In this document: positions 1 through 36,905 of the stretch, one piece after another
Layout: each line of letters begins with the position of its first letter
How positions within the stretch are numbered: the stretch's first letter is position 1
NCBI GenBank assembly: GCA_945873085.1
Contig: CAMCCR010000008.1
Span: 1-36,905 of the forward strand
DNA: 36,905 nt
Direction: 5' to 3'
Origin: Candidatus Kuenenia stuttgartensis
GTDB lineage: Bacteria > Planctomycetota > Planctomycetia > Pirellulales > UBA1268
Position numbers and translations under genes: made by a program
Notes under the pieces: model-generated
What the model was told of the DNA's origin: nothing
The model's database searches: none
The model's input: the letters and a program-made list of their open reading frames with translations, nothing else

Positions 1-3000
1 GGCGCGTATCTGCCGCTCGATCCGGAGTATCCAGCGGCCCGAATCACTGCGATGCTCGCCAGCGCCGCTCCGCCGGTGGTCCTCGTCCAGGAGCGTTTTC
101 GTGACCGCGTGGCTGGTGCCATCGGGAGTTCAGCCGGCGAGGTGTTCCAGGTCGATGCCCAGCGGCAGGAACTCGCCGCCTTCGACGACGGACCACTCGA
201 CGACATCGCCACGCCGGATGATCTGGCCTACGTGATCTACACGTCGGGCTCGACCGGGGCCCCGAAGGGGGTGATGAACACGCACGCGGGGATCGTCAAC
301 CGGCTGCGGTGGATCCAGCAGAAGCACGCCCTCGAAGCCGATGATCGCGTGCTCCAGAAGACTCCTTACGGGTTCGATGTCTCGGTGTGGGAATTTTTCT
401 GGCCGCTCCTTGTTGGCGCCCGACTTGTCATGTTGCCGCCGGGGTTTCACCGCGAACCTTCTGCGATTGCCAAGGTGGTCGAGGCGACCGGCATCACCGT
501 TATCCACTTCGTACCCTCGATGCTCGAAGTGTTCCTCGACGTGCCCGGGCTTGAGCGATCGTGCCGGACGCTTCGGCACGTCTTCTGCAGTGGGGAGGCG
601 TTGCCGGAGGGGGCGGCGCGGCTGTGGCTGGAGCGGCTGCCCGCCAGGATCCATAACCTCTACGGCCCGACGGAGGCTGCCGTCGAAGCAACCTTCCACG
701 AGTGCCGGCTGAGCGATCGCCCCGGTCCCGTGCCGATCGGTCGGCCGATCGCGAACATGCGGACGTATGTCCTCGACGCGGCGCTGCGGCCGGTGGGCGT
801 GGGGATCGAGGGAGAGCTGTGGCTTGCTGGCGTCGGGGTGGCGCGGGGATACCTCGGTCGCCCCGATCTGACCGCCGAGCGGTTTCTCCTCGACCCGTTC
901 TCGGGCGAGCCCGGGGCGCGGATGTACCGCACCGGTGATCTGGCCCGGTGGCGTCATGACGGCGAGATCGAGTACCTCGGCCGCCTCGACCACCAGGTGA
1001 AGATCCGCGGGGTTCGCATCGAGCTGGGGGAGATCGAGGCCGAGCTCGAACGGATCGAGGGGGTGACACGGGGGGTGGTCATCGACCGTGAGATCGGCCC
1101 CGGTGACCGCCGGCTCGTCGCCTACCTCATCGCCGACCCCTCTGCCCCGACCGACGAGGCGTTGAAAGTACTCCTGGCGGCGCGGCTTCCGGAGGCGATG
1201 GTGCCGTGGCGGATCGTGCGCGTCGACGCCCTGCCGGTGAATGCCAACGGCAAGCTCGATCGCGCCGCGCTCCCCGCGCCCGATGCCGCAATCGATGCGG
1301 TGGAGGCTTCGCCCCGGTCCGCCCCCGTCGGGGAGACCGAAGAAGCCCTGGCGGCGATCTGGTGCGAGCTGCTCGGGATCCCGACGGTGGGTCGCGACGA
1401 CGGATTTTTCGCCCGCGGCGGCCATTCGCTGTTGTCGATGCGGCTGGTGGCAGCGATCGAGCGGCGGTTCGGGGTCCGCCTGCCGGTCAAGACGGTGTTT
1501 GAGTCGCCGAAGCTCGCCGAGCTTGCCGCCCGGATCAGCCAACCGCTGCCGGCGCTCCCCGAGTCGGCCGTGGCCCTGACGACGATTCCTGCCAGCGCCG
1601 AGGTCATCGATTGTCGGCCGCTGCCGGCGCAGCGGGGCATGTGGCTCCTCCATTCGCTGCTCCCCGATCCAGCCACCTACAACGTCCCGATCGCGTGGCG
1701 CATTGACGGGCCGATCGATTGGCCGCGGATGGAGCGGTCGTTGGCTGCCGTAGTGGCCCGCCATCCGGCGCTGCGGACGGCGCTTGTGGAGGTGGATGGT
1801 GACCTCGTGCAGCGGGTCCTGCCGACGGCTGCTGTCGCCGTGCCGTGGCGCGTCGTCACGGTCGCGGAGGAATCGGGCCTTCAGGCGGCGCTCGAGCACG
1901 AGGCCTCCACACCGTTCGATCTGGCCATCGCGCCGCTCCTGCGGGTGGTGCGGATCGACATCGCCGGGGCCGACCCAGTACTGATGCTGACGTTTCATCA
2001 TGCGATCATCGACGAGTGGTCGATCGGGATCGTCCGGGCGGATCTGGCAGCAGCGTACGCCGCCGCCGACGCCTTCGATGACCGGAGCCTGCCGGTCGTG
2101 ACGTCGGCCCGGGATTCGGTCGACATCGAACGCGATCGTCGATTCTGGCGTGAGGAGCTCGCCGCCGCTCCCGCGGAGACGCCGCTCCCCGGGAGATCGG
2201 TGGCCTCCGTCGTCGAGTCGTCGCGAGGCAGGAAAAGCCGGTTCACGGTCGAGCGGGACGCCCTCGACCGGCTCCGCAGCTTGGCCGAGCGTTCCGGCGT
2301 GACGCTGTTCAATGTTCTCCTGGCCTCCGTCCACGCTTGGCTCGAGCGGATCACCGGCCAGCGCGATCTCGTCATCGGTACGCCGGTGGCCACACGCGGT
2401 GCGGCGGAAACCACCGCTGCTGTCGGCTGCCTCATCAATGTCCTTCCGGTGCGCGTGCGCTTCGACGAGGGGGCGTCAGCAGACCCCCTCACCCTGCAGG
2501 GACTCGCGGAGCGTGTGCAGGGAATCTTCCTCCGCGCGCTCGACCATGCCGATCTCCCCTTCGACCAGATCGTGGCCGCGGCAATGCCGACGCGGCAAGG
2601 GAGCCGCCAGCCCCTTGTCAACGTCCTCCTCACTGTCGTCGAGACGGGGAATCGGGCCTGGAGGATCGGCGCCGCCACGCTCCGGCCGGAGCCCATTGAT
2701 GCTGGCCGGGCCCGCTTCGATCTTTCGCTCACCCTTGAGATCGGTCCCGACGGCCTGGAGGGATCGCTCGAGTTCCCGCCCGATCGTTATGACGCAGACT
2801 TCGTTGCCGGATTCGCGGCGCGGTACGCGGCGTTTCTTGCCGAGGCGGCGGCTCGGCCGACGGTCCCGATCGAGCAGATGGCGATGCTGCCCGACGCAGA
2901 TCGACGACGGGTGATCGAGGAGTTCAACGAGACAGAGGTCGATCTGGGAGGCGCGACGACGCTTCATCAACTCGTGCAAGAGCAGGCCGCGCGGACGCCA

Positions 3001-5565
3001 TCGGCCTGCGCGGTGCGCGAGGGGGAAGCGCAGATCACCTACGACGCCCTTCAGCAGCGTGCGGCGCGGCTGGCGACGAGGCTCCGTGGCTTGGGCATCG
3101 GGAGTGGCGATCGGGTCGGCGTAGCGCTGCCCCGATCGATCGACGCGACCGTCGCCATGCTCGCCGTGCTTCGGAGCGGGGCCGCTTGGGTGCCTCTCGA
3201 CCGGGAGGCACCGCCTGCGCGTCTGGCGTTCATCGTCGACGATGCGCAGCTCTCCGCGATCATCGACTCCCATCACGCTGCCGGCGGTTGGCCGGAAGGA
3301 ATTCCCGTCATCGATCCCGAGACTGCGGATCTCGGCGATCGAGCGGAGGATGACTTCCCCGACGTCGCGCCTGAAGCGGCTGCGTACGTGATGTACACCT
3401 CGGGGTCGACCGGCCAGCCGAAGGGGGTCGTGATCCCCCATGCGGCTGTCGTGAACTATCTCCGCGGGAAGCAGCGGCGATTCCCCCTCGACGCCGCCGA
3501 CATCTGTCTCCATGCCACTCGGACGACGTTCGACATTTCGGTGTACGAGGTTTTCGGCCCGCTCCTGGCAGGGGCGGTGGTCGTCATCCTTCCCCCGGGG
3601 CGGACCGATCCGGCCCGAATCGCGGAGCTGGTGCGGAGTGCGGCGGTGACGGTGGCCCAGTTCGTACCCTCGCTTCTCGCCCTCCTCGTCGACGACGAAA
3701 CGTTGACGGCGTGCCCGACGCTGCGTCGCGTCTTTTGCGGGGGAGAGGCGATGCCCTCCGGCCTGATGGAGAGGTTTCTCAGTCGGTCAGACGCTGAATT
3801 GGTCAACGTCTACGGTCCCACCGAGGCGACGGTGTGGGCCACCGCCTGGGTGTGCCGACGGAGCGAGCGAGCGGAGATGCCGCCGATCGGCCGCCCGCTC
3901 GACAACGTCCGGTGCTATGTCCTCGATGCCGGCTGTCGCCCGGTCCCCGTGGGAACGGTGGGAGAACTCTTCATCGGCGGAGCCCAACTGGCGATCGGCT
4001 ACCACCATCGGCCCGACCTGACCGCCGCGCGGTTCCTCCCCGATCCGTTCCTGCCCGGGCCGGGTGAGCGGATGTATCGCACGGGGGACGTTTGCCGGTG
4101 GAGGCCCGACGGGCTCCTCGAGTTCGTCGCACGCAACGACACCCAGGTGAAGATCCGCGGGCATCGGATCGAGCCGGCAGAGATCGAGGCTTGTCTCGCC
4201 GGCCATCCGCAGATCGGCGCGGTCGCGGTGGTGGCGATCACGCCTCTCATGCCTGTCATGGCGGTCATGCCTGTCATGGCAGACGGGACTTTGTCGCTCG
4301 TCGCCGCGGTGGTGCCGCGGGAAAGCGGTCTGGATATCGAGACACTCAGGCGGTGGACGGCCGAACGCCTCCCCGAGGTGATGGTGCCGAGCCGGTTTGT
4401 CTGCCTCGACGCCCTGCCTGTGAACGCCAATGGCAAGATCGACAGGCGCGCACTCGCCGGTCAGATCGCGGAATCATCCGTTGGCCTCCCCGCCCCTCTC
4501 CCGCAGGCCACCGGCTCGCCAGGTGTTGTGCCGGTGTTTCTGTCGCAGGTTCGGGCCGCCTGGCAGCGCCTCTTTGGCCGCGTTGACTTCGGCGACCAGG
4601 ACAATTTCTTTCACGATCTCGGCGGGCAATCGATCATGGCGGCCCGGCTCGTCGCCGACCTCTCCACGGTGCTCGGCCGCCGGGTGCCGCTCGCTGCGGT
4701 GTTCGAGGCCCCCACGGTGGCTTCGATGGCGGCACTTCTCCGTGACGAGGGATGGACGCCCCGCTTCCGCTCGATCGTTCCACTCCAGCCGCTTGGGGTG
4801 GGCCCCCCGGTGTTTCTCTTCCACGGCGTTGGTGGGGGCGTCACGGAGAATCTCGAACTCGCCCGAGCGTTCGCGCCGGATGTGCCCGTCTACGGCCTCC
4901 AGGCCATCGATCGGGACGGAGGTGCGATGCAGACCTCGCTCGAGGCGTTTGCTGAGCTGTATGCCGCCGAGATTGTCGCCTTCCAGCCGCGCGGGCCCTA
5001 CTTCCTCGGCGGCTTCTCGCTGGGGGGATGGTTCGCCTACGAGACGGCCCAGCAGTTGCGGCGCGGGGGGCACGAGGTGGCGCTGCTCGCACAGTTTGAC
5101 ACCCACATCAACTGCCTCCTTCCGGATGAGGTTTTGGCGGCAGCCGATCGTGTCTTGTGGCGGCAGTATGTCTGGAAGCACCTGCGTCGGCTTGCATCCC
5201 AGCCGTCGCAGGGGTGGCGTTATCTCCGCGGGCTCTCCGCGCGATTCAAGCTCGCCCGGCAGTGGAGAGCGGTCGATCCGATCCGCGGCGATTCCCATGG
5301 GGCGCTCGTGGCGCGTCACCGCGCCCTGCCCTACGCAGGATCGATCGACTATTTTCAGTCTGCCGATTCGCTTCCGGCGGTTCTCGGGGTGTGGAAGCGA
5401 TGGTGCGCTGGTGGGTTGACCGTGCATCAGATCCCGGGAGATCATCACGAGGTGATCTTCGGAGCGAACGCAGCCACCATCGCCAACATCGTCCGCGGCA
5501 TCCGCGGGGATCGCGCCCGGCAGGCCGGTTCCCCGGCCGAGCCCGCTGAACGGAGACAGGTATGA
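1..5565 (+). CDS. Nonribosomal peptide synthetase, terminal modules A-T-C-A-T-TE (5' partial)
   Basis: The frame is open from base 1, which lies in adenylation core A2 (GAYLPLDPEYP), so the true start is upstream. Residues are counted from the window start. Adenylation domain 1 has A3 at 80-90, FDVSVWEF from D126, YGPTE, and NGKLDR. Carrier domain 1 has GGHSL with Ser476. The condensation domain has HHAIIDEWS at 666-674, with E instead of the usual G after the Asp. Adenylation domain 2 has YTSGSTG from 1132 and D1178. Carrier domain 2 has GGQSI with Ser1544. The thioesterase has GFSLGG with Ser1673, Asp1700 and His1815 as the likely triad. By alignment to GrsA the ten-residue codes read DVWHFSLVEK (one change from a known serine code) and DIYQFGVVWK (closest to glycine codes). 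No epimerase or methyltransferase domain is visible. The product would be released by the thioesterase as a free or cyclic peptide. The stop overlaps the next start (ATGA). Confidence 0.96.
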   Translation, partial: GAYLPLDPEYPAARITAMLASAAPPVVLVQERFRDRVAGAIGSSAGEVFQVDAQRQELAAFDDGPLDDIATPDDLAYVIYTSGSTGAPKGVMNTHAGIVNRLRWIQQKHALEADDRVLQKTPYGFDVSVWEFFWPLLVGARLVMLPPGFHREPSAIAKVVEATGITVIHFVPSMLEVFLDVPGLERSCRTLRHVFCSGEALPEGAARLWLERLPARIHNLYGPTEAAVEATFHECRLSDRPGPVPIGRPIANMRTYVLDAALRPVGVGIEGELWLAGVGVARGYLGRPDLTAERFLLDPFSGEPGARMYRTGDLARWRHDGEIEYLGRLDHQVKIRGVRIELGEIEAELERIEGVTRGVVIDREIGPGDRRLVAYLIADPSAPTDEALKVLLAARLPEAMVPWRIVRVDALPVNANGKLDRAALPAPDAAIDAVEASPRSAPVGETEEALAAIWCELLGIPTVGRDDGFFARGGHSLLSMRLVAAIERRFGVRLPVKTVFESPKLAELAARISQPLPALPESAVALTTIPASAEVIDCRPLPAQRGMWLLHSLLPDPATYNVPIAWRIDGPIDWPRMERSLAAVVARHPALRTALVEVDGDLVQRVLPTAAVAVPWRVVTVAEESGLQAALEHEASTPFDLAIAPLLRVVRIDIAGADPVLMLTFHHAIIDEWSIGIVRADLAAAYAAADAFDDRSLPVVTSARDSVDIERDRRFWREELAAAPAETPLPGRSVASVVESSRGRKSRFTVERDALDRLRSLAERSGVTLFNVLLASVHAWLERITGQRDLVIGTPVATRGAAETTAAVGCLINVLPVRVRFDEGASADPLTLQGLAERVQGIFLRALDHADLPFDQIVAAAMPTRQGSRQPLVNVLLTVVETGNRAWRIGAATLRPEPIDAGRARFDLSLTLEIGPDGLEGSLEFPPDRYDADFVAGFAARYAAFLAEAAARPTVPIEQMAMLPDADRRRVIEEFNETEVDLGGATTLHQLVQEQAARTPSACAVREGEAQITYDALQQRAARLATRLRGLGIGSGDRVGVALPRSIDATVAMLAVLRSGAAWVPLDREAPPARLAFIVDDAQLSAIIDSHHAAGGWPEGIPVIDPETADLGDRAEDDFPDVAPEAAAYVMYTSGSTGQPKGVVIPHAAVVNYLRGKQRRFPLDAADICLHATRTTFDISVYEVFGPLLAGAVVVILPPGRTDPARIAELVRSAAVTVAQFVPSLLALLVDDETLTACPTLRRVFCGGEAMPSGLMERFLSRSDAELVNVYGPTEATVWATAWVCRRSERAEMPPIGRPLDNVRCYVLDAGCRPVPVGTVGELFIGGAQLAIGYHHRPDLTAARFLPDPFLPGPGERMYRTGDVCRWRPDGLLEFVARNDTQVKIRGHRIEPAEIEACLAGHPQIGAVAVVAITPLMPVMAVMPVMADGTLSLVAAVVPRESGLDIETLRRWTAERLPEVMVPSRFVCLDALPVNANGKIDRRALAGQIAESSVGLPAPLPQATGSPGVVPVFLSQVRAAWQRLFGRVDFGDQDNFFHDLGGQSIMAARLVADLSTVLGRRVPLAAVFEAPTVASMAALLRDEGWTPRFRSIVPLQPLGVGPPVFLFHGVGGGVTENLELARAFAPDVPVYGLQAIDRDGGAMQTSLEAFAELYAAEIVAFQPRGPYFLGGFSLGGWFAYETAQQLRRGGHEVALLAQFDTHINCLLPDEVLAAADRVLWRQYVWKHLRRLASQPSQGWRYLRGLSARFKLARQWRAVDPIRGDSHGALVARHRALPYAGSIDYFQSADSLPAVLGVWKRWCAGGLTVHQIPGDHHEVIFGANAATIANIVRGIRGDRARQAGSPAEPAERRQV
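4247..4280 (+). repeat. In-frame 18-bp period direct repeat inside NRPS
   Basis: The 16-bp unit tcatgcctgtcatggc occurs at 4247-4262 and again at 4265-4280. It encodes MPVMAVMPVMA in adenylation domain 2, in the stretch after the A8 motif. The frame is kept, so it looks like a slippage or duplication product inside a variable loop. Confidence 0.85.
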
Positions 5566-6680
5566 ACATGGCGGCGATCCTGTTCGGGGTCGAGGCCCGC
5601 AGGCCGGCCTCCTATCTCCTTCTCCTTGCCGCGATCGGTGGCGTTTCGGTCGCAGGGAGTGGGCAGGCAGTCGGCGGTCCCCGGACGGCGGTCGGATTTC
5701 TCCTCGGGGGAGTTTTGGCGGTGGCCGCGCTTGGAGCCCCGATCCCCGCGCCGGCCGGTCATCTCGGCGGTTCCGCGACAGCCATGGCAGCCATGGCAGC
5801 CAGGCTCGGCTGGCCGGTGATCGGAGGATGCCTCGGAGCCTTGGCCAGTCCCGCGGGGCCATCGGGCCCGGCGCTTGCAGGTTTTCACTCGCTTGCAGGT
5901 TTTTTGTTGGGAGCCGGCTTCGCAGCCGCACTCGTCGCCTTCCTCGAGCGCCGGCTGCCCAACCGGGCGGATGTGGCGAGCGGGGCGCTGGTGATCACCG
6001 CGGGAGCAGGACTGGCAGGGGCCGCAGCGTGGCATCGATTCGCAGACAATCCTCTGGCAGGGCGAGCCGCTGTGCTGGTTGCCGTGCTCGTGGCGATCGG
6101 CGCCGCGGTGGTCGTGGCCCGCATGCCCCTCGCTGCCCGGAAGCCGCGCGGGACTGGTCGTCTGATGGCCTCGGGTGACCCGGCACGGGGGCGGCTCGAC
6201 CTCGTGGGCATGGCGGCCGCCCTGACGGGGATGGTCGTCTGCTTGTTTCTCGCCCCCGAGTCGGCCGCGGCCAATCGAATCGTCGCGGTCGCCTGCTTCG
6301 TGGCGCTGGCCGTTCCCGAAGCGACGATCACGCCTGTCTCGCTGGGGCGGGGGTGGAGTCGGTTGCTGGAATCGGTGCCGCTTCGGCCTCTGGGTGGGGG
6401 GAAGCGAATCGGCATGACCGATCTGGTCAGCGAATCGGTCGGCTTTCACGCCCTCCTCCTCGGATGGCCCTCCCTGGTGGCGCTGGCCCTCCTTGCCGGT
6501 GATCGCGAGCGATCGGCCGGGGCCATGGCAACAGTCGCTCTCCTGGCGGGCAGTGCGGCAGTCACCTGGGGAGTGGCGTCACTTGTCCGCCGGCACACCG
6601 ACGGAGGCACTGCCCTGGCGGCGGTGGTCGCCGTCCTGGTCGTGGTTTGGATGGTCGTGGTGACCTACCCGCCGGGCTGA
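5562..6680 (+). CDS. Multi-pass membrane protein coupled to the NRPS
   Basis: I do not recognise a family. The 372-residue product is rich in Ala, Gly, Val and Leu, with about eight to ten hydrophobic segments (for example near residues 17-33, 43-60, 108-128, 142-158, 168-188, 214-232, 293-312, 322-340 and 350-368). Short basic loops (ARKPRGTGR, GGGKR, VRRH) separate some of them. No ATPase, transport signature or catalytic motif is evident. The ATG overlaps the NRPS stop by four bases, so translation is probably coupled and the product likely belongs to the peptide pathway. Export, membrane-bound modification or self-protection are possible roles, but these are inferences. Two short repeats (5781-5801 and 5872-5903) lie within it. 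A second ATG two codons on is also possible. Confidence 0.8.
   Translation: MNMAAILFGVEARRPASYLLLLAAIGGVSVAGSGQAVGGPRTAVGFLLGGVLAVAALGAPIPAPAGHLGGSATAMAAMAARLGWPVIGGCLGALASPAGPSGPALAGFHSLAGFLLGAGFAAALVAFLERRLPNRADVASGALVITAGAGLAGAAAWHRFADNPLAGRAAVLVAVLVAIGAAVVVARMPLAARKPRGTGRLMASGDPARGRLDLVGMAAALTGMVVCLFLAPESAAANRIVAVACFVALAVPEATITPVSLGRGWSRLLESVPLRPLGGGKRIGMTDLVSESVGFHALLLGWPSLVALALLAGDRERSAGAMATVALLAGSAAVTWGVASLVRRHTDGGTALAAVVAVLVVVWMVVVTYPPG
5781..5903 (+). repeat. Short in-frame tandem repeats in the membrane protein gene
   Basis: A 9-bp unit gccatggca is repeated twice at 5781-5798, encoding AMAAMAA. A 14-bp unit cgcttgcaggtttt occurs at 5872-5885 and 5890-5903 with an 18-bp period. Both keep the reading frame. 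Confidence 0.75.
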
Positions 6681-6828
6681 GCGGAGGACGATCTTGCCGG
6701 GCTTGCGCACCTTTCCCGGCCGGTTGGCGAAGGGAGTGTGTCCGCCGTGATCGGGTCCAGATTCGGGCCGCACCGGAACGATAAGGAGGGGGAGCGCACC
6801 AACCGTCGCGCCCCTGCGGTGCCTTCAA

Positions 6829-6833
6829 GGAGG
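6829..6833 (+). promoter_or_regulatory. Strong Shine-Dalgarno deciding a GTG start
   Basis: AAGGAGGAG at 6827-6835 has its GGAGG core seven bases before GTG 6841. This fixes that start although it is not ATG. A second AAGGAGG at 6783-6789 has no start codon at a suitable distance. Confidence 0.75.
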
Positions 6834-6840
6834 AGTTCTC

Positions 6841-8877
6841 GTGCACGGTAGCTTGTTGGCCGGTCGTCGACTGAGGGGAACAAACCTCCCTGGAGTCCTA
6901 GGTCGCGCCGCTGTCTGGATGGTGGCCGTCGCCTCCGTCAGCCCGGCCCTCCGGGTGGAGGCCGCCGGGTTTGCCCCGAGCGAGACGGTCTTCCCGGCGA
7001 CCACGCGGGTCTGGGTCAGCACCCCGGATCCCCGCCGGCTCCAGGAAAGCTTCGACAACACCGACTACGGGCAACTGCTCAGGGACCCGCAGATGCTTCC
7101 CTTCGTGGAGAGCGTCCGGGATCAGGCCCGCAAAGCCGGTCGGCAGCGTCTGGGGAAGCTCGGGCTCTCGTTCGAGGATCTCTCGAGCGTTCCGGGAGGC
7201 GAGGTCGCCCTCGGTGTCATCGAGCCGGCCGCCGGCAAGCTGGCCACGGTGATCCTCGTCGATACCACCGGCCACGGTGACGAGGCGACGCGACTGGTCG
7301 AGACGGTCGGTGAGCGCCTCGCCGAACGGAAGGCCACGAAGTCGACCTCGACGTCGGGCGACGGCACCACGATGACGGTCTACGACGTGCCGCAGGAACC
7401 GGGGGCCGCGCTTCCCACCCGCGTAGCCATCGTTCTTCGTCCCGATGCGCTCGTCGTCGGCGACGATCCCGCCGTCGTCATGCAGACCGCGTCGTCGCTT
7501 TCGGGGCGGGCCGATGGGCTCTCCACGGTCGCGTCCTACAAGGCGGTGGGTGACCGGTGCGCCGACAAGGTTTCTGCGACCGCGGCGCCGATCCGCTGGT
7601 ACGTCGATCCGCTCGGCTTCGCCCGGGCTGTTCAGGCCGCCAATCCGCCCCGCGAGAAGCGCAAGGGCCCCGACTACGTGGCGATCCTCGGTCGCCAGGG
7701 CTTCGACGCGGTGAAGGCCGTCGGCGGGGTGATCGTGCTCGACGACGGGCTCCACGATCTCCGCCACCACACCCTCATCCATGCCCCGCCGCTCGAGGGG
7801 CGGAAGGCCTTTGCCCCCGACCGCTACAAGCTCGCCGCCCGCATGCTCCAGTTCCCCAACACCGCCCGGCTCGATCCCCCGACGTGGGTTCCGCGCGACG
7901 TGTCGAGCTGGGTGACGATGCAGTGGGACATGAAGACAGCGTTCGCCTCGGCCGAGTCGCTCGTCGATGATGTCATCGGTGAAAAGGGTGTGTTCGAGGA
8001 TGTGATCGCGTCGCTCAAAGAGGATCCGGACGGCCCCCAGATCGACATCGAGAACGACCTCGTCGGCTGCCTCGGCACCCGGGTGTCGATCATCAGCGAC
8101 CACACCATGCCGATCGACGTCGACAGCGAGCGCCTCGTGATCGCCATCGAGACGCACAATCCGGAGCAGGTGGCAAAGACGGTGGCCAAGTCGATGTCGA
8201 CCGACCCGGACATGCGGAAGGTGGAGTTCGACGGCCACGTCATCTGGGAGCTCATCGACCGCACCGATGCGATCCCGAAGATGGAGATCGAGACCCCCGG
8301 CTTCGTGTCGGCCCATGCCGATTCCGAGGCTGATTCGGAAGCCAAGGGGCATCGGGGACGGCTCCGCAATCGGGAGGAGAAGCTCCTTCCGCACTCGGCC
8401 GTGACGATCGCCCACGGCCATCTCCTCCTCGCCTCCCACCGCGACTTCCTCGAACGCGTCCTCGCCACCTCCGAGACCGACGGTACGCTCTCCGACACCG
8501 GCGACTACGGTGTCGTGACGGAGGAGTTGTCGCGGCTGTTCCCCGGGGAGACGGCGTTGCGGAGCTTCGGGCGTGGCGATGAGACGATTCGCCCGGCCTA
8601 TGAGATGCTCCGTCGTGGCGAGATGCCAAAGTCGAAGAGCCTGATGGGGCAGTTGCTCAACGTCGTCCTCGGCGACGGCAAGGAAGGAAGCATCCGCGAA
8701 CAGCGGATCGACGGCAGCACGTTGCCCGAGTTCGACGTCATCCAACGCTATCTGGGCGCTGCAGGCGTGGGGATGGAGACGGTTCCCGAGGGATGGTACA
8801 TCGCCGGTGTTGCCTTGCCCCGCGAGGGGCGCAGCGACACGGTCGCCCGCGAGCCATCCGACACGATTCCACGCTGA
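6841..8877 (+). CDS. Secreted or membrane-anchored protein of unknown function
   Basis: The product has 678 residues from the GTG at 6841, chosen because of the strong ribosome binding site just upstream. The N-terminus has basic residues and then a hydrophobic stretch at about 23-41 ending in VEAAG, which looks like a signal peptide. The mature part begins with SETVFPATTRVWVS and continues with mixed alpha/beta sequence. I see no CXXCH, no catalytic motif and no repeats. It contains an acidic linker near residue 490 (ADSEADSEAKG). I recall proteins with a similar opening in planctomycetes, without a known role. The gene is monocistronic: it stands 160 bases after the NRPS operon and is followed by a strong hairpin terminator. 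Confidence 0.85.
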   Translation: MHGSLLAGRRLRGTNLPGVLGRAAVWMVAVASVSPALRVEAAGFAPSETVFPATTRVWVSTPDPRRLQESFDNTDYGQLLRDPQMLPFVESVRDQARKAGRQRLGKLGLSFEDLSSVPGGEVALGVIEPAAGKLATVILVDTTGHGDEATRLVETVGERLAERKATKSTSTSGDGTTMTVYDVPQEPGAALPTRVAIVLRPDALVVGDDPAVVMQTASSLSGRADGLSTVASYKAVGDRCADKVSATAAPIRWYVDPLGFARAVQAANPPREKRKGPDYVAILGRQGFDAVKAVGGVIVLDDGLHDLRHHTLIHAPPLEGRKAFAPDRYKLAARMLQFPNTARLDPPTWVPRDVSSWVTMQWDMKTAFASAESLVDDVIGEKGVFEDVIASLKEDPDGPQIDIENDLVGCLGTRVSIISDHTMPIDVDSERLVIAIETHNPEQVAKTVAKSMSTDPDMRKVEFDGHVIWELIDRTDAIPKMEIETPGFVSAHADSEADSEAKGHRGRLRNREEKLLPHSAVTIAHGHLLLASHRDFLERVLATSETDGTLSDTGDYGVVTEELSRLFPGETALRSFGRGDETIRPAYEMLRRGEMPKSKSLMGQLLNVVLGDGKEGSIREQRIDGSTLPEFDVIQRYLGAAGVGMETVPEGWYIAGVALPREGRSDTVAREPSDTIPR

Positions 8878-8909
8878 CAGCGCGGGGCTTTTGCTCCTCA
8901 AACACGATC

Positions 8910-8951
8910 ACAGACGCCGTCGGGATTCATCCCGGCGGCGTCTGTCGTTTT
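8910..8951. terminator. Bidirectional hairpin terminator
   Basis: A 16-bp stem with one mismatch (8910-8925 with 8930-8945) has a four-base ttca loop and is followed by cgtttt on the plus strand. It lies between two convergent genes, 32 bases after one stop and a few bases after the other, so it probably ends both transcripts. Confidence 0.85.
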
Positions 8952-8957
8952 GAGGCA

Positions 8958-11447
8958 TCAGCGGGGCTGGGCGGCATTGTCCTTCGCCGTTTTTCGGGAA
9001 GGCGCTGTGCCGGCCGCGGGGCCACGGGTCGATTCGAGCACGGCCCAGAACGGGTGCTGGCGGTCGCCACGGGTCCGCAGGTCCTCCAGCAGCACCGTCT
9101 CGTCCGGCTGCACCGGGTCGCGGGAAAGCTTCCGACCATCGAGGCTGACGTTCACCGGCTGCGTGAAATCGACGAGTTCGGGGGAGAGCCAAACCCGGAC
9201 CCGCTCGGCACCGCAGTGGATGATCAGACCGTTGGTGGCGGTCGTCTTGGCATCGAGCGTGAACGGCCTGACCCCCTGCCCGGGCGGCCACTGCGACGGC
9301 AGGACGACCGTCTTGGGAGGAGCGCCGGAGAGCTCCACCCACCAGAAGAAGTTGTCCCACGGTCGCATCGAGACCGCATCGATGGTCGTGGGGAAGAAGG
9401 TTCGCTTGCGGCGTTGCATCCAATCGAAGATCCGCAGGATCTCGTCGGCGAAGTGCTCGTGACCACGGCCCCGGTACTCGACGTAGGTGGTGTCGAAGCC
9501 CTTGGAGAGGTAGCGGTCGAGATCCATGCCGTTGCGGGCAAAGGTGCCGTTGTCGAGTTCGCCTCCCACGACGTAGATCGGGAGCGTGCGGGCGTTGTGC
9601 CAGTAGTGGTTGACGTAGCGGCCGGCGCCGGGCGCGATCGCCACAAGTCCCGCCCACAGATCGGGATGGGCCAGGGCGATGTCCCAGGCGGCGTCGCCGC
9701 CGAGGGAGTGCCCCGAGAGGAAGACGCGGTCGGTGTCGATTGCGAATCTCCGCTGCGACTCCCGCAGGGCGCCGAGGACGGCCCCGTGTTCGCGGGCCGA
9801 ATAGCCGTAGGTCGTCTGCCCTTCCTCTGTCCAGCGAGGCGCGACGACGATGCACCCGTGGCGGGTCGCCTGGCCGATCCGACGGCCGTCGGGCCCCGGC
9901 GGGCCGGCCCACCAGGTGATCTGGTCTGCCGGTGTCGTGAAGGCGGCATGGAGGGAGACCACCGTCGGATAGCGGCGGAGGGGATCGTACTCCGGGGGCA
10001 CCTGGACGAGGCACGTGACCGATTGCCCGTCGGAGCCAGTGAACTCGAACTCGTGGAGCCCCGGGGCCGTCGGCTCCGGGGGATCGAGCGGCGGGCGCAT
10101 CTGCCGCGCCAAGTTCGCGATGGTCGCCGCGTCCCCCGCCTCTTCGTCGGCCACCTGGTCGCGTAGGGCTTGGCGTGCTGCGGCATCGTCGCTGCGGAGG
10201 TAATCGCGGAGGAGATCGCGGACATGCGCGGCGGAGAGCGCCAGTTTGAGATTCTCGCCGGCCGCCGCGGCCCCCTGGAGCCATCCGGAGATGGCGATCG
10301 CCAGGGCCCGGTCGGCCGCGAGGTCGGGCTCGGTCCCCATCCGTTCGAACGCCGACAGCCGATCGAGCGTGGCGAAGGTCATCTCCGCGGCGATCTCGTC
10401 GAGAACACCCGCGCACGCGGCCCGGGTGTCGTCGTCGTCGAGGGCGTCGCAGCGTTCCTGGAGGAGACGAAGGAGCCGCTCGGCCGAGGCCTGTCGGTCG
10501 CGGTAGGCATCGCGGGCCTCGCGGATCGCCTCGACGGTCTCGGCCGAGGCCTCGTCGGCGGGGAAGTTCTCGAGGATCTCCATCGCCAGGGCATCCTGGC
10601 CCGATCGGCCCCGCAGCCGGACCTCGTCGAGGAGCCTGGTGGCCGACAGTTCCCCCAGGCTCCGCCGCTCCTCGCTGAGGTTCTTCAAGCCCGGGAAGTC
10701 GCGGATGACGCCGTCGAGTTCGGCCCGCGCCTCCTCGTAACGCTCCGCCTGGAGGAACAGTCGCACGATCCGCAGCCGCTCTTCCGAACTGGCCGGATCG
10801 GTCTGGCGGTCGAGGACCAGCCGCAACTGATCGCGGGGGATGGCCCCGGTTGAAAGTCGCATGTCGAGGAGGAGCGGGTTGTCAGTGAGGACGCCCTGGA
10901 CGCGGGTCCAACGGGGGGTGATCGTGGTGATCCCCTGAACGACGTCGAGCCTGCCGGAGGCCGTCGACAGCGTGAGGATGCGGCGTCCAAACTCGTCGAA
11001 CGGTGTGGCGGCGAGGATGCCGCCGATCGAAGCGACCCGGCGACCGTTCTCCGGCACGCGCTGGGGGATCTCGATCCGCTCGAGTTGACGCGCGAACGGA
11101 AGCTCCTCGGCTTTCACCACCCGGCGACGCGAGACGAACGTCCGCGTCATTTCGTCGTCGCACATCAGCACCGGCGTGCCCGCGGTCCGGCTGCTGGTTG
11201 CCTCGGCGATCGGATCGATGGCCACGCCGGCGACGAGGGCAAACCTTCCTTCGAGGATCCGTCCGTCGGCCATCTCCACCCGGTCGGCCAGGGCGTTGGC
11301 AAGAAGGGCGACCCAAGCGAGGGCCGAACCGATCGCCAGAAGACCGCTGGTTCCGCGCATCAGGCCAAGCCGTGCCAGGCCACTGGAGCGTTCCCAAGTC
11401 CAGCATGGCCATGCCGGCAGGGGAGCGGCTTTGGCACGGCGTCTCAT
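8958..11447 (-). CDS. Secreted alpha/beta-hydrolase (esterase-like) with long N-terminal helical region
   Basis: The product has 829 residues from ATG 11447, which has GGAGGA (11454-11459) six bases upstream; longer upstream frames lack such a site. A hydrophobic segment at about residues 30-50 ending in LANALA suggests export. Residues 55-200 are beta-rich (VEMADGRILEGR, a motif seen in other secreted planctomycete proteins). Residues 200-420 are charged and helical. From about 440 an alpha/beta-hydrolase fold begins, with GHSLGG carrying nucleophile Ser581, a later GGELDNG likely holding the acid, and GRGHEHF likely holding the His. This resembles the dienelactone hydrolase/PHB depolymerase-type esterases. 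A C-terminal beta domain follows. The substrate cannot be read from the sequence; an ester of a polymer or cell-surface compound is plausible. Confidence 0.88.
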   Translation of the reverse strand: MRRRAKAAPLPAWPCWTWERSSGLARLGLMRGTSGLLAIGSALAWVALLANALADRVEMADGRILEGRFALVAGVAIDPIAEATSSRTAGTPVLMCDDEMTRTFVSRRRVVKAEELPFARQLERIEIPQRVPENGRRVASIGGILAATPFDEFGRRILTLSTASGRLDVVQGITTITPRWTRVQGVLTDNPLLLDMRLSTGAIPRDQLRLVLDRQTDPASSEERLRIVRLFLQAERYEEARAELDGVIRDFPGLKNLSEERRSLGELSATRLLDEVRLRGRSGQDALAMEILENFPADEASAETVEAIREARDAYRDRQASAERLLRLLQERCDALDDDDTRAACAGVLDEIAAEMTFATLDRLSAFERMGTEPDLAADRALAIAISGWLQGAAAAGENLKLALSAAHVRDLLRDYLRSDDAAARQALRDQVADEEAGDAATIANLARQMRPPLDPPEPTAPGLHEFEFTGSDGQSVTCLVQVPPEYDPLRRYPTVVSLHAAFTTPADQITWWAGPPGPDGRRIGQATRHGCIVVAPRWTEEGQTTYGYSAREHGAVLGALRESQRRFAIDTDRVFLSGHSLGGDAAWDIALAHPDLWAGLVAIAPGAGRYVNHYWHNARTLPIYVVGGELDNGTFARNGMDLDRYLSKGFDTTYVEYRGRGHEHFADEILRIFDWMQRRKRTFFPTTIDAVSMRPWDNFFWWVELSGAPPKTVVLPSQWPPGQGVRPFTLDAKTTATNGLIIHCGAERVRVWLSPELVDFTQPVNVSLDGRKLSRDPVQPDETVLLEDLRTRGDRQHPFWAVLESTRGPAAGTAPSRKTAKDNAAQPR

Positions 11448-11791
11448 CGAGTGTCCTCCATGACCTTCGGCGCTCCGGATACCTCCGCAAGGGGCGCTGT
11501 GGGAGTTTAGCAGGCCGAGGAGAAAGTGCCCTGCCGCTCGATTCGGCGGCCGAAAGCCCCGGGAAGCCCACGATCCTTCCCAGGGGCCACCACGACAACG
11601 AGGCCACAAGAACGCCTGCTCCCCCCTGCCCCGGGAACCCGTCTGCTGACCGGGCTGATTCGAGGTGCGCCGGCAGGGCCTGTGAACGGTACACTTCCCG
11701 GTGAGCGGGGTGTCCAGCGAGCCGTCCAGCGGAGGAGGTGTCTCCCTCGCCGCCCCACCGCCACCGAGCCTCCGAAGAGGATTTCAACCTG
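11448..11791. other. Divergent intergenic region
   Basis: This 344-base stretch separates the hydrolase gene (minus) from a small membrane protein gene (plus). It holds the hydrolase ribosome binding site at its left end and a possible plus-strand -10 element, TACACT, at 11690-11695, for which I cannot identify a convincing -35. Open frames crossing it on either strand show no recognisable protein. I see no repeats or RNA gene. Confidence 0.5.
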
Positions 11792-12199
11792 ATGCGCGGG
11801 CCGATGGGCGACTTCGTGCGGCGGGCGCTCTCGTGGGGCATCGTCTCCTCGCTCCTGCTTCCGATCCTGGCGTTGGTGGTGATTGGGCTGGGGGCGTTGC
11901 TGGCGGCGCTCGGCGATAACGTCGGCGCTCGCTTCTGCGGGCGCGTCGCGCTGCTCTCGGCGGTGGTGTGGCTCCTTGCGGTCGTGGCGACGGCGATTCT
12001 GGCCGGGATCGCCGGCTTGGCTGCCGACGAGGAGCGTCGGTGTGGCGAGCCCCGCCGGCACCGTCCGGGCAAGGGACCGCGCCGGCATGGTCGACGACGG
12101 CTGCGCGGCCGCGCGGAGGGGGATCCCCGGCAGGACGCATGGGGCGACGGAAACGGGGATGGCGTGCGTCCCTCTCGAAGCGATTCGGGATCGGGCTGA
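11792..12199 (+). CDS. Small two-span membrane protein
   Basis: The 135-residue product starts at ATG 11792, with an AAGAGGA-like site 11 bases upstream; an in-frame ATG at 11738 would add 18 unconvincing residues. Two hydrophobic segments lie at about 12-40 and 48-75, connected by a short loop (GDNVGARFCGR). The C-terminal half is very basic (RRHRPGKGPRRHGRRRLRGR) and then Gly/Asp-rich, so it probably sits in the cytoplasm and may contact nucleic acid or lipid headgroups. I do not recognise a family. It precedes the zinc-ribbon and cytochrome genes on the same strand by 25 bases and may share their transcript. Confidence 0.6.
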   Translation: MRGPMGDFVRRALSWGIVSSLLLPILALVVIGLGALLAALGDNVGARFCGRVALLSAVVWLLAVVATAILAGIAGLAADEERRCGEPRRHRPGKGPRRHGRRRLRGRAEGDPRQDAWGDGNGDGVRPSRSDSGSG

Positions 12200-12224
12200 T
12201 TCGTCGCCCTGTGGAGTGCGTGCG

Positions 12225-12632
12225 ATGCCGATCAAAGTGCGCTGCACGGGATGCCGTTCGAAGCTCTACGTGCCGGCTCGCTGGCATGGGACGTCGATCG
12301 TCTGTCCCCGCTGCGAGACTCGGGTGATGGTCCCCGCCGAGGCTGCGGGGGGCGTTGGCACGTCCTTCGAGGGGGCCGCGATCGAAGCATCGCTCGAGGC
12401 TCTGGTTCCAACCGCGGACGAGCCCTTCGATGCCGCGCCGTTCACCGTCAAAGTCAGCGGCAAGAGCCGACGGAAAGGGAAACGCCCCGCCCGGCCGCCG
12501 GCGCTGGTGCGACAGCGGACGGTGACCTTTCCGGCCTGGGCTCCGTATGCTTGGAGCGTGGGATCGCTGCTCCTTGCCGTGGGGGCATTTTTTGCAGGGA
12601 TCTGGTGGGCTTCGAGGGGGAGTGGATCATGA
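12225..12632 (+). CDS. Zinc-ribbon protein with C-terminal membrane anchor
   Basis: This product has 135 residues. The N-terminus has two CXXC pairs, Cys7/Cys10 and Cys27/Cys30 (RCTGC and VCPRC), arranged like the small zinc ribbons of the MJ0042 type, which often cap bacterial membrane or regulatory proteins. A Pro/Ala/Glu linker and a basic stretch (GKSRRKGKRPARPP) follow. One hydrophobic segment at about 108-130 ends the protein with only a few residues beyond. The topology is probably cytoplasmic zinc ribbon and single C-terminal anchor. The stop overlaps the ATG of the cytochrome gene by four bases (ATGA), so the two are translated together. The role is unknown; pairing with an exported cytochrome suggests a role in its regulation or assembly. 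Confidence 0.85.
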   Translation: MPIKVRCTGCRSKLYVPARWHGTSIVCPRCETRVMVPAEAAGGVGTSFEGAAIEASLEALVPTADEPFDAAPFTVKVSGKSRRKGKRPARPPALVRQRTVTFPAWAPYAWSVGSLLLAVGAFFAGIWWASRGSGS

Positions 12633-14620
12633 TTGGCACAGGCGTGGTTTCGGCTGCCCATGGCATCAGCCGTCGATGGTTGGCCGTGGTGATCCTGGCA
12701 ACGCTCGCGACGGCGCTTGTGACCGCCGTGCCCAGGAGCCGAGCGGATGACGCGCTGCCGACGGCTGCCGTCGTGAAGTCGCTGCTCGATGGCGTGCGCG
12801 AGGACCTCGATGCGGAACGCCCCGGGGCCGCCCGCGACCGGTTCGTGAAGGCGATCGACGCGCTCTCGACGCTTGTCGGCGCGGAGCCACCGCCGGCAGC
12901 GGCCCGTGGATTGCTCGACCGCGCCCGGACGCTGCGCGACGATCTCGAGCTTCAGGGAGTCGAAGTCGATGCCATCGTGCTCCCCACGCTGCCAAGGGCG
13001 GCGGCCAAGCCGAAGGGGGAGTCCGCGGCGAAGCCGGGCAAGGGGCCGGTCGGGACTGCGAGGAAGGGGGGCAGCGGCAAGCCCACCGGACCGGGGGTCA
13101 AGGGCCCGGCCTCGACCGCCGTGAGCTTCGTCGAGCAGGTCGCCCCGATCCTCGTGCGCCATTGCGGGGGATGTCATGTTGCCGGCAGGCGGGGAGATTT
13201 CCAGTTCACCTCCTACGACACGCTCATGAAGACCGGGATGGTGCAGAAGGGGGCCGGGGCGGACAGCCGCCTCGTCGAGGTGATCCGCACCGGCGACATG
13301 CCGCGCGGCGGCGGCAAGGTGTCGCCCGACGAGTGCGCTCTGCTGGTCACGTGGATCAACGAGGGAGCGGTGTTCGATGGCGCCGATCCGTTGGTGTCTT
13401 TGCAGAATCCGGGGGCCACTGCCGCGGCGTCTGCATCCCCATCCGGGCCTGAGAAACTCGAGCCGGGGGACGTGTCGTTTGCCTTTGAGGTCGCTCCGGT
13501 GCTCGTCAAACAGTGCGGTGGCTGCCACGACGCGATGCAGCCCGACGGCAATCTCTCCATGGTGTCGCTTGAGTCCCTGCTCCGTGGGGGCGCCAACGGG
13601 GCGCCGATCGTCGCCGGCGAAGGAGCCGCGAGCCTGCTGGTGAGAAAGCTCAAGGGCCGCGACATCGACGGGCAGCCGATGCCGCTCGGGAAGCCCCCGC
13701 TCAGCGCGGAGGTGATCGCGACGATCGAGAAGTGGGTCGACCAGGGGGGGAAGCTCGATCTTCTCACCGCCCAGACGCCGCTTGCGACCGTGGCTTCCGC
13801 CGGCCGGGCCCGGAGCCTCTCCCATGCCGATCTCCTCGTGGCCCGCTTCGAGGCCACGGACGAGGTGTGGCGGCGGGCGATCGCCGACGAGGAACCGCTG
13901 GTCGTCACCCGTGGCGATCTCCGCCTCGTGGGCAACGTCTCCGAAGCCCGGCTCGAGAGCCTCGCTGACCTCGCTGAAAAGGCGATGGAGGAGGTTGCCG
14001 AGACCCTCGGCACGACCGGTGGCCCATTGGTGAAGGGAGGGATCGTCCTGATGGTCTTCGACAAGCCCTACGACTACTCCGACTTCTGGGTCAATGTTCT
14101 CGGTGACGAACGCCCCAAGGGGCTCACCGGGAAGGCGGGGGTGAACGGCGACGTGGTCTACGGGGCTCTCGTCGCCCCGGCTGTCGATTCAGCCACCGAT
14201 CGGGCCGATGCGATGGCGGCGATCGCCGAGGAACTCGCCGCCGCGGCATTTCTGGCCCGTGGCACGCCCGACTGGTTCGCGGCCGGGGCCGGCCGCGCGG
14301 TGGCCTTGAAGGTGGCGGCGAAGTCGACGCTCGCCAAGGAGTGGCGCAGTCAGGCCGGCGAACGGCTCCATCGCATGCGGCGCCCCGCGGTGGTGGTCGA
14401 GGGGATGGGCGGGCCAGCGGATGATGCCACGGTGGGCGGGGCCTTCCTCGCAGCCGCTTCGGGGAGCGGAAGCCGCCTCAAGGCAGTCCTCAGCGAACTC
14501 GATGCCGAGGCCCCTTTCGAGGCAGCCTTTGCCAAGGCGTTCCAGGGATCACCCCCGGCGGTCTTCGAGGCGTGGCTGGCTCGGGAGGGGAAGAAGCGGG
14601 GCGGAAACGCGGGGCGATGA
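12629..14620 (+). CDS. Planctomycete-type cytochrome with two CXXCH sites and a degenerate peptidase-like C-terminus
   Basis: The 663-residue product has an N-terminal signal (hydrophobic core about 17-33, then VPRSRADD). An Ala/Lys/Gly-rich linker precedes two cytochrome domains, with CGGCH at 179-183 and CGGCH at 296-300. Each is followed by a GG-DM/MP-type distal region (GDMPRGGGKVSPDE and QPMPLGKPPLS), as in the planctomycete cytochrome C family (PSCyt1-like, PF07635). The C-terminal 250 residues resemble the layout of the peptidase MA-like (gluzincin) family, ending in GTPDWFAAGAGRAVA, but where HEXXH should be the sequence is AEELAAAAF. The metal site is thus missing and the domain probably binds rather than cuts; this comparison is an inference. 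It likely works in the periplasm in electron transfer or binding of a ligand. Confidence 0.9.
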   Translation: MIGTGVVSAAHGISRRWLAVVILATLATALVTAVPRSRADDALPTAAVVKSLLDGVREDLDAERPGAARDRFVKAIDALSTLVGAEPPPAAARGLLDRARTLRDDLELQGVEVDAIVLPTLPRAAAKPKGESAAKPGKGPVGTARKGGSGKPTGPGVKGPASTAVSFVEQVAPILVRHCGGCHVAGRRGDFQFTSYDTLMKTGMVQKGAGADSRLVEVIRTGDMPRGGGKVSPDECALLVTWINEGAVFDGADPLVSLQNPGATAAASASPSGPEKLEPGDVSFAFEVAPVLVKQCGGCHDAMQPDGNLSMVSLESLLRGGANGAPIVAGEGAASLLVRKLKGRDIDGQPMPLGKPPLSAEVIATIEKWVDQGGKLDLLTAQTPLATVASAGRARSLSHADLLVARFEATDEVWRRAIADEEPLVVTRGDLRLVGNVSEARLESLADLAEKAMEEVAETLGTTGGPLVKGGIVLMVFDKPYDYSDFWVNVLGDERPKGLTGKAGVNGDVVYGALVAPAVDSATDRADAMAAIAEELAAAAFLARGTPDWFAAGAGRAVALKVAAKSTLAKEWRSQAGERLHRMRRPAVVVEGMGGPADDATVGGAFLAAASGSGSRLKAVLSELDAEAPFEAAFAKAFQGSPPAVFEAWLAREGKKRGGNAGR

Positions 14621-14988
14621 GTTTTCCACCGCAATGCCGTGGTGTCTGGGATGCGGAGAGCTCGTTGATAAAAACGAGGGGGCCTTGGACCCCGGGGCGG
14701 GAGATCCGGGCGACCGACGGAAATCCGTCAGCCTCCGGCATGGCCTGCGGCCGGGACAATTCATCAGCCCCCAACGAGCCTCGGTAAGAGCTCACCGGCA
14801 TGGTGTGACAGCAGCACGAACATGGCAGAAAACCCATCGCCCCAAGTTTTCGAAGAGGTTTTCGAAGAGGTTTCCGAAAAAGTTTTCGAAAAGTCTTCGA
14901 CAAGCTTCCGCGGAGGTTTCCGCGGTCGATCCCCTGGAGTGCCCCGGAGCCTGAGCCCGCGGGTGCTTCGATATCATACACGTTGGCG
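14621..14988. other. Intergenic region between convergent genes
   Basis: This 368-base stretch lies between the stops of the cytochrome gene (plus) and the DUF4912 gene (minus). It holds a small hairpin (ctcgtt...aacgag near 14666-14684) without a clear T-tract and, at its right, the 12-bp tandem repeat. A possible 80-codon plus-strand frame begins at ATG 14822 and would run into the antisense of the DUF4912 gene; nothing else suggests it is a gene. Confidence 0.5.
14845..14934. repeat. 12-bp tandem repeat with TTCGAA core
   Basis: Four clear copies of a 12-bp unit, consensus rgttttcgaaga, run from 14845 to 14892 and then decay into related units up to about 14934. The core ttcgaa is a palindrome. 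The period is a multiple of three, so the array is open in several frames: plus reading gives VFEE repeats and minus reading gives FENL repeats. Confidence 0.85.
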
Positions 14989-16098
14989 TCAGGCGTCGGC
15001 CACGTCACGGCCGACCGCTTCCATCGTTTTCGTGTTGCGTTCGACCGCGATCACGACGGTTTGACGTTCCACACCGTTGGCATTGCTGGCGATGATGGGG
15101 AGCACCTGACGCTTGTTGGGGAGGTCGACGCGGACGCGGAAGGTGCCGTCGGGGCCGACTTTGACCGGTTCCCCCTGAAGGGTCACGTAGGCGCCGGGCT
15201 GCGTGGCACCGTAGACGATCATCTCGGCATCGACCTCAATCTGGAAATCGCTCGACTCTTCCGGGTCAAACTCCCCGTCGACCGTCGACGATCGCTGCGC
15301 CGGAGGGCCAATCGGCCTGCGCAGCTTCTCTTCGAAGAGTTCCTGAAGATCGGTGCTCGAGTGCTCGGTAGAATAGCCGCCACTCATGGCGTAAATCTTC
15401 TCGCAGTCGGCGGCGATGTCCCCCCAGTGGGTATCGAGGGTGTCGGCCTGCGAATTGGCCGGGACGGTTACGGCGTTGGAGCGAGCCAGGGCCTGAAACT
15501 TCCCGTGGGGCGCCTGATAGCCAATTTCGAGGCGACATCGCATCGGCTCCCGGACATCGACGAACCAGTTCTTCACGCCGCCATGGATCTCGATCGATCG
15601 GACGACGCGTTCGGACGGCGAGGCCTGGAGGGCGTTTTCGAGTTGGAGAACGCGGAGCATGGGGCGGGCAGCGTGCCACTCCTGACCGAGGGCGGCCTGG
15701 GCGCGGACAATGCTCGCGGAGGTGATCTCCCAGAACGCATGGAGCCAATGGGGCCCGCGCACCATGACGACGATCCGATCACGCATCGACGCAGCCGCAC
15801 GGCCGTTTTCCGGCCTCGTGGCGAGCAGTTTGGCCTTGGCGATCCGTTCCCGGGCCTCCTGAATCCGCAGCGCTACAGCTTCGTCCCGGGCCGGAGCGGC
15901 TTCGGCGGCTGCCGGTCGCGCCGGGGCGACCTTGGGACGCATCGCCGCAGCGGGAACCGGTTGCCGAGCCCGGGCTTTTCGCACCAAGGCCTGGATCAAC
16001 TGATCCTTGCGCATCGCGTGCCAACCGGCCACACCATGCTGCTTGGCCAGGCGGGCCAGATCACGAACCGGCTTTTGCTTCAGACTCGCGGCTGTCAC
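14989..16098 (-). CDS. DUF4912 domain protein with Rho-N/SAP-like N-terminus
   Basis: From the GTG at 16098 the product has 369 residues. An in-frame ATG at 16173 would add 25 residues, but the protein-like sequence begins at VTAASLKQKPVRDLA and GGGGA lies six bases before the GTG. Residues 10-42 look like a Rho N-terminal/SAP helix pair (DLARLAKQHGV, then RKDQLIQALVRKA), which usually binds nucleic acid. A Pro/Ala linker and a short coiled stretch follow. Residues 105-215 carry the DUF4912 signature (RIVVMVRGPHWLHAFWEI). The C-terminal third is beta-rich, with an acidic FDPEESSD and a YVTLQGEPVKVGPDG segment resembling an immunoglobulin-like strand pattern. The function of DUF4912 is unknown. 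It follows the TPR/alpha-CTD gene on the same strand after 174 bases. Confidence 0.88.
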   Translation of the reverse strand: MTAASLKQKPVRDLARLAKQHGVAGWHAMRKDQLIQALVRKARARQPVPAAAMRPKVAPARPAAAEAAPARDEAVALRIQEARERIAKAKLLATRPENGRAAASMRDRIVVMVRGPHWLHAFWEITSASIVRAQAALGQEWHAARPMLRVLQLENALQASPSERVVRSIEIHGGVKNWFVDVREPMRCRLEIGYQAPHGKFQALARSNAVTVPANSQADTLDTHWGDIAADCEKIYAMSGGYSTEHSSTDLQELFEEKLRRPIGPPAQRSSTVDGEFDPEESSDFQIEVDAEMIVYGATQPGAYVTLQGEPVKVGPDGTFRVRVDLPNKRQVLPIIASNANGVERQTVVIAVERNTKTMEAVGRDVADA

Positions 16099-16272
16099 GG
16101 ATAATCCCCGGGAAAAGGTCGATGCCCAACCTCTCCACGGTACCGACGACGGCAGGCGGACGCAAACTAACATCCCCCCAAAAGGGGAGTTTTGTGAGGG
16201 AATCGGCCACGAGAACGGCCTCCCTCAAGGCCTCGCCGCAGCGGACAGCATGGCCCGACAGAGGCTTGAAGC

Positions 16273-17616
16273 TCAGTCGCCGCGGAGCTTCAGGCCCCGT
16301 TCGGAAAGCTTTTCCCGGACCTCGTTGAGGCTCGTGACGCCAAAATTCTTGCATTCCATGAGATCTTCGGCAGTCCGGCGAATGAGCTCGCCAATGGTGC
16401 CGATCCCGAGCTTCGTGGTGCACTTCCTGGCCCGAACCGAGAGTGAAAGATCGGTGATCGGCAGGGAGTGCACTTCGGAATCGTCCGCCGACGGGGCTTC
16501 CGGTTCGTAGGCGGGCTCCTCGGTGGCCGACGCCGCAGCCATCTGGCCGAGGGTCAGCCCCTTCGTGGCGAGCATCTCCTTGATCTCGACGAGGCTCGTC
16601 TCGCCGAAGTTCTTGCTCTCCAGGATCTCCGCCTCGGTCGTCCGGGCAAGGTCACCGAGCGTTTGGATGCCCATCTTCTGGAGGCAGTTGCGACTTCGCA
16701 CCGAGAGTTCGAAGTCGCTGACCGGGAGGGCGAGGACATGATCGAGACGATCGCGCTGCTTTTGGTCCTGATCGTCGAGCTGCAAGTTGCCCGATGCGGA
16801 GGAATCTTTGAGGAACAGGCGGGCTCGGGGGTGGTCGGGAAAAACTTGGAGGATCCGCTTGTAGCACTGCTGGGCATTGACGAACTCGTCGCGATCCTCG
16901 TAGAGGATGCCGAGATTCATGAGGACCCCAACCGACGCCGGATAGCGCTGCACGGCCCGCTCGTAGCAGGCCTTGGCCTCGTCATCATTGCCGACACGGT
17001 CGTTGATGACCCCCATCGCGAACAGCGCGGCGGGATGTCCCGGATCGAGGGCGAGAGCCTTCTCAAGGGCCGCCATTGTGTCAGCCAGCGGGAGGCCGAG
17101 GTCAGCGGCAATCGTGGCCTTCTCGGCCCAGAAATCAGCGGAGGCTTCGGCGCCAGTGCCGAGCTTTGACAGCGAACTTTCGGCGTCTTTCGAGTCGCCG
17201 GCAAGACGCTTGGCCTCGGAGACTCCCACGCCGCAGGCGATGCCGTCGTAGCCCCCCTTGTGGGCTGCAGCAAAGGCCTCAGTGGCCCGACTGAGGAGGT
17301 CGGAGGAATGATCCCCGGCCATCGACAGAGCGAGGAGCGAACGAGCCTGGTAGTAGTGGGCCACCGCTCCACCGTCGGCCGACTTGAGCGTCTGGATCGC
17401 ATCCTTCCAGCGGCCGAGGAGATACTGCCCCACGCCGAGACGAACGCTCGACGCTGGGCTGCGCTCCCCCTGCCCGTCGAGTTCCTTGACCGCCGCGCGG
17501 AGATCTCGATGAGTGGCCGGATCGCTGCCGAGCAGTCCGATCACACCAGCGATCTCGGTCGGACCGAAGGAACCGGTGCCGGTAAACAGATCGCGGACGT
17601 CGACGGTAGCGGGCAT
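16273..17616 (-). CDS. TPR protein with two RNA polymerase alpha C-terminal domains
   Basis: This 447-residue protein starts at ATG 17616, seven bases after AAAGG. Residues 60-265 form tetratricopeptide-like helical repeats (for example KALALDPGHPAALFAMGVINDRVG and NLGILYEDRDEFVNAQQCYKR). Residues 295-358 and 384-447 are two alpha-CTD folds, each with the helix-hairpin-helix pattern. Against E. coli RpoA, domain 1 keeps the DNA-binding Arg265 and Asn268 equivalents (R307, N310) in VRSRNC. Domain 2 keeps the Arg (R395) but has Lys398 for Asn in VRARKC. Both have KNFG(E/V)TSL at the second hairpin. There is no alpha N-terminal domain, so it cannot replace RpoA. It probably binds DNA or transcription factors, with the TPRs as protein docking sites; this is inference. 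It follows tRNA-Thr by 29 bases. Confidence 0.93.
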   Translation of the reverse strand: MPATVDVRDLFTGTGSFGPTEIAGVIGLLGSDPATHRDLRAAVKELDGQGERSPASSVRLGVGQYLLGRWKDAIQTLKSADGGAVAHYYQARSLLALSMAGDHSSDLLSRATEAFAAAHKGGYDGIACGVGVSEAKRLAGDSKDAESSLSKLGTGAEASADFWAEKATIAADLGLPLADTMAALEKALALDPGHPAALFAMGVINDRVGNDDEAKACYERAVQRYPASVGVLMNLGILYEDRDEFVNAQQCYKRILQVFPDHPRARLFLKDSSASGNLQLDDQDQKQRDRLDHVLALPVSDFELSVRSRNCLQKMGIQTLGDLARTTEAEILESKNFGETSLVEIKEMLATKGLTLGQMAAASATEEPAYEPEAPSADDSEVHSLPITDLSLSVRARKCTTKLGIGTIGELIRRTAEDLMECKNFGVTSLNEVREKLSERGLKLRGD

Positions 17617-17645
17617 GTCAGCCTTTCAGCGAAAGAAGGGAATAA

Positions 17646-17719
17646 AGCCAGCGGCGGGAGTCGAACCCGCAACCCCCGCATTACGAATGCGGTGCTCTGC
17701 CAATTGAAGCTACGCTGGC
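17646..17719 (-). tRNA. tRNA-Thr (anticodon CGT)
   Basis: Read on the minus strand, the 74-base sequence folds as a cloverleaf: acceptor stem GCCAGCG with CGCTGGC, D arm GCTTCAATTGGCAGAGC, anticodon stem CCGCA/TGCGG with loop TTCGTAA (anticodon CGT, reading ACG), and T arm GCGGG-TTCGACT-CCCGC. CCA is not encoded. It has its own upstream promoter and leads straight into the TPR/alpha-CTD gene without a terminator that I can see. Confidence 0.96.
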
Positions 17720-17755
17720 CTGTGGTCGTGCTGGGCGACTGCTGCGGACGATCGC

Positions 17756-17781
17756 CAGAAGCGGATTTTGAACCGCTTCTG
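17756..17781 (-). other. Hairpin in the tRNA leader
   Basis: A perfect 9-bp stem (17756-17764 with 17773-17781) has an eight-base loop, lying between the promoter and the tRNA. An outer 6-bp pairing (17722-17727 with 17789-17794) extends it. It has no T-tract, so it is more likely a processing or leader structure than a terminator. Confidence 0.5.
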
Positions 17782-17864
17782 AAACGAAGACCACGGCCGG
17801 CCGGCCCGAGACCGCCCCGGCGGCCGAATCCGCTGGAAGCGAATCCGGTCGTTCGGAACCCCGA

Positions 17865-17894
17865 AAATTAGCGCAGGGACCGGGGCACCGTCAA
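17865..17894 (-). promoter_or_regulatory. Sigma70-type promoter for tRNA-Thr and downstream genes
   Basis: On the minus strand TTGACG (17889-17894) and TAATTT (17865-17870) are separated by 18 bases. The tRNA begins about 140 bases downstream. This is the best sigma70-like match I saw in the window and sits just after the U-tract that ends the folded element to its right. Confidence 0.6.
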
Positions 17895-17940
17895 GGGTCG
17901 TCCGGGAAAATGGCTTTCCCCCGACTCTTCAGACCGGTGA

Positions 17941-18150
17941 AAAGAAAAAAGGTGGGGCCTCCGACCCGGCAGGAGCATCCTGCCATGGGAGTGCGGGTCA
18001 GGGGCAAGGCGACCGCACGCCCGGAGTAAGCCAGAGGCCCCACCTTACGAGTGGGTTTGCCGAGCGGTGGGAGCCGCCCGACACCGTCCCTGAGGTGCAG
18101 ATGCCGTGCCAAAGGCCGCGAAGGCCTGCGACGGCTGATGTCGGGCGGCT
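17941..18150 (-). ncRNA. Candidate structured noncoding RNA ending in a U-tract
   Basis: Two folded domains lie side by side. The left one has a perfect 13-bp closing stem (17950-17962 with 18035-18047) enclosing a 7-bp hairpin with a GCA loop (17969-17985) and a second hairpin (17992-18000 with 18012-18019, one bulge). The right one has a 12-bp stem (18072-18083 with 18139-18150), a 4-base bulge, a 5-bp stem (18084-18088 with 18130-18134) and an inner aggcc/ggcct hairpin. Only the minus strand has a T-tract after the closing stem (TTTTTTCTTTTC), which gives the likely strand and 3' end. I see no RNase P, tmRNA or SRP RNA signature, and no coding sequence fits the region. The 5' end is not defined; weaker pairings continue to about 18327. 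Confidence 0.5.
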
Positions 18151-18411
18151 GGACGTGGGGCAAAACTTTGGCTGGAAGCTCGATTTTCGGCTGTGAAAAC
18201 CAGCGGCGGGCGGGGCCTCAAGACGTGCTCGTCTGGCTCGGGGGCGGAGGCGGCGGCCAACCACCGCTGCTCCTCGAGCGCTGCATTCCGATACGGTCTG
18301 TCGCAGAATGCGGCGCGCAAAACCGTACGAGGGCGTCGATCCGGACGTGTCCCCGGGGGGGCGGATCGAGCGTTCCGTCGCGGAACATCCCCTGCCGCCG
18401 GATCGCTCGTG

Positions 18412-18439
18412 GATGACTTTTTCCGCGGACGGCTATGAT
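18412..18439 (+). promoter_or_regulatory. Possible kdsA promoter
   Basis: TATGAT at 18434-18439 is a good -10 element. A weak -35 (GATGAC, 18412-18417) lies 16 bases before it. The predicted transcript would start about 75 bases before the kdsA start. Confidence 0.4.
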
Positions 18440-18521
18440 GCCCAAGCCGTCGCCTTCCCCGGCTCCTGTCGCGCCGTCATGAAGGCGTTTTTCCCCGCCC
18501 GCGACGTTGTCGGAGCCGCCT

Positions 18522-19370
18522 GTGATCCCCCGTCTCCCCGCTCATGTCGGGCCTCATCGGTGCGGTCCGGGCGAGCCTCTCCTGGTGATCGCGGGGCCAT
18601 GCGTCATGGAGCGCGAGAGCTTGTGCCTCCAGGTCGCGGAGTCCCTCGCCGCGATCGCCGCAAGCTTGCCGATCCGCTGCGTCTTCAAAGCGTCTTTCGA
18701 CAAGGCCAACCGCACCAGCGCCGGGGCGTTCCGCGGCCCCGGTCTCGACGAAGGGCTCGCGATCCTCGACAAGGTGCGGGCCGCCACGGGGCTCCCGGTG
18801 ACCACCGACATGCATCTCCCCGATCAGGGGGCTGCGATCGGTGCAGTCTGTGACCTGATCCAGATTCCGGCGTTCCTCTGCCGTCAGACCGATCTCCTCC
18901 TCGCCGCAGCCGCCACGGGGAAGACGGTGAATGTGAAGAAGGGGCAGTTCGTCGCCCCCGGCGACATGAAGCATGCCGTCGCGAAACTGCTCGCAGGCGG
19001 TTGCCAAGACATCATGCTCTGCGAGCGGGGCACGTTCTTCGGCTACGGGCGTCTGGTCAACGACTTCACCGGCCTCCCGGTGATGCGAAGCTTCGGCGTG
19101 CCGGTGATTTTTGATGCCACCCATTCCGTCCAGCAACCGGCGAGCCTGGGGGACGCCACCGGGGGGGATCGAACGCTCGTCGAGCCGCTCGCCCGGGCAG
19201 CCGTCGCCGTGGGGGTGGATGGCCTGTTCCTCGAAACCCACCCCGACCCAGATTCAAGCCCCAGCGACGGCCCGAACATGGTGCCGCTCGATCGGCTTCG
19301 GGGGGTGCTCGAGAGGGTGTTGCGAATCCATGAAGCCCGCTTGGCCGGTGAGCGGGAGGTCGGCGCATGA
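18522..19370 (+). CDS. kdsA: 3-deoxy-8-phosphooctulonate synthase
   Basis: KdsA condenses phosphoenolpyruvate with arabinose 5-phosphate to give Kdo 8-phosphate, the first committed step to the lipopolysaccharide sugar Kdo, in the cytoplasm. The product has 282 residues from GTG 18522, which has GGAG six bases upstream; TTG 18507 is an in-frame alternative. Signatures are [56 protein letters not shown] and [10 protein letters not shown]. The Cys in GPCVME (residue 27) matches the metal ligand of the metal-dependent class (Aquifex type); the metal-independent E. coli enzyme has Asn there. The length is normal for the family. It implies an outer membrane with Kdo-containing glycolipid. Its stop overlaps the next gene by four bases. 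Confidence 0.97.
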
Positions 19371-21136
19371 CCGCGTTTCTCGGGCTCCGATCGCGATCGT
19401 TGCCGGGCCCGTTCAGCCGGGTAGCCGTGGGAACCAGCCTGGTGATCCTTCTCGCCGTCTCTGTGGCCGGCTGCGGCCCCCGTGCCACGCGCGGCCGTCC
19501 GACCACCAAGGCCGACCGTCGCGCGGCCACCACTGCCAGCGAGTCCTCTCCTGACCAGGCCAGTGCCGTGGCGGCAGTCCAGCCGATGTCGCGGGAAGTC
19601 CGCGACAAACTCCTCGAAGGGGCGATGGACGTCCTCGGGAACTTGGAGACGTACGAGGAGTCGGTCGCCTTTCCGCAGGTGTTCGACCGCCTCAACCAGT
19701 GGAGCCATGCCATGGTGGGGGGTGGGAACGCCGATGCCTGGCGTCTCGACCCGCTTCTCGACACCCTCCCCGAGCGGCTCCGGGGGGACGGCGTTACCAA
19801 GGGGATCGGTGAACTGGCGTTCGATGCCACGGGCGATGTTGTCGCTCTCCGTGATCAACGCTGGTTGGCCGATGTGGCCGCCACGGCCCGCGGCGACGCG
19901 ATCGAGGATCTGGCCGTCGCCCGCGCCCTGTTTGACTGGACGATCCGGTCGCTGGCAGCCACGAGTGATCCGCCCATGGTGCCCACCGACGCCAATCCCG
20001 GGAGCCGGTGGTTCTCGACCGGAGAGATCCTCCTGGCGGGGCGGGCCAGCGCTCCGCAGCGGGCGTGGGTGTTCCTCGAACTCGTGCGGCACGCCGGACT
20101 CGACGGCGTCATGCTCGCGACCGGCGACCGGGCTGCCGGGACGCTCCGCCCCTGGATCCCCGCCGTACTCTGTGGGGACGATGCCTATCTCTTCGATCCC
20201 GGGTATGGGATGCCGATTCCCGGCCCGGGGGGCGACGGGGTGGCCACGGCCCGGCAGGCGGCGAGCGATCCAACGATCCTCGCCGCCATGTCCCTCCCCG
20301 ATCGGCCCTATCCCGTCCAGGCCCCCGACATCGAGCGCCTCACCGTTCTTGTTCCGGCCACGCCCTGGAGCCTGTCGCGGCGGATGCACCTCCTCGATCG
20401 ACAACTCGCCGGCGCCCGCCGCGCTGATTTGGCCATCGATGCCACGACGGTGGCGACACGGGCCCTCGCCGCCCTGCCGGGCCCTGCCGCCGACCCCCAG
20501 AACGCCGATCCGTCGTCGGCCAGTTCGGTCGTCGGGAGGGCGAGCGGGCTGTGGGAGTTTCCCTGGGAGACGCTTGCCCGCCGACGCGCGCTTCGCCCGG
20601 CGGTCGATGCCGCGCTCGGGAAGGAGCTGGCGGTCATGGGGGTGGCGCTCCAGCAGACCGACGCCAACCGCGAGGCGCGGTCGTTCCGCCCACTCTACGC
20701 CGCTCGGCTGCGCGAGTTTCGCGGCCTCCTCGATGGCCCCGATGGGGCGAAGATGGCCTACCTCGCGGCCCGTCCCGGAAATGCGGTGATTGCGGAGATG
20801 CTCCGTGGCCTGCCGCCGCCACAGGCCGAGCAGCTGAAGCGGATGTACGACGAGCTCAAGGGGGATGCGACCTACTGGCTCGGCGTGCTCACGCTCTCCG
20901 AGAAGGAATACGAGACGGCCGTCGATTACCTCGACCGGATGACGCTCCAGGCGAACCCCGAGGGGGTCTGGTCCGATGCCGCGAGAGCGAATCTGGCCCG
21001 GGCCCGTCTGGCCCTCGGCGAGCGGGATGAGGCCGCCCGGCTGCTCCGTGAGGACGCCTCGCCACAGCGGTTTGGCAGTCGCCTGCTTGCCGATCGACTC
21101 GATGCTCCCCCCGCCAGTGAAGCTCCCGCTCAATGA
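19367..21136 (+). CDS. Lipoprotein with possible transglutaminase-like core and TPR-like C-terminus
   Basis: The 589-residue product begins with a type II signal: a hydrophobic stretch at 20-33 followed by the lipobox VAGC with Cys36. A low-complexity Thr/Ala/Ser linker comes next. The central part (about 150-300) has [25 protein letters not shown] and, later, [19 protein letters not shown], which recalls the layout of transglutaminase-like proteins; the usual catalytic Cys position appears to be occupied by another residue, so activity is doubtful. The C-terminal part (about 470-575) looks helical with a TPR-like [26 protein letters not shown]. It is translationally coupled to kdsA (ATGA overlap), so a role in envelope biogenesis is plausible. 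No close family is recognised. Confidence 0.85.
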
Positions 21137-21138
21137 AT

Positions 21139-21175
21139 GGGAACTCTCGCGGGTGAATCGGGAACTCTCGCGGGT
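21139..21175 (+). repeat. 21-bp period direct repeat before rpmE
   Basis: The 16-bp unit gggaactctcgcgggt occurs at 21139-21154 and 21160-21175. It lies just after the stop of the lipoprotein gene and before the rpmE promoter candidate, so it could be a binding site pair or a simple duplication. Confidence 0.7.
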
Positions 21176-21191
21176 ACTGGGGGAGGATGCG

Positions 21192-21220
21192 TTGCGGGCG
21201 AGGGCGGGAGCGGCTACAGT
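21192..21220 (+). promoter_or_regulatory. Possible rpmE promoter
   Basis: TTGCGG (21192-21197) and TACAGT (21215-21220) are 17 bases apart, placing a start about 60 bases before rpmE. It would drive rpmE and perhaps prfA and prmC. Confidence 0.5.
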
Positions 21221-21289
21221 GGGAGGCTTCCAACTGACGTCCTCCGCTTCCGAGCCCGGTCCCGTCCGGGTCCCGCCCTGAGTCATGCC

Positions 21290-21556
21290 ATGAAAGACGA
21301 CATCCACCCCCGTTACATCGAAACCGTGGTCCGCTGCGGCTGCGGCAATACCTTTCAGACCCGGAGCACCATGCCGGAGTTGAAGGTCGACATTTGCAAC
21401 GTCTGCCATCCGTTCTTCACGGGGAAGCTGAAGTTTGTCGATACGGCCGGCCGGATCGAGAAGTTCAAGACGAAGTTCGCTGGCGCCGGCTATGCGAGCC
21501 TCAACAAGGGGAAGAAGGCCGCCCCGGCCCCTGCCGCCGCAGAACCGACGTCCTGA
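21290..21556 (+). CDS. rpmE: 50S ribosomal protein L31 (bL31, zinc-binding form)
   Basis: bL31 bridges the two ribosomal subunits at the central protuberance. The 88-residue product opens with [16 protein letters not shown], typical of the family. Cys16, Cys18, Cys36 and Cys39 (RCGCGNTF and [10 protein letters not shown]) make the zinc site of the C-plus form. The C-terminal tail is Lys/Ala-rich and a little longer than in E. coli. An upstream ATG at 21285 is out of frame. The order rpmE-prfA-prmC is widespread in bacteria. Confidence 0.97.
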
Positions 21557-21664
21557 ACGGTTGCCGGTTCAGGTTCGTCTCAGCCCGGGGCGTGACGGCC
21601 CCGATGGGGCACTGTCTATCCCGCGCGTGAGCGCCATGGCGACGGATCGAGGCTCCATCGGACG

Positions 21665-22750
21665 ATGCGCGACCAGCTCGAAGCGAAGCTCGCCCGGTTC
21701 GAGGAACTCGAACGGGAGTTGATCGACCCTGACGTGGTCTCCCAGCCACAACGGCTCGCGGCGGTCGCGCGGGAGCATGGCTCGCTTGCCCGCTTGGCAC
21801 TGCGGTACCGGGGCTTTGTCGATCTCGAGCGGCAGATTGCCGAGCTCGACGCCTTCAGCCGCGGAGACGATCCGGAGTTCAGAAGCCTCGCCGAGGCGGA
21901 GCTTCCCGATCTCCGGGCCCGCCGGGAGCAGGAGTGGGACGATCTCCTCGATCTCTGTTCCGATGATGGCGATGCCGATCGCGGCCGGTGTGTCATGGAA
22001 CTGCGGGCCGGTACGGGAGGGGACGAAGCCGCCCTCTTTGTTCGCGATCTCTACGAGATGTATCGGCGTCATGCCACCGAGCAGGGGTGGCAGGTCGAGG
22101 TCCTCGATGCCAGTCCGACCGAGCTCGGCGGATTCAAGGAGCTCGTCCTCGGCCTCTCCGGAGATGCAATCTACCGACTTCTCCAGTGGGAGAGCGGTGG
22201 CCATCGGGTGCAGCGCGTCCCCGACACCGAGACGAAGGGACGGATCCACACCTCGGCGGCGACGGTGGCGGTGCTCCCTGAGCCTGAGGATGTCGAGGTG
22301 ACGATCGCCCCCGACGAATACCGCAAGGATCTGTTCTGCGCCAGTGGGCCGGGTGGCCAGCACGTCAACAAGACCGCCTCGGCCGTCCGTCTCACCCATC
22401 TCGAGAGCGGCCTGGTGGTTCAGTGCCAAGACGAAAAGAGCCAGCACAAGAATTTCGCGAAGGCGCTGCGCGTCCTCAAGGCGCGGCTCTACGAGCTCCG
22501 CCGCAGCATCGAACACGAGAAGCGGGCCAGCGAACGGCGGACGCTCGTCGGCTCGGGCGACCGGAGCCAGCGGATCCGGACCTACAATTTCCCGCAAAAC
22601 CGGCTGACCGATCACCGCATCAACGAGAGCTTCACGCTCGATCAGGTGATGGCTGGCCGACTCGGACTGGTGATTCAGGCGATCGAGGAGCATGCTCGGC
22701 AGCAGCGCCGGGCCGACATGGAACGATCCTCGAAGCCGTCGACACCCTGA
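21665..22750 (+). CDS. prfA: Peptide chain release factor 1
   Basis: RF1 recognises UAA and UAG in the ribosomal A site and triggers hydrolysis of peptidyl-tRNA. The product has 361 residues, the usual length. The catalytic GGQ is at 230-232 in [15 protein letters not shown]. The stop-codon tripeptide P-X-T is P186-D187-T188 (E. coli has PAT, B. subtilis PET), which separates it from RF2 with its [17 protein letters not shown] and [24 protein letters not shown] are strongly conserved. No programmed frameshift is present. It sits 108 bases after rpmE and 19 bases before prmC, whose product methylates the GGQ glutamine. Confidence 0.98.
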
Positions 22751-22769
22751 ACGAAGCGGAGCATCCTTG

Positions 22770-23636
22770 ATGACCGAGGACGTGTGGACGGTAGGGCGCC
22801 TGCTCACCTGGACGACTGACTGGCTCGCCGGCAAGGGGAGCGACTCCCCCCGGCTCGATGCCGAAGTGCTTCTCGCCCATGTCCGCGGCTGTCCGCGGAT
22901 CGCCCTCTACACGGCCTTCGACGACGTGGTCGATGAGGCCGGGCGGACGCGTTTCCGCGGCCTCGTCAAGCGGCGCGGCGAAGGGGAGCCGGTCGCGTAC
23001 CTCGTCGGCAGCAGGGAGTTCTTCTCGCTGGCCCTGGCCGTCTCCCCTGCGGTCCTCATCCCCCGCCCGGAGACGGAGGGGCTCGTCGTTCGCGCCATCG
23101 ATCTGTGCCGGCATCTCGAGTCACCGCGGATCGCCGATGTCGGCACCGGTTCCGGAGCCATCGCGGTGGCGCTGGCCAAGCACCTCCCCAAGGCACACCT
23201 CGTCGCCACCGACATCTCCGCCGACGCCCTCGCGGTGGCGCAGGCCAACGTCACCCGTCACGCGTTCGACAGCCGGATCGAGCTGGTCGGCTGCGACCTG
23301 CTGGATTCCCCCTCGGCGGCCGGGCCCTTCGACTGCATCGTCAGCAATCCCCCCTACGTCCGCGCCGACGAGTTCGCCGGGCTCCCCCGCGATGTCCGTG
23401 ACCACGAACCGAAGAGCGCTCTCGTAGCGGGGCCGACGGGTGTCGAGGTCGTTGAACGGCTCGTCGAGGCGGCCGAGAGCCGGCTGGCGACGGGGGGATG
23501 GCTGTTGGTGGAGATCGGCCCTACGACGGCTGCAGCGGCCGAGGGGATCATCGCCCGTCGGCCCGGGCTCGTTCCCGGCCCGACGCTCGCCGACATGGCT
23601 GGCCTGCCCCGGATCGTCCAGGCCCGCAAGCTTTGA
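22770..23636 (+). CDS. prmC: Release factor glutamine methyltransferase
   Basis: PrmC transfers a methyl group from S-adenosylmethionine to the glutamine of the GGQ motif in release factors. The 288-residue product begins at ATG 22770 with a GCGGAG site upstream; the frame extends further up but inside prfA. The N-terminal helical domain (SPRLDAEVLLAH) is followed by the linker PRPETE and the Rossmann fold: ADVGTGSGAIAVALA binds the cofactor and SNPPYV (N193-Y196) holds the target glutamine. The C-terminus matches the family. The 19-base gap to prfA indicates an operon with its substrate. Confidence 0.97.
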   Translation: MTEDVWTVGRLLTWTTDWLAGKGSDSPRLDAEVLLAHVRGCPRIALYTAFDDVVDEAGRTRFRGLVKRRGEGEPVAYLVGSREFFSLALAVSPAVLIPRPETEGLVVRAIDLCRHLESPRIADVGTGSGAIAVALAKHLPKAHLVATDISADALAVAQANVTRHAFDSRIELVGCDLLDSPSAAGPFDCIVSNPPYVRADEFAGLPRDVRDHEPKSALVAGPTGVEVVERLVEAAESRLATGGWLLVEIGPTTAAAAEGIIARRPGLVPGPTLADMAGLPRIVQARKL

Positions 23637-23771
23637 GCCTCTCCTCCGCGGTGGCTCGCCGGAGCGTTGCATCCCCCTCTCCGCGACGGTAGGACATTTG
23701 TCCAGCGAAGCGCCCTTTCGCTCGGCGGAAGGTGGGGGATTTCAGTCGGCGGCTCACGGGGAGTCGAGGGA

Positions 23772-26429
23772 ATGCAGGCGTTGCAGGGGTGGTGGAGCGG
23801 CATCGGCGGATGGCTGTGGCGTGCCGTCGACGGCGCTCGATCGGCGTTCGGAGGCGGTGGGTGGTGGCGCCGGGATCCCCTCCCCGTCCGTCCGCTCGTG
23901 GTCGTGGCCGCCATCCTCCTCTCAGGCATCGGCACGGCCCTCCTCGTGCCCCTGTCGGCCGTCGCCTGCTGGATCGCTGCCCTGACGGCGTTGTGGGCCT
24001 GGAGCCGTGCGGCCCGTCGAGGCAGAGGGCTTGCAGCCGCGTGGCTCGCCGTGGCGATCGCGGCCTCCGGGGCGGGATGGACCACGGCCCGGTGGCGATT
24101 GTTTCCGGCCGATGACCTCGCCTGGAGCCTTGGCGATCGGCCGCTGCCTGTGGTCGTGGAGGGAACGCTCGTCACGGCGCCGCGCCCCCTTCCTCGATCG
24201 ACCGATCCTCTCCGCGGAGCGGGGCGCCCGCCGTCGAGCGACTGCCTCCTGGCGGTGACGGCGGTCCGCAACGGGGAGACCTGGCGCCCGTCATCGGGGC
24301 GGGTGGTGCTCGTCGTTGATGGCCCGCCACCGCGGATCGCTGCCGGGGAGCGCTACCGGGTGTGGGGACGGGGCGTGCGGCCAGGGCGACCGGGCAATCC
24401 CGGCGAGTTCGACCAACGTGCCCGTGCCCGGCAGGAGCGTTCTCTGGCGGTGATCCGGGTCGAGGGGCCGGAGGCGATTGAGCGGCTTTCCCCGCCGGGC
24501 TGGCCGACGCTCGCGGCGGTCCTCGAGGCGATTCGCGATCGGGGAGCTTCTGCGCTGCGGCAGCATGTGTCGGCGGAGCGCGGGGCGCTGGCATCCGCCC
24601 TCCTCCTCGGCACGCGCGAGGCGCTCCAGCCAGAATTGACCGAGTCGTTCATGGTCACCGGCACCGTCCACATCCTCTCGATCTCGGGCCTCCATGTCGC
24701 CCTCCTGGCCGCCGGTCTGTTTGCAATCGCCAGGCTCCTCCGCCTGCCCCGCGGTGCCACGCTCGGCCTCGTGGCGGTGGCGACGGGGCTGTACATGATC
24801 CTCGTCGGCGGCGAGACCCCAGTGCTCCGCTCGACGCTCCTGGTGTGGTTGGCCTGCCTCGGGGCCGCCTGCGGTCGCCGCGCCGCCGGCCTCAATGCCT
24901 TGGCGGTGGTCGGGATCGTCGTCCTCGCCTGGCACCCGCCGGAGATCCTCCGCATCGGCAGCCAACTCTCCTTTCTCTCCACGGCCGTCCTCATCGGGGC
25001 GGCGACGGCGATCGCGGCCGGGCGTCGCGGCGACGACCCGATCGCCAGGCTCATCGATCGCTCACGCTCGCCGGTCCATCGAGCGATCCGGCGGCGGGGC
25101 CGCGACGCCGCCGATGCCCTTCTTATCGGTGCCGCCGTTTGGCTGGCGACGGCGCCGTTGGTGGCTACCCACTTCCATGTCTTCAGTCCGGCCGGGCTGG
25201 TTCTCAACCCCCTCATCGCACCGTTGGTCGGGTTGGCGATGGTGGGGGGATTCCTCTGCCTCCTCGCCGCCCCGGTCTGCTGGCCCGTCGCGGCTGTCGG
25301 CGGGGCGGTGTGCGACGGGGCTCTGGCAGGGATCGAACTGGCGGTCGATGCCACCGCGCAGCTCCCCGGAGCCTTTCATTGGGTGGCAGGGCCCCCGGCC
25401 TGGTGGACGACGGGGTGGTATGTCGGAATCGTGGCGATCCTGCTCGCTGTCGCCGCCGCGCGGCTGGTTCGCCCCTCGACATGGGCATGTGCGGCCGGGA
25501 TGTGGGCTGCAGTCGGCCTTCTCGTCGGCTCGCTCCCGGTCGGGCCGGCTGCGAGCCTCGAGGTGATCGCCGCGTCGATGGGGCATGGATGCGGGCTCGT
25601 CGTCCGCGGTCCCGCCGGACGCTGCCTGGTGTACGACGCCGGGAGGCTCGGCGCCGGCGTGGCGGCGGGGCGCGGGCTTTCGGCGTTGCTCTGGAGCGAG
25701 GGGATCGGTCGCATCGACACGCTCGTCATCTCCCATGCCGACACCGATCATTTCAACGGAGTTCCCGATATCCTCGAACGCTTCGAGATCGGCCGCATCG
25801 TTGTCCCTGAGGCTTTTCTGGCGAGCCCGGCCCCCGCCGTCGCCGAGATCCTGGCGAGGATCGCCGCCGCAGGAATCCCCCTCAGGACCGTCGCGGCCGG
25901 AGACGAGATTCCCTTCGATCCGCTCTGTCGCGTCCGCGTGCTCCACCCACGCGCGGCGGATGGGCCGATGCCCCCCTCCCCCGACAACGAGACGAGCCTC
26001 GTCGTGGCGGTTGAGTCGGCAGGCCGGAGGGCCCTCCTCACCGGTGACCTCGAAGGGCCCGCACTCGACCGGTTCGTGGCTGGCGATCCCGGCCCCTGCG
26101 ACCTCCTCGTCGCCCCCCATCATGGCAGCCCGTCGAGCTTGCCCCCGCGTTTGGCGCGGGCGACGGCGCCCGAGTGGGTGATCGTGAGTGGCGCGGCTGG
26201 GCCGCGCTTCGAGGAGGTGCGCCGGGCCTATGCAACGGCGGCCGGCGCCGACCGTCCGGCGCGGGTCGTGCGCACCGACGGGGCGGTGAGGATCCGCCTC
26301 ACGGCCGCAGGCTCCGCGGGGAGCCAATTCCACGAGGGACGGTGGCAATCGATCGCTGCGGCGCCAGCCGTCACGCCGCCGACCGCCACCACAACCTCGA
26401 CGGCGTCTTCCGGGCCGGCAGCGCCCTGA
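23772..26429 (+). CDS. comEC: ComEC/Rec2-type DNA uptake channel
   Basis: ComEC forms the inner membrane channel for single-stranded DNA during natural transformation. The product has 885 residues from ATG 23772; a TTG at 23667 would add 35 unlikely residues. N-terminal membrane spans come first (about 38-90), then a DUF4131/OB-like soluble part, then the competence domain with TGTVHILSISGLHVALL and about ten hydrophobic segments. The C-terminus is a metallo-beta-lactamase domain with HADTDH at 655-660, LLTGDLEG and APHHGS, so its metal site appears intact. That domain is thought to degrade the non-transported strand. The gene is complete and lies 135 bases after prmC, converging on the dehydrogenase operon. 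Confidence 0.95.
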   Translation: MQALQGWWSGIGGWLWRAVDGARSAFGGGGWWRRDPLPVRPLVVVAAILLSGIGTALLVPLSAVACWIAALTALWAWSRAARRGRGLAAAWLAVAIAASGAGWTTARWRLFPADDLAWSLGDRPLPVVVEGTLVTAPRPLPRSTDPLRGAGRPPSSDCLLAVTAVRNGETWRPSSGRVVLVVDGPPPRIAAGERYRVWGRGVRPGRPGNPGEFDQRARARQERSLAVIRVEGPEAIERLSPPGWPTLAAVLEAIRDRGASALRQHVSAERGALASALLLGTREALQPELTESFMVTGTVHILSISGLHVALLAAGLFAIARLLRLPRGATLGLVAVATGLYMILVGGETPVLRSTLLVWLACLGAACGRRAAGLNALAVVGIVVLAWHPPEILRIGSQLSFLSTAVLIGAATAIAAGRRGDDPIARLIDRSRSPVHRAIRRRGRDAADALLIGAAVWLATAPLVATHFHVFSPAGLVLNPLIAPLVGLAMVGGFLCLLAAPVCWPVAAVGGAVCDGALAGIELAVDATAQLPGAFHWVAGPPAWWTTGWYVGIVAILLAVAAARLVRPSTWACAAGMWAAVGLLVGSLPVGPAASLEVIAASMGHGCGLVVRGPAGRCLVYDAGRLGAGVAAGRGLSALLWSEGIGRIDTLVISHADTDHFNGVPDILERFEIGRIVVPEAFLASPAPAVAEILARIAAAGIPLRTVAAGDEIPFDPLCRVRVLHPRAADGPMPPSPDNETSLVVAVESAGRRALLTGDLEGPALDRFVAGDPGPCDLLVAPHHGSPSSLPPRLARATAPEWVIVSGAAGPRFEEVRRAYATAAGADRPARVVRTDGAVRIRLTAAGSAGSQFHEGRWQSIAAAPAVTPPTATTTSTASSGPAAP

Positions 26430-26452
26430 TTGGCGAGATTACCGCGGCGGGA

Positions 26453-29248
26453 TCACCGCGGCACGGCATCCCCGCCCGGATCACGCGAATCCCCAATCGC
26501 ATTCCAGTGGAGGCTGTCGAGATTCATCATCCCGCCGGCCTGTTGCGGATGGAGGAAGCGGACATAGACATCGTGGCGGCCAGCGACCGGCGTCCAGGTT
26601 GCCGACCGCTCGTAGAACTGCTCCCACTGGCCATTGACCTCCACCGGCACCGTCGCCAAGAGCGGCCCGTCGACGGCGTCGAGGCGCAGCTCGACGGCCC
26701 CGCCAGCTCCGGCCGACGCCATCTTCAGCGTCGCTCCCCCGACCGCATCGAGGGCGACGTCGCGGAACAGGAGCCAATGGCCGTGATCGACCGCACCGAG
26801 AAACTTTCCCCCGCCGGCATTGCCGGAAGCGAGCACCTGGGGACCGTGGATCTCATCGGCGGTCTCGGCCTCGGTGAGCCGCGGCCGGAGAAATACCGTG
26901 GCCGTGCCGGCAAGTGCCGGAATCGCGCCGACGCCGCGGTCGAGGTAGGTTGCCTCGAGCCGGTAGCGGCCCCCCTTGCTAACTTCCTCCGGCGTCACCG
27001 GAATGCTCCCAACAAAGCCGGTGAATACGCGCGTCAGCGCCGAGGGGGTGAGCGAATAGATCCAGCCCACCATCTCGCGGATCTCGTCGGGAGTGTGATG
27101 GGAGTGGGGGATCATCGGAATCTTTCCCCACACGCCCGTAGAGCCCTTGAGAACGCGCTCGACCGAGGCTTCGATCGCCCCCTCCTTGCCACGGTACTTG
27201 TTGGCCACCTCCACCAGCGGCGGGCCGACGCGCGCTTGGTCGACGGCATGGCAATTGAAACAGTCGCTCCGCCGCATCTGGTCGAGCCCGGGGGGAACGG
27301 CCGCAGCCCCCTCGGCGACATGGCCGGCCTGCACGGCTGCCCGCGGGACATCCTCCGACATCAATTCCTCGAGCCCGTCGGCATCGGCAGCAGCCGTGTC
27401 GTTGGTGCCGTCCTCGTGGTCGCGGATCACGAGGCGGAACTCGATCGTCTTTTCGGGGTCGAAGAAATCACCATCGGAAGGGCTTGCAAACCGGACCTCG
27501 GGACGGGCGTTGCCGACGACCACCGGCACCGACGCGCTCCGCTCGGCTCCGGAAGGATCGCGGACGACCAATTCCACGGTATAGACACCCGGCTCGGTGA
27601 ACGAGAGGGTGGGGTGGGCCTCGCGGGACGCGACCTCGAAAGTCGCTGTGGCGGGCCCGCCTTCCCCGAGCGAAGAAGCGGGGGCCGCCTCCCCGTCAGG
27701 AGTGCGGATGATCCGCCACTGATGGTCGAGACGATCGCCGTCCTTGTCGGACGTTCCCACGCTCGAGAGCTTGACCGTCAGCGGATGACGGCCGATGTTG
27801 TTCTCCGCGGTGGCCACCGCCACCGGCGCCCGGTTGCCGCGGACATAGTCGATCCGCACGAGCCGGGCGTTGGCATTCACTCCCCAGGTGTCGCCGTATT
27901 CGAGGAGATAGAGCGCCCCGTCGGTGCCGAACTGGAGGTCGATTGGCCGCGCGAACGGCCGGTCGGGGAGGAACGACTCGATGCCGGCGACCCGCTGCTC
28001 GTCGTCAAGTCGGACGACTTTGATCCAGTTCCGCGTCCATTCGTAGATGAACAGGCAGTTGTCGTAGTGGGAGGGGAAACGCGTCGGCGAGTCGACATGG
28101 TCGGCCTCGTGGTAGACCGGTCCCGCGCAGGCCGTCCGGCCCCCTTCCCCGAGTTCCGGGAACGCCGCTGAGGCGCCGTAGGGATACCAGAGGAAGGCAG
28201 AGCGTGCCGGAGGGAGGACGCTCGAGCCGGTGTTGTTCGGGGAGGCGTTGACCGGTGCGGCCGCATCGAAGAGCGGCCCGACGGCCCCGGTGGCGAAGTC
28301 GTAATCGGCGTAGGCGAGGTTGTCTCCGATGAAGTAAGGCCAGCCGAAATTGCCCGGCCCCTTTGCCTGGTTGATCTCGTCATAGCCCCGCGGGCCCCGC
28401 GGCCCCTCGCCGCCGGCGTCGGGCCCGACCTCGCCCCAATAGACCGTGCCGGACTGCGAATCGACCGACATCCTCCAGGGATTCCGGCAGCCCATGCAGT
28501 AGATCTCCGGCCGCCCCGAGGAGCCGTCGCGAGGGAACAGATTTCCCTCGGGGATCTCCACGCTGCCGTCGGCGCGGGGGCGGATGCGGAGGATCTTGCC
28601 GCTCAACGACGCGGTGTTGGCCGACGACTTTTGTGCGTCCCAGGGAGCCTTCTCCGGGCGCTCGTCGATCGGCGCGAAGCCCTGCGAGTCGCCATGGGGA
28701 TGGGTGTTGTCACCGGTGGCGATGAACAGGCAGCCATCGGGGCCGAAGGCGAGTGATCCGGCGTGGTGGCAGCATTCCTTCCGTTGCTCCTGAAACTCGA
28801 GGAGCAGCTTCTCGGAGGCGAGATCGAGGAGGCCGTCTCGGATCGTGAACCGACTGACGTGCTGCCCGTCGAAGTCGGGGGGGGAGTACTGGAGAAAGAC
28901 ATGCCCGTTGTCGGCGAAGTGGGGATCGAGCGCCAGGCCGATGAGGCCGTTCTCCTGAGCGGTCGTGACGGTCAACTCACCGACGAGCCGCGGCTCGCGG
29001 GCATTCCTGTCGAGGGCGCGAAGCCGACCGCCGAACTCGATCCAATAGACGGTGCCATCCGGGGCGACCGCCAGTTCCATCGGTTGCGTGAGTCCGGAAA
29101 CGAGGGTCGTCGCCTCGAAGCGGGCCGGGTCGAGTTCAGGCTCCGCCGCGAAGGCCGCCAGGGGCACAAGCAGTGCCGCGGCCACTGCCAGCCACCTCCT
29201 CACGCGCGTTCCCGTCCGCCGGTCACACCCCCGTCGTGCCATGCTCAT
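26453..29248 (-). CDS. Sugar dehydrogenase-like beta-propeller fused to PKD, cytochrome c and CBM6-like domains
   Basis: The 931-residue secreted protein starts at ATG 29248 behind a GGGAGAGG stretch. A signal peptide (hydrophobic about 19-34, ending AFAAEPE) is followed by a glucose/sorbosone dehydrogenase propeller (about 45-465: GLTQPMELAVAPDGTVYWIE, then HHAGSLAFGPDGCLFIATGDN and GNFGWP). A PKD domain (about 470-575) follows. A class I cytochrome c has CFNCH at 663-667 and a likely distal Met in IPMIPHSH. The C-terminal 110 residues resemble a carbohydrate-binding module family 6 (NGQWEQFYE, RHDVYVRF, MMNLDSLHWN). It probably oxidises a sugar with PQQ and passes electrons to its own haem, in the periplasm or on the surface. 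The gene follows ccsA after 16 bases, in an operon with cytochrome c maturation genes. Confidence 0.95.
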   Translation of the reverse strand: MSMARRGCDRRTGTRVRRWLAVAAALLVPLAAFAAEPELDPARFEATTLVSGLTQPMELAVAPDGTVYWIEFGGRLRALDRNAREPRLVGELTVTTAQENGLIGLALDPHFADNGHVFLQYSPPDFDGQHVSRFTIRDGLLDLASEKLLLEFQEQRKECCHHAGSLAFGPDGCLFIATGDNTHPHGDSQGFAPIDERPEKAPWDAQKSSANTASLSGKILRIRPRADGSVEIPEGNLFPRDGSSGRPEIYCMGCRNPWRMSVDSQSGTVYWGEVGPDAGGEGPRGPRGYDEINQAKGPGNFGWPYFIGDNLAYADYDFATGAVGPLFDAAAPVNASPNNTGSSVLPPARSAFLWYPYGASAAFPELGEGGRTACAGPVYHEADHVDSPTRFPSHYDNCLFIYEWTRNWIKVVRLDDEQRVAGIESFLPDRPFARPIDLQFGTDGALYLLEYGDTWGVNANARLVRIDYVRGNRAPVAVATAENNIGRHPLTVKLSSVGTSDKDGDRLDHQWRIIRTPDGEAAPASSLGEGGPATATFEVASREAHPTLSFTEPGVYTVELVVRDPSGAERSASVPVVVGNARPEVRFASPSDGDFFDPEKTIEFRLVIRDHEDGTNDTAAADADGLEELMSEDVPRAAVQAGHVAEGAAAVPPGLDQMRRSDCFNCHAVDQARVGPPLVEVANKYRGKEGAIEASVERVLKGSTGVWGKIPMIPHSHHTPDEIREMVGWIYSLTPSALTRVFTGFVGSIPVTPEEVSKGGRYRLEATYLDRGVGAIPALAGTATVFLRPRLTEAETADEIHGPQVLASGNAGGGKFLGAVDHGHWLLFRDVALDAVGGATLKMASAGAGGAVELRLDAVDGPLLATVPVEVNGQWEQFYERSATWTPVAGRHDVYVRFLHPQQAGGMMNLDSLHWNAIGDSRDPGGDAVPR

Positions 29249-29264
29249 CGCCTCTCCCTCGCGC

Positions 29265-31955
29265 TCAGGCTGCCTTGACCGTCTCGGCCGCAGGCTGCCG
29301 GGTCTCGTTTTTCATCCGCCATCCGGCCGCCGCGAGAAGGACGAAGTTCGCCACGAGGAACGTGAAGAACTCCGTCTGGCCCCCCTGGCCGAAGCCATAC
29401 GAATGGAGGCCCGCGCCGAGGAGGAAGTTGACGCCATACCACGACATCCCGATCACCGCCGCGCCGAGGACGGCGCCGGCAGCCAGACCGAAGCTGCCGA
29501 TCCACCCGGCATAACGGCCGTGGAGGATCATCATGTACGCCAGGAGCGACACCAGCGCCCAGACTTCCTTCGGATCCCATCCCCAGAATCTCCCCCAGGA
29601 GACGTCGGCCCACAGGCCGCCGAGGATCGTGCCGGCTGCGAGGAGGATCACCGCCACCTGCATCGACTTGTAGATGTAGCCAGCGAGTTCAACGCAGGCC
29701 TCGGGAGGCCGCGATCTTCCCCCGCTTCCCCGCGGATAGCTGCCGAGGAGATAGTGGCCTAGCGACAGGATCCCCAGGCCCCAGGCGAGAGCGCCGGCGG
29801 CGTAGCTCGAGACAATCGTGAGGACATGGATCGTGAGCCAGAAGTTGTCGCGGAGGACCGGCTGCAGCGGACTGAACTGCTTGCCTGGAATCGGGAAGAA
29901 CCAGGCGATGAACGTTCCGGCGAAGGCCACCGCGGCGACGACGAGCCCGAACGACTTCCGTCGGTAGACCTCCGGCACCTCGGCGGCGAACGTCCCGCGC
30001 CGCCAGGAAGAGGGCACGCTGAAGAGCGACACGACGGTCGTGAGGATGACGCGGGGGAGATACCACACCGCCGGAGCGAGCATCGACCAGCCGACGAGCC
30101 AGACGACGAGGTTGTTGAGGTTGGGGATGCTCCGGTCGACGTCGGTCTGCGGGAAGAGATTGATGATCGTCCGCCCGCCCGCCGCGTACGGCGCCATCGC
30201 CAGGATCCAGAGAACCAGCGCCGAGAGGGCGATCCGGGGGAGGAGGAGCAGCCAGTTGATCGCTCCCCATCCGCGGGCTCCGCCATGGAGACGGGCACGC
30301 GTCGCATCGAGGGGCGTCGCCTCGCCGGGGATCATCGAGCCGACGGGTGGGGGCACCGCCGTCATCCGCCAGGCATCGCCCATGCCCGTGGCCATGATCG
30401 GCCCGAGAAGGAAGCAGAGCCCGAGGAACGTGAGAAAGAACGGGACGTAGATCACCGTCTCGTACATGTTCGTCACCGGCGCCCAGCCGGTGATCGCCAC
30501 GCGTGAGGCGAAGGCCTGCGCCGTCCACGCCAGCTGAAAGAGGAGGAGGAAGGTGGCGAGCCAGAACAGCGGCACGCGGGCCCGGCCGATCGACACCGCA
30601 TAGGCAGCCAGAGCGAGGAGCGCCGCCACCCACGACATCCGGAACGGGTCGCCGACGTTGTAGGTCACTTCCCGCTTCGTGCTCCCGAAGGGCGGATAGG
30701 CGGTATGACTGAGGAGGTCGGCATCGGGGCGTTCGATCGGCAGGCCCGCGCGGAGGGGTTCGACCGCTTCCCCGAGGCTGCGGAGCCGTGAGGCGAGGTT
30801 TTCCGTTGCCGCTGCCACATCGGCCGGTCGCCCCAGGTCGGTGGCCGGTGCCCTGACCGCCGCAGCCACCGTCTCGAACGCCGCCCGGACGCCACGGACC
30901 CGGTCGGCCGGGTAGCCCGGGAGAAGATCGGGCTCGGCATCGAGAAGCGTCGGCCAGGCGAGCCAGGCCGGCATGTCGTCCTCCGTGCTCCGCTCGGCCT
31001 CAAGGGCGTCGGCGTGGAGTGCGGGCACCACATGAAGGCTGCCACCGTTGTCGTAGAGCGCCTCGCCGAGGGCGGAGAACCGATCGCCGAGGCGACGAAC
31101 GCCGCGACGGATGTCGGCCGGAGCGTCGCCGGACACGGCGAGGGCATCGATCGCCTGCCGCAGTGTCGTCAGGCGGGGAAGCACCTCTTCGGTCGGGAAT
31201 CGGGTCGAATTGCCCATCACCTCGGCGAGCCCCTGGAGGGCGCCGTCGACGCTGGTCGCCTCCGCCTGCGGGAGCTTCTCGCGGAGCGGCTTCCAGGTGG
31301 TGACCAGTTGCTCGAAGGTCCGCAGGAATCGAGTCCGACCGACGGCATCGTCAGCGGCCCGGAACACGAGTTGACGCCAGGTGACGTAGGCCTGCCAGAG
31401 CTGCTCGACCTTGGCATCGACCCCCTCGGCCTGGAACTGCCGACCCTCCTTCATCGCCTCCGTGCGGCGGCCGTCGAGATCGATGAGGCGTTGGCGGAGC
31501 GGCTCAGAGTCGGCCACGTCGGAGGGGGCGGCGTACTTCAGCCGCACTCGCCCCTTGGGCGTGTCGGCAAACAGTTCGAGGCCGAGGAGCTTCCGCAATT
31601 CCTCATGCTCGGCAGTCAGGAACGGAACATCCTCCCAGGCGGCCGGCCGAACGAGCCAGTCGAGGAGGAGCTCGTCGGCATGCCACTTCGTCAGCGGCTC
31701 CCCGGTCACGACGGCAAGCTTCGGCTCTTGGACATGGCAGATCGTCTCGACATGCCGGCGCGCGAAGGTGTCCAGCGGCATGATCCGTCCGTCCTCAAGG
31801 ACGGGGATCGAGCGCCACGCGCCCAGGGAGGGAGAGAGCCCCGGCGCCGGCGGGGCGGCGCCTGCCGGGATGGCCGCGGCAGCCCCGATGGCAGCCAGCG
31901 CCGCTGCGAAGAGCGCGCGGAGGCCTGGGATGGAAGAGATTCGGAGCGTGGTCAT
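29265..31955 (-). CDS. ccsA: Cytochrome c biogenesis protein CcsA/ResC type, with a large N-terminal domain
   Basis: This is the haem-handling half of the system II cytochrome c synthase. The product has 896 residues, far more than a typical CcsA of about 320. A signal or anchor (about 12-32) precedes roughly 400 residues of extracytoplasmic sequence beginning with a GRIMPLDTFARRHVE motif, which I recall from Bacteroidetes and planctomycete members. From about 440 the membrane part shows the tryptophan-rich WWD signature GRFWGWDPKEVWAL, with flanking conserved His in TIHVLT and in ILHGRYAGW. A long loop (GEATPLDATRARLHG) separates membrane spans. It overlaps resB by four bases. Confidence 0.95.
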   Translation of the reverse strand: MTTLRISSIPGLRALFAAALAAIGAAAAIPAGAAPPAPGLSPSLGAWRSIPVLEDGRIMPLDTFARRHVETICHVQEPKLAVVTGEPLTKWHADELLLDWLVRPAAWEDVPFLTAEHEELRKLLGLELFADTPKGRVRLKYAAPSDVADSEPLRQRLIDLDGRRTEAMKEGRQFQAEGVDAKVEQLWQAYVTWRQLVFRAADDAVGRTRFLRTFEQLVTTWKPLREKLPQAEATSVDGALQGLAEVMGNSTRFPTEEVLPRLTTLRQAIDALAVSGDAPADIRRGVRRLGDRFSALGEALYDNGGSLHVVPALHADALEAERSTEDDMPAWLAWPTLLDAEPDLLPGYPADRVRGVRAAFETVAAAVRAPATDLGRPADVAAATENLASRLRSLGEAVEPLRAGLPIERPDADLLSHTAYPPFGSTKREVTYNVGDPFRMSWVAALLALAAYAVSIGRARVPLFWLATFLLLFQLAWTAQAFASRVAITGWAPVTNMYETVIYVPFFLTFLGLCFLLGPIMATGMGDAWRMTAVPPPVGSMIPGEATPLDATRARLHGGARGWGAINWLLLLPRIALSALVLWILAMAPYAAGGRTIINLFPQTDVDRSIPNLNNLVVWLVGWSMLAPAVWYLPRVILTTVVSLFSVPSSWRRGTFAAEVPEVYRRKSFGLVVAAVAFAGTFIAWFFPIPGKQFSPLQPVLRDNFWLTIHVLTIVSSYAAGALAWGLGILSLGHYLLGSYPRGSGGRSRPPEACVELAGYIYKSMQVAVILLAAGTILGGLWADVSWGRFWGWDPKEVWALVSLLAYMMILHGRYAGWIGSFGLAAGAVLGAAVIGMSWYGVNFLLGAGLHSYGFGQGGQTEFFTFLVANFVLLAAAGWRMKNETRQPAAETVKAA

Positions 31956-34087
31956 CGTGCACCTCGTGGTCGGTTGGCCAGGGCGTTCCCGGGAGCGTTA
32001 CGCCGATCGCGTCGCTTGCCCGGTCGCGCAGCGGCATGGTCCCCCTCCGGTCCCGGCGGGACCGGTGCGGAAGCGTCGTCGCCGTCCTCGTCCTGCCGCC
32101 GGGGGCGGAAGAAGTAGGCCTTCATGTAAAACATCGTGAAGATCCCGGCGACGATCAAACTGCTGCCGAGATACTTCACTCCCCGGCCGGGATCGTAATT
32201 GACGGTCAGCACCGAGGCCTCGAGGCGCTCCGGCTTTTCGCGGGTGTTCTTCGTGAACTTCTCGTAGAGGTCGTCACCCGGCATCCAGGGGCCCATGAAG
32301 CTCTCCTGAAAGAGCCGGTAGGAGCGACCGCTGGCCGGATCGGAGAAGTCGACCGGGGCATTCATCGTGATCGTCACCGGATCCTTGACGAGCGTCTTGC
32401 CAGAGCGCGAGAGAAACTCGACGACACTCGAGAAGTGGGAGGCCTGACTCGTCCCCGGGTCGAGCTTGCGTTCGAAGTTGTCGAGCTTGATGTCGAAGCC
32501 GATATCGACGGCGTCCGGAACCATCCGCACCGTGACGCTCCGCCGGGCCGCGGTGACGGTCGCTTCCTCCGTCGGCCCGGGGGCCTCGTTAATCGGTTGA
32601 ACGGGGATGCCGGCCAGCCAGAACTCCTCCGCCTTGCCGTCGACCGTGAGGCGGATCCGGGCCGCCCGCCGCTTTGCAGAGGGGGGCTTCGCCTTGTCAA
32701 ACGGCGCGGGAAGCGTGGCAATCTCGAGCTTGTCGGCGGGCAGAAAGCGATCGACGCGCATCTCAAGTTTGGCGCGCGGCATCTCGAAGGCCGGCACGGG
32801 GCTGCCGTCGGTGGGAAGCTCGCCGCTGGTCACTTCGGGGGCCTGCCAGCGCCGGAAGAGGAGGCGATGCCCCCCCTTCCCCGCCGGCGCCTGGACAACA
32901 TCGATCCGGCTGCGGGCCTTCCCCTGCATCCGTTCGGAAGCGTCGGTCGCGCTCCGTTCGATCCACAGGGCGCCCTGGACGCCGGAGCGGGAGCCCTGGA
33001 TCGAGACCTCCGGGAGGTCGGCGAGAATCACCAGCTCCTCGTCGGCCCCTTCGGCGCCGCGACGAACCTTGAGCCTGGCCGCGGAAAGCTGATCGTTGAA
33101 GTCGGTCAGCTCGACGAGGAGGTCGGTGCCACCGAGGGCTGAACGCGGCTGACCGACGAGGTCATCGACGAGGAGGCGGTGGGCCTTTCCGTCGGCAACG
33201 AGGACGAGTTGGCCGCGGGTGCCGAAGCCGAGGGCCGGGTCGGGAGTCGCGGTGAGGAAGGCCTCCGCTTCCGCATCCTGGCTCAGCTTCCAAAACACGA
33301 TCGTCCCCCCGCCGACGGTGCCGCGGTGGCGCATCTGCGCTCCGCGGAGCGGGTCGGGCTGCCAGGCGAGGTCGACCGGCATCCACATCCCGCTGCTGCC
33401 GGCCCCCTCGAAGCTGTCGCTGCCGATCCGCAGGCGGACGCTCGGGGCGAGTGCCGCGGTCGAATCGGCATAGAAGTCGAGAACCTCGAGCCGCACGCCG
33501 CGCTCGTCGAGGAGAACTCCGGTGTCGCGCGGCGAGACCCTCCAGGGGAAAATCGAACGGCGGACCGGACCCGTGCCCCCGTACTCGTTCCAATTGAACG
33601 GCCCCGATCGGAACGGCACCGAATCGAGCGCCGTGGCTTCCCCCCCACCTGCCGGGCGCTGGAGGAGGGCGAAGTGGAGCGAGTCCTCGTAGGCCCGGCC
33701 CCCCTTCTCCCCTTCCAGGAGCGGGAGTTGAGCGTCGATGCCTCCCCGCTGGGAGAGGAAGCAGCCGGCGAGGAGGGTGAGGAGGCCGATGTGGGTGATC
33801 ACGAACCCCGTCTGGTGGCGTTTCCAGGGATACCGGATCGCCGCCGCGCAGAAAATGCTCACCGCCAGGAGGGCATTCAGGAGCGTGAACCACCACGTAT
33901 TCCAGACGCCGAACTTCACCGCCTCGGTGCCATAGGCACTCTCGACGAAGGTTCCCAGGCCGAGAACGATCGCCAGCAGGGCGATGAGAACCACCGCAAA
34001 TTTCAGCGACGAAAGAAATTCGTAGACAGTGAGCACCGCCCGCACGAAGGCGGGTTGATCGGGCGTGACAAGCCGGCGTGCAGCCAT
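31952..34087 (-). CDS. resB: Cytochrome c biogenesis protein ResB
   Basis: ResB (CcsB) pairs with CcsA to carry haem out and attach it to apocytochrome c. The product has 711 residues from ATG 34087. Three N-terminal membrane spans (FLSSLKFAVVLIALLAIVLG, WWFTLLNALLAV, and GFVITHIGLLTLLAGCF, with a His) are followed by a large beta-rich extracytoplasmic domain of about 480 residues. A last span (YLGSSLIVAGIFTMFYM) and a basic C-terminal tail (PGKRRDRRN) complete it. That order is the standard ResB layout. The upstream in-frame region before 34087 looks non-coding. The gene heads the ResB-CcsA-dehydrogenase run, with the stop overlapping ccsA by four bases. Confidence 0.94.
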   Translation of the reverse strand: MAARRLVTPDQPAFVRAVLTVYEFLSSLKFAVVLIALLAIVLGLGTFVESAYGTEAVKFGVWNTWWFTLLNALLAVSIFCAAAIRYPWKRHQTGFVITHIGLLTLLAGCFLSQRGGIDAQLPLLEGEKGGRAYEDSLHFALLQRPAGGGEATALDSVPFRSGPFNWNEYGGTGPVRRSIFPWRVSPRDTGVLLDERGVRLEVLDFYADSTAALAPSVRLRIGSDSFEGAGSSGMWMPVDLAWQPDPLRGAQMRHRGTVGGGTIVFWKLSQDAEAEAFLTATPDPALGFGTRGQLVLVADGKAHRLLVDDLVGQPRSALGGTDLLVELTDFNDQLSAARLKVRRGAEGADEELVILADLPEVSIQGSRSGVQGALWIERSATDASERMQGKARSRIDVVQAPAGKGGHRLLFRRWQAPEVTSGELPTDGSPVPAFEMPRAKLEMRVDRFLPADKLEIATLPAPFDKAKPPSAKRRAARIRLTVDGKAEEFWLAGIPVQPINEAPGPTEEATVTAARRSVTVRMVPDAVDIGFDIKLDNFERKLDPGTSQASHFSSVVEFLSRSGKTLVKDPVTITMNAPVDFSDPASGRSYRLFQESFMGPWMPGDDLYEKFTKNTREKPERLEASVLTVNYDPGRGVKYLGSSLIVAGIFTMFYMKAYFFRPRRQDEDGDDASAPVPPGPEGDHAAARPGKRRDRRNAPGNALANRPRGAR

Positions 34088-34196
34088 GGGATGGAACTGA
34101 GGAACTCGAGGGGGTGGCAACCGCCCTCGATTATAGTCCCCAGGCTCCTGCTGCGGAGATCGCCAGATTCCGGGGCCCCAGTGGGGCCGGGAAGCG

Positions 34197-35372
34197 TCAA
34201 CGCCAGCCGAAAACCTCGGCCAGCGAATTGAGCAGCGGGTTGGAGAGCGACGTGTTTTGTGGGCTGCCGATCGTGCGGACGAGGTCGTAGGCGATGAAGC
34301 CGCCGAGGAGGAGGAGGAGTGAGCAGCAGACAAGGCCGACGATCTGCCAGACGCTGAAGGTCATCTCGTCGAGCATCTGGGCCGGGAACGCGAGCGTTTC
34401 CGATGAGCCGGCCGATCCGAGCGAACTGTCATCGCCGAAGCTCGAGCTCTGCCCGCCGATCGTTTGGCCGAAGAAGCTCGAGTCGCCTGCCTCCGAATCG
34501 GAAGCGATCACGACCGAGGCACTTTCGTCGTCGGTGGTCTCGCCCCCGAGTTCGAAGTCGTCGGCCGACGGGCCGGCCTTGGCGGCCGACGCAGCGCTGC
34601 CGAGATCGACGCCGGAATCGACGAGGCTGTTGTCACCGAGCGACACGCCGCTGCCGAGCCCGCCAGAGAGCCCGCCGAGGTTGGGGCCAGAAAGCCCCGG
34701 GCCCGACAGGCCTGCGCCGGAGAGGCTGGGCCCGGAGAGCCCTGGCCCCGAAAGACCACCGATCGCGGAATCGGACTTCTGCGAGGCCGACGAGACGCCG
34801 CTGATCCCGGAAAGCTCGATCGACAGGGCCCCCGACCCTCCGGCCTTCGAGATCCCGCTCCCGCCGAGCGACGGTGAAGACGCACCGACGATCGACTCGA
34901 TGGCGAGATCATCACTCTCGAGGTCGTCGCCGAGGACGCTGTCGCCGAGCATGAGGTCGGCACCGGACAGCCCGCCCGGGGAGGAGAGCGAGAGCCCGGA
35001 GTTGCTCTTCGAGGCGTTGCTTCCCTTCCCGACGCCGGTGTCGGAGGCCGACGGGCCCTTGGCTTGGGGCGTGGTAAAGATCGACTCGGCGCCGTCGTCG
35101 AGGATCAGTTGGTCGTCGTCGTCCGCCGCGGCCCCGGCGCGTTCGTCATCGAGGACGAGCCCCGGGAGGTCGAGCTCGAGTTCGTCGATCCCGGAGGCGG
35201 AATCTTCGCCGAGGGTGCGCACGAGCCGCTCAACGTCGTCGGTCTTGAACTTGATCGTGGCGCCGTCGCGCATCGGGAACAGTTTTTTACGATCGACGAG
35301 GCGATTGACTTCGTCGACGGAAACGCCGAGGAGCCGGGCTGCTTCCTCGGGCGACATGAACTTGCCGGCCAT
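34197..35372 (-). CDS. Membrane-tethered helix-turn-helix protein with LSGP repeats
   Basis: The product has 391 residues from ATG 35372, preceded by AAGG seven bases upstream. Residues 1-55 look like a MerR/excisionase-type HTH: MSPEEAARLLGVSVDEVNRLVDRKKLFP, with a KFKTDDVERL wing. An acidic region (DDERAGAAADDDDQLILDD) and a very Ser/Gly-rich stretch follow, with a pentapeptide-like repeat of LSGP type at 206-237. A single hydrophobic segment at about 341-364 (VWQIVGLVCCSLLLLLGGFIAYDL) precedes 27 further residues. The topology is probably cytoplasmic DNA-binding domain, long flexible linker, membrane anchor and short external tail. It may link envelope signals to transcription, but this is inference. 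It lies 109 bases before resB and may be co-transcribed. Confidence 0.88.
   Translation of the reverse strand: MAGKFMSPEEAARLLGVSVDEVNRLVDRKKLFPMRDGATIKFKTDDVERLVRTLGEDSASGIDELELDLPGLVLDDERAGAAADDDDQLILDDGAESIFTTPQAKGPSASDTGVGKGSNASKSNSGLSLSSPGGLSGADLMLGDSVLGDDLESDDLAIESIVGASSPSLGGSGISKAGGSGALSIELSGISGVSSASQKSDSAIGGLSGPGLSGPSLSGAGLSGPGLSGPNLGGLSGGLGSGVSLGDNSLVDSGVDLGSAASAAKAGPSADDFELGGETTDDESASVVIASDSEAGDSSFFGQTIGGQSSSFGDDSSLGSAGSSETLAFPAQMLDEMTFSVWQIVGLVCCSLLLLLGGFIAYDLVRTIGSPQNTSLSNPLLNSLAEVFGWR
34662..34757 (-). repeat. LSGP-coding repeat in HTH-membrane protein
   Basis: The gene region encodes residues 206-237, with five LSG units of the type GLSGP/SLSGA/GLSGP/NLGG. The DNA repeats are not identical, which suggests an older expansion kept by selection for a flexible Gly/Ser linker. 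Confidence 0.7.
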
Positions 35373-35491
35373 GGCTGCCTTGACGGGTGCGGGGGACGGG
35401 GGATCTCTCCTCCGTCAGTGTCGACGAATCCCGCATCGAAGTCCACGATCCCGTCCGCGCCGGGCGCCTCCGGAATGGCCGGCAGAGCCGG

Positions 35492-35944
35492 TCACGGTCG
35501 AGTTTGCCCAGCCGGGACACCTTCCGCGCCGACCTCGAGCATCTTCTTGAGGGTGGCCGGACGCGGCTCCTGGGCGTTGTACTCCGGCACGAGGAGATCC
35601 CAGGCGATGTTCCGCGTGCTCCGCAGGGTGAGGGAGCCTGAGGCACCGTCGACATGGTAGACGGCGGCATTCCGCATCTGCGGATCGATGATGAGGACGA
35701 GCTGCCGGCCGTCGTCGAGCGGTGCGGCACTGATCCAGAGCGGCGACGTGCCCGCTTCCCCCACAGGGCCTGTGGCACTCCCCGCCAGACCCGGGCGGAC
35801 GCCCCGCTGCTGGGCGGAGAGAATCCCCCCTCCGGCCAGCGTGAGGGCAACGCCGACGAGGAGCGGCACGAAGGGAGAGCGAAAAGAGAGCGTGGTGGCC
35901 GGTGGAGCGATCGACCCGGCGGTGGCTCGGCTGGGAAGGGACAT
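35492..35944 (-). CDS. Small secreted protein of unknown function
   Basis: The product is 150 residues from ATG 35944, which has GGAG nine bases upstream; ATG 35959 is a close alternative. A hydrophobic segment at about 24-43 (VPLLVGVALTLAGGGILSAQQ) reads as a signal peptide. The mature part has a short linker and then LVLIIDPQMRNAAVYHVDGASGSLTL and RNIAWDLLVPEYN, a pattern I recall in other planctomycete secreted proteins of unknown role. It lies 119 bases before the HTH gene on the same strand and divergently from the proton channel gene. No catalytic motif is visible. Confidence 0.75.
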   Translation of the reverse strand: MSLPSRATAGSIAPPATTLSFRSPFVPLLVGVALTLAGGGILSAQQRGVRPGLAGSATGPVGEAGTSPLWISAAPLDDGRQLVLIIDPQMRNAAVYHVDGASGSLTLRSTRNIAWDLLVPEYNAQEPRPATLKKMLEVGAEGVPAGQTRP

Positions 35945-36234
35945 CGGGGGTAGCTCCATCGATGGCGATCTCGGCGGGGGGCGGGCGGATGCGGCCGCGG
36001 GAGAGTAGGCCCTCGGGCGACTCAGAGGCAATGGCTCCCGGGGGCCGACAGCGGGTTCGCCATCTGCCGCAGGTTGCCCGGTCGCATTCGTCCAGCTGCC
36101 ATTTCCCCCGCCGCGGTCTTTCGATTCAATCGATCAGGCAGACCCTACCGATGGTAAGGGTCGTGTCGGTGGCGCGGAATACAGGCGCAGTCGTTCCGGA
36201 CAGCCTTGGTCAGCCTGCTTGGGAGGTGCATCGG
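35945..36234. promoter_or_regulatory. Divergent promoter region
   Basis: This 290-base stretch separates the small secreted protein gene (minus) from the MotA/TolQ/ExbB gene (plus). It has the inverted repeat tcgattcaatcga (36121-36133) and a hairpin gaccct/agggtc (36141-36162), either of which could be an operator. The channel gene's GGGAGG ribosome binding site is at 36221-36226. I see no clear sigma70 promoter. Confidence 0.45.
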
Positions 36235-36905
36235 GTGTCGTACTTGAAGTCTTTCACCACGAGTCTCATCCGCTCGCCGCTCCTCTGGGGCGGAGCGCTC
36301 GCCTTCTGCTTCTTCGCCCTCATTCATGGCGGTGTGATCAAGCATGCCGGCACGATCCGCTATCTCGCCGGTCACTGGGTCGAATACGTCGAGACGGTGA
36401 TGTTCACCGTCGGTCTCTCGGCGCTCGCGCTCAAGTGGCTCGATGTCCGCCGTCAGGCCGCTCACGTCGATGAGCCGCTCCTCGACTCGATCCCGACCGG
36501 CGGCCAACAGCCCGACGAGGCGACCGGGCTCCAAGCGAAGCTCCCTGAGACCGAAGACGACGGATACCTCATTCGCCGGCTCCGCGAGGCGCTCGATCTC
36601 GTCGTCCGCACCGGCTCGGCCGAGGGCCTCGAGGACCATCTCAAATACCTCTCCGATCTCGATGCCGCGCGGGCTGGGCAGAGCTACGGCCTGGTGCGGT
36701 TCGTGATCTGGGCGATCCCGATCATGGGCTTTCTCGGCACCGTCATCGGGATCACTGAGGCGATCGCCAATCTCTCGCCGACGCAGCTGGAGAACATCTC
36801 GGGCGTCGTCGCCGGGCTCGGCGTGGCGTTCGACACCACGGCCACGGCCCTGGCACTGTCGATGGTGCTGATGCTGATCCAGTTCTTCGTCGACCGAGCC
36901 GAGCA
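36235..36905 (+). CDS. MotA/TolQ/ExbB proton channel family protein (3' partial)
   Basis: The GTG at 36235 follows GGGAGG by eight bases, and the frame runs past the window end after 223 codons. A first hydrophobic segment at about 17-36 (LLWGGALAFCFFALIHGG) and a second at about 49-66 precede a Pro/Asp/Glu-rich loop. The family core follows: IPIMGFLGTVIGITEAI, then VVAGLGVAFDTTATALALSMVLMLI. This family uses the proton gradient to drive work at the outer membrane or the flagellum; the core looks closer to TolQ/ExbB than to flagellar MotA, but the sequence ends too early to decide. A partner such as ExbD or TolR would be expected just downstream. Confidence 0.9.
   Translation, partial: MSYLKSFTTSLIRSPLLWGGALAFCFFALIHGGVIKHAGTIRYLAGHWVEYVETVMFTVGLSALALKWLDVRRQAAHVDEPLLDSIPTGGQQPDEATGLQAKLPETEDDGYLIRRLREALDLVVRTGSAEGLEDHLKYLSDLDAARAGQSYGLVRFVIWAIPIMGFLGTVIGITEAIANLSPTQLENISGVVAGLGVAFDTTATALALSMVLMLIQFFVDRAE

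Follow-up and report, generated by a model that had tools for sequence, protein, structure and literature searches.

Small RNAs (sRNAs) controlled by sigma-54 are known from Proteobacteria. One of them is GlmY of the Enterobacteriaceae, a free-standing sRNA with a sigma-54 promoter that is served by the enhancer-binding response regulator QseF/GlrR, and which is tied to the supply of cell-envelope precursors (PMC7073468). Qrr1 of the Vibrionaceae likewise depends on sigma-54, with enhancer-binding proteins as its activators (PMC10162802), while CrcZ and CrcY, found in Pseudomonas and Azotobacter, are sRNAs driven by RpoN and CbrB (PMC6292655). For the PVC group as a whole a review counts only 8 sRNAs (PMC9029176), small RNAs go unmentioned in a survey of sigma-54 regulons whose coverage extends to the Planctomycetia (PMC12316311), and the open-licence papers searched yielded no planctomycete regulatory RNA of this kind. 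One planctomycete candidate has been described, namely the Rhodopirellula-1 motif of Weinberg 2010 (PMC2864571), which carries no Rfam accession in that paper's table; its entry there calls it ambiguous as an RNA, gives its role as probably cis-regulatory and places it in both Proteobacteria and Planctomycetes.

The window considered here (that is, the whole stretch of 36,905 nucleotides of DNA that was analysed) quite probably contains a single-copy, free-standing sRNA gene of the Pirellulales, which would be activated through sigma-54 and an enhancer-binding protein, would terminate its own transcription, and would most likely act in trans through the loop of one of its hairpins, P2. The kind, a sigma-54-driven sRNA, is already known; it is membership of a named family that fails, as judged by Rfam. 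The likeness to GlmY lies in the predicted sigma-54 promoter, the free-standing gene and the fact that the Pirellulales RNA adjoins an envelope gene, kdsA, whereas the differences are that it belongs to a different phylum and has no match in sequence or structure to any Rfam family. Sigma-54 dependence, predicted in the present case, is also what it shares with Qrr1, but its fold is different, it again has no Rfam match, and its locus has no quorum-sensing context. The same want of an Rfam match separates it from CrcZ and CrcY; CrcZ is in addition the longer RNA, and its repeated A-rich decoy motifs have no counterpart here. As to Rhodopirellula-1, the likeness is that of a planctomycete candidate motif, but its table description (PMC2864571) is at variance with the Pirellulales RNA, which is strongly supported as an RNA, has a predicted promoter and terminator of its own, and is found in one planctomycete order. 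If the proposed reading is correct, the control of sRNAs by sigma-54 would extend to another phylum, and since there are a covariance model for the whole order, a predicted start, a fixed locus and a sigma factor that can be named, expression and function are open to direct test in cultured members.

The first-pass annotation of this region had proposed a stable, terminated, minus-strand RNA of unknown family, extending over positions 17941-18150, in which stems of 13 and 12 bp enclose nested hairpins. The RNA itself has turned out to be strongly supported, both by the lack of any Rfam family and by covariation, a test which that annotation had itself put forward, but its limits and layout had been misdrawn: the two stems do not make up a single RNA domain, and the conserved unit is instead the core listed in Table 1, which comprises only the 13-bp stem (P1) and the hairpins nested within it (P2 and P3). 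Both stems do exist in the sequence, the 13-bp stem being perfect and the 12-bp stem pairing 18139-18150 with 18072-18083, and it is also correct that a U-tract follows the closing stem on the minus strand only (as a T-run from 17950 to 17940). This tract is retained, again on one strand only, in nearly all relatives, and nearly all members have an intrinsic terminator, made up of P1 and the U-tract, at the 3' end of the RNA.

Table 1 Positions of the RNA, its predicted control elements and its immediate neighbours in the window.
Feature	Position	Strand	Basis
kdsA, divergent neighbour	18507..19370	+	NF003543 380.7 bits, TIGR01362 353.2 bits
Imperfect inverted repeat, candidate enhancer (UAS) site	18278..18316	.	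upstream of promoter
Predicted sigma-54 promoter TTGGCACGGCATCTGCA (GG-N10-GC, -24/-12)	18096..18112	-	score 17.5 of 18.5
Predicted full transcript, ~146 nt	17939..18085	-	predicted sigma-54 start, end within U-tract, inferred
Predicted 5' hairpin P0 (GUCGGGCGG-CUCCCA-CCGCUCGGC)	18059..18082	-	folds at predicted 5' end
Conserved RNA core (P1 closing stem + P2 + P3)	17945..18048	-	covariance-model match and covariation
P1 5' arm	18034..18046	-	pairs with 17949-17961, perfect 13-bp stem
P2 hairpin	17987..18022	-	double changes in 9/9 pairs
C-rich P2 loop GCCUUGCCCCUGA	17998..18010	-	nearly invariant through order
P3 hairpin GGCAGGA-UGC-UCCUGCC	17968..17984	-	double changes in 7/7 pairs over order
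P1 3' arm then U-tract, intrinsic terminator	17940..17961	-	sequence
tRNA-Thr(CGU), downstream of RNA	17645..17720	-	ARAGORN and Rfam

A search of the window with the covariance models of Rfam 15 at gathering score returns tRNA-Thr alone, the same search of 20 distant member loci returns only tRNA, and accepting E-values up to 10 adds nothing but noise in the gap that holds the RNA. No family beyond the neighbouring tRNA is matched, and the RNA is new to Rfam 15. Compared with dinucleotide shuffles, the minus-strand segment folds with a z-score of -5.05 (0 of 200 shuffles being as good), while for the plus strand the effect is weaker (z -3.0). The predicted fold of the core is a three-way junction.

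Evidence for this fold also comes from compensatory changes, which are seen in each of three nested sets of members. The 34 members from the family to which the window belongs align easily, and from their alignment (A1) RNAalifold derives helices of 17 bp (P1), 9 bp (P2) and 7 bp (P3); both sides have changed in 16 of these 33 pairs, and 98.3% of cells pair, a level that none of 500 shuffles matches and that compares with 36-54% for slid controls. When 62 members from across the order are taken, covariation becomes massive, with double changes in 30 of the 33 pairs, 95.9% of cells paired (reached by 0 of 500 shuffles) and a covariation score of 0.538 (shuffles 0.199, slid controls no higher than 0.098); within P1 the corresponding figures are 14 of 17 pairs and 98.4% of cells. 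In contrast, the 12-bp stem is not conserved. It should be said that fitting to the structure of the first covariance model (R1) biases alignments A2 and A4 towards it, but A1, which was made by MAFFT alone, gives the same fold. Judged from sequence, the RNA, its predicted fold, its strand, its terminator and its order-wide conservation are all well supported.

The distribution of the RNA was followed at several depths. A DNA search with the minus strand across 59 genomes gives a clear match to some 105 nt, the 3' half, in 34 of the family's 36 genomes, covering all 12 of its genera, the remaining two genomes showing only trivial short matches. R1, which in a search of the whole genome scores the core at 122 bits (E 2.4e-23), detects the RNA in 190 of the 397 order genomes searched, and its matches in a sample of the phylum are confined to genomes of that same order, which is read as Pirellulales. 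A second model, R2, built from 62 members, raises this to 234 of the 397 genomes and 107 of 145 genera, with one match per genome, and all of its 87 matches in a class-wide sample lie within the order. These figures refer to a sample of one genome per species, and E-values from such home-made models are rough. Even among near-complete genomes of the order R2 matches 159 of 253 and finds nothing in roughly 37%; in these the RNA has either been lost or become too diverged for the model. Matches of the DNA pattern in Myxococcus, Streptomyces, Microbacterium, Spongiactinospora and Calditenuis were set aside as chance, none of them having a covariance-model match.

This order-wide conservation had no place in the first-pass annotation, and neither did the conserved gene neighbourhood or the sigma-54 promoter. 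For the latter, the 140 nt upstream of the RNA were scored against the sigma-54 consensus at 74 loci, 68 of which reach at least 15 of a possible 18.5, as compared with 3.1% of dinucleotide shuffles; the pattern TTGGCAC-N5-TGCA recurs in the upstream sequences of relatives. The predicted sigma-54 promoter is strongly supported by these motif statistics. The cellular machinery appears to be in place, in that rpoN was found in all six genomes tested and each of four genomes gave between 11 and 24 matches to enhancer-binding ATPase domains, the lowest-scoring of which are probably distant AAA proteins.

If the start is taken to lie 12 nt beyond the -12 element's GC, it falls at about 18085, where RNA polymerase with sigma-54 would initiate on the minus strand, to stop near 17940 at the RNA's own intrinsic terminator. 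The predicted transcript folds at -83.4 kcal/mol (z -5.76). Its leader, too, is apparently structured: over 72 leaders, each taken from the predicted start to P1, the mean folding energy is -14.5 kcal/mol, as against -9.3 kcal/mol for shuffles, and in most members the foot of the 5' hairpin lies close to the predicted start. The architecture would then be P0 followed by P1 enclosing P2 and P3, about 146 nt in all, P1 being a closing stem that would double as terminator and the other three being hairpins. The outer 12-bp stem, in contrast, was rejected as part of the RNA. Its 5' arm lies 26 nt upstream of the promoter, outside the predicted transcript, and so should be absent from it, while its 3' arm participates in P0; moreover, the complementarity is complete only in this genome, the two nearest relatives having 9 and 7 bp of it and others mostly 4-6 bp.

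Upstream of the promoter there are palindromes that are candidate binding sites for an enhancer-binding protein, although that in the window is by itself not above chance, its score of 9 equalling the best of the shuffles (9, 7, 6, 8). Strong palindromes are found at the equivalent place in relatives (for instance at loci L029, L033, L113 and L121). Among 40 distant loci, 26 have GTCTCA-N3-TGAGAC at 11 or more of 16 (41 sites, where 3.1 would be expected) and 10 have it at 13 or more (0.0 expected), often 200-240 nt upstream of the promoter; within the window's own family some members have this same sequence at -126 to -183, others having different long palindromes. An enhancer-binding protein bound 100-240 bp upstream would probably activate the gene, so that the RNA would be made in response to a signal rather than constantly. 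A palindrome search of 12 genomes for a wider regulon revealed none that was recognisable, the genes beside the other sites (reverse-transcriptase-like, oxidoreductase-like, TPR and others) sharing no theme.

How such an RNA might act is suggested mainly by the P2 loop, which is nearly invariant while the stems around it drift, and so bears the mark of a contact site. Within the 34 family members GCCCCUGA is invariant, and among 41 members from other families most have UUGCCCCUGR and four have GCCCUU. Most likely the RNA would act in trans through this loop, probably by pairing with G-rich stretches such as the ribosome-binding sites of mRNAs, and we infer an enhancer-binding protein, a signal, action in trans and a set of targets as parts of this scheme. 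Exact 11-nt complements of the loop are no commoner than background, lie mostly inside coding sequence and include no shared target; exact 9-nt complements located before ATG yield about 15 loose candidates, with no gene shared between genomes apart from a weakly similar pair of zinc-ribbon proteins of one family. Any pairing may be weaker, shorter or split. The excess of 9-nt complements over the reversed pattern probably reflects coding composition together with a palindromic repeat in one genome of the order (G051). A repeat family of that genome, CAGGGGCAATTCATG, is present in many copies (e.g. at G051:C1, 364172-364186) and is possibly palindromic.

The most serious competitor is that the RNA acts by binding a protein, whether as a decoy or in an RNA-protein particle (compare GlmY with RapZ, or CrcZ with Hfq-Crc), so that the invariant loop would be a protein site. 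This we consider possible but rather unlikely. It would account for a loop that hardly changes across the order while the stems vary freely, it is in keeping with the empty searches for conserved antisense targets, and it has a precedent in GlmY, a sigma-54 sRNA that sequesters RapZ (PMC7073468); however, a single-copy locus and a C-rich loop fit a pairing sRNA equally well, and pairing is somewhat favoured as the commoner mechanism. A related and bolder proposal, which must be rated as unlikely, is that the RNA is a founder riboregulator of the whole order, fixed beside kdsA since the order's origin and acting through its invariant loop by something other than ordinary antisense pairing. If true, it might for instance be a protein decoy through which cell-envelope synthesis is linked to a signal from nitrogen/carbon or from the envelope.

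That the RNA is a housekeeping RNA (6S, SRP, RNase P or tmRNA) too diverged for Rfam seems very improbable. Its size and single copy would fit, and 6S RNA (RF00013) exceeds the cut-off in none of nine order genomes searched. However, RF00013 has no match at the RNA locus, SRP RNA (RF00169) is located elsewhere in all nine (e.g. at G000:C329), the predicted three-way junction is unlike the long hairpin with central bubble of 6S RNA, the predicted sigma-54 control is atypical of these RNAs, and no member locus searched (the window and 20 distant ones) matches any such family at gathering score, the window giving only noise at E-values up to 10. On the matter of 6S RNA, locus L149 of a family member has a sub-threshold match (G014:C18:24689-24887, minus strand; 35.7 bits, the cut-off being 46.4) some 3 kb downstream of the RNA; nothing comparable is seen at 14000-15200 of the window, and the order may harbour a diverged 6S RNA. 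A role as CsrA sponge was also considered, but hairpins with GGA loops are, by eye, not retained in distant members.

A cis-acting leader or attenuator for the tRNA-Thr or for the TPR gene beyond it can be given just as little credence. The idea arises naturally from the gene order of the family, which runs from divergent kdsA (both of its NCBIfam equivalogs, NF003543 and TIGR01362, exceed their cut-offs) through the RNA and tRNA-Thr(CGU), found at the equivalent place in nearly all family members, to genes for a TPR/alpha-CTD protein and a DUF4912/Rho_N protein, with the RNA, tRNA and TPR gene on the same strand and in constant order. Against it, termination is built into the closing stem, with no alternative antiterminator retained, and RNA and tRNA may lie as little as about 195 nt or over 900 nt apart. 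At 41 loci from other families kdsA is present and divergent in 33 and tRNA-Thr(CGU) follows in 11; most distant loci lack this tRNA in the fetched flank and yet have the RNA. The TPR protein (16273-17616, minus strand) is a fusion with two RNA-polymerase alpha C-terminal domains, whose gene is in this family always beside the tRNA-Thr and the RNA, while the DUF4912 protein with its Rho_N domain lies at 14989-16173 on the minus strand, in conserved gene order.

Finally, that there is no RNA at all, merely an inverted repeat at the DNA level or a stretch that happens to fold and ends in a terminator, is scarcely credible: the plus strand does also fold better than chance, but 30 of 33 pairs have changed on both sides, a single-stranded loop is conserved, the U-tract is strand-specific, and so is the predicted promoter, which keeps a constant place; all this speaks for RNA. 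A coding origin of the conservation was likewise rejected, with no open frame reported in the matches and the changes being compensatory within pairs.

Two minor observations concern individual members. Several metagenome-assembled genomes titled Candidatus Kuenenia stuttgartiensis (those of loci L044, L055, L056, L059, L060, L067 and L068) carry both the RNA and its locus; they are evidently members of the order that has the RNA, and their titles look wrong. At locus L263 (G052:C210, near 16400) there is an open frame beginning MEPQKGRVFLSLDIGSNSVGSGW, a sequence that resembles the N-terminal end of a Cas9/RuvC-type protein.
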